DNA of 64,000 nucleotides. It comes from Pilasporangium apinafurcum (taxonomy: Eukaryota; Oomycota; Peronosporomycetes; Pythiales; Pythiaceae). How positions within the stretch are numbered: position 1 is the first letter of the stretch; each line of letters starts with the position of its first letter. The position numbers were made by a program, and so were the translations under genes. Under the pieces are notes generated by a model. That model was not told the DNA's origin, searched no databases, and saw only the letters and a program-made list of their open reading frames with translations. The stretch spans positions 88,611 through 152,610 of the forward strand of contig BCKE01000037.1 of assembly GCA_001600495.1 (NCBI GenBank), written 5' to 3'. This document shows, piece by piece, positions 1 to 64,000 of this stretch.

Positions 1-1620
1 AGGGAATGTGTTAATCTACAATGGCTCTGATACTTCTATCCTGATGACACTCAACTTGGTAAATTTATTGGCCATGACCGACTATGTATTTACTGTCGTG
101 GCGATAAACCAGTATCATATCTCAAGTAACGAAGACAGCAATACGATTTCGATGAGAACGCTGGAACCCACCATCGCAACCCCGCCCAGCGATCTCGCTG
201 TCATAAACGCATCTGGCGGATCGTTAGTGCTGTCATTCTCACCAACTAACAATACGGGAGGATTTAAGCCTTCATTAGTACGCTATCAAGTCCGTTTACG
301 ATCACTGAATAGCTGCTATACAACAGAAACAGGGTGCTCATCGTGCACCCACGCTTTCAACCTCTCTCAATCCGGTTCAACTATCACAACAACTGCTCCG
401 AACTGCAGTGTCCAAATTTGTAATACTAGCGAAGAATGCTGCTATTATGATGGCAATGAATGTGGATTGCTCAGCGAACAATACGAGAAGTGCCCATTAA
501 GTTCATCACCATGCTATGTCAGTGGATTAAATGCATTGACTCTTTACGTCATAGCGATGAACACGGAAAATCAACTAGGAAACGGAACGTACTCCGGCGA
601 AATATCAACAACCACCAGGTATTTTTTCTATTTCATCCGCTTTGGGTTGATTATTAATAAATTGTGTACATGTATGTTTCAGTAATGCAACGTCACCAAT
701 GGCACCGATACTTGCCCTAGAATCAGCAACAGGAGGATCAGTTAAATTGTTGTCGACACTACCGAAGGTATGTGAGAAACCAGCATCTGTCTTCTTTCGA
801 TGAATTGCTGACACAATGGACATTCAGGATACTGGTGGAGCTCCAATCACGCGGATGTCTCTGAGAGTGAATGGGATTCCATATGTGGAAACAATGGATA
901 TTGAAACAACGTTTGAGCACTGCGGGAATCTGGGAAGTGCTACTGCATACACATATATGCTCGAGATTGAAAACTCGCAAGGGTTAATAAGCAGGATAGC
1001 TCGAACGTTCCAGACAACGTCATCAACTGTACCTGGTCCCCCGGTGTTGTCTACACTTGAAATCAAAGGGCTTTTGATCCTGCTTGGCGTAACTCCGCCA
1101 TGCGATACTGGTGGCGCTGGCGGAATATACTACTACTATGTTCTCTATGAGAATAGTACTGCAGACAGTCTGTTGCACGAAGGATTCTTCGACTGTTGTT
1201 CACTTTCCGTGGGCAGTTTGCAGCCCACCACGACATATCTAATGAACATTCGAACTGGGAATGCGGTTGGATACAGTGAATGGGTGAATACTACGTTTGT
1301 AACCAGCACAGGGATACCATCTACTCCCAGTACAAGTTTATTACATGCGACGTCTACGACGATAGCTTTTACCTTGCTATTGCCTATAGTTGTTGATAGT
1401 GCGATATTGTCAGTTGATGTTCTCGCGACGAGCAACTTCACCAACAGTACAGTGTTTCAGCACTCCTATCCTTGCACCAGAGCTGGAGATTCGTACACGT
1501 GCCCCAAAAGCATCAGCATTAGTGAATTGGATTCCAATAGCAGCACGGTTATTGTCTCTGTCAGAGCTGTTGGAGATGGTGGAGCAAGTGATTGGAATAG
1601 CTCGCTGTATAGCGTTGACA
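1..1620 (+). other. FN3 block 1 of the giant surface protein (about five modules, first one partial)
   Basis: Successive modules carry the FN3 pattern used throughout this protein: a proline-rich start, a short strand around a TGG or SGG turn, and a loop ending in D-T-G-G. Clear starts are near 178 (PPSDLAVINASGG), 690, 1025 and 1300. One module near 330-500 holds an insertion with many cysteines. Introns 619-682 and 768-827 interrupt the block; the second falls right before DTGG. Confidence 0.75.
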
Positions 1621-4600
1621 TCGGACAAATCGGGACGATTGGGTTCGAAATGGAGCAATACAGCGTTAATGAAGGAGATATTGCTCATGTTGATATTGCG
1701 CGGGTTTATGGGACGCTATCGACCGATAATGTGACCTTTCAGATATCTAGTTCGGGAATCGCGTCATCATTTTCTTGGCAATGTGATAGTGTCGACAGCG
1801 GTGCCAACTGCTATGCTGCTTCGCAAGGTTCAAGTTCAGGTAAGCAGTTTGCTACTTCATTATAGTGTTATATGCTTATTTTCCCTTACGACTGTGCTCA
1901 TTAGGTGTAATTTATTTTGATGTCGGTGAGTACGCGAAGTCCATCATGTTTACGGCCCCTGATGACTTGGTGTATGAATCCCTATCATCTTCTAATGTCA
2001 CATTATCATTGACATCTGCTTCAACAAGTGAATTGGGAGTGACAGAAACGATTGTTCAAGTACTCGACAATGGAGATGCTGGATTTATCGCATTTGAGAC
2101 GACATCCACCAGCATATTTGAAAATATAGGAGAACTTGAAATAGCTATCCTTCGATCTGGATCACACTTCGGTAATGTGACGGTCGCTCTCAGGTCAACG
2201 GTTAGTTCGTCAATTGCTACAAATTACGTCCAGACACTCATTTCATTTGGGGATGGAGACAGCCGTATTCTAGTATCGATACCGATTCGTGACAATGACG
2301 AGTTCTCACCAGGGAGCTTCACGTTAACATTGTCGAATCCAACCGGCGGTGCACAACTCTCGATCGATACCATGACAGTGCAGGTAGTCGATAAAGGTGA
2401 CATCAGTGTACCTAATTATCCGCAACTCAGCGTGGAAACGACTACTGGGGGAGCAATACAACTTGATTGGGCCTCTCCATCGTTTACCGGTGGATACTTC
2501 TCTGTGATACAAAGCTATGTGATTGAGGTCAGATCTCTCAATGAATCGTTTCTGGAAACTTATACTACATCAACGACCGGAGGTATCGTAATTTACAATC
2601 TGACCGCCGAGATGACCTACATGGCACGAATTGCAGCCATAAATCAGCGCGGCAGAAGTGACTTTAGCAATGCTATCGTGGCATTAACTACCGCAGCTAC
2701 ATCTCCGGGTCCTGTCATGCAGTTTATCTCGAATGAAGTTACTGGTGGATATATACAGCTTTCATGGCATGCGCCTCTCGATCAAGGAGGTTCATGGATT
2801 TTGCGCTACGAGATATCTATAATTGAAATCCAAAATAGTGAGACGCGTACTCTGGAACTTGATAAATCAGCTTTGGTAGCGGAGATTGGGGATCTCCTGG
2901 CGAGCACATACTATTCATTTTCGATTCGAGCTGTGAACATGGCTGGTATGGAAGGCTCCATAAATACGTTGACCGTGCTGACCTCGTTTGCTACGCGGCC
3001 TCGGAAGCCTCCTCGCCCAACACTTGTTCGTGCTACAGGCGGCTCTCTGCATATCAATATTACTGCACCCATTGATTGTGGTGGCCTCCCATTGATTTTT
3101 TACACCTTATACAGTGGGCGAGTGACTGGGCAAACGTCTACCAATCGTGAATATGTAACTACAAGCATCGTCAGTATGTCCTCTGATAGAGTTGTGGCCA
3201 GTGTGTCTATGTATGGACTACTTTCTGGTTCTGCTTATTTCTTCGGAGTCGCTATGGCAACTCGAATGGTGAGGCATTGTGGCAATAAAGAACAAAAACA
3301 TTTGTACTTCATCATATTGACATTTTATTTTACATGATAATTGTAGTATTGGAGCGATTTTAGCGACGAGGTAACCTTTACAACATTAGCGCCGACATTA
3401 CCGAGTCGTGTTCCTCGACCAACGGTTACGCTCCAGGATCCCGGCGAGGTAACACTAGTATGGGAGGCTCCACTGGACTCTGGAGGTGCCCAAATTATTG
3501 GCTATTCTGTACATATGCGCCGTCGACTATACAATGATACTTGGTCTACATCCTCTATTGTCTACGACGAACGAAATTCTCGAGTACAGACGGCATTGAT
3601 CACCGACCTCCAGGCAAATACAGAATACGCCTTCAGTGTTATAGCGTACAATTTTCGATCGCTATGTTCTGCTGATGATGTCAGTCCCGTCGGTGAAGAG
3701 CTGATTATGACAACACAAGACAGTACTGTGCCCTCTCAACCCAAGCGCTTGCGTCCGACTGTCGTCACTGGTGGCTCCATTTCGATTGTATGGGATCCAC
3801 CGATATCTACCGGAGGTGACTCACTGCTCAGTTACGTTATCTTTCGTGGCATACCTGCGTTCCAACAGGGCTTTGCTATTGTTGGAACTATTGATGCAAA
3901 CAATACCCGAGAATTCACCCAATACGGCCTGTATGCACAACTTCAATACGTGTTTATGATCTGTGCAACTAACAGTCGCGGTATGGGGCTTTATTCATCG
4001 GCTTTGTTTGTGACAACTTCACGGCTAACTCCACCAGATGCACCACGGAACCTTCAGCAAATTCAATCTGGATCAGGAGGCGTCAATATACTTTCGTGGG
4101 ATCCTCCACTCGATACAGGTGGTAGTGCATTGCAGAGATACGCTGTGTATCGAAACGGGTCCCTACTCGATGTGGTGGATGCTTTCACTACTCCTACAGT
4201 GTTTAACGATGCGACAAACGTATCTGCCGATCATGTGTACAACTACACCGTCATCGCAAATAATGGTGTCATTGCTGGAAATATTTCGTCGTCCATTTTA
4301 ATTCGTTCCTATGCTGCAACATTCCCCGCTAGCCCTTCGATAGACATATTGCAGGTCGGAGGAGGATTCGCAACAATTATGTGGATGCCTTCCTCGGACT
4401 CGGGCGGTCGCCCTATTCAACATTTTTTTGTGATTATCTCTCGCGCAGATGCTATCATAGCATCTTTCAATGAAACAAAAAACTATTCTTCGATTTACAA
4501 ATTATATGCCGATACGATGTATCGAGTCACCGTGCAAACCGTCACCGATCGTGGGCCAAGTGCTGCGAGAGAATTGTATTTTACCACGCATCACGCACAA

Positions 4601-7600
4601 ATACCAGCAAAGGCACCATATCCAAGAGTAATAAATGTCTTTGGCGGATACATCCAGGTCGAAGCAGTTCCTCCAACAGATTTTGGAGGTAGCAGTATCA
4701 CTTCATTCAATTTCTACGTGAATGGTCAGCATGCCGATGCAAGGACGCTTTCAGCATTGTACTTGTATGAGATTGCTGGTTTGGTGGCAAACACAACATA
4801 TTTGGTTGCTGTTTCAGCAATGAATGAGATCGGAGAAGGTATCGCCTGCGATCCAATAGAAATAACGACGACATCAGCGTCATCACCAGGTCCTGTTTCA
4901 AATGTGCTGGTTGTATCCATAACATACGAAAGCTTAACGATTGCGTGGGATCCTCCGAGAGACACGGGAGGTGATCCTAGCAACATCAGTTACGACGTTG
5001 AGTTACGCCTTGATACTACCCTGGTGGCATCTGCAAGTCGGGTTGTGAGTCCATTCACGTTTAGTAACTTGAGTGCAGACACATCTTACACAGCACAGGT
5101 CAAGGCTAGAAACCTAATTGGAAACGGCCCATGGAGTGATACTCTTCTTGCAAGTACAGATCCCATTTCGCCCGGCATTATTAACTTTTTGTTCGATTCC
5201 ACGACTGTATCCGAGGCAAACGCTACTATTTCAATTTTGGTGACACGCACAAACGGTGGTGCTATTGAAGCTTCGTGTATGTATCAAACATTGCCGGGAA
5301 CAGCTCTGGCGAACAAAGATTTCGTTTCCATGAGTGGAAGACTGGTTTTCCCAGCTGGAGTACGTTTACAGATCATTGTTGTTCCCATTATCAATGACGA
5401 TGTGATAGAAGATCCGGATCCGTACTTTTATGTGGAGTTATATAAAGTTACTGATTCTTCTGGAACAATCGGATCAAATGGAATGCTGCAAGTTACTATA
5501 CTGGATGACGGTGATGCTGGGATGTTGCAATTTTCTCAATCATCTTACAGTGTACTAGAATCAGAGCCAAAGATTATCGTGACAGTCATACGAAAGCAAG
5601 GATTCAGTGGGCATGTAGTAATGACGATCGATGCAAATGATCTACCAGATGGTGCTCGCAAGAATATCGACTACGTTATTCCACAAGCGACTGCGGAGCT
5701 GAATGATCAGCAAGATCATGTCGACATTCCCATCACAATTATAAATGATGATGTTTACCAAATTGCCAAGATATTTGAGCTGAGAATTATCATTGAAAGC
5801 GGGCGCGCTGGTATTGGCTTCCCTATGTCCGCGGTTGTTGAAATTCTCGACGACGGAGATGTGTCACCATCTGGGGCTCCACTTGTTGTTCAAGGGACTC
5901 TATTATCTGGGGGTATGGTGCATGTATCGTGGACAGCACCAGAATACAAAGGAGCAAAGAATGTGTCGTTCTTGACCTATGTTGTAGTTGTGACTGATGA
6001 TATTCACAATCCACAACGTCTTGCCTCGTTCGCCGAAGAAATTACTGTGACGAATCTAACTGCCCGCACTGATTACCAAGTCGTAGTTACGGCCAACAAT
6101 GGATACTACGAAGGTGTTTCCTCAGCGCCAATAGCTGTTCGGACTGGAGTTCCTACGCCTCCTTCAATACCGCTGAATATTCAAATTGTTCCGACTGGCG
6201 GAAGTGCATCCATTTCTTGGACAGCTCCGTTTGATTCAGGAGGAGCTGCCATTGCGCTGTATCGAATTTATATCAGTATGGACAATCAAACTGGGCTCGC
6301 ATCCACGTACAATACCCTCGAGCGCAGCGTGATCATCTATAACCTGACACAGTTAACAAACTATTATATTAGAGCCCAAGCAATGAATTCTGAAGGAATT
6401 GCTGGTCCAATGACTGAACCAATTCCGTTTATCACTCGAGCTGCTACGACCCCAGTCAAGCCTCTTGGTATTAACGTGCTTAAGCGAACAGGAGGAATGC
6501 TAGAATTAGAGATGCAACCGCCGCTCGACACTGGGGGACTAAGTACATTTACCTACATGCTCGTAAGTACTTCGGCGCAGCAACCCAACGTGTTCACAGA
6601 AGTTTATGAGGGTCCAAACGCAACAGTAATTGTTAACCGACTGTTGTATTCAACTAACTATACTTTCAAGTATCGCATCGCAACATCTGCGGTAAGTGCC
6701 AGTTCATCTCCGCAGTGTTACTATTCATTTCATACACTTGCTCACGGCATGTATTGCATTTTAGGGTGTGAGTGATTGGAGCGAGACAATGACAACTCAA
6801 ACGACCTTCTTATCATTCCCTTCTGAGCCTTCCAACGTCCAAGTGATCTCGAAATCAGGTGGTTCAATCGGACTGTCGTGGGATCCGCCCATAGATTTTG
6901 GTGGAAGTGATATCAACTATTATGAAGTGATATACTTCATAGGGTACGATGTGCGAGATCAATTTCAAAAAATTGTAATGGTGCCTAGTACCAAGACAAC
7001 TTCAGTAACTACTTCAGTCCCAGGTCTCATTGCTAACACCAGCTACGGTTTTATCGTGGATGGTGTGAATGATATTAGTGAATGCGCTGACCGCTCCGTC
7101 TTACTTAGCTACATCGTAACGTATGCAACCACTTCGATCATGGAGCCTCCAGAGATACCACAAAATCTTGCCGTTAGTTCAACAACTGCAGGCATGCAAG
7201 TAATTAATTGGGATCCCTGTCAGGATACCGGTGGAGATACGTTTGTCCAATATCTGTTGTATTCAGACACAGATGAATTATTATACAACGGAACACGAAC
7301 TCAATTTAAGTATGGACCATTGCTTGCCAATACAGTTCATCGGTATACAGTCATGTCGTGGAATTCTGCTGGCACAAGTACACGAAGCCCTGAAGTGATA
7401 GCGCGGACACTGACCGACTTAACAATACCAGGCCCTCCAACGGGGCTTATCCAAGTGAATGCCTCAGGCGGGTCTATCGGATTGATATGGAATGAGCCAA
7501 TAGACCTTGGAGGAACATTAGCTGTTGGCTACCAAGTGTATCGAAATCACGAACCGCTCGTCGATCAAGCTGATCTGGTGACAACAAACAACTATGTGGA

Positions 7601-10600
7601 TGAAAACAATCTTGCTGCTAACCGCGTGTACTCTTATCATGTACAAGCTATCAATTTGATTGGTGCTGGTCCTGTAAGCGACGATTTTCTTGGCCAAACG
7701 GCGATGCCTTCAGCTCCCAATCCACCTCAAGCTTTGGCGCTTGAAGCTATCGGTGGCCAACTCACAGTGAACTGGACAGCTTCTGGAGATACCGGTGGAG
7801 TTCCCTTGATCAACTATAGAGTAAGCATGGTCACACCTTTTGAAGCCAACGACTTCACGCTGGACACGAATTTCACATACTACAAAATTCGACCGCATTA
7901 TACATACACTATTAAAGTCAGTGCGATCAACGCAGTCGCGGAAAGCTCTTTTGTGTTGAGGACAGTTGAATCGGGAAATGCAACTCGTCCGGCTGCTCCT
8001 CCCACCCCTACAGTAGTCAATTTTAGCAGCCAGACTGTTGTGCTGAAGTTGTATGAGCCGATGGATGATGGAGGATCGAATATTACAGCTTTTCGCGTAT
8101 ATCAAGACGGTCACAGCGTGTCTTCCTTAGACTGGGATACTTTTCAGATGGAGGATGAAGTGACAATCATCAATCTAAGGGCACAAACCAGATATAATTT
8201 CACAAGCACAGCCATTTCAGATCCGACGTTGGGTGAAAGTAAACAAAGTGCTGTGGTGACTGTGACAACTGACAACCCCACGTTGCCCTCCAACGTGTAT
8301 AATCTTGAGCTACTTGGAGTTACATCTGAGTCACTCATTCTTAAATGGAAGGGACCCGATGACACCGGCGGCGGTCTTATCTTGTACCAGCTGGAGTATT
8401 GCAATATAACTAATGAGACAACCGACGGTATTTGGGAAACAGTAACAACTTACTCTCAAAAGCTCGAGCTAGCAGGACTCAGTCCTTCTACCACATATGC
8501 TGTTCGTGTAAGGGCTAGCAATCCTGCAGGCTTTAGCTCGTGGACAAGTGAGTTGGAAGGGACAACTGATGTGGCAAAACGTGGTGTGGTGATGTTCAGT
8601 CCCGAAGATATATATGTATTTGAAAACGAAAGTTTTGTGACCATCCAACTGGTACGCTTCAATGGTACTTCTGGCTCCATCTCCTGCAACTATACTGTGG
8701 ATTTAGTCAATAGTACAGCAGTCGCTGGGAAGGACTATGATATGGTCAATAGTACAGAAGTCGCTGGAGAGGACTATGATTTAACTCTAGGGTCAGTGAC
8801 ATTTGCGGACGGAGAATCAGTGAAAGAGATTGTGGTCAATATTTATGATAATCAGGTGTATGATCCCGTCCCAAGATGGGTGACATTGGTTCTGAATGAC
8901 ACTTCGGAGAGGTCTGATAAAGTCCCACTATTTTACGCCACAATCTGGATTCTTGATGATGGTGACGCTGGATGGATTGAGTTTGTTTTTTCGGAGACAA
9001 GCGTTTCTGAAAGTGCTGGAATCTTTTTTGTCCCGTTACAGCGCGTCGGTGGTTCCAGCTCTTCTACAACAGTCAAACTCGAATTCGATCAACATAAGAG
9101 TACGGCCGTCGAGAATGTCACTTTCGAGATTTGTACACCGGATATCGAGTTTGCAGACAACGAAACGAATCAAGATGTCAACCTCAAGATTATAAACAAT
9201 ACCGTTTACGATTATCCTTACAAATTTTTCATTTTGACACTCAAGGTAGCAAGCGGGGGTGGTCAAATTGGCGCGAATTCTATCATCAACATCACTATAG
9301 AAGACGATATGGACACTTCAGCTCCAGGGGAAATGATACCTCCGGTAGTGAGTAAAGTCACAGGTGGTTTGATATCTTTAACTTGGCAGCCGCCCGTGAA
9401 CGTAGGTGGTCAGATGCTGTGGATTACGGAGTACATAATCGGAATGAGCGTTGAAGACAATGAGGTCTATCATAAGACTCAAAGCAATACTACACAAATG
9501 GCATTTGGGTCATTGCAAATATTTACCAATTATTCATTTAGGATTGCCGCTATAAACGTCGATGGTCAAGGAGTGTTTTCCTCCAAAATCGAGCAAATGA
9601 CGACAAATTATACAGCTCCCGGTCCTATGACGACTATGGAACTCATAGAAGCAACTGGAGGTCTACTTACACTCCAACTGATTCCTCCCCTTGATTTGGG
9701 TGGAACTACAGTTCAAGGTTTCTTGGTTTATTTGGCTTTTGAAGGAGAATCTGATTTTGAGGTACAGTATCATTCATTAATGCTAGTCCCTCAGAAAGTA
9801 TCTTCTATTGAACACAGGCTCACACCGCTTTCTGTGCCCTTAGATTGTTTATAATGCATCGAATGACAATTCATCACTAATTCAAGTGAGTGTTAGCGAT
9901 GCCGAAACGAATTACACGGTGAAAGCCCAGGTGTGCGAAGTAAAGTACTGCTTCGATAATAGAGATTTGTAAGCTAAAAGTATTCTTTCCGTGGGATCTA
10001 GGCTATCAATTTTGTGGGAATTGGCGATATGTCCAAAGGGTTCGCATTTCGTAGTGGTCAACTTTCGCGTCCAGGCCCCCTACGTCTCTCAAAACTAGCA
10101 CATGCATCGACTGGAGGCTCCATCGGTATCTCATGGGACCCCCCTGTAGACACGGGTAAATTTGTCTCATTGAACTCACAATCTCGCTCATTTACTGAAA
10201 ATGTTTTCCTTTCATCGTGTTAGGTGGTTATAAAAATTTGTCATACGTCTTTTATCACCGTGTGCAGGGTCAAGGAGAGCGATTTCGACTGGCGTATTAC
10301 AATGCTATCGGGCTAGAAGCATTCATTTACCGGTTGACAGCAGAGACAGTGTACGAAATCGTTGGCATCTCCTGCATTCCTGACGATATGGTTTACCTCG
10401 CTTGGGGGACGCTTTCTTCCAAAGATGCAAGCATTGCCATTTCGGGTACGGTATCTGACAATATCTGGAACTCCAGTAAATTCTTTGAATTTTCGGTACG
10501 TGGAGCTCGATAGCGTAGCAATGACTTTGATTATCATGCCGCTCCGGAGATGTTTACGTTCGTGGGTATTGCAAAATTAGGAGTATTTATTCGAAGTTGA

Positions 10601-13600
10601 TCAAGAACGTACCACAGATAATTCAGTGGCTTATATGAAAACGGTAGCGGGGAATGATTCTTCAACTGCGATTATGGATCTGGATGATGGCGCGGAAGAA
10701 TATTTGTATCTTCGTGGGAGTGTTAGTGACATGAAGAACTTTTCGACGACAGCACCGACGCGACCTGGTCTTCCACCTAAGCCTACCTTATCTTACGCTA
10801 CAGGAGGGGCGCTGCATATTCGATTGTACTCTCCAAACGATACAGGTAAAACATTATGTATTGCGTGTGTGTTAAATGATGGAAAAAGACTTAATATGAT
10901 CTGTTGACGTAACTAGGGGGTATTGCTATTAATGATTTTGAACTATATGTCAACAACAAGAGCGTACGTTGTGTATCAACTACACTTTCACACCCTCGTT
11001 TTTTCATGGACTAAGCATGTCACAAATTTCTTTAGGTTATTGGAAGCTTTTATGATTACGCGTCAGAAGGCTCAATGACACTCCAAATTACCGTCCAAAT
11101 TGGTAATTTGAACCCGGAAACAGACTATGAATTCATTTACCTTGCTATTAATGATGTATCGCCCTGCTCCGTGGTTGATCGGAGTATGATCCAACCTGCT
11201 GTCTTTCAAACAACTGGTCCGACGTTGCCTATCCCGATTGAATGGGTCAACCAAGCCGGGTCTACAGGTGGTGGGATCCATGTGGAATGGGAAATTCCCA
11301 TGGATACGGGGAGCAATGGTACTATCTATTACCAACTCTTCATGAGCGCGACCAGATTAGTGACACCAGTGTGGACATTGGTATATAACGGTACGGAAAC
11401 GTCATATTGGAAGACCAAGCTTATGCAAGCAACAGACTACATGTTCAGGGTTTCGTCCATGAACGAACTCGGGTATTCGGATGTCTCCAATGCGTTCACA
11501 TTTAGTACTTCCTATGTCTCCGTACCTGGACCCACTGGTGAATTGACAATGATTACTACCACAGGAGGTATGATCCATTTCTCCTGGGCGAGTCCTGATG
11601 ATGATGGAGGTAGCCCTATCACGTACTACACTGTGAGCGGTAACAACAAGGAAGTTGTTGTTGAGACGACGGAAGTGTACTTCGGTGGGCTTTCTGCCAG
11701 CACCGAGTATACTTTCATTGTATACGCTGGAAATAGTTTGGGGTCAGCAGCTGATGGTGGCGAGGCAACATTTAAGACGTCTGTCTCCACACCTCCTGCC
11801 CAAGTAGAGACCATCAATGTGGTCGATTCGTCGGGTGGAGCAGTAATATTGTCAACTGCCGCTCCAAGTGATACTGGGGGAGTTGATATCAATAGCTTAT
11901 TGTACACCGTATTTGTGAACGGTGTAGCAGTATCTTCAACATTCGTTCGCCGCTTGTCATCGTATACTTCCAATGACCAATCCAGTCGTCGACTTTCGTC
12001 TGTTGACACAATGAGTAACGGACTACTTCAGCGTCGGTTAGTTGCAGATGATACGTCATTGATATTTATCCAAGTGGGAAGTTTGGTGCCATTGAGATCC
12101 TACACGTTCACGATGGCTGTATCCAACGAAGCAGGAAGTAGCGAACCGAGTGGAAGTGCCTCTGGGGATACACAGGGCGTTTCTTTTCCAGGAACACCTG
12201 ATCCCCCAACTGCGGTGCATATTACCGGAGGATCACTGTCGTTCGTATGGACTGATCCTGTAGATTCAGGAGGACTACCCATCGTATCATACTTGCTCGT
12301 GGTGAAAACGTTGGGCCAAGAAGTTGAACGCTGCGAGGGCTTAATGCTGTTATGTATGGTTGGCAGTTTAGAGTCTCTGACAGAATACACCATTACATTA
12401 GTAGCTTACAATTCGCTTGGACCATCGAGTGCGAGTACCCCTGTCACGTACACTACGACAGTAATGTCAGCACCGCAAGCACCGCATCATCTGAGCGTGA
12501 AAGCCGTTACAAATGAATCTGTAACACTGATGTGGGAGCCGTGTACAGATTTTGGAGGTGCAATTATCCGGAGCTATTTCATTCAAGTCGTCGCAGTGTC
12601 GAATACATCAGATACTACGTCCATGAGTGTTCCATTCAACAACTTAACTACCACAGTAGAAAGCTTAATGCCAGCTCTGGAGTACTATGCAACAGTGGTA
12701 AGTGCCAACCACATTTTTTGGTATATATGCAATTTGAACTCGCTGATATACGTACGCGAATATTGTAGCAAGCAATGGCCGATGAAGATTTACAGGGTGA
12801 CGAAAGTACTCGTGCATACTTCACCACAGTTCGTGAACCTAATCAACCTCAACCACCTCGTATTGGATGTGGTATGTCTGCTTTGACACTGCTCTGCTTG
12901 ATTAATGATGTATTTGTTCTGAACTAATCGTTGGCTTATTTTTTTCTCCTGGAAACAGTCTCGAATTCAACCGTCACATTGCACTGGGATGAGTCTGAAG
13001 ATGCTGCGGAGTATTTCCTGTACCGCGATGGTTCTCTCGTCGTTTACCATGGGTTAGAAACGTACGGAGAGGACACTTCGATTGTTGTAGGCACGACTTA
13101 TTCGTACCAAATTGCAACTGTGGATTTCAATGGACTATCTTCCATCCTCAGCGATCCAACTGTATATGAAGTCATGGCGTCTGACGCGGCATTTCGGTGT
13201 GAAGGGAGATCAGGGGTGATTCACCTGAGTGACTATGAAAACTCAACTCGGCAGCAGTGGTTCATTGTTCCTGAAAGTCCCACAGATATCATCTTGAACG
13301 TACGAGCCGGTGTTTTTCCTCACTATAAGCAAGATGATGAAAACCCATTTTATTCTTACATATTGCTTTGGCGTTGTTGTACTGTAGATTACTTCATTCT
13401 GGGTTGAATGCGATTATGATGTCGTAACTATCGAAGTGACAAGCATGAACGAAATACAAACCTTGTGGAGTGGGGGGTGTAGGCGTATGGGTACATTTCA
13501 GCTGGTGTCTGACGCCGTTGACATCGTCAATATCACATTTATTTCGGACGAAAGCGTCGAATATGCAGGATTTTCCATGACGTATGAGCTGGATAATAGC

Positions 13601-16600
13601 ACAGAAGGAAGCAATATCATCCCATGCCCTGGTCCCAGAATTTGCTCTGCCAATGGAGCTTGTCGAGATGGAAGTTGCTCGTGTTTTAGTGGGTTTGTTG
13701 GCGAAGATTGTAGCAATCTTGTGCTATGTCCACAGAATATTTCTGAATGCGCCGCCGGTGAATGTGATTCAATTTGTTTTGAATCTCGACGCAATTTAAT
13801 CGCCGTGAGTTTGTCTGGTAGTGACTCCCAAGGTACGGGAGACATTATGGACATTTCGATAGCAGGAAAAGCCCCCAAAGCAGTGTACTCCCTGCATCAA
13901 GCTCTTAAGATGGCAACACCAAATCAAAAGATTCTGCTATATCCTGGAACCTATGAAACCATTTTGAATTGTGACCTTGAGATCCAGACTCAAAATGTTA
14001 CCATCCGAGGTTTAATGGGTCCATCTCTCACCATAATTGACTGTAATGGAATCTTTAGTGGGTTGAAAATATCAACTACTGGTACAAAATTACAAGATTT
14101 TGCCCTGGTCAATGCCAATTCCAAATCGAGTGGAGGTGCTATCCATCTAGTTAATGCAACTGCACAATTGGCTGGACTTCTTGTTCAGAATGCGGAGGCA
14201 GTCGAAAGTGGTGGAGGTATATATATGCTGCATTCCGAGTTGACGGTGTCCGACACTAAGTTAATAAAATGCTCCGCTACAAATGGTGGCGGTGTATTCC
14301 TGGATAGTGGATCATTAATCTTGAGCAACTCTGTGATATCTTCCAGCTCGGCAAAAGATGGTGCCGGCGTATACGCGACAAGCAATTCCGTTCTCAAAGG
14401 TGATACTGGATCCAAAATTGAACACAATGTTGCCATTGATCGGGGAGGTGGATTATTTTGCTTGGGCGACGTGACGGCGCATTCTGTGGTTGTGGAGGAT
14501 AATTCAGCGAGTATCGGTGGAGGGATAGCAATAAAACTGGGTCAATTTTTGCTATTTTCGAGCGAAGTTGCAGCCAATGAAGCCACACTCAATGGTGGAG
14601 GTATTGCTGCCCTCGAACAGGCAAGCCTTGTGTCAAACTCGTCACGTATCCGTGAAAATCATGCTAGTACAGGTGGAGGCGGATTATATGTGATCTCCAA
14701 CGAAAGTGTGGTGTTCGATGAAGATTCAATCATTTCAGATTGTTCAGCAGGTAAGAGAATGTGTAATTTTACGTTAGCTGATGCACAATGCAACAGCATA
14801 ACTGATTTTGTTCATCTATAGAAATTGGGGGTGGCATGTTTGTAATGTTGTCAAGTGCAAATATCGTTGGTGTGACGATCACGGATTCAATAGCGATGAC
14901 CGCTGGCGGATGTGCTGCGTTCCAGCATAGCTCTGTATCGCTTGAGTCGTCTTTTCTTCATAACTGTGGAGGAACGAGTACTCCGAAGGGAGGCGGAGCG
15001 TACTTTGCTGGTCAAAGTGTAATATACATCCAATCGACCACTTTCGATTCGAATTCCGCAGCAAATGGTGCTGGCCTGTACATTGATGATAGTCAGATCA
15101 ATGGGACAAATACCGTTGTTGCGAACAATACCGCCACAGGATCAGGTGGCGGTGTTTTTATAGTTGGGGCTGGAGCCTCATTCAGCGGATTTATAGTTAA
15201 AAATTGCTCTGGCCAACAAGGCGGCGGTATATTCATTAAAAATGCAACACTGGCGATGCTGTCGGAGTTAACGATTCTCGCAAACGAAGCGAGCGAATAT
15301 GGTGGTGGACTTGGACTCAGCTGGTCTTCTGCGTCAATAGCAAATGTGTTGGTGACTGAAAATACAGCAAGCGTTGGTGGCGGAGCCTACGTATCGAATT
15401 CAAATGTGTCAGGAACTTTAGTTGTGAGCTTAAATAATGCGAAGAGAGGTGGGGGCGTGGCCACCAATGGCATTTCACGTCTTCAAAATGTCGACATAAA
15501 GTCCAATACCGCCGATGAAGGTGGTGGTGGATTGTATGCTTACTCAGGATCTCTACAACTACGAACCATAAGCATCCGATCAAGCAGTTGCTTGGAAGGT
15601 ATCGGTGGTGGTGCATATTTAGTGCATACTCTTGTCATCCACAAGCATTTGACTATTTCAGAGTGCTCATCCGCTCTTGGAGGAGGGATCTACGTCGATT
15701 CATCAGTATTCCGTGCCGAGGCAGTATCAAACGCTGTATCACTGTTTGCACTTATTACTGCGAATGAAGCGTCAGTGGAAGGTGGTGGAATCTTCATTGC
15801 AGGTAATGGTTCGGTGGTGAGAGAGTTCGACGTTTCCAACGGTGTGGCTGTCATTGGAGGTGGTATTGCATCGACAAATAGTTCAAATTGTGTGATAATG
15901 AACGGAATTGTGGTAGACTCATTTGCGGCACAATCGGGCGGTGGAGCATATTTTGGTCCGAAGAGCAGCTGTGCTTTCCGAAGCTCGACGATTAAGAGGA
16001 ATCGTGCGACAGTCTCAGGTGGTGGTCTATCGGTACAAAATGGGATTTTATCGCATTCCAATCTTAGCATTCTATCGAACGAAGCCGAAATGGGTGGAGG
16101 GATCTTTTTGCAGGGAGATACAGGAACTTCAAGTGTGGTTGGATGGGTTGATATACAGCAGAGTGGATTGCGTTCTCTTGTCGATAGCAACATCATAACA
16201 TTGAGCACTCAAAATGGAGTCAATGTGTTCATACAATGCAGTACTATTTGTAACTTATCGCGAACGATAATATCTGGAGGGACAGTGACGAACGGCAACG
16301 GAGGTGGCATGTATATTACTGGAACCGGCAATACTACCGTTAAGGATGTGCTTCTGAAAAACAATCAAGCTGACAAAGGTGGTGCAGTGTTCATCTTTGG
16401 AGCAAACGAGACGACACTGATCAACGTTGGGATGGTTGACAACAATGCGACTAGTGGTGGTGGGCTATATGTCGAGAGTACAGGAGAGCCGCCCTACATT
16501 GAACTGATCGATTCCGTCTTGTACAACAACAGCGCAGTTACAGATGGAGGTGCTATCACTCTCAATTACGCGAAACTTTATGCCGCACAGCTATTGGTGG

Positions 16601-19600
16601 TAGATAACAGCGTGGCAGACACTGTGCAGGGGATTGGGGGGGGGTTATACATGGAAATGAAGACGGAATTTGAGATCGATGAGAGTCTGTTTGTATACAA
16701 TTACGCTCAATATGGCGGATCGATCGTGGTAATCTCGGGATCTTTTGGTGTTATCGATGGGACGAACATTACAGGTGATATGAGCACTTTTCAATCATCA
16801 ACAATTTGGCAGGACCGCTTCTACAACGTGATTGGGCACGAATACATGAATTATGACTCCACTTCTGGGGACAAGTCCAGGAAGACTTACAAAGGCGGTC
16901 TAGTATACCTCTCGGACGAAAACAGCCTTATTAACATTTTTGCATCATCTCTTACCTACGGCAGCGCAGATTATGGTGGCGGCATGTATGTTCGCAACGA
17001 TGCATGGATATATATCGAGTCATCAGAGTTCATGTACAACAGCGCGACAGAAGCTGGGGGCAGTATGTGTGTAACAAGTTACTCCCAAGTCTACGTAAAT
17101 TATTCCCGGATTGCGTTCAGCGGTGAGTAGAATGAAGTACACGCACGATTATACCTTGCCGAATTGCCGGCTTCATGTATTGATAGTTTGTCATGGTATG
17201 CAACTGTAGTATCGAGCAATTTTGGTGGAGGTGTTTTTGTCCAGGATACATCAATTGTAAGTTTAGTCCAATCGTCGCTGACAGATAATATCGCAGACGA
17301 TTCTGGTGGGGGGCTTTACGTGGACACTGGAGAGGGAAATCAAGCCAACTTGGATTATACCCTCATTGCGCGGAACCTCGTCAAAGGCCAAGGCTGTGGT
17401 AAAATCTATTTCTTCTAATGAGATATCCTGCGTGAATCAATATGGTTACTAATGGGCACCGGGTAAATGTTTTGCAGGCGTGTTTGTCGGACGAGACGCT
17501 CTATTGATGACCAATCACAGTACGTACTCCAGCAATGGCGGGGNTTCAGCTACAGGAAAAAACGAAGGGGGCGGCGCAATTGCGCTCGTGGATGCAACAG
17601 CACACGCTGAAAAATGCACTTTCTGGAATAATACTGCGCTCGACGGAGGTGCAGTGTTCGTAGACCGAGCTTCACAATTTTTCATCCATTCGTCTACTGT
17701 TTTTAGCAGCAATCAGGCAGATCAAGCTGGGGGTGCTATCGCTGCCAAGGTGAAAGCCAACGTCGAGATCCAAGAAGGGGCACATTTTGAAAAGAACATA
17801 GCCGATAGGGGAGGCGCTATGGCTGCGTCTGATTCTTGCAAATTCACATTACAAAGCGTTACGTACACCAAAAACCAAGCAAAAAGCAACGGCGGAAGCA
17901 TCTATATCACAGATCTGGCCACTGTGAAATTAAACGAGTCCATATTTGTGGGAAATTCTGCTATTCTTGGTGGCGCCATCTATGTGGACATGAAGTTGAG
18001 TGTTACGCTGCAAAACAGCAAATTCTCCCAGAACTCTGCATTATCACGTGGGGGGGCGTTGTATTACAAGTCAAGAGAGGATATTATTACTTCCGATATC
18101 ACATGTGAACGCAATCGAGCACCCAGCGGTGGATGTATATTTTGGCTATCGTACCAAGAAGTCTTTCCGGTGTATCCATGTGATCGTTGTATCATGAAAG
18201 CAAATACATTGTACGACATTGCAACGAATACACATGACGTGCAAGTCATGTGGTGGCCAGAGAATGTCACGAGCGGAGTGTCTATCTTGGAACCGCCCGA
18301 TGAAGAATCGTTCGAACCGCTTGAATCGACGTCAAAAAGTATAGCGGACTCAACTTTAGTCTGGCCGCGGTTGAAAGCAGTTGATTTATATGGTCAGATT
18401 GAGGTTCTGGATACGCAGACGGAGTGCACCGTAAGCGGAACGCGTGCTGAGGTTTTGAGCGGCTTGATCAAATTCAAACCACGAGATTCCATAAAAGCCG
18501 TTGCCGGGGTAATATCGTATGAAGAGGCTACGTGTACGGGAGAGCCTAGCAATTCGAGCTATATATTAAACATGTCGTGCGTGTTACCTGAAAAGAAAGC
18601 CATCGCATTTTTGCATAATGTCACGATGCTGCCGTGCAAAGCTGGGTATTCAACGGAAGACGGGTATATTGATTGCTTCTCGATAATGCCTTTTGTCGTT
18701 TTGCTAACATACGCATTATTTCGTCAATAGAAAATGCTATCGGTGTCTCAAGAATCGATACAGGTAGATGCACAGATTCACAGTACCGCATTTGATTCAT
18801 CTAACTAACGTATGATGTTTGTTATAATTTCAGCATGGATGGTATCCAGTGTTATGATTGCCCCACCGGCGCCCATTGCAACATGACTGTGCGCCGCGCA
18901 ACAGAAACCATTGCACTTGATTATGGTACTACATCTCCTCGTACCGAACTGGGTTATTATTTGTTCACAGCACCTGCATCAAAGCATACCCGTCTCTGTG
19001 ATCCAAACCAATGGGCAAGCGATGATCCATGCAAAGCACTCGTGACTTCTAATTCTACGATCACTGAAGTGATTCACGCGTGTTCCATTTTGAATGGCTT
19101 TAAAGCATATTGGCCTGCCGATCGCATCTTTTCCTGCCTATCTGGCAAATCGTTCTATGCGTGCGATGTACGTTAATGAAAGTCTGACAATAAGAGCTTT
19201 AGTTCAACCAAACTAATGGGTTGTATTTTCGTGTTAGATTGAAGATGCATGTGAAGCGGATATCACAGTCGAAGAACAGTCACTACGACCTCCCAACAGT
19301 TCGTGTACGGAAGGATACGATCGTGCAATCTGCTCGGTTTGCGCGTCGAGATACAAGAAAACCAAAACGAATGCTTGTGTCCGTAAGTAATTTCCAACCA
19401 ACCATCTATGTATGCTAAGTATCTGGCTCATTTTCATGATTTGTTGCGGTTTTGATTTTCATAGCTTGCGACAAGGCGAATGCAGAAGCTCGAGCCGCGC
19501 TGCGATGGCAAAATTTTGTTATTCCTGTTTTGGTTGTGATCGCCTTTATTGCCGGAATCTTCGCTGTTCGATTGTATCTGCGCGATTTCACGGAAATTGT

Positions 19601-22080
19601 GCTACTGGAAAAGGCTGAAGCTGATCGACGTATGAAACACCCCCATGATTCAAAACGAAGACAGAGTATGTTAGAGCGTGCAAAAGACCAGTACGATCGA
19701 CATTCAATGATTATATTTGACCGCCTCGAACAAATTAAGAACCGATTTCGACGCAAACCGAAGAAAAAAGTGAAGTCGCTTTTTGGGATTGAGCTGGAAC
19801 CGCAATCACGTCCGTTTCCCGTGAAGCCGGGCAAGTTTAAGATCTTTATTGGATTCTTCCAGATCTTTGGCAACTTTCGTAGTTCATTTACGATCAAGTG
19901 GTCCTCTGATGTACAGAGCGTCATGGATGTTTCTGCGCAGTTCAATATTGTATGTTCACTAGATGCATAGGAGAAAGTGAGCACACTGATTACGTTTTTG
20001 CTTTTATTTTTTTGCATAGGATTTGGTGGCCATTGCGGGGATTGATTGTGTCATCACCAAAAATTTTTATTTTGACTTCACGTACGTCTAACGCTTTGTC
20101 GCGTTCATGCTAGCCATTCACATGCTGATTCAATATTTATGCGGTGTTTTGCTTTGTGACATGTATAGGGTGACAATACTGCTTGTAATCATCACACTCT
20201 CAGTGATCACCATCTACTTCTACGCAGGCATGCGAAGCTACCGCGCAAAGCTACTTTTGATTCCCCGGAATTGTCTACGGTGTGGGCTACCTGTCCTTGA
20301 ACACGAAAAAGTTCGAAACGACGCGGAGAGTTTCAATCCTTACCACCTCGCTCGGTTTTGGTGGCAATCGAGGCAGGAACTCCATCGGAGTAAAATGACC
20401 ATCAACACAGACCCGCATAATCGGATGAAAAATACGACGCCTTACGCGGAAACTCGAAAACTCAAGCGTGAATTGGGTATGTCGCAAGTGAAGACACCCT
20501 ATCTTGGTGTCTTCCGTTCCACACATTCACAATGTGCGACAAGGCAGGAGCTCAAAGGAACGATCCTAGAGCGCACCATCCGCAGCAACCTCCGTGTGTG
20601 GCAGGCACGCGTGAAATTACGCATGAATTACCTCACATATCGAAACAAATGCCTAAAGCTTTACTGCTGGATCGCATTATTTCTTTACCCGACGGTATCC
20701 AAGACCATACTGACGATCTTTAATTGCCAAGAAGTGGGGGATGTGTATTACTTGGTCGTGGATCGACGCATTGTTTGCTACAACGCCACGTGGACTGTCT
20801 TTGGTGTGATTGCTATGATCGGTGTCGCAGTGTGGGTCGTAGGAATTCCGTTCTTCTTTTGGATTTTGATCCGCTTGGCTCAAGATAGAGGAATTGCTGC
20901 TCGGCTCAAGTTGCTACGAAAGCCACAGTGCCGTGCGCTGCGCAAGAAGTGGTTGAAGGAGGTGCTGAAACAGCATGCTGCCGATGGGATCTATGTGAGG
21001 GAAATGGATAATTTCGATGTCCAAGACGAGGAACTGGCAAAGTACATGAAACGAAAGAATCTGACGGTGAATGAACACATAAGTGTGATAGGGCTCTCGA
21101 TAGCTGTTTGTTACTCATTTTGTGTGCTCTGTGGTGTATCAACGTATATTAGGATTCGACGGTAGAGGCACGACTTGGTTTTATTTACGCGGATTGTAAG
21201 CATCTTCTTCAGCTGTAACTATCTATCATTTGCAAATTCTTACGCACCGCTGTTTTTTCTGCAGACGACTATACATATTGGTGGTTTGAAGTGGTGGACT
21301 TGTCGCGAAAACTCTTTCTGAGTGGTGTGATCATCTTTGTGCAAAACGGCAGCATCGAGCAGGTACTTCTCGCCATCACTGTGTGGTAAGTCCAACTACA
21401 TATCTTGATCTTGATGTCTAATCATTTCATTCTAGATTTATTGACACTATGTCTCTCTATTACTCTTACACGGTAGTTTGATCACAATGTGGTTTCTGCT
21501 TTTCTTCCAGCCGTACGGAGATCATTCCGACAATTTGATCGCCAGTGTGATGCAGCTGCAGCTCTTTTTAACCCTGTGGCTTGGTGTGATGATCAGTTTG
21601 AATGATCTTAATGAAGAACAATTGATCAACAAGGATCTCTTAAGCATCTTGTTGGTCGGAACTTGTATTACCGTGACATTTTTTGGCCTCGGTATGATCA
21701 TCAACGATGGTGTCAGAGAGTCCCGACGATGGTATCTCAAAGACGTGGCCGATCGGAAAACACGAATTCAACAAGAGGTTACTAAACACTGGCGCAAAGC
21801 GTTCAACTACGTTTGCTACGAATCTCAATTGCAGCGCTTTGGGAAACTCAGCTTTACCCAATTTAATGTCCCCGCCATGTTGGAGGCATTTCGTCGCATC
21901 AAGCTAGAATGTCGACACCAAGATTTACAGGATATCGAAGATGTATTAGATCAGCAGCGACAAGGCCTATCCACTATTGACAAGTGGCTCCCTAAACGCG
22001 CAGAAGAGGACGATGAAGAAAAAATGATCAGCTACATGCGTCCCAATTACGACACCGCTATCAGTGACCAGACGAAATGA
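1..22080 (+). CDS. Giant multi-domain cell-surface membrane protein (FN3, Calx-beta, CUB, EGF, beta-helix, Cys-rich, multi-TM), 5' partial
   Basis: The coding frame is open at the left edge, so the N terminus lies outside the window; about 6,700 residues are inside. I joined exons in frame: to 618, 683-767, 828-1839, 1905-3268, 3347-6691, 6765-9761, 9844-9930, 10002-10155, 10224-about 10496, about 10587-10845, 10917-10963, 11036-12697, 12769-12871, 12959-13299, 13388-14750, 14822-17122, 17210-17398, 17478-18663, 18834-19167, 19238-19382, 19465-19949, 20020-20081, 20169-21084, 21153-21195, 21265-21385 and 21477-22080. Only 10430-10590 stays ambiguous. A long ectodomain of FN3 and Calx-beta modules leads to CUB, EGF-like, beta-helix and Cys-rich parts, then a C-terminal membrane bundle and a cytosolic tail. 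The role is unknown; adhesion or surface sensing is inferred from the modules. Splitting into two genes is possible, but the continuous splice phases argue for one. Confidence 0.8.
1621..2402 (+). other. Calx-beta pair 1 of the giant surface protein
   Basis: Two consecutive Calx-beta-like repeats. Each begins with a strand such as IGFEMEQYSVNEGD or IAFETTSTSIFENIG and ends with an acidic turn (LDNGDAG, VDKGDIS). Calx-beta modules bind calcium in Na/Ca exchangers and integrin beta-4; calcium binding here is inference. The intron at 1840-1904 splits the first repeat. Confidence 0.75.
2403..5160 (+). other. FN3 block 2 of the giant surface protein (about nine modules)
   Basis: Nine FN3-like modules in a row, with starts near 2410, 2705, 3000, 3390, 3730, 4030, 4330, 4610 and 4890. 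Most keep the W-x-x-P-x-D-x-G-G signature, for example WDPPLDTGG near 4098. The only intron is 3269-3346. Many N-x-S/T sites are present, as expected for a secreted ectodomain. Confidence 0.8.
5161..5868 (+). other. Calx-beta pair 2 of the giant surface protein
   Basis: Two Calx-beta-like repeats. The first runs from INFLFDSTTVSEANAT to ILDDGDAG and contains the characteristic INDDVIEDPD acidic stretch. The second starts at LQFSQSSYSVLESEP and ends at ILDDGDVS. This is the best-preserved Calx-beta pair in the window. Confidence 0.85.
5869..8575 (+). other. FN3 block 3 of the giant surface protein (about nine modules)
   Basis: FN3-like modules start near 5870, 6150, 6450, 6825, 7145, 7430, 7710, 7990 and 8280. 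Signatures include WDPPIDFGG near 6880 and WTAPFDSGG near 6219. One intron, 6692-6764, splits the block in phase 0. The last module leads directly into the third Calx-beta pair. Confidence 0.8.
8576..9320 (+). other. Calx-beta pair 3 of the giant surface protein, with a 13-residue tandem duplication
   Basis: Two Calx-beta-like repeats: VMFSPEDIYVFENESF to ILDDGDAG, then IEFVFSETSVSESAG to TIEDDMD. The first contains a 39-bp tandem duplication at 8706-8744 and 8745-8783 that gives VNSTxVAGxDYD twice. Confidence 0.8.
9321..13180 (+). other. FN3 block 4 of the giant surface protein (about ten modules, intron-rich)
   Basis: FN3-like modules start near 9330, 9620, 10070, 10760, 11220, 11525, 11790, 12190, 12470 and 12840. 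This part is split by many short introns, unlike the earlier blocks. Two of them (after 10155 and after 10845) cut in phase 1 at the same place, between DTG and the next G. Around 10430-10590 a module appears degenerate or miscalled and I could not settle the splicing. Confidence 0.7.
13185..13745 (+). other. CUB-like domain followed by an EGF-like module in the giant surface protein
   Basis: After the last FN3 module a CUB-like fold is suggested by F-R-C-E-G, then ILNITSFWVECDYD across the intron 13300-13387, and a hydrophobic end near FSMTYELD. An EGF-like module follows, with cysteines spaced as in CSANGACRDGSCSCFSGF near 13640-13700. The CUB call rests on pattern only; the EGF-like call is stronger. 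Confidence 0.6.
13860..18150 (+). other. Right-handed beta-helix region with polymorphic-membrane-protein-like GG repeats
   Basis: Several dozen short repeats carry the pattern G-G-G/A-I/V-x-x-x, for example SGGAIHL, GGGIYML and GGGVFLD, spaced about 20-25 residues apart and interleaved with N- or S-rich turns. This matches the chlamydial Pmp/parallel beta-helix repeat type. It starts with a pectate-lyase-like lead (ILLYPGTYET near 13935). Introns 14751-14821, 17123-17209 and 17399-17477 lie inside. A single N is at 17524. Confidence 0.8.
18160..19464 (+). other. Cys-rich juxtamembrane region of the giant surface protein
   Basis: After the beta-helix the protein becomes cysteine-rich: PCDRC near 18176, PCKAGYSTEDG at the end of the exon at 18663, then QCYDCPTGAHC near 18850 and ICSVCASRYKKT near 19335. 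This resembles the ephrin-receptor-like GCC2/GCC3 modules that precede membrane domains in large protist surface proteins. The intron 18664-18833 (170 bp) is the longest I place in the gene and its donor is less certain. Confidence 0.6.
19500..21720 (+). other. C-terminal membrane bundle of the giant surface protein
   Basis: Hydrophobic segments are visible at about 19513-19580 (FVIPVLVVIAFIAGIFAV), 20169-20230 (ILLVIITLSVITIYFYAG), 20665-20710, 20800-20875 (VFGVIAMIGVAVWVVGIP), 21330-21385, 21480-21510, 21545-21600 and 21650-21700. A conserved-looking block YTYWWFEVVDLSRKLFLS spans the acceptor at 21265. The layout resembles the TRP-like or GPCR-like tails of large protist surface proteins. 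Channel or receptor function is inference. Confidence 0.65.
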
Positions 22081-22254
22081 GTTCTTTTATCACTATGATG
22101 CCCTCATGTCGATAACCTGATAAAATAACCAATTCTTATGTACACTTATAGCCTCGATAGGGCCAAAAATGTTGCGTGCTCTTGATTGCATTTACGTAGC
22201 ATGTATCTCTATCACTACATACACATGACCTTCAGGGTCACTCAGCATCGGCCT

Positions 22255-23622
22255 TTAGCGCAGCAAAATGCGTTTACCCGTTCCTGACCCGGTCATTCCG
22301 TAATTGCAAATGTTGCACTCTTGTGTTTTCCAGTGGTATGAACCATTTACGACGTCGAAGCCCACGGCAAACTCTGCACAGTAACGATCATGGAGGGCTT
22401 CCCATTCGCCGCAGGTGACGATCTCATACTGTTTCGATGGGCACGCACCCAACCTATACCAGTATCATAAAATATGACATAAAAACCCAACCGTCAGTCA
22501 TTAACCTTCCACCCTAGTTGAACACAGGCCCTCGCTTCATACGTACGCTTGTGTGGCTTGCAGCGACTGCTCGATGGAAAAGCCCGAGAGGAACATGGTG
22601 ATGTATGGAGGTACAATCGACCGCCCGTGTGCTAGACATACCAATTCTGCATTTAAAATAGGTCCAGGCACATCATCACCGAGGCTTTTCACGAACTTTC
22701 GCCACTTGGTCAGCCACTTCTTTGGCACAAGGAAGTACGAAAGACCGCCACCATTTGCAAGTGAAAGGTGCGTCCTTCCGCGCGTACTCGCTGGTGAGAA
22801 AAGTTCGTTCGGGTACCCAGATTTGCGCAGCAGTAAATCCAAAAGATCATTGGAGCCGGCAATTTCGCTTTCGAACCGCTCGAGTTTGCGTGACTCAACC
22901 TCACGATCCTGCGCTTCGCGTTCTTGAATGCAATCCCAACAATCCGAGGCTTTTTCCAGTGGGAAACCACGCACATCGGTTGCATACACTGCTAATTTAC
23001 CAAAGACACTTCGTGGCAGCACTACTCGCTTTGATCGTCCGACGCACTGTGCGAATGGCAGCAACGCATCGTGTTGACAGACAATCAACGCACCCGCCTG
23101 TCGTGTCGCGGCGATTTCTGTGTCCGCAAATCTACTTCTACCAACGACTACCTTGTCACGACTATTCGCACCGCCCTTCTTCTGCTTTAATATACGTTCC
23201 TGCTGCAGCCGCTTCTTCTTCGTCATGCGAAATTGTAGTAGGTATTGCTCATAGAGTTGGCACCGCTTCTTCCACGCTTGGATCCACGCTTTGCTCACCA
23301 CCACCGTCGATTTTACAAATGACAGAGTCGTTGACGCCACTGCCTCCTCGTAGGTCTGCACACCTGCACTAGCGAGCAGTGCCTTTACGCGCATCACCTC
23401 TGCAGCACGCAGCACCAAGAGTGTGCGTGGCCACGACGGTTCATCCTCACGCAGGAACGGCGTGACGTCACCGAAATGGCGCTGGATCACGACGCCAATG
23501 GCGTGTTGAATGACCAATTCTGTTGGCTGCAGCGCGCGACAAATGGCAGTAACATGCGCAATGTCCTTTGCTGCGAGGAAACCAAAGATTTCCGCCAATA
23601 CGCCATGCGAGAGGTGGTCCAT
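22255..23622 (-). CDS. F-box and DUSP-like domain protein
   Basis: Two exons: 23622-22547 and 22453-22255, joined across an 93-bp intron with donor GTACGT. The N terminus (LSHGVLAEIFGFLAAKD) looks like an F-box, which would recruit a target to an SCF ubiquitin ligase. A basic coiled stretch follows. Then comes a segment with C-x-H-x-x-L-L-P, KRVVLPRS and C-W-D-C, as found between DUSP domains of USP48/UBP26-type deubiquitinases. The C-terminal part has the DUSP pattern: YFLVPKKWLTKWRKF, PGPILN, and across the intron YEIVTCGEWEALHDRY. No ubiquitin protease catalytic domain is visible, so this is probably an adaptor and not a protease. It converges with the giant gene (174 bp apart). The domain calls are from pattern recognition only. 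Confidence 0.7.
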
Positions 23623-24449
23623 ACTGCTGGGAATGGAAGCACAAGTGCCGCTGGAGATGGTTGGGCACCTTCTGTGTAACTCGTGACCTACATTCTGATT
23701 TGTAACGGTATGAGTGAAGGTGGTATTATTGGCTGGGAACGCATCACATAATTAATTATTGAAAATTTCCTGCGGGTTTAGCTGGAAGCCAAAGTAAATT
23801 ACCAATAGTATATATCAAAACAAGGTGATGTATAATTGTATTGACAAAAAACGCGAAAAGTCTTCAAGTCTGGAGGTGGACGTTTTTTCTTATTATCTAT
23901 CTCACGATATTAACTTCAGTCGAAAGGCATGACCAAGCATCTATCCTCTGTCAAAGGTAGAAAGATATTTGATGTCCATCCTGAAACGATCAGAGGGCGC
24001 TGTACGACTCCCATGGCATGATGTTAAGCGTAGGAGAATCAATCACGCAATGAAGCACCACCAAGTCTTTGACTGTCTTCGCTGCAAGGAACATATTTCT
24101 CAAGAACAAACACCTACTTATCAAGTCTAGGCGGCAGAGATACCTACTCCGTGGTCATCTAGTCTTAGCTAGCTTTTGCTGTTGAGTCATATTCAAACAA
24201 AAAGCAGGAGCTCTTCTTTGAGGTACTCATACTTTAGTATCTCATATATAATCTCTTGAGGTGAAGTTGGTCACAAATTAACTATAAAGTTTCGCTTTGA
24301 GTAAATAAAATCGTGGTCTAATTCTATGTAACATACTGAAATAATCTAAACATAACGTATTTTAAACTTCCCATTTGCTAAAATAACGAAATACGTTGGT
24401 TAATCGTAGGTATGCCAACTACAGCAAACAATGAGGAGCCAACACGAGG
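23623..24449. other. Divergent intergenic spacer
   Basis: This 827-bp AT-rich spacer lies between the divergent F-box/DUSP gene and the FAAP100-like gene. I see no supported gene. The short open frames in it have no recognisable content. Promoters of both neighbours must lie here, but I cannot place them. Confidence 0.5.
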
Positions 24450-27400
24450 ATGGAAGGAAGGCAATATGTGGTGCACTTGGCGCGCGTGACCGATCGCAAT
24501 CCATATCTCCTTCCGCTGACACGATGGGTACAAGAACAAAGCCAAAAACAGAATAGCGCTACAGAAGAACTGCGTGTGGTTGTGAAAGCCCGACCCGACT
24601 TGCTGCATTACCTTGTCAATGGCAGTCTGCTGGTGTGATCTCGTCTTGATTAATACTTGTATGGATGGACCATATTAACGTTATGGTGTTGTTCGCTAGT
24701 GTACTATTCGTTCTTTGGTTCCTATTACGAGCGTCGAAGAACATTGCTCAGTGAACATGGATAAAGACCCAATTCCACAAACATTGGTGGTGACTGTGGA
24801 TGGGAGCATCTGGCTCGTCAAGCTACCAACAGAACAACATGCAGATGTCCTACAGCATGTGGTACTTCAACACGCAGCTTCCAGACCAACAACAGTTAAG
24901 TAAGTGACATAAAGTGGACTGTAATATCGGCTTAAAATGATATCATTCATGGTTTCCCTACTCTTATGCAGCGAAGACTCGTTCTCGTCAATACTTACTC
25001 CAACGCAGACGTTTGATACACAAGAAGAGAGTCCAATTTCAACCCACGCAAGCAGCAAAGATGAATCCTGTGGAGAATTGAATAGAAGCAGATGTTCGGC
25101 GGAATGGGTATATCGAATTCCAGGAGCGCAACACATTCAGAGCATTCCTGCTGCAACGGTTTGCACCAGTTGGCTTGCGCCGACGACATTGGTGGCGAAT
25201 CTCACTCCTGGCGGAGCTAACGACTCCATCGAATTCGACGAGATAGAGGGAGAGCAGTCCACATGTCTGCTTTTACTGGATGGCAGGGATCAGAAATATC
25301 AGTCACTACTGCGAAAGCTGTTTCCTGATAGTCAAGTCGCTACACAATTGGTGTTGCTACAGGGTGATATGGATGGAGCAGTGCGGTTCACGGTGGTTGA
25401 CGCTATGCAGCCTACTAATGAATGCAATGCCAAATGTGGAAAGTTGCTGGAACTTGGCCAGCCTGTTCAGTCCATTGTGCCATTCGCTATTCATGCTGAT
25501 ACAGATTTCGACTCCCTGCTCGTCTTGGGAATACTCGGTCGTATTGCAGTGGTAAACATTACTTCAGAACAACCAGTTGAATCATATCCGCTCGATACGA
25601 TCTGTCTTGATGCGGGTGTGGTGATCCAATCCATCGTATATGTTGACATCCTCGCATGCTTTATTTACTGCACAAGTGGACAAGTATATGTGTTTCGAGC
25701 GACCGAGCTACTGCACTCTATAAATGAGGTTACAAGACATCTATCTGAAAAATTGATAGATCCTGCAAATAGCAAATTCTCCACCAAGTTGCCATTCCGA
25801 CCGGTATGTCATGCCATAGTTCTAAAACCATAAAATATCTCATCTGAGCGTTTTTTTTCAACTTCGTATCTGTACAGGATGTATTGCGCATCGCGATGCA
25901 TGGGGACTCTGACGGACTATCACTTTTATTCGCATCGGGTCGTGTATCTACACTCGACAGGAGAAGTTTGAGCGACATGATTACGCGTTCACTTCCCACA
26001 CTAGAAGAACCGAGAAGCCAGCAAAAGGAACCCATAACAAAGAACGGCACGGAGGAACGCGTCAAGTCTCTACTTCATCAAATAGCAGACGTATCCAGTC
26101 AATCAGCGTCTTTCCAAGTTCAATCTCGTGAACTGGATCTTCTGTTACAGAATCTGCATTCCGCATTCCTCTTCCAAAAGCAAATCGAAGCGACCGGTCA
26201 GCACTATTGTTTACTATCCATGCAAGATTCAAGTGTTGTTGATAATGTATTGCTGTATTGCAGGAATAGCATCAGTGGTGAACTCTGCGATCACGATGTC
26301 ATTGGTTGGCATCGGTAGTTTCGCTGAGAGTGATACTGTGAAAATACACTGCCGTCTTCAGATGCACGAATCAGTCTCCTTGATGTTGTCTAACTGGTAC
26401 GTTCAAAATGTTAGGCGAACCACAATGGAGTCGTCAGATGATTTCACTAACACTTCGATATTCGCCGTTGCGTTCTGTCAATAACAGGTCCGTGTTGATC
26501 ATCGTCCGATCACGACAACAAGTCCTAGCAACGTACTCCTACCCGTTGGAAGATCCACGAACGATGATGTTGAATGGGGATAAAAGCATCATCTTGGATG
26601 GAGACACGCTGAGACGTCAGGAGCACGGGATGCTGCACGTTTCGTGTTCCTTGATTTTTCTGCCTAGTAGTCCAGATCCAGAAAACAGGAATTATGTTCA
26701 CGATAGCATGGCTCATTCCAACATCCGGTTCTTCCCACTGTCAATTCCTCTTATTCAAGATCAGAAACTATGTCTAGTGCAGCTACGGTGTCCACTCGAT
26801 GAAGAAATACGGACCAGCCACTTGGCAATTCGCACCAACTTTCGTCAAGACCACGACACATCTCTTCCCAATGTGAGTGAATCAGTTCTCATAAGTGGTT
26901 TTCAATGGTGGTCCAGCTTAGTTGCACACTGGATGAATCGCTCGTTTCATCTATATGGACTGGCATTGTCGAAGCATTCAGGACAAAACCTTTTGGAATT
27001 GTCACCACCGTTGCGGTCAACAGTGACCATACTCTCGCTATCAAAACGCAAGTTTGATGCTGATGATATGATGGCCTTGCTGCAATTAATCATGAAGTTT
27101 CGTTCTTCGGAGTTTGACGATGTTCGCCGCAATGTTCGTGTACAAAATGAAAAGATGTGGTGCGGATGGAAATCATATGCGGGCAACGTTGTAATTCTGC
27201 GGTTTGCGCTGAGTGATCGTCCTCTGAATGCGTCTGATGTCGCTGACCCCGAACGTCCAGTGGAAATTACCATTCAGTGTTCTGATGCTGCAGATCTGTC
27301 GGCGGTACGTTCTCTAATACTAGAATAACGATCCTCCATTATACAAATAAACGGTGCTGATTGTGTTGCTTTGTAGATTCGTATCCTGATTATCGACGCC

Positions 27401-27755
27401 GTTGCTTCTTTTAGCCCCGAAACTCAGCTTTCGGCATCTCTTGTAGAGGAGATATTCGCTCAAATGTCGCTGGGGACTGGCAGGTTCATTGATGACATCA
27501 TAGGTCTTGAACAAGTTATCGAGGTTTGTCCTGGATTTCCTCGTGACACTATGGACAGAGACATTGCATAAAGCTGATCATGTTGTATTGTTGTAGGAGC
27601 TCATAGTGAAGACGAATCGGAACTTGATAAGTGCGACGTCTTCAATGTGTACCGACGAAGTTGTTCATTTGCTTTCAGAGCTGGCTCACGCAGAGACACA
27701 AACAGTCGATCTGTACTGGAAGATACGCCAAGTATTAAACAAATTAGTCATGTAA
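24450..27755 (+). CDS. FAAP100/FANCB-like protein, putative Fanconi anaemia core-complex subunit
   Basis: Seven exons join in frame: 24450-24632, 24700-24899, 24972-25803, 25878-26196, 26264-26396, 26488-27304, 27377-27523, with the last part at 27597-27755 as an eighth. The protein is about 930 residues. The N-terminal half has short WD-like strands (TLVVTVDGSIWLVKLP; LVLLQGDMDGAVRFTVVD) expected for a beta-propeller. A helical stretch with L-x-x-L-L-x-x-L heptads (SRELDLLLQNLHSAF) follows. Then comes a segment HCRLQMHESVSLMLSNW-SVLIIV across the intron 26397-26487 that resembles the L-x-x-G-W-x-L-x-V block of FAAP100 and FANCB. This order matches those Fanconi core subunits, which help the FANCL ligase ubiquitinate FANCD2. 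Similarity is weak by eye; an unrelated beta-propeller protein remains possible. Confidence 0.5.
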
Positions 27756-27907
27756 AGAAGTGAGAAAGCAAAGAAAATGATCTTGACTGCCATTTACGTT
27801 TGCGGATCAAAATATGCAGAAAAGATGGACGATAGAAGAAGAAAACATGCAAACTGCACCATTCTGACTAACAACTTTAATAGACGCAAACCATCAACAA
27901 AGAGAAC

Positions 27908-29550
27908 TCAGAGGTCTTCAGTAGGAAGATTCTGCTCACGCAAAGTCGCCTTTTCAGATGGAGAAGAAACTGAGTAGAGACGCTACACTCAGTAACAGAC
28001 ACATGTTAGACCTCTTCGAGGGCACACATACCACAAACATCCATGAACTTACCTCAAAATAGCGAGGTGCTCGTGAGGGCCATAAGACATACTCCAGAGC
28101 CATATAAACACAAATATCCACGGCCGACGACAGCACCACAACGATCTTCTCACGCACCCAGGGAGACAAGAAGGATGCGATCAAGACGACGATCGGAAGC
28201 GCCACAATGTAGATAGAGAAGACACAGCACATCTATTGCAAGAGCAACCATATCAGCAACATACTTCCTATTCGATATTGCGAAATAAGTTACCTGCATG
28301 AAGAATTTCCGCTTTCCAGTAGCTTCTTCATACGAACGCGTCTCGAGAATAGTGTTAATAAACCAAGCCAAGACACCAAGTTGAAGTGTACAGATGCCAA
28401 TCCCTGGCCACGAATCGTAGATGTAAAGCGTAGACGCAGGATCAAGCCAAATGAGGTACCACATCGCCATAGATAAATACAGACCCAAGATCGTCACCAT
28501 GACACAAGAAAGCTTCTCTTGCCCTTCAAGACTGACGCTATTGATCGTCCAACCTTTTGCTACTAGCATCGCTAAGAGAATTGCACCAACACGTACGAAT
28601 ACTTGCATGATCTTGGCCGAGTACGAAAACAGAGGAACTCCAACACCATTGAACTGGTATACGTAGAAATGGAAAAATAGCAGTGCATTGGAGAGACAGA
28701 AGAACGACACAATCAGTGTAAGCAACCGCATGATCGGATGAAAGGACTCCGATTGACGTAATCTTCGTGCGGCCATAAATTGCACCACAGCGAATATCAC
28801 AGAAATCACGGTCACAGAGAAATAGATCGTTGGTAGCCCTTCCTGTTGCACTGGTAATTCATGGCCGTCGGCTTGGGTCATGTGGATTTCATACCAGGAT
28901 GAGAAATAGTACTTCTTGAAGTTGGACTCGGTGATCTGCGTGAAGGATGGCTCATATTCATCTCCACCGGGGACACATCGAGCAAACGCGATGTACCTAC
29001 GAAAGTGAATAACCTTGAGGACGGAACATCAACTCATCAGGAGTCACAGAAAAAAGGCACTTACCAAAACCGAGGACGTAGATGCTCGTGGATATCCATG
29101 GCAAATGTGTACGGAACTTCGAAATCAGTCGTCTTCGTGACGTTATATACGTGCTTTGTGTGCTTGGGGGAAATTTTGCAGTTACAATCGCAACTTGGAT
29201 CCGCCATAATATAGTCCCAAAACAGCGACTCGTCATCATAGATCGCAACTTGCAAGTCGTCCACGTCCGTTTGAACTTCGCCTCGAATCCTCTACATTGT
29301 AGACAAACAACGATCGTCAGGTCAATTACTACTTTACCAACAAGATTTGCATCCACTGTTATTTGAGTAATGACTGATTTACCCCGGCGACTTCTTCAAG
29401 TGTTTGAGTATATTCGAAGCAGAACTTGCCAATGTACTCAAACTGCCGGCCAACTGTGAACCCAGAGAAGACACTGCCTTCGACTGCGATGGAGCAAAGC
29501 AACAAAAGCGTGCATGTCCAAATGGAAAAGTGCATCATGTTAACAATCAC
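27908..29550 (-). CDS. GPR180/TMEM145-family seven-transmembrane protein
   Basis: Five exons: 29550-29383, 29291-29065, 28996-28296, 28232-28053 and 27982-27908. The first exon starts with a signal peptide (WTCTLLLLCSIAVEG) and an ectodomain opening RQFEYIGKFCFE, as in the GPR180/TMEM145 family. Exon 2 adds a Cys-containing part (ADPSCDCNC). Exons 3 and 4 hold seven hydrophobic segments, with family-like motifs such as FVRVGAILLAMLVAKGWTI, YDSWPGIGI, and ALPIVVLIASFLSPWVREK across the junction. The short last exon gives a polar tail. The family (rhodopsin-like GPCR domain, Pfam GpcrRhopsn4) is widespread in eukaryotes, with a poorly defined ligand. It converges with the FAAP100-like gene, 152 bp apart. 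Confidence 0.8.
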
Positions 29551-30788
29551 TTTCAGCGCCTTCCAACAGCAACAGCAGCTTCTTCAATAGGAAATTGAGA
29601 CAAACACATATCCATTCCGCACAGCAACTTCAAAAATGGAAGAAATGCACTACTAGAAAAGACACAATAACACGAAATCAGATATTTTGCCCACTATCCA
29701 GTATACCGATAATACCAGTATTCTCAATTGAGCATTAGATAATACCGGTATTCTGCTGTACTCACAGCATTTTTGTGCGTGTCTATGACATGGAGCCAGA
29801 ATTTCGCAGGAAGTCAGGCACTTTCAATGCGATGGCAATCATGTGTGGCAGCATGATGACAGTGATGATGCATCGGATGGATGCCAAGGCAGGAAGAAAA
29901 AAAAACTTCCATCCCCTTACTGTACAGTCATGTCCTTTGGATTCTCAAGATGCTGTTTTCCCACGTTTATGGTTAGTGCCTGCAAGAAAGCATCCTCACG
30001 TTGCATCCCTTTCTTTAGTCTGAAAACGTTTGCACCGACGTCCATGTTCCACCACTGTGGGATAATAACATTGCTGTTGACTTTTTTCCTGATGCGGTGA
30101 GACATCCTATTCTTTCGACAAAAGCAAACTTGATCCCGATTTCCCATTGTCGGGAATTGCGGTATTGTCATTGATTGAGTGTCCTACCAAATGCTGCACC
30201 AACTGTAATCCGGTTTTGTCACAAAGTTGATTTTGCCTGAAAATTGAAGCACATGGGTTGTTTTTTTTTTGCTTGGTTTTTTTTTCCTATCCGTTACTCC
30301 CTAAAAAATCGCCAGTTTGCCAGCGTCGGTTAGGTAATTGAGGGGAAAGTAACCGCTGTGTGGGAATGAGGGTAGGTTTTCTAGAGAGTATTCTCAACAG
30401 CTGTTTCTCTCGCTGCATTGCAGGCGATCGTACTGGTCATGGCATTTCCCCTTCCCTCCCCTATCCTCTAAAGGTAAAAGTCAGTGCAGGTTGCAATTGG
30501 ACGAAGACCAACATCACTGCGGGGTTCAATAGTGAAACCAGCACAACTCCATTCTCCACTTGTGCTTGGAATAAGGACGGAAGAGAAGAAACAGTTGACA
30601 AGCGCGTCTGTGTCTTCGTGGCGCTTCCGTTCATCCCATCCATCGATCGCTCTTTCGTCATTGACGTCGGCACTTCTTCTCTCGACGGAAGCACCCACTC
30701 ATCTACTACTACACAGGCAGTAAGTACATTTTAAACAACTTCTTATTGACAGGGAACACCTCCCCGTGCGCTGGCTGGTTCAGAGACG
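29551..30788. other. Divergent intergenic spacer with palindromes and homopolymer runs
   Basis: This 1.2-kb spacer lies between the GPR180-like gene and the CH-myosin gene. It has two copies of a 17-bp near-palindrome (29708-29724 and 29738-29754), a T-rich run near 30256-30290, and an intron-like stretch at 30721-30752 (GTAAGT to TTGACAG). That intron could belong to a 5' leader of the myosin gene. No independent gene is supported. Confidence 0.45.
29708..29754. promoter_or_regulatory. Paired palindromic motif upstream of the GPR180-like gene
   Basis: GATAATACCAGTATTCT (29708-29724) and GATAATACCGGTATTCT (29738-29754) differ at one base and start exactly 30 bp apart. The core AATACCGGTATT of the second copy is a perfect 12-bp palindrome. 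They lie 158-204 bp upstream of the start at 29550. A dimeric factor site is possible; this is inference. Confidence 0.3.
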
Positions 30789-33700
30789 ATGCGCCGCACG
30801 GAAGAGTTGCAGGAATGGATCTGTCAGGTCACTGAGCAGCCGAATGACAGTGCTGATCACCTCTCGGTCTTGTTACAAGATGGACAAATGCTCTGTATGC
30901 TCGCAAATGCTATCGACCCCACAGCGAACCTCAAGGTCAATAAGCTAAACACGGTCTTCCACTCGAAGGCGAATATTCGGTTGTTTCTCGAGTGGTGTAA
31001 GCTACAAGGCTTGAAAGATGCCGAGTTGTTTAATGCCGATGATTTGGTAGACGGGAGCGATTTCGAGCCCATCGTCGGGACGCTGTCGGTTTTATTTGAC
31101 AAATTCGGTACGATAGGGTACTCTGGCCCTTATGAAGAAGAAAATCCGGTGTCGGATGATGATACGTCTTCGGCAAGTTCGCATGCGTCGCCTGTGAAGA
31201 AGCCAAGTAATAATAAGCTGACATCATTCATGAAAGGGAATTTCTTTAAGAAGAAAAAAGTGGTCGAGAGTCCCAAATCACCGGAAGGAACACCACCATC
31301 TACGCCTCCACCGATGTCGCCACAGGTTTTCCAATCACCGGCCTCGAGTCCTCCTCCTGAGCGGAGACAGAGCCGCACAAACAGCAATACCAGCGGCTCA
31401 TCGAAACTCAACGATTTCCTGAACCAAGTTCCGGCATCTGGTGAAACACCGCTTCAACATGTCAACCGTCCAGCGGGCCCACCGAAAAAAGCACCTTCTC
31501 GCAAAGAACCGCGACAATATGAATCGACTCCAGAATCACCTCAAACACCACCACGGGAATGGAAGAAAAATCCTGCCACGAAAGTGCCCAACGACGCCCG
31601 TAACAAATTTGCGGCGTTTATGCGCTCCAATCCTCCGGCAACAACGGCAGGTTCTGACAGCGACAGCTCCAGTCCCAAATCAGCTCCTGTTTCGAACTTG
31701 TCGGCATTTATGCAAGCTGTTCCTCCATCTTCAACTACGACTACTTCAGAACCAAAATCTGCGCCAACTATTCGACGACAGTCTAGCAGCCAGTTTGCAC
31801 AGAGGAAAGCTGTCTTTTCGCCAAAGTCATCACAAAAACCCAGTAATGACGGCTTCTCAGCACAGAAAAGCAACAATACAACCCGTAGCAGCGGTGGAAA
31901 AAATAAACTTAGTGATTTTATGCAGAAGCAACCACCAGCCTCAACTGGTTCGGCCAATAAATCGCGATCAGATTCTCAGCAAAGCAAGCTGGCCGCATTC
32001 CTGGCAACTACAAATGTTGCACCAAGCATTTCGTCACAGCCTCGAACAACATCATCAGCGTCATCATCACTGGGGTCATTCAACCCCTATAATAACGCTC
32101 CCGATAAGAATGCGAGAAAGAATACTCCGTCTTCCGCGGCCCCAGCAATAGCTGCTGATAGACCTTCAAGAATGCCATTTACTCCACGTAAAATCGCTGA
32201 GAGATCCACAGGACGGGGGAATTATATCCGTAAGCGTCAGACGTACCTGGCTGCTCGAAGGCGTGGGCGAAGTAAGTTTAGCCTTGAAGAAAAAAGGAAA
32301 AAATTCATGAATGAACAATTGGAAATGAAGGAGGAACAACGACGTCGTCAAGCAGCAGGGGCTGCCACTGCGAAGCAGAATTTGATTGTGCAGGGTGTCC
32401 AGTGTTACGTGCCCGACAAAGATGAAGTGTGGCTTCTTTCGGAGGTTGTGGATTACAATGAACGCTCTAAAGAAGTGACAATTACGGCATTTTTGGATTC
32501 GGGTGAACAAGAGAGACGTGTTGTGGATTTGAAAAACCCTGATACAATTCGAGCTGTTGCGGGGCCAAATGCCACCGAAATCGAGTCGTTACCTGTTGCC
32601 ATCCTGCAAGATAATCCATATGGTGTCGATGATATGCGCTTGCTGCGATACCTGAACGAGCCTTCCATTCTGTTCAACCTAAAGCAGCGATTTGAAGCTT
32701 CCAAGCCATGTAAGTTCAAAATAGCCGCTGACTATTATATTTTGTATGCCAAAAACTGACGAACAGATGCCGTTTCTATGTTGTAAACAGATACGTATAC
32801 AAATGATATTGTTATTGCTGTCAATCCATACAAATGGATCGACGGTCTTTATGGAGATAATCTCCATGAACAATATCTGCGCAAATCAAGAGATTCATTA
32901 CCTCCTCATGTGTATTCTACCTCAACGGCAGCATACAACCATTTGACAAACAATCAAATGAATCAAAGTATTTTGGTGAGTGGTGAATCAGGTGCAGGGA
33001 AAACGGAAACCACCAAAATTGTGATGAATCACTTGGCAACTGTGGCGGGTGGAAGAAAAGANAAAACCATTGCGAAGGTGATCGACGTTAATCCACTCCT
33101 CGAATCGTTTGGTAACGCCAAAACTACACGGAATGATAATAGTTCTCGATTTGGCAAGTTCACGCAGTTGCAGTTTAACGAGCGGGGAAAGCTTATCGGT
33201 GCCAAATGCGAAACATACTTGCTCGAGAAATCTCGCGTTGTGTCGATTACTGAAGGAGAGCGCAATTACCATATCTTTTATCAATTGCTGGCTGGCCTTT
33301 CAAGTCGTGAACTGAAAGACTTTGAATTGGACCCCGCCTTTGCATACCTGTACACTGGGGCATTGAAAGACATGGGCATCCCGGGTATGGATGATAGCAA
33401 GTGGCTTGCAGGAACGCGAGCGTCTCTTTCGCTGATCGGACTCAATGATTCGGCCCAAAAGGTTCTGTTTCAGGTTTTAGCTGGTATTTTGCATCTTGGC
33501 CAAGTTGAGTTTGATGAAAGCGGAGAAAGTGGATCCCGGATATCAAGTGTTGAGTCTCTTTCTCACGTCGCAAAATTGTTCGGACTACCCAAAAACAGTA
33601 TTGAATCTGCGCTTTGCAATCGCACAGTGATAACCCGCAATGATGCCGTTACTGTTCCTTTGGATCCTGTCGAAGCTGTGGAAAACCGTGATGCCCTCGC

Positions 33701-35381
33701 AAAGACGATTTACTCGAAGATGTTCGACTGGATGGTGGTGAAGATCAACAACGCCATCAGCTCAGACGATGCTAACATTCATGGCCAAATTGGTGTTTTA
33801 GATATCTTTGGTTTCGAAGATTTTGCACAAAACGGCTTTGAACAGTTTTGCATCAACTACGCGAACGAGAAATTGCAACAGAAGTTCACGACTGACGTCT
33901 TCAAGACCGTTGAAGATGAATATATTCGTGAAGGACTTCAATGGGACCATATTCAGTACCAAGATAACAAAGACATTGTCGATGTGATTGACGGGAAGCT
34001 GGGTATTATCGCACTGATGAATGATCATTTGCGCCAACCACGTGGAACTGAAGAAGCGCTCGTGAACAAAATTCGAACTAACCACCAGAAAAAGGGAAAT
34101 GAAATTAACCCATATATTGATTTTCCTAAGGTGAAGCGCACAAAATTTATTATCAATCACTACGCTGGATCGGTAACATACGAAACGGTTGGGTTTATGG
34201 AGAAGCATCGCGATACTCTTCAGAAGGATTTGTTGGATCTGATCCAGTCAAGTAACGTTTCTCTTTTACCGGAGCTGTTCGATGATAGTGAAGGGCTTAA
34301 TGACAGCAGTGGTGGCAGAGGCAAGCCTGTCAATGGCGTGAAAAGTTTGGGGTCACAATTTAAGACTTCGCTTTCTCAACTTATGGAAAACATCAGCACC
34401 ACGAATTCTCACTACGTTCGATGCATAAAGCCCAACTCAAACAAAAGTCCGACGGAGTTCAACAAACGGATGATTGTTGAACAATTGCGGTCGGCTGGTG
34501 TGATTGAGGCGATTCGAATTACTCGTTCAGGGTACCCAAGTCGACTGACACCGCAAGAACTGGCGAGTCGATACTGCATTATGTTCCCACCATCAATGCA
34601 CAGCAAGGATGTGCGACGCACATGCACAACGTTCATGACGTCTATTGGTCGTAAGGCTCCGTTGGAGTACCAAATGGGCAAGACGCTCATTTACTTTAAG
34701 AACGGTGTCATGGAAGAGCTCGAAGCCATGAAGTCTGATTTCATGTACTACGAAGCTACTACCATCCAGAAGATCGCGTTGGGTTTTGTAGAAAGACGAC
34801 GTTTCCAGCGAAAGGTGAACGCTGCCATTGTACTACAATCTTATGTGCGAATGACTCTGGAACGGAAAGAGTTTTACTTCCAGCGACGTGCAATCATGAA
34901 AATCCAACGCCGATGGCGAAGATACCTGTATGCCGAAGTGCCTGTGGAGATTGTGGACTCTGAGGATGACTCTGAAGAGGAAGATCACGGCGGTGAGTGG
35001 GTGGACGAGATCGACGACTCGGATAATGACGAAGGTTTTGGTGATGATCCTGCTTCTGTGTCGAATGGAGGTTCCATGATGGATCGTTTCCGGGGATTCA
35101 AGAATGGAGACCCGCGTGATCATGATCCGTTTTCACGTGACCGTGGCAACAGTTTGAAGCGCATGGGTGACCTGTCATCAAAGGCGAAGAGCTTCTTGAA
35201 CCATCGACGAAGTGGCAGCGGCAGTACCACGAGTTCTTCCACGGGCAGTGCATTGGAAGAGGAGAATGCGATGCTTAAGATCGAGAATCGCAACCTAAAA
35301 TACGATTTGGAGCTCATGCGCGAGCAATGCATTGAACTGCAAGCCATTATCCTTGAGATTAACAAAAGCCGCAAGAGATAA
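30789..35381 (+). CDS. Unconventional myosin with N-terminal calponin-homology domain
   Basis: Two exons, 30789-32709 and 32791-35381, give 1,503 residues. Residues 1-105 form a calponin-homology domain (TEELQEWICQVTEQ; LLQDGQMLCMLANAIDP; FDKFG). Residues 120-500 are low-complexity, Ser/Pro-rich, with six copies of a K-L-x-x-F-M-like motif. The motor follows: an N-terminal SH3-like part (VQCYVPDKDEVWLLSEVVDY), P-loop GESGAGKT near 32989, switch I NDNSSRFGKF near 33132, and switch II DIFGFEDF near 33801. Three IQ-like segments come next (TTIQKIALGF, AIVLQSYVRM, IMKIQRRWRR near 34760-34925), then an acidic stretch and a short coiled coil (EEENAMLKIENRNLKYDLEL). The CH domain and the start of the motor are in the same uninterrupted exon, so the fusion is real. 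An N at 33062 lies in the loop after the P-loop helix. An upstream leader exon is possible. Confidence 0.9.
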
Positions 35382-35865
35382 AGTGACTGGCTGATAAATG
35401 AGGTTGTGCATGTGCATACGTGGAGAAGAGTAAGGAGAAATAGGATCGGAAAGAGTGGAGGAAGGAAATTTTTTCAGGATGGATGGTATTGTTAATTGAT
35501 GTTTGTTTTGTTTTTGGCATTTTTGTTGTATTATGTTGAGCTACCAGTGGGTTCAGTTGTGTTACCAGATTCGAATTTAGATGGTTTGTTCCACTCAATG
35601 GTGATGAGATTAGATTGATGTCTTCGTGGTGCGGGAGAGAGCGCGATATCCTGTACAGCTGCTGAGCTATCAGGAGTTCCATCTGGTAGATGGAAGCGAT
35701 GAAGTGCAAACCAGAGACTCCTCATCCATCGCATTCAACACATTTTGACTCCATTTACGCAGCAAACTATTAGCACAACGCAGCCACAAGTGGGCGAGGA
35801 TCCTGTTGGGTGTACAACGTTCGATATCAACGATCTCTAGTTCTCTTACTTTGCTACAGAAGACG
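35382..35865. other. Tandem intergenic spacer after the CH-myosin gene
   Basis: This 484-bp stretch is the 3' flank of the myosin gene and the 5' flank of the next gene. It is T-rich near 35465-35530. I see no supported gene or RNA. Open frames on the minus strand here have no recognisable content. Confidence 0.45.
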
Positions 35866-37359
35866 ATGGCGCTACTGATGCCAGATATCAACCTGCGACG
35901 AGCACGACAACATATTGAGGTTGGTGGCATGTACTGTTGACAATCGGCCCTTCCACAACAAGCAAATATTTCAGATGGTTGATTTCTTTTCGTATATTGT
36001 TGAACAGCGATACTGGCAATGCGTGCTCCGAGGTGAAGATCCCGAGATTACCAATAACGCATCGAAGAAATTATCAGCGCCAACATCGCATTCGAAAAAT
36101 GCAGTGAAGAAAACTCGTAGAAAGAGCCGCAACAGCAGCATGCACTCCATTACGCTTCCGGAGAAGATGCCGCTCTCTAATTCTCAGACCCTGCAAATCG
36201 ATGCATACCTGAAGAGCGCACCGCCATCTACCTCATCAACTTCGGTGTCTTCTACGTCGTCGTTAAATGCGAACAACCAACAAAAATTGTCGCTCATACC
36301 CATTCGGGTCAAGGACCCCATCACAGGAGAACGGCGAAGCTTGATAGTGAATCAGACACCTCCAACATCACATTCATCACAACCAAAATCCAATACCAGT
36401 AGTATCAGTAGTGCTAGCAGTATTAGTAGCACTGGCAGCCGTCGATCGCGGTCTGGACCGTCCTCTAGGTCCAAATACATCACTCGCATTCCAGGTGCGT
36501 ATGCTTGTTTCTCAATATTGTTCGTGCAAGAACGTCATAAATTATGATATCTACAGGTCCAACACTTGGTTCGGTGATGCAAAATGTTTATCAGAACGAA
36601 GGCAATGTGACCGAATTGGATTTCTCAAATTTAGCGCAGCGGAACAGATGGCTGGAGCCATCAGGAGGAATATTGGTGGCACGTGCATTGATTCCAAACA
36701 GAACTGTTCGTAGATTGATCATCCGCGACCACAACATAGGAGATGAAGGCGCAATTGCACTCGCAGATATGCTGTGCTGGAATTCAACTCTGGAATACAT
36801 TGATCTCTACAGCAACGGTATCTCTGACGTCGGTGCACGCGCCTTAGCACAGGCACTCTATGGTCACGAATCTCTCATTCATTTGTCCTTATGGAGCAAT
36901 CACATCGGCACAAATGGTGCTGAAGCCTTCGCTGAAGCTTTGAAATACAACCGAACGCTTAAATACTTGGGATTGGCACACAATCGTATTTCTGTACCTG
37001 GCGCACAGGCACTTCAGGATGCCTTGGAGGTGAATATCCATCTAGAGACACTAAACATCGCTTGCAATCGCATTCCACAATCATTGATCACGAAAATTCG
37101 TACCATACTCGCCAGGAATCGGTTAGTCTCTTGATTTGTTGATGCAGTTGGGTGTGCTATACTTATTGTTGATCGCCTGCTTTTCTCATGTTGCTTACCT
37201 AGGCTCGAAGCTTCAAAAATGATTTCGGAAATGGAGTGTGAAGACGCAGCAGTGGCGTCGCGACTGGCCACGACGGAAAGCGAAGACGATGAAAGTGAGT
37301 CCAGCGGTTTCCTGAGCTGCTCGGGCGCACACGAGAATGATGACGGTGTCTGGATTTGA
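35866..37359 (+). CDS. Leucine-rich-repeat (RNI-like) protein with Ser-rich linker
   Basis: Four exons: 35866-35919, 35975-36494, 36557-37121 and 37203-37359, giving 431 residues. I chose the start at 35866 because its 18-codon exon ends at GAG/GTTGGT and joins in frame to ATGGTTGATTTC. The N-terminal part has a helical segment (MVDFFSYIVEQRYWQCVL), then a basic, Ser-rich linker. From about residue 190 there are six ribonuclease-inhibitor-type LRRs: VTELDFSNL, VRRLIIRDHNIGDEGA, LEYIDLYSNGISDVGA, LIHLSLWSNHIGTNGA, LKYLGLAHNRISVPGA, LETLNIACNRI. The C-terminal exon is acidic. NLRC3-like LRR proteins of this kind are common in oomycetes; the partner is unknown. Confidence 0.8.
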
Positions 37360-37568
37360 AAAGCTAAGCTGCAATCAATTACTGTTGTACGTAAGAATGA
37401 GGTGATAGTTTTCAGCCAGTTAAATAGGATCTAGTATCTGCTGTTACCATGCCTGCTTGTAGGCGTGAATAATATCTATTGAATATTCCAAACACCAAAA
37501 TCTGAAAAAAATGCGGAAGAATCTTCAGACGCATCTACACGCGCTCGTGACTCCAATTCCATTGCCAA

Positions 37569-39596
37569 TCAACAGAAGTACATATCAGTGGGCTCTTCGT
37601 CATCTGGAAATGATTCATGGCATTCCAAATCCACGACTAGATCCTCCATCGATGCGTGTGCGCGATCAAAACTGGGATAATTGGTTGGCTGTTCTCCCCA
37701 AGAAGGAATCCGTTCAGCATTAATGGCGTTCATCAGTTCCCAATCAATACGATCCACGGTAGGCAGCGCATCATGAAACACCAATTCCTTTAATGATTCA
37801 TCCCACCATTCTTGGTTATTTTGAAGTTGCGAACTCTTCGTGGAAAACAGGTCCCCAATCGGGCAATGGAAACCACGTGATGATGTAGCCAAGTCATTGT
37901 CTTCCGTCACGCAGTGTTGTACGACATCGAGCTGATTTGTGTGTTGCAACCATCGCTGAGGGTTCTTTTCATTCTTTTCCAACAATTTTGAGTTAATGAT
38001 TTCGTCCGAGAAATTAATTTTTACGCGTAGATCCACTGGTAGTTCAGCATTTAGTGACGTTTGATCCGGAACCTCAATCTTTATGCCACCATAATGATAT
38101 TGTTCCTGTTCTTCACTTTCAGAGAGTCCTTCTTGGAAGGTACAGTCAACTGAGGAATCTAAAGCAAGAGACTTCCAAGTCTTGACAGAGGGCGACAGGC
38201 ACATATTGAGCTCTGTCGATGGTTGTTTTGGTCCCCGACGCTTGCGGATTCGTTTAATGTCATCATCACGAGAAGATCTTCCACGCTTTAATGAACTCGA
38301 CAATTGCTTTGCCGTCTTATCCGCTATCCATAATCTGTTTGGATTGCAGAAAACATCGTAGTTGAATCTCACATGCTTTCGAGGGCTAAATTTGTCGACC
38401 GGCTCGCAAGCTATTTCCGAAAAATCGGACGTCACTGAAGTCAAAATCAAGTTGCAGCTTGCAAGAACTGAGACAACATCGTACACTCGGCGGTTCACAT
38501 CAGCATGGGAGCTGTCACTCACAGTTCCTGACCCCAGCCGTTTCTTGGCCTCAATAAGACGGGTACTCATTCCAGGTAACGCCACTGCTACATGATAGTC
38601 TTGTTGGAAAAGTAGAGTGAGAAAGCTTGTTGTAGTCGTCGTCAAACATGGCCATTTCTCTATATCCGCATGGTCTTCGATGCTTTTTAGCAACATACTG
38701 TCTAGTTCGTCAACTGTGAGATCCTTCCCGTGGGTTTGCTGTAGATGCTGCACTAGTTTACACGTTGTGTCTTTGATTTCTATCAGGCGGCAAATCGCAG
38801 CTTCTCTCCCATAGTAGAGAAAACAGCCACCTTTTGACCCGTTCACGTCGCTAAACCGAACACGCTTGATGACACCAATACCTATTAAATGGTCAGCTTG
38901 TTAGATTTTGTGATAGCTTCAATGTTTGGGTAGTTGAATGTAGCGCACCTTCTAAGACATGAAGAACGTCATATATTCTTCTCTTGCGAGGCACTACATG
39001 TTAACGGTATAGAATTAGTTGTTAACACCATCATCCATTTTATTTCGTCGCATTACATACCCAGCATATTGTAGACTTCGCTAGCAGGAATAATGATGGG
39101 AAACACTGGAATGAGATTGTTCTTAGTCTGAATCGCTTCATGCTCTTTGAAGAAGGTGAGTGTAATTCGAGAGCTGCAACATGCCCATGTCGTTCTGTTA
39201 GTGTCAAAATCGCCCACCACCACAACTAAAGACGCTCAAAACTCACATATCACCAAGACTTTTCGCATCTGTAATCATATCTTGAATCAAACACCAAGTT
39301 GCATCTGGTAAGGCACTGATATGATGTTGTTGGTCAGTGGACAATATTGAAGGCGATCTCATCACTCTAGTGCTGGAATGCTTCTTCAATAAAACTCGAT
39401 TCTTTTTGTGTTTCCGCTTGCTATGATGCAATGTAGCAGGGATTGTATGCAAGACTTCCATAAGTACTAGTGACGATATGGGTTTCCGCTGATGATCGAG
39501 ACACGGTTCATCGGAATGACGGCGACAGTGTTGATGTTTTTGGTGCCGTCTTCGTCGCCGTGGGGAAACCTTGTGAGGTGAGTGTTTGACCTTCAT
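37569..39596 (-). CDS. E2F/DP-family transcription factor with two winged-helix domains (E2F7/8-like)
   Basis: Four exons: 39596-39247, 39173-39061, 38993-38949 and 38881-37569, giving about 606 residues. After a basic, His-rich N terminus, a first winged helix is spread over the small exons and contains PRKRRIYDVLHVLEGIGVI, the E2F DNA-recognition signature. A second one follows in the last exon: SFLTLLFQQDYHVAVALP, then NRRVYDVVSVLASCNLI and KHVRFNYDVF. Two tandem DNA-binding domains are the mark of atypical E2F7/8 and plant DEL proteins, which repress E2F targets without a DP partner. The first domain lacks a clear canonical helix 1, so exon 2 may be partly misjoined. No RB-binding motif is evident. 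It converges with the LRR gene (209 bp). Confidence 0.8.
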
Positions 39597-40437
39597 CAGT
39601 TGTCTTGCTTGAGGAGAAGGCGGTAGATACGAAAATGAAGTAATGAACGAATTCGCAAACCATCCTTCCGCGCATCGATCTTACAGGCAAGTTGCCCTTT
39701 GCACATAGATACAGTTTGCTAAAAAATTGGCTAGTCGACCAGTACGATCCGCGCGGTGCTACTCGACCACAGATCACAAGTTGAAGTGATAGTACTGGTC
39801 CTGGACACAGCTTGATGGTCATGGCACCAATGTGTAGGTTGAGGATGTTGAAGTTGTTCGTCTACTTACAAATACTATTGTGTTTAGGAAGAGAGACGGA
39901 TCTGTGGATCGCTGTGGACAGTGTCCGAGAAGTAATGACGTTGTTTGCACATGGAAACACCAGATGCCACAGCCACAAGACACAGTGTCTCTTTACTAAA
40001 CATTAGGCACTATGGGGTTGGTACTACTACTGGAATCACGTATGTATGGTAGCGTCCACATAATTTGATTAAACAGAGCATACGTACGTCTTATTTGGGT
40101 GCATATCCGGATACTTTTATGCAAATTAGCACATCCATAACCAGATGGTATTAAAAACGACTGCTGGACGCGACTGAGGATGAAAGATGTCTCCCACCAA
40201 GAATGGGTGCATTTTAGATAGTGGTTCTATAAATATATTATGGATGCTATTTATTCATCACCGATAGTAAATGAGATATATAAATATGGAGTTGCCTTCA
40301 CTACCGTAACGAACCTATGGATTGCACCCGTCCTTTGATATTTTTGCGTTCTGACCGCATTCAATCCATGCAACAGTAGGCGGTTGCAGAGGAATTCCGT
40401 CGCAGTGCGGAAACCACCCACGTCTTTTCCAATCGCT
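39597..40437. other. Divergent intergenic spacer
   Basis: This 841-bp spacer lies between the E2F gene and the P4-ATPase gene. Open frames are present on both strands but have no recognisable motif. The one at 39508-39822 (-) runs in another frame over the E2F start and is not supported. Promoters for both neighbours are presumably here. Confidence 0.45.
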
Positions 40438-43400
40438 ATGGGCGCATCAGTGAGTGATAAAGGCGAATATCGGGTCGTACATTTAAATGATGTCCAAGCC
40501 AACACGAACGCCGGCTTCTGTGACAATTACACGGTCACGTCCAAGTACACGGCCGTGTCATTCTTGCCGAAATTCCTCTTTGAGAGTTTCCGCAAAATGG
40601 GTAACCTCTACTTTCTCACCATTTCCATCTTGCAATGCATCCCACAGATCAGTAATACGAATGGCCAACCGTCTACACTGCCACCACTAATCTTCATCAT
40701 CGCTGTCGACGCTATCTTTGCGATCCTGGAAGATCACAAGCGCCACGTTGCAGACAATATTGCCAATGCACGTACCACACAGATCCTCGACCGTTCAACC
40801 AAGACATTTGTGACCAAGACGTGGGCAGATGTCGTCGTCGGTGATATCGTGAGAGTGGCCAATCGCGAGCTCATGCCCGCTGATATTCTCGTGCTTGCTG
40901 TTAGTGAAATCCCTAACACACCTCCTTCAGGGATTTGTTATGTTGAGACAAAATCCTTGGATGGAGAAACCAATATGAAAGTGCGCTCTGCTATGGAGTG
41001 TACACTCGCCGATATGGGTACCACTGACAATTTGCTTAAAATGGAAGGTATAATTCGTTGTGAACACCCCAACAATGCCATCAATAGTTTCCAAGGTGCA
41101 CTCGAGTTGCAAGGAAAGCAGCCTCAGTCGATTCCATACGAAAGCATCATTCTGCGTGGGTGTATCATTCGTAATACCGATTGGGTACACGGCGTTGTGT
41201 TTAACACAGGCAAAGACACGAAGATCATGATGAGCAATTCGGCTCCACCGTCAAAAATGAGCACCATGGACCAATCTATTAACAAGTACATCGTCGTTCT
41301 CTTGGTATTCCTGATGTTGTTTAGTGCTGCGGGGGCCACTGGTGCTATCATCTGGAACTCCCAGAGCGCCAAGTTTTGGTATTTGAGTATTGATGACACA
41401 GACAGTAGCGTCTTCGTCAACTGGATCGTGATGTTATTCTACTATTTGCTGCTCATGTACCAATTTGTCCCGATCTCGTTGATCGTGTCTATGAGTATGG
41501 TCAAGTATCTCCAAGCGCAGTTCATTCAGTGGGATCAAAAGATTTACTACCCACCCACTGACACACCAGCACTCGTGCGGTCTATGTCGCTCAACGAAGA
41601 GCTGGGACAGATTTCGTACATATTCTCGGACAAGACTGGGACGCTTACATGCAACGTGATGGAGTTTCGCAAATGCTCCATTGGAGGGGTATCCTATGGC
41701 AACGGTACGACCGAAATTGGGCTTGCTGCACTCAAACGAGCCGGAAAACCAGTTCCAGTTATCAATGTCGATGATTCACGTCCCAAAGTTCCATTCGTGA
41801 ATTTTGATGGTCCAGAGCTCTTCAATGACATGAAAGGGGAGTCAGGATCAATACAACAACGACGGATTGATCTATTCTTTACACATCTAGCAGTGTGCCA
41901 CACTGTAATTCCAGAAAGGCATGAGAATTCCAACGAGGTGACTCTTTCTGCATCGTCACCTGATGAACAAGCATTGGTAGCAGGAGCTGCATATTTTGGA
42001 TTTGAGTTCCTGAATCGTACACCAGGTGTCGCTCATATCAAAATCCATGGCGTTAATCAGCAGTTTGAGATGCTTGATGTACTAGAATTCAATAGCACCC
42101 GAAAACGAATGTCCACAATTGTTCGCCATCCAAACGGAAAGATATTCTTGTATTCGAAAGGAGCCGACGTCATTATCTTTGGCCGACTGCAGAAAGACTT
42201 AGACGGTGACACGGCTTCCGCTAAACTCCAGGAGATTACAAAACAGCACATTGATAATTATGCTGAAGATGGACTGCGAACACTCACCATTGCCATCCGT
42301 GAGATTAGCCAAGAGTATTACGCAGAATGGTCCCAGCGATTTCATGATGCGCAAAATAACTTGGCGGAGATTGATAAGCGCAAGAAAGATCAACCCAACT
42401 TGATCGACCAATACATGGACGAGATTGAAAGTGATTTAGAATTACTAGGAGCGACAGCCATAGAAGACAAACTGCAGACTGGAGTTCCCGATACGATTGC
42501 AAACTTAGCCAATGCTGGTATCAAGATCTGGGTGCTCACCGGCGACAAAGAAGAAACGGCAATCAATATCGGATTTGCGTGCCAATTACTGACAAATGAC
42601 ATGCAAATTTTTATCATTAGTGCAAAGAATTGCTCTACACCCAACAAAATCGAAGCCGAACTCACAACACGGATCGCAGCACGAACAGTGGACGTACGAG
42701 CATACCTGGAAATTCCTGCGGCCAGTAGAGGAACACTCCAGAAGATTGCTCTCGTTATTGACGGCGAAACACTCACCCATGCATTGGGAGGAACATGCCG
42801 AGCACTCTTATCTGAGTTTTCACAATATTGTAAAGCTGTAATCGCGTGCCGCGTTTCTCCTGCCCAAAAAGCTCAAATGGTTGCACTAATTAAGGAGTCT
42901 GTACCAGGTGTCCGAACGTTGGCAATTGGAGATGGTGCGAATGACGTATCCATGATCCAGGAAGCTCATATTGGAGTTGGAATATCTGGCCAGGAAGGGA
43001 TGCAAGCCGTGAATTCAAGTGACTATGCCATTGCTCAGTTCCGTTTTCTGGAACGGCTGCTGCTCGTCCATGGTCGTTGGAACTATCGACGTTTAGCGCA
43101 ATTGGTGTTGTACATATTTTACAAAAACATCATGTTTACTGCAACGCAATTCTGGTACACGCTGTTATGCGGATATTCAGGGCAAAAAATCTTCCTTGAA
43201 GCTGGTGTGCAACTGTACAATATTTGCTTGACTGCCCTCCCCATTGTGGCACTCTCCATTTTCGACCAAGACGTCGGAGACGACATGGCGATGAAATTTC
43301 CAAAATTATACTCCACTGGTCCGCGAGATGAAGATTTGAACAAGTCAATCTTCTCTATATGGGTTGCAGGAGCGATTCTTGAATCGGTGCTTATCATGTT

Positions 43401-44055
43401 TATTTCACTCTTTGGCATGAAGTATGCCGGTCCTGGTGGTAGCAGCAGCTCGATGTGGATGGATGGGAACGTTATCTTCACGCTAGTAGTTCTCATCGCT
43501 AATATGAAGCTGATGATATTCCAGAACAGCTTTCACTGGTTTAATCACGCACTATACATCGGCTCCTTCCTGGTATGGATACTACTTGGTTTGGTTGCCA
43601 GTCACATGACTTTGATCTCGGATCTTACTTGGGAATTGATGTTTGAGCAAACGTTCGCAAATGGCACGTTTTGGCTACTGATGCTGCTGGTACCTGTCAC
43701 TGCGCTTTGTAGTGCATACTTGCGTAGTGGCGTAAAGATGACATTCTTTCCTGAATACTGGCAACTTGCGAAGGAGGTCGTCAAGTTCAAACTTGATCAG
43801 TCGCTTTTGCAGTGGGAAGATACCAGCAGTGGATCACTGGACGTGCCAGTCATGCCGATAAATTTACGGCCAGCTAATCGATTGGGAACTGTAGTACCCA
43901 CCAATAATCGGCCTTCAGCGGTTCAGGAAGTACGAAACACATTGCAGCGTGCCTACCATGGGTTTGCGTTCTCTAAAGATGCACATGCAGGTGCAACTGA
44001 AGCCAACTTGCTCATGCATCGCGGGTCCATGCCCTCGCGAGAGAATAAAACATAG
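40438..44055 (+). CDS. P4-ATPase, phospholipid flippase
   Basis: A single exon of 1,205 residues. The first ATG of the frame is at 40438 (MGASVSDKGEYRVVHLND). Hallmarks in order: an N-terminal P4 pattern (NTNAGFCDNYTVTSKYT), the actuator loop LDGETNMKVRSA near 40962, PISLIVSM in TM4 near 41470, the phosphorylation site SDKTGTLT near 41630, a nucleotide-binding KGAD near 42158, VLTGDKEETAINIGF near 42532, and the hinge GDGANDVSMIQEAHIGVGI near 42929. A bundle of six C-terminal membrane segments follows. P4-ATPases move phosphatidylserine and similar lipids from the outer to the cytosolic leaflet, usually with a CDC50 subunit. The length and absence of introns are normal. The gene starts 841 bp from the divergent E2F gene. 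Confidence 0.95.
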   Translation: MGASVSDKGEYRVVHLNDVQANTNAGFCDNYTVTSKYTAVSFLPKFLFESFRKMGNLYFLTISILQCIPQISNTNGQPSTLPPLIFIIAVDAIFAILEDHKRHVADNIANARTTQILDRSTKTFVTKTWADVVVGDIVRVANRELMPADILVLAVSEIPNTPPSGICYVETKSLDGETNMKVRSAMECTLADMGTTDNLLKMEGIIRCEHPNNAINSFQGALELQGKQPQSIPYESIILRGCIIRNTDWVHGVVFNTGKDTKIMMSNSAPPSKMSTMDQSINKYIVVLLVFLMLFSAAGATGAIIWNSQSAKFWYLSIDDTDSSVFVNWIVMLFYYLLLMYQFVPISLIVSMSMVKYLQAQFIQWDQKIYYPPTDTPALVRSMSLNEELGQISYIFSDKTGTLTCNVMEFRKCSIGGVSYGNGTTEIGLAALKRAGKPVPVINVDDSRPKVPFVNFDGPELFNDMKGESGSIQQRRIDLFFTHLAVCHTVIPERHENSNEVTLSASSPDEQALVAGAAYFGFEFLNRTPGVAHIKIHGVNQQFEMLDVLEFNSTRKRMSTIVRHPNGKIFLYSKGADVIIFGRLQKDLDGDTASAKLQEITKQHIDNYAEDGLRTLTIAIREISQEYYAEWSQRFHDAQNNLAEIDKRKKDQPNLIDQYMDEIESDLELLGATAIEDKLQTGVPDTIANLANAGIKIWVLTGDKEETAINIGFACQLLTNDMQIFIISAKNCSTPNKIEAELTTRIAARTVDVRAYLEIPAASRGTLQKIALVIDGETLTHALGGTCRALLSEFSQYCKAVIACRVSPAQKAQMVALIKESVPGVRTLAIGDGANDVSMIQEAHIGVGISGQEGMQAVNSSDYAIAQFRFLERLLLVHGRWNYRRLAQLVLYIFYKNIMFTATQFWYTLLCGYSGQKIFLEAGVQLYNICLTALPIVALSIFDQDVGDDMAMKFPKLYSTGPRDEDLNKSIFSIWVAGAILESVLIMFISLFGMKYAGPGGSSSSMWMDGNVIFTLVVLIANMKLMIFQNSFHWFNHALYIGSFLVWILLGLVASHMTLISDLTWELMFEQTFANGTFWLLMLLVPVTALCSAYLRSGVKMTFFPEYWQLAKEVVKFKLDQSLLQWEDTSSGSLDVPVMPINLRPANRLGTVVPTNNRPSAVQEVRNTLQRAYHGFAFSKDAHAGATEANLLMHRGSMPSRENKT

Positions 44056-44434
44056 ACAGCGCCAAAATGGCGGTCTTACTCTCATGGCAGGAATAGATAA
44101 AGAAGTGCATTCCTGCCAGTGTTCAATTTTGTCCTGTTCAGCATCATCGTCCATGTTCACTGCAATGCATCTCTGTTTTTCATCTAGCACTCGAAATGTC
44201 GAATGAATGCATTGGTGGCACTGGAACAGCATTTGTTCCCGACGAGTAACTTATCATAGACTGGAATGGAGGCGGGGAGAAAAAGCACAAATCATCCAAG
44301 ATACGCATACTTGCATCCTTAGCACTGGAAACAGCACTAGCTGCAATGCTGCACTGATACAACCTATCGATGATACGAAAATTAATAAATCAATAATTAA
44401 GTAGAGCAAATTACTTCATCGAATAACCAAGATC
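44056..44434. other. Convergent intergenic spacer
   Basis: This 379-bp spacer lies between the P4-ATPase stop and the convergent small basic-protein gene. I see no gene, RNA or repeat. An AT-rich stretch near 44380-44410 could hold polyadenylation signals for either gene. Confidence 0.4.
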
Positions 44435-45130
44435 TTACTTTGCAACGATAGATTCGAGTGTGATAGCGCGAATTGTTACTGACTTACGACGTCGATAGCA
44501 ACGATGTTGTTGGCGAAGTTTGACGAGCTTTTCCACTAAGATCGGTACATCCGATGACGATTGAGCAATCGCTGCGGCGATAGACTGATGCGAACGGGAG
44601 AAAATTCTGGCAAACAGCCGATAGTTCCGACGCATACGCAACCGCACGACATGGTCCATGCAATATTGTTGTTCGCGCTGAAGTTCAACTATTTTCTCTT
44701 CTTTGTCTTTTTCAGTGTCTGGGTTCTTTGGATGCGTATCTATCGGCGATATTGGAGGACAGTGCACGAGTTTGGGGTCTACGCAAACAGAAAATGAATC
44801 ATGCATATATATCGCACTCTATATTCAAGTAATATATGGTTACAATTCATATAGAGATGCAGTAGTATCCTACCTTGCGTTGCTTCGCTTTGGCCATGCG
44901 GTGGTTTAGCTAGAGTCTTCTTCTTTTTCTTCTTGCCGATCGACTTCTTCTGGGCGCCACGGACCACCAGACGCTCATACCTGTCAGCACGTGTAGCAAA
45001 AGCATTACAAACTTCAGAACTTTAGTCATCACATTCACCACTGATGTAGTCGAACGTTGATACTGTTTTGATCGACTTACAAGCGATTGAATGCGAGCTC
45101 GCGCTGCGCTTCCTCATCCATCCTCCTCAT
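44435..45130 (-). CDS. Small basic protein of unknown function
   Basis: Three exons join in frame: 45130-45081, 44980-44874 and 44778-44435, giving about 166 residues. The N terminus (MRRMDEEAQRELAFNRLYE) is helical. It is followed by a Lys-rich run (six lysines near 44925), then a Pro-rich turn, and a long helical, Arg-rich C-terminal half with IQ-like spacing (CMDHVVRLRMRRNYRLFARI). I do not recognise the family. A second in-frame ATG three codons downstream could also be the start. The Fanzor element begins within about 140-250 bp of its 5' end and so sits in its promoter region. Confidence 0.55.
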
Positions 45131-45269
45131 ATGTATACTTCCAAATCACGATCATCCTTGTTGTCATTTATTGCAGTATTTTAGCGAATCAAAACGCATC
45201 TTGAATGGATTTTAGCCAGTCAACGTCTATTAGACACAGTAAGTTCTGTAAATAGGTTGGAAAACTAGG

Positions 45270-45400
45270 TTACTCCAACTCGCTTCGCGAGTTGCGCCTA
45301 CCAAGTGGCTACACCTAGAATACGGGTTGTACCGTGTGAGCAGGTTCAAGTCCGAAGACCCCGAGCTCACGCTTTTTTTGCGCTTCTACGACTCACTTGA
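45270..45400 (-). ncRNA. Candidate guide-RNA scaffold (omega/fRNA) at the 3' end of the Fanzor gene
   Basis: Immediately 3' of the Fanzor stop the DNA folds well. An 8-bp stem (CAACTCGC/GCGAGTTG, loop of 3) is at 45276-45294. A second 8-bp stem with one G-T pair is at 45334-45341 with 45365-45372. It encloses GTC-CGAA-GAC (45350-45359), extended by a GG/CC pair. In TnpB and Fanzor loci the scaffold RNA overlaps or follows the 3' end of the nuclease gene on the same strand. Ends and expression are unknown. On the plus strand the same DNA holds a perfect B-box-like GGTTCAAGTCC (45343-45353) and a T7 run (45373-45379). Confidence 0.35.
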
Positions 45401-47632
45401 TTCTCGTTGCAAGTACTCTGATCTTGCTCGATTGTTGAAAAGTTCTGTCGTCACGCGCATAATATTCGGCGAAGCGTTCACGTCGTGATCCCAAAACGTC
45501 TTGCATTCACTGGATTCACAGTGCAAAACGGATCGAGATTCAATTATGCCATCGGGAACGCCGTTGATCATTTTCGGGAAGACTGCCTTCACAAGTTCAG
45601 CGTGACAGTGGAAACATCGCTTGCTTGTACGAAAGTCGTCGATGGAACGAACGGTAGCGCGCTTTGCCAGTTCCTTCTTGAGCGCTTTGACGGGTCCGGT
45701 ACCGTGGCCCTTGATGCCATCATGACAACTCCAGTTTCCAAAATCGACCAACGTGTTCTTGCTCGCAACGGGTACAATGCGCTCCACCACGTGACTCAAC
45801 GCCTTAGCCTTGTACACGTACTGGTAGAAGCGCCACTTCCGGAAAGCATGGCGTGAGCAAAAATCAATAAGCCAGTTGATGTGTGCCCATACGAACTTGA
45901 GATGCTCAAAGTATCGTGAAAAGGACGCGGTTTTGAAAGAGGGCATGCCATGCATCAGGGTCCCATACGCAACTTCATGTTGTTTGATGCCTTCATTCCA
46001 AGCGCGAACGCTGTTGAATCCAGCAAGATGACGATACTCGCGAGTCGAGATCTGCGTGATGGCGTACATGTCGAGCAATTGATGACCACGCCTGCGTTTT
46101 CCATTCGTACGTCGTAGATGAACCCTTCGTGTCACTGGTCCAGCCAATTTACGTCTCTTCCGTCGTAGGAGTCTCTTCTTCCTGCGTCGAGATGAACGTT
46201 TCCGCGTAGCTGCAACTCGCTTCTTCTTCCGAAATCGAAAAAACTGCCGTGAGCGAAACCTGTCGTCTTCCAACNTNNGGACAGTNGCAGTTGTGCACAG
46301 TGCACGCATGCCGGGATCAATTCCAATGATCTTGGTTGCGCAGAAATTTCGTGCGATCTTCGGGTCGAACTCCTTCTTGGACAAATAAGGGTTCTCTCCA
46401 CCGATAACATCTCGCTTGCGCAAGACGGACACATCGTATCCGTTGGTCGTAATATAGTGCGCAAATTTCCATCTCCCGGTCTCGAACTTGGAAATATCAA
46501 AGTGCTCTCGCCAGAGATCATCACGAAATAGCTGGAACTCCTTATTTGAAGGCACCTTCAACCCACGCTTTCCTTCCACCAAAAATTTCTTGAACGGGTC
46601 ACGATCGACTCGCTTTTCTTGCTTGAGCTGTTGATGAATTCGGATCCACATCTGATGGAGAATGGAAGAGTCGATCGCGATATGTGCGGGAATAAATGAC
46701 GTTGCCACAGGAAATAGAGAGAAAACACGGTTGCCCTTGATGTTGGGCTCTTCATCCTGACGACTCTCCATGTACACCAGCATCTCGTACAGCTTGACGA
46801 TAAAATACGTGAGATCTCATTCAATGTTGTCGGTCGATGGCTCCTTTCCCAACCATTCTCGTACCATCATCGCAACTTCACGTCTGGGTCCCCACTGCTG
46901 AAATGCTTCACGAATCAAAATGTGCACGATTCCCTTCGTCGGTTGATCGTAGCGCAGCTTGACATACCGGGAGAGACGGCGGTAGAAATGCAGAACAATT
47001 ATATTGTGCAGGTTCGTCTTCATCTGCATGCTGAGCGCGCTTTTGGACTTGTCCCAGTTCATGATAGTTGAACGTTGATACCCAGCTTGTCTCTCGCGCT
47101 CTTGTCAGAAGAGACTAATGCTCTCGTTGAGCGCGATATCTTCACCCTTAGATGAAATAAACTGGTTGATCCCGATCCCAGAAATACAACGATTGAAGAA
47201 GTTGATATCAAACGGGGGAAGGTAGTCGACACGCTTGTTTTGGTCGGGATCGTCACGACTCTCCAGACACCGCAAGAGATGAAAGTTGATAAGATGCCAC
47301 GCTTCCATCTGGATCTGTCGTAGTACGCGCACGCTTCGCTCAATCTCGTCCTTGACCAGTTGTTGCTGCGGTCGCTTGTTCAAGTCTTTGACGAAGAGCT
47401 GGTGAAGCGTGCACTTGATGGCAGACATCTCATCCTCGTGAATTGCCATTTTCCGGAACTGCGCACAGAGCTTGTTAAAATCACTTTCCTTACGCTCGGC
47501 ATCATCACGTTGTTCTTGTCTCGAGAGTGTGCGAGCGCGCTTGGTGTCGTTTTCAGTATCCGTGTCTTCATGTTGCGAGTCCGGTCCAGGATCATAGGGG
47601 ACTCCCTGCGATCAAGAGCGCTTTGACGCCAT
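45386..47632 (-). pseudogene. Fanzor RNA-guided nuclease homologue, interrupted by three in-frame TGA codons
   Basis: From ATG at 47632 to TAG at 45386 one frame runs 749 codons with no frameshift. It is cut by TGA at 47612-47614 (codon 7), 47105-47107 and 46817-46819. The N-terminal third has a basic, NLS-like part (NDTKRARTLSR) and a helical region with KSALSMQMKTNLHNIIVLHF, typical of the family. RuvC-I is IGIDPG near 46326. An Arg/Lys-rich insert follows (near 46130-46260). The RuvC-II region is GNWSCHDGIKGHGTGP near 45700, with Asn where bacterial TnpB usually has the catalytic Glu. The zinc ribbon pairs RCFHC (near 45615) with HCESSEC (near 45520), and RuvC-III is DHDVNASPNI near 45480. 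Four N bases at 46275-46286 give unknown residues just after RuvC-I. Each TGA could derive from CGA by one C-to-T change. A read-through or uninterrupted allele elsewhere is possible. Confidence 0.85.
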
Positions 47633-47879
47633 GGTGTTGAATTGTCGAATGACATACCGGTAAAAAAATCTCCATACTGGTTGCAAAGACACATTTGCAG
47701 TTGATCATACTGAAAATAAGATTTCGAGGTAATTCGTTTGTCAGGTTTTCTAGTCAGTACGACAAGTTTGGCCAGACGGACAAAATGGAATCTCATACGT
47801 TTTCCGTACCGACGGACAGCTTGCGAAAATAAGATGAAAGGGAAATGATCAAGGAGAAGAATCGCCACCATGGTTGGCT

Positions 47880-50148
47880 TCAGTCAGCTTTATTATTTCT
47901 GGTTTGCTGGGGCTGTTTTCGACGCTTTCGTTCCTCAGCCATCTTTTCCTGGATAAAAGCAGTTAAGGATTCTGTTAGCTGATCAATTCTCTTTTCGTGC
48001 TCGTGATTTTGCTTTGAAAGCTCTCTTTCCAGTTGTAATACTTGGCTTTCTAGTGCCCCAATCATACTCTCTTTTTGCTGCATCATTCTGTCCCTTTCTT
48101 CGGTGTGCGTTTGGATTGCTGCTGTCAGTTCCTGTTAATTCGATTTAGGTTTCTTAATACAAACAAGTAATTATTTTGCATTGATCATCGGATGATCGAA
48201 TCACATACCTGAATGCGCTCCTCGTACGACTCCTTCATTCGCGCCAACCGAGTGTCATATTCTTCCAAACGACGAAGTTGCTGTTGCAATTTCTCTTCAC
48301 ACCGTGCTTTCTCCTTCGCAACAGCATTGTACTGATCTTGTTTCTCACGAACTTCCTTGTATTGCTCCACTAGTTCTCGATCTAGACTTTGCTTTTTCTC
48401 TTCATGTTCTTGTTGCAACGAAATGCTTTCCTGACGTAAACGCATGATGGTATCCAAATGCCTCTCTACCTCTCTCTCCAGTTGTACTCGCCCTTTTCTC
48501 ACTTCGTCAAGTTGTGCTTCAATGAACCCAACCGACCGTTGAATTCGATCATGCATGTCTGTCTCGTATTGCTTTTTCAAATCAACAATTTCTTTCTCAT
48601 GACTTACTTTGGATTGCAAGATACTGCTCTGTAGGTTCTCATTCTTCTCTTTGAGTTCGCTCATGGTGCGCTGGTGTTCCTCTAACTGTGTTCGAACGTA
48701 GTTCAATTGGGTATGAAGTGCCGCAAGAGCCAGCTCGTGTTGGCGACGCTGTGCTGCAATCTCTGCTTGGTGACTGGACACGAGGTTCAGCTCTTTTGTT
48801 TCATATTCTTTTCGATCGTGCTGCAGTTCTTGCTTTAGTTTTTCTATCTCTTCGTCCTTGGCTCTAAAGTAGTAATACTACTGTTGAACGAACAGCGACA
48901 GCATTATGCATGAAATACACGCGACACCTTACCTTGTAGTAAGTGTTACTCGATGTAATGCTCCCTCTAGTGCAAACTTTCCATCTTCCAGCTGTGCAAT
49001 CTGCATGGTTTTTTGCTCGATGTTTTTACTGTGTAAATCTTCCGTATGTGTCATTTTCTCCCGAATGACTGTGCTTTCTCGCTCCAACGTCGCTCGTGCC
49101 GATCGATACTCTTCAAATTCTCTCCTTCTTCGATTTTCCAGTTCTTCAAGCTGCATCTTGAGTTCGTGGGTGTCTCGTTTGGCATCACTTTCTCGTTGTT
49201 GATACCGGTTTTTCTCTTCCTTTACTGCGCCGATTTCGTTACGAAGCATTTGAGTCTGCAGCTCCTGCTCCTCGATTTTCTCGCTCTACCATACCCATAA
49301 TAAAGTCAAACATCAAAATTAAACTTGAACTATAACATGGCTAACAAGAAAATAGAATGCCAAACCAGAGCGTGGATGTCCTTCTTGCATACACCGAGCT
49401 GCATTTCAAGCTCCTCCTTCTCAGCAAGGACTTGAAGCAACAGCTGATCTTCATTCGTCTGTGAATTTTGCTCTCGTTGCTCCACCTTTCCTTTGTCGTG
49501 CGGATGAAAGTCGACGAAATCTGCCATGCGCTTTGGGTTCGACCCATGCTGTTCGTAAAATGCACGATTGCGTTCTAATAATTTCTCAATCTCTTCGATA
49601 TGCTTTAAACTGCTATTGTTTCCCATCAATTCCAGCGTCAACAGTGTATAATTCGCTTGCAGCACCTCTCGAAAAGCCAATACACCAGCGTTTCCTATCT
49701 CATTCCAACGTAGATCGAGTTGTCGCAACGTTTGATTACGGTGTAGCATCATTGCCAGCGCTTTAGCACCCTCAGGTCCGATGTTGTTGTTTCGAAGATC
49801 CAAAACGAGCAGCCGCGTATCCACTTCTAGCGCGTGTGCGATCGCCTCAACTCCTTGGTCCAAGAGACCGACATTGTTCCACTCGAGGCAAAGTGAAACG
49901 ATATGATGGCGAGATTTGAGCAGCTCAGCCAGGATTTTGGCGCCTCCAGCTTCGAAGCGGTTCCCGCGAAGATCCAATCGTGTTGGGTAAGGAGCCTGTC
50001 GTGCCACTTCTACGATCTCTACGCATTTCTCATCTCCCCAATACGAATTACTGTAGTCAAGTACCGATTCTGTTGTCACAGGATATGCATTGTTTGCGAA
50101 AACCTTGTCTTCTCTAGCAACACCTGCGATACTGTTCTTCCCTGTCAT
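47880..50148 (-). CDS. Leucine-rich-repeat and long coiled-coil protein
   Basis: Four exons: 50148-49366, 49285-48933, 48863-48209 and 48131-47880, giving about 680 residues. The first 200 residues hold RNI-type LRRs (PTRLDLRGNRFEAGGA, LLVLDLRNNNIGPEGA, LRQLDLRWNEIGNAGV, LLTLELMGNN). The rest is an almost continuous coiled coil rich in Glu, Gln, Arg and Lys, for example MQLEELENRRRREFEEYRSA, ending with KMAEERKRRKQPQQTR. LRR plus coiled coil of this form is common in basal-body, centriole and axonemal proteins (LRRC45-like); a ciliary role is inference. The stop is about 250 bp from the Fanzor start codon, so the element lies just downstream of this gene. Confidence 0.8.
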
Positions 50149-50754
50149 GCTCTTCCTTTGCTGACGTTGAAGTTGCTGTTCTAAAGATTTGACACAGACT
50201 AAATTCGTTTTTGGATATATCCTAAATAGTGTTTATTTTTTTTACAATCAACGCTTTGATGCCACAGATGATTATCTTGGCTCCTTTTACAGAGAGCAGG
50301 TAGCATATCTCTCCTGTCCATTCCGATGGGATCCTAGTCATTGATATTACCAGGTTTTACTCGAAATTTTGGCGTATTTGAGGGTTTTCCTATCGTTACG
50401 TTCGGATTCAGCAAAACACTTGGTACGATGAGTAATAACAGCTGGATTGAACTTGATTATACATAAATGGCAGTTAGGTTCGAATGTGGGATCTCAACAT
50501 TTCCATTGTAGCCACATGGGAATGTGGAGAAGCCAAGCGTAACCAAATGTCAAACCCTCCTGTCCATATCTAGGCTTTAACGATTCCATCCATATAGATA
50601 GTGGCTAACCGCCCCATCTTTGTGGGCGGCGGCTCTAAAAAAAATATTTTCCGTATTTTTTATCATCATTTTCGAAACGGTCGTGCGCTAACCACTTCGT
50701 GTCTGTTGTTTAATTGCACAATTCAACTACGGAGGAGCGACCGTATAAGCCAAC
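50149..50754. other. Divergent intergenic spacer
   Basis: This 606-bp spacer lies between the LRR/coiled-coil gene and the kinase gene. It contains an A/T-run near 50635-50665. I see no gene, tRNA or repeat. A sequence near 50474 starts like a tRNA B-box but lacks the rest. Confidence 0.4.
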
Positions 50755-51882
50755 ATGAAGATTGTAGCGCGTCTTGAGGAGAAACACAATGGCGTCCAAT
50801 GTGTGGACGTCGTCGAGTGCACAACGACAAAGCAGCGGTTTGTGGACAAACACACACTCATGACCACACCCGACCGCGCGGTCGCCGCGGCCGCACTCAA
50901 AGAACTGGATTGCCATCTCTCATTGGCTTCCTCCAGCCAATCCACTTTCTTCGTCCACATGCACAAATACTACCTATCTACAGAAGACCAACGACTGCAT
51001 ATGCTCCATGAGTACTACCCACGCGGAGATCTGCTGAGCATCAGTCGGCAAGAGCTGCGCTTGCATCGCGCAGGATTTGACACGACAGGAGCGACTGTTT
51101 GTGAAGATGGAATCCGTCGCTTAGCACGGGAATTGCTGGAGGGTGTGGCATCCATGCACGCGTGTGAGATTGCGCATATGGATTTGTCCTTGGAGAATGT
51201 CTTTTTAACCGAAAGCAACCACGTTCGCATTGGCGACTTTGGTAATGCGCAGCGCTTCACGACCGAACAAGGAGGTAAAGAAATTCCTATGAGTATCGCT
51301 AAACCAACGTACGCATCTCCTGAATTGTACGAAGCTGTGAAGACCCAGACGCGTGTGGATCTAACAAAGGCGGATGCGTGGGCTGTGGGTGTCATGCTGT
51401 GGCAATTGTGGACCAAGATGCCATTATTCAAAGAAGCCACTCCGGCAGATGCATTTTTCCAAGAAATGCAACGTGTAGGTACACGACAAGCACTGGAGCA
51501 GAATACGTTTTTGCTTAGTACGCCGTCGGGATTGGTGGATTTACTAGCTCAGTTGCTAGATATTTATCCGTCTACAAGATTGTCAGTGAATGAAGCGCTG
51601 CAGCATCCATGGATCTCAATGCAATCAACCAATCTTTTGTGCAACCAGATGAAGAACATGACACTCAAACCAAGTCATGTGGTCAATACGTCTTCGTCCA
51701 AGATGCCTACACTAGCAGTCAATCAGATTGAAAGCAACTTTGTGAAAAAGAAGATCCCAACAGATACTGACAAAAAGCAACGGCGAGATAGAACCACGAG
51801 TGTTGAAATTGCTCTGGAAACCACACGCATTAGCATTCGGCCATCGAATGTTTCATTTACGAAAAGCACCACGGCGCGCTGA
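50755..51882 (+). CDS. Divergent Ser/Thr protein kinase
   Basis: A single exon of 375 residues. The kinase fold is visible: FVDKHTLM as a probable beta-3 lysine, MLHEYYPRGDL as hinge, the catalytic loop HMDLSLENVFL (HRD becomes HMD, but Asp and Asn are kept), the metal loop GDFGNAQRF, and an APE-like PTYASPELYEA. Further on come DAWAVGVMLWQLWT and the final RLSVNEALQHPWI. The glycine-rich loop is not recognisable in the N-terminal 30 residues, although catalytic residues are present, so nucleotide binding may be unusual. The tail (residues 290-375) is basic and Ser/Thr-rich. It is transcribed in the same direction as the AK9-like gene, with 210 bp between. Family assignment beyond a CAMK-like Ser/Thr kinase is not possible by eye. 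Confidence 0.85.
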   Translation: MKIVARLEEKHNGVQCVDVVECTTTKQRFVDKHTLMTTPDRAVAAAALKELDCHLSLASSSQSTFFVHMHKYYLSTEDQRLHMLHEYYPRGDLLSISRQELRLHRAGFDTTGATVCEDGIRRLARELLEGVASMHACEIAHMDLSLENVFLTESNHVRIGDFGNAQRFTTEQGGKEIPMSIAKPTYASPELYEAVKTQTRVDLTKADAWAVGVMLWQLWTKMPLFKEATPADAFFQEMQRVGTRQALEQNTFLLSTPSGLVDLLAQLLDIYPSTRLSVNEALQHPWISMQSTNLLCNQMKNMTLKPSHVVNTSSSKMPTLAVNQIESNFVKKKIPTDTDKKQRRDRTTSVEIALETTRISIRPSNVSFTKSTTAR

Positions 51883-52091
51883 GTGATATACAGTGTAGCA
51901 GGAGGGTAGAAAGTATTATTTTTATTAATAGTTGGAGGCAAGAGCTCCTTTGAATGAATTATCCAACCGTTGTAGTTTTGTGAAACGAATGTGGCTGCTT
52001 GAGGCGCTTCTGTGCCGTTATTGATTTCACAAAACGCGCTTACAGTCATCATTCTTTTGTTCAGAATCCACTGTCCACGTCGGACAGAGGG

Positions 52092-55000
52092 ATGCGTCGG
52101 CACTTTCTCTTCCCTGAACAGGAGCATGAGCGTGGCGTCGGCGATGCTGAAAATGGCAAGAATCTGCTGCAGCTGTGGCTCGAGCGGCGGAACCAACTGC
52201 AGCAGCATGACCAAATAAATCGGCACTTACTCATGTTCTGGGACTTGGTGAAGCCAACAACGCAATCGACACTTACGATGACCGACTACGTAACTTTCTT
52301 TGCTGCGGTGGTCAAGGCGTTGGTGCAGACTGTCGATGCGGATATTGCAGACTTGATAGCTCAACGTGACTGGATCTACGATACCGAAGGCGCGAATGTG
52401 CTAACACTTGAAGGTTTTCGTGAGTCGATGATGCAGATCGTGGAGTTGATTCTCCCTCTGGAAAGCGAGCCGTCCATGTTTACCTCATTCTTCTTAGAGC
52501 TACGTGAATCTCTCGCAATGGTCGATGGTTCATCTATCCTGACCAACGACATTGATGATGAAAATAATAAACAAGATGGCGAACACACTCCTAGAGACGG
52601 TCCCGCCACTTCATCATCGACAGAGCGCCAAGAAAAGAATAATCGAGTGGATTTGACTCTGAAAGCGTCTTTATCGGCGCCACACCTCTACGAAGCAGTT
52701 TCGTACAAACTTCGTCCACTGACAAGTGTCACTAAAATCTGCGAACCATTTTTACAGAAAATGCCTCCTACAAGCGACCAATTGTCGATGATCCATGGTC
52801 TGTCGCTGCCGAATACTCAGCAAATGTCGCTCAAACAATTGCTGCTGTGCTACAATCCACGGAAACTGGCGCTCTCGCGCAAGTTTTCCTCACTTTTTAA
52901 ATCTTCCACCGCGAAAGTTAGCTTGAACAGCAGCAACAACCAGAATGAGCAGCATGAGGTTGGACGTTTGGAAGATAACGAGTCAATCTTGATGGCTGAA
53001 CGGGCTGCACCAGTGATGGCTCCAAAGATGCTGAACAAAGAAAGTGAGGATCCATGGGACTCGGAAGATGCGGTGGTGCAATCACTCGAAGCGTTTCCAG
53101 CCTTTAGAATCGCAGTTGTAGGTCCACCAGGTAGCGGAAAGACGCGAGTAGCGAAAATGCTTGCTAAACGACTGCATCTGCGATATTTTTCTCTCGCGAC
53201 TGCACTTGAAGAAGCCATCGTTCGCAAGAAAATAAGAGATAATGTGCGAGCGTCTGCAAAGCAAACACAGCAAGAGGAGGATGTAGCAGTGTCGGCGGGC
53301 GAAGTTGAAAATAGCAGCGCAGTTGCCGCCACAGAAGCAACAGGAGGAGAAACAGAGATAGTTGTTCAATCAAATGAGGACGCAAGCGAAAGTGCGCAAT
53401 CGGATAGGCAGCTGGACGATGCATCATCATTGGTGACAGAGGAAAATCGGATGCCACTTATTGAAGAGCCATTGCATGAAGAAGATCGACTGTTCACAGA
53501 TGCAGATCGAGACGCACTCTTCTTAGGACACGTCTTGCCTCGAGCAAAAACACTCGAGATTTTTACTTTCTACGCGAAGAAATCTCTCTTGGGTTTGTTA
53601 TTATGTTGACTCTTGCTTCCTCATAAAGTCGTAGTCCTAATGACATTTCTTCTTTGTGTGTGTGTTGTCAGAGGGCATTGGTATTGTCGTGGATGATATC
53701 CACCCCAGCGAATTAGAACATGTTATTGGAATCGATTTTCTAGTGGCTCTGCAAGCCATCAAAGAGGACATTCAGCACCGAATAGAGCAATTCACCATCG
53801 CCCCCACTTCGCGTCGCGTGTATTCAGCGTGTGAGTTAGCAATCCTGAAGCACGACCCATTCGCTACGGGTATTCAAGGCTTTGCAGACTACATCCAAGA
53901 AGAACCAACACTTAGTGACTATAAGCCACCTGAGAAGGCTTCTGCAGATGAGGAACTGAATCCAGAAGTTGATGATACCGGCAACAGCGAAGAAGTCTCA
54001 CCGGATACCTACAATGAAGATGATGAAGCTGTAGAGCCACCTAGTACTGCACCACCTACAGCAGTAGAGCGGAATGAGATTGTTCCGCCCAACGAATCCA
54101 CACTTCCACTGAGATCTTTGCTGCTAAACTCCTTTTCTAACCGATACAAAGACTATCTTGATCGAATTCAATCGCGATTGGTAGAGTACTCCCGTGCTAC
54201 TGGATCATCATCATTGTCTGCATTAAGCGGAAATCGTTATCATGTTATCCACGTCCTGGCTGCACAATCACCTTGTCTCATCATCGATCAATGCCTTCAT
54301 GCCATCTCAGGGGTACGTATGTTGTTCTACTCGTTTCCTTAAAGAAAGTGATTATGTCTACTGAAGTTGACATCATTTCTATGTATGTTGATTAGAATAC
54401 TATTGGTATCTCCCGAAACAATTTCTCCCGTCAAGTTTGTCCAATTTCGCTCCCAGAGGAACTCACAGCAAACTCTCGCGCTGATCAGATTCGGTGGCTA
54501 TTGCATGGTGATTGGAGTTCACTTCTTGCTGCACAAGATATAACAAACGATAACGCACAACTGTGCTTCTCTCAGTTGCCGAAGGGCAAACGTCGCTTCT
54601 CGAAATGGAAAGAGTTCTGTCCTGTTATGTCCTCTGCCGAGATGGACCTTGTCCTTGGTGATCCATGTTTTGCTGCCACATTCTCCGGCCGCGTGTATTT
54701 ATTTGCCAATGAAGACGCAAGAGCCAGCTTTTGCGCACATCCACTGCAGTTTTTACGCAAGAAACCACAAGCTAAACCGTTAGAACGAATCTGGCTTGTC
54801 AGTTCACTCAATATCGATCCGTACTTATCGCATTGGGGGGCTTCATTACAACTTCCCAACTATAGTGCCACCTCGCTCATTACAGCGCATGCAGCAATGT
54901 CCGTGCAAATGGAATGGATGGAAGGAAAGAAGCTATTCCCTGCACATGCAGCGACGTTGGTTGCGGATGTAATCCACAAGCAGCAAAACCATACTAATAA

Positions 55001-58000
55001 ATGGTTGCTAAGTAACCTTCTGTTGGCTAAAGATACTGTAGAGGCGCTGAAGGAAAGCGAATGTCTGCCAGACGTTCTCATGATCATGGAACCAGATGCA
55101 GGCGTACTAGAGCGAGAAGCTAAGACGACTAAATGCGGGACAATCATCGGACTAAAGCATCAAACCGTACAACAAACGCAACAGGAAGCCTGCAATCTTC
55201 TCAAGGAATATGGAGTTAGTGTTCGAACATGTCCGCTATATAACGACGTAGATGATTCCTTGGCTGCTCTTATCCAAGAATTGAACCCGCTAGCGCCCCG
55301 GATTGATCGAATTGAAGACGGCTATCTGCTCGCCGATGAGGGTATTACTGTATTTACTTATGCTTCTGAAAATGATGAAGAACCACGAAACATGCAGGCA
55401 CAAATGGGTGAAACTGGACGATTTTGCCCCGTTTCGTGGCACAACAAAGGGATACTCGTCCCTGGTAGCGCTGAGTTTGTGAGTTCGTTTGCTCTCAAAT
55501 ACTATGCATTTGCTGGACGGCAGGAACAGCTTGCCTTCGAGCGAAATCCTACCAAGTATCTCCCGCAGAATCGCTCGCAACACGGAGGAGGAACGGTGAC
55601 TCACACGCCATGTATTGTGTTCTTGGGTGTCCAAGGTTCTGGGAGACGACAACTGACGGCATCACTTGAAGCACTGACAGCGCATTCCGACGCACATACG
55701 TTGCTGGATGTTGATTTAGATCATGTGCAGATGACACAAGAGACACAGATAAAGCTTGAGTCCTTGAAAGAAGAATCCAATCGCGAATCCATTGAAAGAC
55801 TTTACGTAACATCATTAAAGAAGCACTTCCAGCAAACGTTGATAAGTTGGCGTGAGAGTCGAGCAACCGCGTCGACCTCACCTGTTCTACTTGTCGCTGG
55901 TTTTGGGCATGACACTGCAAGAGTTCCGAGCAAAGATTTTATTCAGATATGCTTCGAACAGGGCATGGTTCCTTCGCTCGTGATCCCTTTGACGATAGCA
56001 CAAGAAGCCGTCATTCCACGATTACTAGGTGAATGGAGAGCTGGTCTTCCACAACCACGAAGGAGACCCAAGAACATAAGCCAAGTATCAGATGACAAAG
56101 ATGTTGATGTCGAGGAGGAAGAGGAAGCAGAGATTAACCTGGAAGAAGCTGAAGCGGAAGAACTCCAACGTCTACAGGAACAATATCAATTCGAACAGGA
56201 AGCGATAACCACAGCGATCGAAGTATTTCAGGCCCGTGGTGTTACTGTCACGGCGCCAATTGATGTATCTGGGACACTGCGGCAAAGTGTGAAAAAAATT
56301 GCTGTGGAGTTGAAGGCATTCATGGCACGAAAAGACTCGCTTTTTGACTTCTGTGAGGTGGTGGATAAGGCTACATTTACCGAGATGCTGACAACAGGTG
56401 AAGCCTTCGTTGGCAAGCATGGCAATCGGTGTCCAGTTACAGACACTTACAGCGTCAGTGTGTTGAACCGAAACAATTCGTTGGACACGGCTGTACTGTA
56501 TCGAGATCGCTTGTACTTCCCAGATGGTCATGACGCTCGAATGGCTTTCATGGCGAATCCCTGCTTGTATCTGCAGAAGCGCACCGTTGCAGCTTGCCAG
56601 CAACCAACATGCTGCATCACTGGGGCTCCATATGTCGGAAAAACGAAACTGGCAAAAGCTCTCGCCGCAAGATACCATCTCGTGTATGTCTCACCAGCGG
56701 CCGCAATCGACTGGGTATTGCAATGCCATGGTGGTACAGCGCTGTGGAAAACATTACAGGAGGCAAAATCAATAGACGCAATCCCTGATGCCACTGTTGT
56801 TCATGAAGCGATTTGCACCCGCCTTCAATCATCGGAATGCCTTGTCAATGGATGGATACTGGACGATTATATATTGGAATCGAGTCAACTTCATCGGTGT
56901 AGACAACCGACGAGTCTGGTCGAACCAGCGCTACTATTTATCCTGGACGGTAAATTTCATCACGTGTGGGAAATGAAGAAGCGGTCAATTACGCATGTAA
57001 CAGATGACAAAGAAGACCAACATTTTGAGGAGACAAAAGTTCGTGCCGAAAGAGCGTTCCAAGCTACTCGAGATAAACTAATAGGAGAATTCGCAGCTTG
57101 GCAAAAGTATCGTCTGGAATTACTTGGCTACTGGTCCACAACGTTTGGCGAATCTCATGTGAAGCAAATTGATGCACATCAAAGTTCATTTTGGAATATT
57201 ATCGCTCAAGCTCAACACCATTTCGAAGTACAACACATGAAGGCTCGTAACTTTTGGAAAGAGCATGCAGCAGGATTACCATCGAGAGTAGATGGTGTTG
57301 CGCGTTCATTGGATTACGTAAGTGCACGTGTTCATCCAGTTTTCCGAGTATTTTGTCCAGTGGAACTCAGTGAATCACGTTACCATGCATCTTCGGTTTC
57401 AAACCGCCAGCTGTGTGTTGAATTTCAAGGGTATCATTTCTGGCTCGCCAACGAACTGAATCTAGCACGATTTCTTGACCGACCACATGATTTCATTAGC
57501 GCTGAGCAGGAACGTGATGCGTCAGAACTTCTAGATAAACTACCCGTTGACGCCTCTCTTCTCAGTCTGATCTCCGTCGCTGACTGCGACTTTCCCGAAC
57601 TAAAAGGCTATTGCCCTGTTACTTTCAAGATGGGTGCTGGCGCAAAAGATTGGAACTCGATCGTCAAAGGACACATCTTTTATCGCGCCACGTATCAACA
57701 CAAGGTGTACTTCTTCGCATCGGAAGATATGCGTCGCAAATTTCTTCTCGAACCAACACTATATGCGCGCCAAAATTTACCTGTCAAGCTGCCTCCACAA
57801 GTTTCGATAGCGCTGACAAAGAATTATCCCGGGAAGTTGGAGCAAGAACTGTCGGCGGTTCTCAACGAGGCGCTTCTTGCGCTCGGCAGCGAGCGACCAA
57901 AATTTTTGCAGGTGAGCACACGCGCATCGGCATGCTTCTATATGGCTTTGATCTTAAAAACCGAATCAAAGAGGCTTCCAGAACACATCAAGACAAAGTT

Positions 58001-58265
58001 CCGGGAGAAGAAGGAAGCGTTTGAGTACGATTGCCGACTTGGACTTGCATTGAAAGCATCCTTAACACCTTATAATGCTTCCTGTGGGACTGCTATTAAA
58101 GGCGTCCGTGCTGTACGCGGACCAGCAACTCCAGACCGGATATCTGAGATGGATGTTGACGAAGTCTATCGACGATTTGACTTTATCACTGGGATTCAGG
58201 GCTCAGCGCCATTATCATCGCCTACAAACATCAGTACAATATTTCGAGAATATGCGTCCATATAA
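52092..58265 (+). CDS. Adenylate kinase 9-like multi-domain protein
   Basis: Three exons: 52092-53592, 53672-54312 and 54396-58265, giving 2,003 residues, near the length of AK9. I chose the ATG at 52092 as the first in frame. After an N-terminal helical part there are nucleoside-monophosphate-kinase-like P-loops: VGPPGSGKTRVAKML near 53127, a degenerate GVQGSGRR near 55624 with Arg for the usual Lys, and GAPYVGKTKLAKAL near 56626. Five C-P-V modules are interspersed (FCPVM near 54616, FCPVS, RCPVT, FCPVE, YCPVT near 57610). Each is followed by a G-x-x-Y-x-F-x-x-x-x-A/M-x-x-x-F pattern, as in AK9. AK9 interconverts nucleoside mono-, di- and triphosphates and occurs in flagellated organisms. 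A flagellar role in zoospores is inference. Confidence 0.85.
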
Positions 58266-58297
58266 AGGAGAGTCACGATTGTAGACAGATTCAAATG

Positions 58298-58392
58298 TAT
58301 AAAATAGAAGCAAGCACTCAAATACCCAAATATGCATTCATTTGACCTAAAATATGTATATCATAGCATCTCTTGTGATCTCACTTCGTATG
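58298..58392. repeat. Left copy of a 95-bp perfect direct repeat
   Basis: These 95 bases recur without a mismatch at 63906-64000. This copy covers the end of the spacer after the AK9-like gene plus the last codons and the stop of the P1B-ATPase gene. Confidence 0.95.
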
Positions 58393-61300
58393 AAGCAAAG
58401 GTGTCGTCTCCCTCGCCTTAGGATGGATGTCGATTGCGACAAAAGACTCGGAATCAAGTCCATTCGCACTATCGAATGGTGGACGCCACCAATTCAATAG
58501 AAGTGAGAACAAGATTACTGGTACCGACGAAAGCAGTTCCGATAGTCCTGCAAAAGCCGGCGGAATCGAGATCCCAAACAGTGGATACAGTGCTCCACAC
58601 GCAAGTGGCATCATCAATAAGTTGTACATGAACCCCCAGGACAAATTCATCCTGATCATTCGATTGGTTGCTCGTGACAACTCCATCGCATTCAACAAGT
58701 CCCACAAATTGTCTTTCACGAGAACAAGATCAGCAGAGTCAATAGCAACATCTGTACCAGCACCGATAGCAATACCAACATTAGCCAAAGCAAGTGCTGG
58801 TGCATCATTGACACCATCACCGACAAATGCTACGTTCTTCCCGATGCTTTGCAGAATACGGACCTTGTCAACCTTCTGATGGGGAAGTGCATCAGCGATG
58901 ACAGTCACATCATGGATACCAAGACTTTGAGCGATAGAAAGAGCGGTGCCTTGTTGATCACCTGTGACGATCCAGGTCTGAATTTTTCGACGTTTCAGTT
59001 CATCAATAACCAAACGAGCCTCAGGTCGTGGGATATCCTTCAAAGCAATCAAGGCTGCTGCTTCACCATCAATCGCCACAAAGATAACCACGCAACCTCG
59101 ATGCTGATACGACGCATTGGCTTCAAGAAACTCACGAGGGATCTCGACCTTCAAGACATCCTGCAACCATTTCAGAGAACCAAGTGCTACCTTTGACCCA
59201 TCCACATGGCACTGTACGCCGCATCCCGGAACAGATTCAAACTTTTGAGTTTCTACAATAGGAACATCAAGCTTTTTGGTGTGTGACACTAATGCCTTAC
59301 CGATGGAATGTTCGCTATTCGCTTCAATAGAAGCCACGTAACTCCAAATCTTTTTGGTATATCCCTCACGCAATTTGTCGCTTCCAACATGAATATCCAC
59401 GACAGACAGATTCCCACACGTGAGCGTACCTGTCTTGTCAAACATCACCACATTTACTTTATCCAGTGCCTCCAGTGCCTGTCCTCCTTTAAACAAGACC
59501 CCAAACTGTGAACCGATGGTTGTTGCTACCATGATCGCTGTGGGGACAGCAAGACTGATAGCACATGGACAACTGATCACCAAAACAGTAATAGCAAAAC
59601 GAAGCGCAAACGGGAATGGCGTCAAACCATGAGTAGGTATAACCCCATCAATAGCCAAATAGTACCACACGAAGAACATGATAATCGACGTGCAGATAAT
59701 GAAAGTTGTAAAGTATGATGATACAACATCCGCAATATTTTGACTCGCGCATTTTGACCCCTGGGCTTCGTCGACAAGATGCACAATCCGAGCCAACATA
59801 GATTCTGTGACTGTGTGTGTTACACGCATCGTAAACACTCCTTGCGAGTTAACTGTCCCACCAATAACGACGGACCCTGATTCCTTCGTCACTTTGCGGG
59901 ATTCTCCGGTGATCATTGATTCATCAATAGTGGTCGAGCCCTCGACCACAACACCATCCGTTGGTACTCGTGCACCAGGCAGTACTTTCAGCAGATCTTG
60001 TCGTTCCACTAACAAGATATCAATGTACGATTCTTTGAGACCTGTTCCACTGTCTTCAAGCAATATCGCCGTCTTTGCTTGGATTTGAAGTAATGCATTG
60101 ACACTATTCGATGCTTTGGCTTTCACCTTCTTTTCAATATATCGTCCAAACATGATAAGCGTGATCAGCATCACAGTTACTTCGAAAAAAGTCTCGGATC
60201 GATGATAATATACGTCGAACACTTCCAATAACACTGTAAACAGTGAGAAAATGTATGCGGAAATGGAACTGAGCGAGATCAAGACATCCATCGTCACTCG
60301 TGAAGTATATCGGAGCGCAGAAAAGGCACTCTCGTGAATTGGAGCAGCGATCACAAAGAGAATAGGAGTCGCACACAAGAAACCAACGATATCCCTGTAC
60401 GAAAGACCTGAAATTAATTCTTCCGAAGCTGGATTCGCTTCAACTGAGAACACCAATGGGAATATATACTCAACCACGAGCACTGGTAGCGAAAGAATGC
60501 AGCTCCACTTCAATAGATGTGTAAACTTTCTGGCTTCAGCTGCTTCACTTTTGATCGCTTGAGGCTGTGGGCTTGACACCTGCGGTTGGAAACCCAATGC
60601 GGACGAGATACGCTGCAATATCGATCTCGCACCAATTTGCTCTGGATCATACTCTACTAACAGAGCTTTCTGATTTCCGATTGTTGAGGATGACAAATCG
60701 TCATCAATCTCTGCCATCAATTTTATTCCATCTACTTGGAATAGTGTCTTCTTCGCGATAGTTAGACTATGACCCTCAACATGGAAGACAATTGACACCG
60801 AACTTTCATCAGGCAATGCACTAGGTATAAATCCCAAATTCGTCACCATGTCTTCAATGGATTTGGCTGACAGCACGCTGGGATCATACTGGAAAATACC
60901 TCGACTCGTTAGCAAGCTGATGTTGACGTCCACGATACCAGGTTGACGATGCATATATTGTTCGATACGTGTGCAACACCCACTGCACGTCATCCCAACG
61001 ATACATAGTCGCAATGTTGCTGGTTCCATAGGATGCATCGCGTGTATTGGCGAACGTACCTTCTGGTCTCGCTGCTGCTGTTTTGCCATGGTCATACCGC
61101 GTTCATTTCTGAATTCGTGAGCACGGCTACGAAGACTGTTACATATCGGTGTATCCATTATTTTCACCGTTAATGATGGTGGAGCAGCTGCAGACGAGCA
61201 TGACGATGAACCACTACAGCAAGAGCTCTTGGATGCTGAAAGCGGTTCAGAGCGAACCTGTTGACTTGAGCAGCAGGATGGCCCTGGTTGCGATGAAGAT

Positions 61301-62322
61301 TTCTTTTCTTGTGTGGTGCTGCCACAACCGCTCTCCGTCTTCGACGAACAGCAGGAAGACGTCGCTATAGTCTTCTTTGAATTGGCGCTAGTACCACAAC
61401 TACCCTCCGACTTCGTCGAGCAGCAAGATGACACTAATGATGACGAATCTGTCGTTCCGACTAGTTTTTGTTTGATATTGCTGCCACAATCACTCTCAGC
61501 CTTTGTTGAGCAGCATGATGACACAAATGGCGGTTGGTTAGCTACATCCTTCTGCGTTGTAATACTGCAGCAACTGCTCTTCGCTTTTGTAGAAGAACAT
61601 GATGGCGTTGATGGCAACAGCTTAACTACTTCAGTTTTCTTTTCATTGGTGGTGCTCCCACAGCAGTTATCGACACAGCTTGATTTTGCCAAACAACCCG
61701 TAGATGACAAACTATCAGCCGTTTTAGTCTTCTTATCTTTGCTGCCACAGCTTTTTTCTGATTTAGTTGAACAGCATGATGACATGACCGATGGTTTGTC
61801 CACCACCTTAGTGCTCTTTTCCTTGGTACCGCTGCAACAACTCTTTTTCAACTCTGTCTTCGTATCGTTACTGGTACGACAACCGCTCTCCAATTTTGTC
61901 GAACAACATGTTGATACCGACGAAGGTGTGTCTATCGTTTTGTGTCCTTGAATATTATTATCATACCCCGCATCAAAAGTAGATACGCTAATATTCGCCA
62001 CATCACGCTTCTCATTCGAGTCCATAGGTGATTGGATCTCACCAGAAATCGCCTTTTGTATCTCTTCTCTTCCACAAGGTGTAGCATCTTCTTCACTGTT
62101 TTCATCCGTATCGCTGTTGGCCTTCGTTTTCTCCTTCTTCAACACAGAAGCCGATGTGGGCAGCGATGGAGGTGCTGACTCGTCCATCATGTTTCTCTTA
62201 TCGGCTACTGAATCCTCTGCAACCACGACGCCGACACTTCCATCCGTTGATGGCGATCCATTTGCGCCACTATCTGTCTTGGAATTCCGCCGGCTTGCTC
62301 GACGTCGCTTGCTCTTGGCCAT
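58381..62322 (-). CDS. P1B-type heavy-metal (copper-like) transporting ATPase with Cys-Cys-rich N terminus
   Basis: A single exon of 1,313 residues. Residues 90-395 are a low-complexity array with about a dozen Cys-Cys units such as SSCCSTKSEKSCGS and TSSCCSSKTESGCGS. A heavy-metal-associated domain follows (GMTCSGCC near 61000) and then a second HMA-like fold without its CxxC. The ATPase core has the actuator loop MITGESRKVTKES near 59900, the metal site CPCAIS near 59565, DKTGTLT near 59438, the hinge GDGVNDAPALALANVGIAIG near 58780, and eight membrane segments. CPC with a GMTC HMA domain points to copper (I) export. The conserved HP motif is read as SEHSIGKA, with Ser for Pro. The C-terminal TM8 has SSVPVIL. 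The 5' end is 172 bp from the divergent phosphatase-like gene. Confidence 0.95.
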   Translation of the reverse strand: MAKSKRRRASRRNSKTDSGANGSPSTDGSVGVVVAEDSVADKRNMMDESAPPSLPTSASVLKKEKTKANSDTDENSEEDATPCGREEIQKAISGEIQSPMDSNEKRDVANISVSTFDAGYDNNIQGHKTIDTPSSVSTCCSTKLESGCRTSNDTKTELKKSCCSGTKEKSTKVVDKPSVMSSCCSTKSEKSCGSKDKKTKTADSLSSTGCLAKSSCVDNCCGSTTNEKKTEVVKLLPSTPSCSSTKAKSSCCSITTQKDVANQPPFVSSCCSTKAESDCGSNIKQKLVGTTDSSSLVSSCCSTKSEGSCGTSANSKKTIATSSCCSSKTESGCGSTTQEKKSSSQPGPSCCSSQQVRSEPLSASKSSCCSGSSSCSSAAAPPSLTVKIMDTPICNSLRSRAHEFRNERGMTMAKQQQRDQKVRSPIHAMHPMEPATLRLCIVGMTCSGCCTRIEQYMHRQPGIVDVNISLLTSRGIFQYDPSVLSAKSIEDMVTNLGFIPSALPDESSVSIVFHVEGHSLTIAKKTLFQVDGIKLMAEIDDDLSSSTIGNQKALLVEYDPEQIGARSILQRISSALGFQPQVSSPQPQAIKSEAAEARKFTHLLKWSCILSLPVLVVEYIFPLVFSVEANPASEELISGLSYRDIVGFLCATPILFVIAAPIHESAFSALRYTSRVTMDVLISLSSISAYIFSLFTVLLEVFDVYYHRSETFFEVTVMLITLIMFGRYIEKKVKAKASNSVNALLQIQAKTAILLEDSGTGLKESYIDILLVERQDLLKVLPGARVPTDGVVVEGSTTIDESMITGESRKVTKESGSVVIGGTVNSQGVFTMRVTHTVTESMLARIVHLVDEAQGSKCASQNIADVVSSYFTTFIICTSIIMFFVWYYLAIDGVIPTHGLTPFPFALRFAITVLVISCPCAISLAVPTAIMVATTIGSQFGVLFKGGQALEALDKVNVVMFDKTGTLTCGNLSVVDIHVGSDKLREGYTKKIWSYVASIEANSEHSIGKALVSHTKKLDVPIVETQKFESVPGCGVQCHVDGSKVALGSLKWLQDVLKVEIPREFLEANASYQHRGCVVIFVAIDGEAAALIALKDIPRPEARLVIDELKRRKIQTWIVTGDQQGTALSIAQSLGIHDVTVIADALPHQKVDKVRILQSIGKNVAFVGDGVNDAPALALANVGIAIGAGTDVAIDSADLVLVKDNLWDLLNAMELSRATNRMIRMNLSWGFMYNLLMMPLACGALYPLFGISIPPAFAGLSELLSSVPVILFSLLLNWWRPPFDSANGLDSESFVAIDIHPKARETTPLLHTK

Positions 62323-62494
62323 TTCCGCTTGCGATCGATCCCTTTCACCTCTGCGTGATGCAGAGTCAAGTGCGGAATATTCAAAATCTTTGCACTGATT
62401 TTTTCTTTCTCGACGTTAAGTTCGATCTGAGTTCACCACTGGAAACTATAACATCGCTTAAGTGCGGATGTGACATTCACTCTCCTTCAAAAGC
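62323..62494. promoter_or_regulatory. Short shared divergent promoter region
   Basis: Only 172 bp separate the starts of the P1B-ATPase (-) and the phosphatase-like gene (+), so both promoters must fit here. A pyrimidine-rich CATTCACTCTCCTTC stretch near 62474-62488 resembles an oomycete initiator element. Co-regulation is inference. Confidence 0.35.
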
Positions 62495-63625
62495 ATGTCA
62501 AGCAGATCGGTGCTCTTGGCCGATGGAACTGGCGCAACAACACCCGCAGTGGTGGTGCACACTTTGCCACCGCTGAACCCACCGCTCTTCTTTGAGATTG
62601 TGGAAGACAAAGTGTACATCTCCAACAAATGCGACTCGTCATCGTTTCCGTTTTTGGCGATGTTGCAGTTGAATACGGTCGTGTACTTGTCCTATGATGA
62701 CCTCACACGGGAATTGACCGAATTTTTCAAAGAAAAGGAAATTCATGTGGTAAGAGCTGCATTATTGGCATTGCGTTATTTTCACTCCGGCTGCTGGTGA
62801 GACAGATTGGATATGTAGATTCACCTAGGTATGAAATATCGTTCGTCTTCGCGGTGGAAGTTTATTTCAGAAGGAATGGCGAAGGAGGCCATTGAGATCA
62901 TCCTCGATCAGCGACGGCATCCCGTACTGGTCATGTGCAAGTAAGTCTGGAGTTCCTTACATTTTACTCTATGATAGAGGTATAATATTCACGATATGTG
63001 GTAAATGTAGAACAGGAGTACATTTTGCTGGAACAGTCATTGGGTGTCTCCGACGGCTACAGAATTGGGGTTTGACTGCAACTATTGATAAGGTCAGCTC
63101 TTGTTCCTATTGAGTTCTATGTCGATACAGCTGCTGAATGGAGAAATGTTGGGCTTGGTTTGCACGATGAAGTACCGGAATCTTGCCAGCAGTGTCAAGA
63201 CACGTTTTGAAAATGAGCAATTCATTGAGCTCTTCGACGTAGACCTTGTCACTCTTCCTCAACAACTTCCGCACTGGTTTGTCCTCAACCAGCGATTAAT
63301 GGTGAGTCTACGCATTGCGCTTTCGGGCTAGATGGAGGGAGTGGCATCTGAATACGCGCATTTGCTTTTCTCATTGCAGGAAGAGGAACGACTGGCGTTG
63401 TCAAGAGACGAAGTCTTCCCTGGACTCAATCGGTCAAAGTTATCTTCGGAGCAGAGCACGCTTATAAAACAAGAACCAGGAGCCAATACCGACACCACTA
63501 CTACTGCGGTGGCGACTATCCCTGCATACCAGCATTATTATTTCTACCTCCAAGGACCTCTCACGTCGCCATCTGTAATATTTTCAGAGAAGAAGAGCAT
63601 CATTGGTGATGACGATGATGATTAA
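62495..63625 (+). CDS. Siw14/PFA-DSP-type phosphatase homologue, probably catalytically inactive
   Basis: Five exons: 62495-62749, 62819-62940, 63011-63092, 63173-63301 and 63380-63625, exactly 278 codons in total. The fold matches plant and fungal atypical dual-specificity phosphatases (Siw14, Oca family): FPFLAMLQLNTVVYLSYDD, WKFISEGMAKEAIEIILDQR, HPVLVMCKTGVHFAGTVIGC and LRRLQNWGLTATIDKYRNLA, then QFIELFDVD. The signature loop spanning the intron 62941-63010 is C-K-T-G-V-H-F. Position six after the Cys is Phe, where active enzymes have Arg, and the usual His before Cys is Met. Family members act on inositol pyrophosphates; some Oca proteins are inactive partners, which fits here. The C-terminal part is low-complexity and acidic. 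Confidence 0.8.
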
Positions 63626-63905
63626 CCCACACTTCAGCCATTATAATGACATTATCCCATTTCTGCAGTTCCGTTGGTATCAAATCATATGCAGCATGTA
63701 TACAAAATTGCTGGTAATAATACTGTAGAAGAACTTTTTTTACAGTTTACTGTCATATTCGTAAAATCTCTTCCTGCGTCAATGTTCAGCACAATTTGGT
63801 AGCCTAGCGAGCGAAACTATGTGGTTTCAAAAAGAGCAAACAGTGCCGCAAGAGTTATCGGTATATTGGTATCTCACATGATCGCTTCCAGGTTAAGGCT
63901 GCATC
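63626..63905. other. 3' flank of the phosphatase-like gene
   Basis: This 280-bp stretch after the last gene has an AT-rich run near 63700-63750. I see no supported gene or RNA. It leads directly into the repeat that reaches the window edge. Confidence 0.4.
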
Positions 63906-64000
63906 TATAAAATAGAAGCAAGCACTCAAATACCCAAATATGCATTCATTTGACCTAAAATATGTATATCATAGCATCTCTTGTGATCTCACTTCGTATG
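63906..64000. repeat. Right copy of the 95-bp perfect direct repeat
   Basis: Identical to 58298-58392 and cut by the window end. It would contain the last codons and stop of a second copy of the P1B-ATPase gene on the minus strand. The offset between copies is 5,608 bp. Confidence 0.9.

Follow-up and report, generated by a model that had tools for sequence, protein, structure and literature searches.

The reading frame at 45386-47632 of the analysed window (the whole stretch of DNA under study, 64,000 nucleotides) is very probably a decaying, non-functional Fanzor1 copy in an intergenic part of a eukaryotic genome. Fanzor1 proteins are TnpB-like RNA-guided nucleases of eukaryotic mobile elements. 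The frame is broken three times and has lost a key active-site residue, so that it most likely represents the ordinary, decaying fossil of a gene of a known kind and does not encode a working nuclease. An earlier note had named the family correctly from the raw sequence, and its coordinates, strand and motifs were confirmed. Its description of the gene as 'near-intact' with 'all diagnostic parts' fails, because the frame contains three in-frame TGA codons and changed active-site columns, with Asp at the position of the catalytic Glu and His at the position of the Arg in the RuvC-III 'RD' pair.

Reading frame and family assignment

The minus strand from 47632 to 45386 forms a single frame of 749 codons, stops included, which starts with ATG, ends with TAG (45388-45386) and is free of frameshifts. 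Three in-frame stops, every one TGA, divide it after a short start into open pieces of 168, 95 and 476 aa (Table 1). A complete Fanzor1 frame would be open over approximately 600-800 aa. The first TGA may be no lesion, given a later translation start, whereas the second and third break the N-terminal half of the frame. The GC contents at the three codon positions (0.528/0.385/0.568) are coding-like, and that at the third position is higher than in seven neighbouring frames (0.427-0.525). The lack of frameshifts in 2.25 kb and the coding-like GC point to little decay or to constraint; the absence of frameshifts suggests that decay set in not long ago or that some constraint persisted. Of the six undetermined bases (N) in the window, four cluster inside this frame, which may mean that the reads stem from more than one similar copy or allele. 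Inspection by eye indicated that neither of the two N-ambiguous codons in piece 3 can be a stop.

Most of the family evidence comes from piece 3. It matches the Pfam model Cas12f1-like_TNB (PF07282) with 26.4 bits (E 7.8e-6), barely exceeding the cut-off of 26.3, and it matches OrfB_IS605 below the cut-off. When piece 3 was searched as a single sequence against PDB (E up to 1), both of the two matches were Fanzor1 proteins, namely that of Parasitella parasitica (PpFz1, E 3.2e-5, the best match) and that of Spizellomyces punctatus (SpuFz1, E 9.6e-5). A profile built from the N-terminal half of piece 3 and the PpFz1 fragment recovered SpuFz1 with an E value of 4.4e-13, the match running through RuvC-I, and a C-terminal profile of piece 3 and the PpFz1 and SpuFz1 fragments recovered Guillardia theta Fanzor1 (GtFz1, E 1.8e-5); the matches of PpFz1 and SpuFz1 to the latter profile arise by construction, since both are built into it. 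Matches to TnpB models were weak, at 27.6 bits for NCBIfam guided_TnpB (cut-off 100) and E 1.8e-6 for PHROG 506. The 476-aa open stretch, the Pfam match and the PDB matches place the frame beyond chance, and the profile and PDB matches assign it to Fanzor1 in preference to bacterial TnpB. As judged from the alignment, the frame is a Fanzor1 family member by descent, because it aligns with SpuFz1 at the catalytic Asp residues of RuvC-I (D383) and RuvC-III (D606), both of which the earlier note had pointed out in the frame.

The two upstream pieces are less easily assigned. Piece 2 shows a weak, collinear likeness to part of SpuFz1 (chain residues 519-559, in the N-terminal third), with an E value of 0.64 that is non-significant when taken alone. 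Piece 1 yielded no significant match of its own in the profile and sequence scans, and we count it as part of the gene on two grounds: it shares the reading frame, and approximately 125 SpuFz1 residues (chain numbering) precede the part matched by piece 2. Both pieces also had weak matches in unrelated families, which were dismissed as chance, the best being that to Aip3p_Bud6_N (E 0.01, 16.5 bits versus a cut-off of 27). A tblastn search of the window (E up to 1) detected no further Fanzor pieces besides the frame itself.

Relatives were also sought outside the window. In viral contigs, none was confirmed with piece 3, two alignments of C-terminal fragments, one alignment of RuvC-I fragments or a DNA motif as the query; 37, 37 and 44 stretches that fitted the patterns failed a tblastn check (E up to 1e-3). 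Among the prokaryotic genome contigs, 66 stretches fitted the pattern and none was confirmed as a relative, and plasmids gave no blastn match.

Table 1. Positions of the Fanzor1-like frame and of its parts in the window
Feature	Position	Strand	Basis or remark
Fanzor1-like reading frame, 749 codons, three TGA	45386..47632	-	ORF reading
Piece 1, 168 aa, putative N-terminal part	47108..47611	-	frame and length compared with SpuFz1 (by inference)
Piece 2, 95 aa, collinear weak likeness to SpuFz1	46820..47104	-	E 0.64
Piece 3, 476 aa and TAG, WED end/RuvC/zinc ribbon	45386..46816	-	profile and PDB matches
In-frame TGA 1, codon 7 from ATG	47612..47614	-	
In-frame TGA 2	47105..47107	-	
In-frame TGA 3, after piece 2 and ahead of the conserved FSLFP...IDSSIL block	46817..46819	-	
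TNG; PpFz1 and SpuFz1 read TDG here	46439..46447	-	by eye; the MAFFT alignment places it otherwise
RuvC-I Asp of IDPG, aligned with SpuFz1 D383	46316..46318	-	alignment; D383 numbered by hand count
Four undetermined bases (N) within the frame	46275..46286	-	
GNWS, usual Fanzor1 G-x-W motif	45728..45739	-	alignment
Asp in the column of the relocated catalytic Glu (SpuFz1 E541)	45635..45637	-	alignment
Zinc ribbon, first Cys pair, CFHC (C-x2-C)	45605..45616	-	coordinates from residue numbers
Zinc ribbon, second Cys pair, CESSEC (C-x4-C)	45503..45520	-	
RuvC-III Asp (DHDVNAS), aligned with SpuFz1 D606; preceded by His, Arg in Fanzor/TnpB	45482..45484	-	

Active-site columns and comparison with solved Fanzor1 proteins

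All of the motifs listed in the earlier note are present, and both RuvC Asp residues and all four Cys residues of the zinc ribbon survive. The catalytic pocket was read through alignment to proteins with solved structures; a single-sequence structure prediction of piece 3 (mean pLDDT 37.9, pTM 0.21) was left unused. The RuvC-I motif reads IDPG, compared with MDPG in PpFz1 and IDPN in SpuFz1, and DPG at this site is described as near exclusive to Fanzors, TDG being the WED motif of Fanzor1 (PMC10711439). The basic stretch that begins at 46231 on the minus strand is also present. The Fanzor1 zinc ribbon is of the C4 type and is preceded by [TS][TS]xx (PMC3627910), an arrangement that is found here as TSKRCFHC ... 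CESSEC.

The lack of Glu in GNWS, at the place of RuvC-II, had drawn attention in the earlier note. The motif is indeed there; it is not unusual, since the corresponding residues are GNWS in PpFz1, GDWS in SpuFz1 and GNWG in GtFz1, and GNWS is thus a normal Fanzor1 motif. Its Gly aligns with the SpuFz1 Gly located 36 residues ahead of the Glu, which is the conserved spacing in Fanzor1 (G500/E536 in SPu-1-1p). The canonical RuvC-II Glu of TnpB, approximately 50 residues before the zinc ribbon, is absent; as in Fanzor1, that region holds GNWS, which here lies 41 residues ahead of the first Cys.

The relocated Glu of Fanzors is called 'Ealt', a definition reportedly given by Yoon and colleagues. 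Its column is occupied in the frame by the second Asp of IDDFRTSKRC, and it holds Glu in all three solved Fanzor1 proteins aligned (PpFz1, SpuFz1 and GtFz1). The published position is six residues ahead of the zinc finger (PMC10711439), and the residue is E541 in SpuFz1 (PMC10432273). Our SpuFz1 chain numbering agrees with the published E541 and D606, which are 65 residues apart (PMC10432273, PMC11423790). The Glu of KKELAKR (from 45679), which had been offered as the relocated residue, is out of place, as the motif starts at residue 380 of piece 3 and the Ealt column is residue 394. The pattern DPG-x(120,260)-[DE]-x6-CxxC fits residues 167-404 of piece 3, with Asp at [DE]; a loosened form of the published pattern gave no match, a failure that was certain here because its second pair must be CxxC. 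At RuvC-III, the Asp of 'RD' is retained and the Arg is replaced by His. This Arg is described as strictly conserved in Fanzor and TnpB (PMC3627910), and GtFz1, which is active, reads RN at these columns of the alignment.

Among 24 columns that are identical in the three solved Fanzor1 proteins, a measure biased towards these reference proteins, the frame has kept 11 and lost 13, some of them conservatively. In a leave-one-out comparison, GtFz1, PpFz1 and SpuFz1 share (by construction) 24/54, 24/44 and 24/40 of the columns common to the other two, and the frame keeps 18/54, 12/44 and 16/40 in the same sets. The yardstick is rough, and the sets of 54 and 44 columns include some outside the left-out fragment, so that the references are understated.

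In its C-terminal part, the frame is 25-26% identical to PpFz1 (PDB 9cf0-9cf3), with which it shares DPG, GNWS, D[ED]FRTS and the C4 ribbon with a C-x4-C second pair in identical order. Where PpFz1 keeps its relocated Glu and reads CPxC and WNRD, the frame has Asp, CFxC and WDHD, and it is further set apart by the three stops. Identity to SpuFz1 (PDB 8gkh, 9ceu-9cez) over the C-terminal part is 19%; the counterparts of D383 and D606 are Asp in the frame, whereas E541 is replaced by Asp. SpuFz1 elements carry inverted repeats (PMC10432273), and none was found around the frame. GtFz1 (PDB 9cer-9cet) shares the G-x-W motif and the C4 zinc ribbon and also has a changed active-site residue. However, the change in GtFz1 affects the third position (Asn) and leaves the Glu in place, whereas the frame has a changed Glu column and retains the third Asp.

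Fanzor1 and Fanzor2 were first described in 2013 in at least 26 eukaryotes (PMC3627910). The Fanzor1 families reported there by Bao and Jurka include six in Pythium ultimum, four in Phytophthora sojae, two in P. capsici, one in P. ramorum and two in Albugo laibachii. Likened by description, these represent the same protein family as the frame and also the same host group, if the designation of the host as an oomycete is right. Some Pythium copies lie inside Mariner elements, and degenerated coding sequences appear in the legend of fig 3 (PMC3627910). Among the full-text titles listed for Fanzor with oomycete, Phytophthora or Albugo, none was devoted to a particular oomycete Fanzor locus.

Loss of function and alternative explanations

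The ancestor of this copy would have bound an omega-RNA from the end of its element and used a RuvC D-E-D site to cleave double-stranded DNA that matched it, as has been established for SpuFz1. In the present copy, the whole protein would no longer be made, because the TGA codons break the N-terminal half, and the open remainder has neither the catalytic Glu at the Ealt column nor, at RuvC-III, the Arg of 'RD'. The copy, left behind in an intergenic stretch, has most likely lost its function.

It is unlikely, though the least unlikely of the alternatives, that the locus still encodes a working Fanzor1 in which Asp replaces the catalytic Glu and the stops either fall within short introns and are spliced out or are mistakes of the draft assembly. 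The frame is frameshift-free, and since it also contains the four Ns, the stops may be assembly errors. That every stop is TGA has a chance of 0.017-0.036 under simple mutation models, a value that is not compelling. A substituted site need not be dead, since GtFz1 still cuts despite its non-canonical active-site residue (PMC11423790). As for introns, a GT-AG scan that covered spans divisible by three only showed that 9, 10 and 19 spans of 39-150 bases can be drawn over stops 1, 2 and 3, respectively, and a donor-like GTATGT site at 47657 lies just ahead of the ATG, so that a leader intron could remove both the ATG and TGA 1. However, the best donor/acceptor scores over the three stops were only 3, 2 and 3 of 5, and the only GTRNGT sites upstream of stops 2 and 3 in the scanned stretch (47700-45380) are those at 47657 and 46967. 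The former is distant and ahead of the ATG, and the latter lies within a stretch whose weak likeness to SpuFz1 runs across it. Introns over the stops are thus not supported, and removal of the stops would leave the Asp and His at conserved columns unexplained. A sense reading of TGA, genome-wide or in this gene alone, might be considered because no in-frame stop other than TGA occurs before the final TAG; it was rejected as already largely refuted, and we give it almost no credence. TGA acts as a stop, because 14 of 29 long frames end in it, the next TAA or TAG following after 0-101 codons, and because the frames of 864, 1238 and 1344 aa that match myosin and P-type ATPases are free of TGA. 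The 29 frames, piece 3 among them, were taken mechanically from 33, and the four dropped were open-ended or lay inside or opposite longer frames.

The open remainder could also be a truncated, catalytically impaired Fanzor1 that the host has kept for a role in DNA or RNA binding, a protein of 465 aa from the ATG at 46783 comprising RuvC and the zinc ribbon. Piece 3 is open over 476 codons, and its zinc-ribbon Cys residues and basic stretch are intact. Such a protein, however, would be without most of the N-terminal REC/WED region, which holds the guide RNA in solved Fanzor1 proteins, and we consider this explanation highly improbable. TldR proteins, which are nuclease-dead relatives of TnpB, offer a possible parallel. 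They are described as RNA-guided transcription factors of phages (PMC13418256). By analogy with such bacterial repressors, a Fanzor1 without the catalytic Glu and the RuvC-III Arg might have been kept as an RNA- or DNA-binding regulator, either as the shortened zinc-ribbon/RuvC protein or through bypass of the TGA codons; this more specific idea seems slightly less probable still.

Understood as a decaying copy, the locus adds one degenerate member to a family whose description dates from 2013 (PMC3627910) and whose proteins were recognised in 2023 as RNA-guided nucleases (PMC10432273). A false lead is also cleared away, as no new functional nuclease is likely to come from the locus and GNWS does not represent an unusual active site. 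The locus would gain greater weight only if intact relatives shared the Asp at the Glu column, in which case the known range of Fanzor active sites would widen.

Genomic setting and other features of the window

The suggestion that the frame lies between two ordinary host genes holds in part. Downstream, a plus-strand gene for a P4-type phospholipid ATPase ends at 44055. The adjoining minus-strand frames (48877-48185 and 48086-47880 upstream, and a small one at 44806-44435 downstream) gave no Pfam match at E up to 0.01; the two upstream frames look coiled-coil, and an LRR frame lies farther out (50232-49330).

A mobile-element setting was taken to mean terminal inverted repeats, TA target duplication or a nearby transposase, features that are not universal in Fanzor1. 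The best inverted match between the two flanks scored 10, compared with 8-12 in 20 shuffles of one flank, and each of three inverted pairs noted has one arm within the frame. A Pfam scan of 22 other frames in the window detected no transposase family. Since no element ends were found, it is from the family that we infer a mobile-element origin. The fold of the 3' end of the gene (321 nt), where an omega-RNA would lie, was unremarkable (z -1.40, with 9 of 100 shuffles equally good), and Rfam and tRNA scans, including an Rfam scan of the 3' end, gave no match.

A 17-base direct repeat (45047-45063 and 47065-47081, 16/17 identical) has one copy in the frame near TGA 2 and the other past the 3' end. 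Its pattern, which was picked post hoc, matches twice in the window when up to two mismatches are allowed, compared with a mean of 0.04 in 100 shuffles. As a target duplication, it was set aside as probably incidental, because one copy is inside the frame and a SpuFz1-like length needs piece 1 beyond it. A perfect 8-bp hairpin with a 3-base loop (CAACTCGC/GCGAGTTG, 45276-45294), noticed by eye approximately 90 bases past the 3' end of the frame, is possibly part of an element end or of a structured RNA.

Two other regions of the window deserve mention. Two large adjacent plus-strand frames at 3347-9854, each with six fibronectin type III matches and with Calx-beta domains, probably belong as exons to a single, very large gene for a surface protein. 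The frame at 54396-58265 shows sub-threshold matches to YHS and to the ciliary family FAP206 (31.5 bits, cut-off 33), the latter of which, if real, would indicate a host with cilia or flagella.
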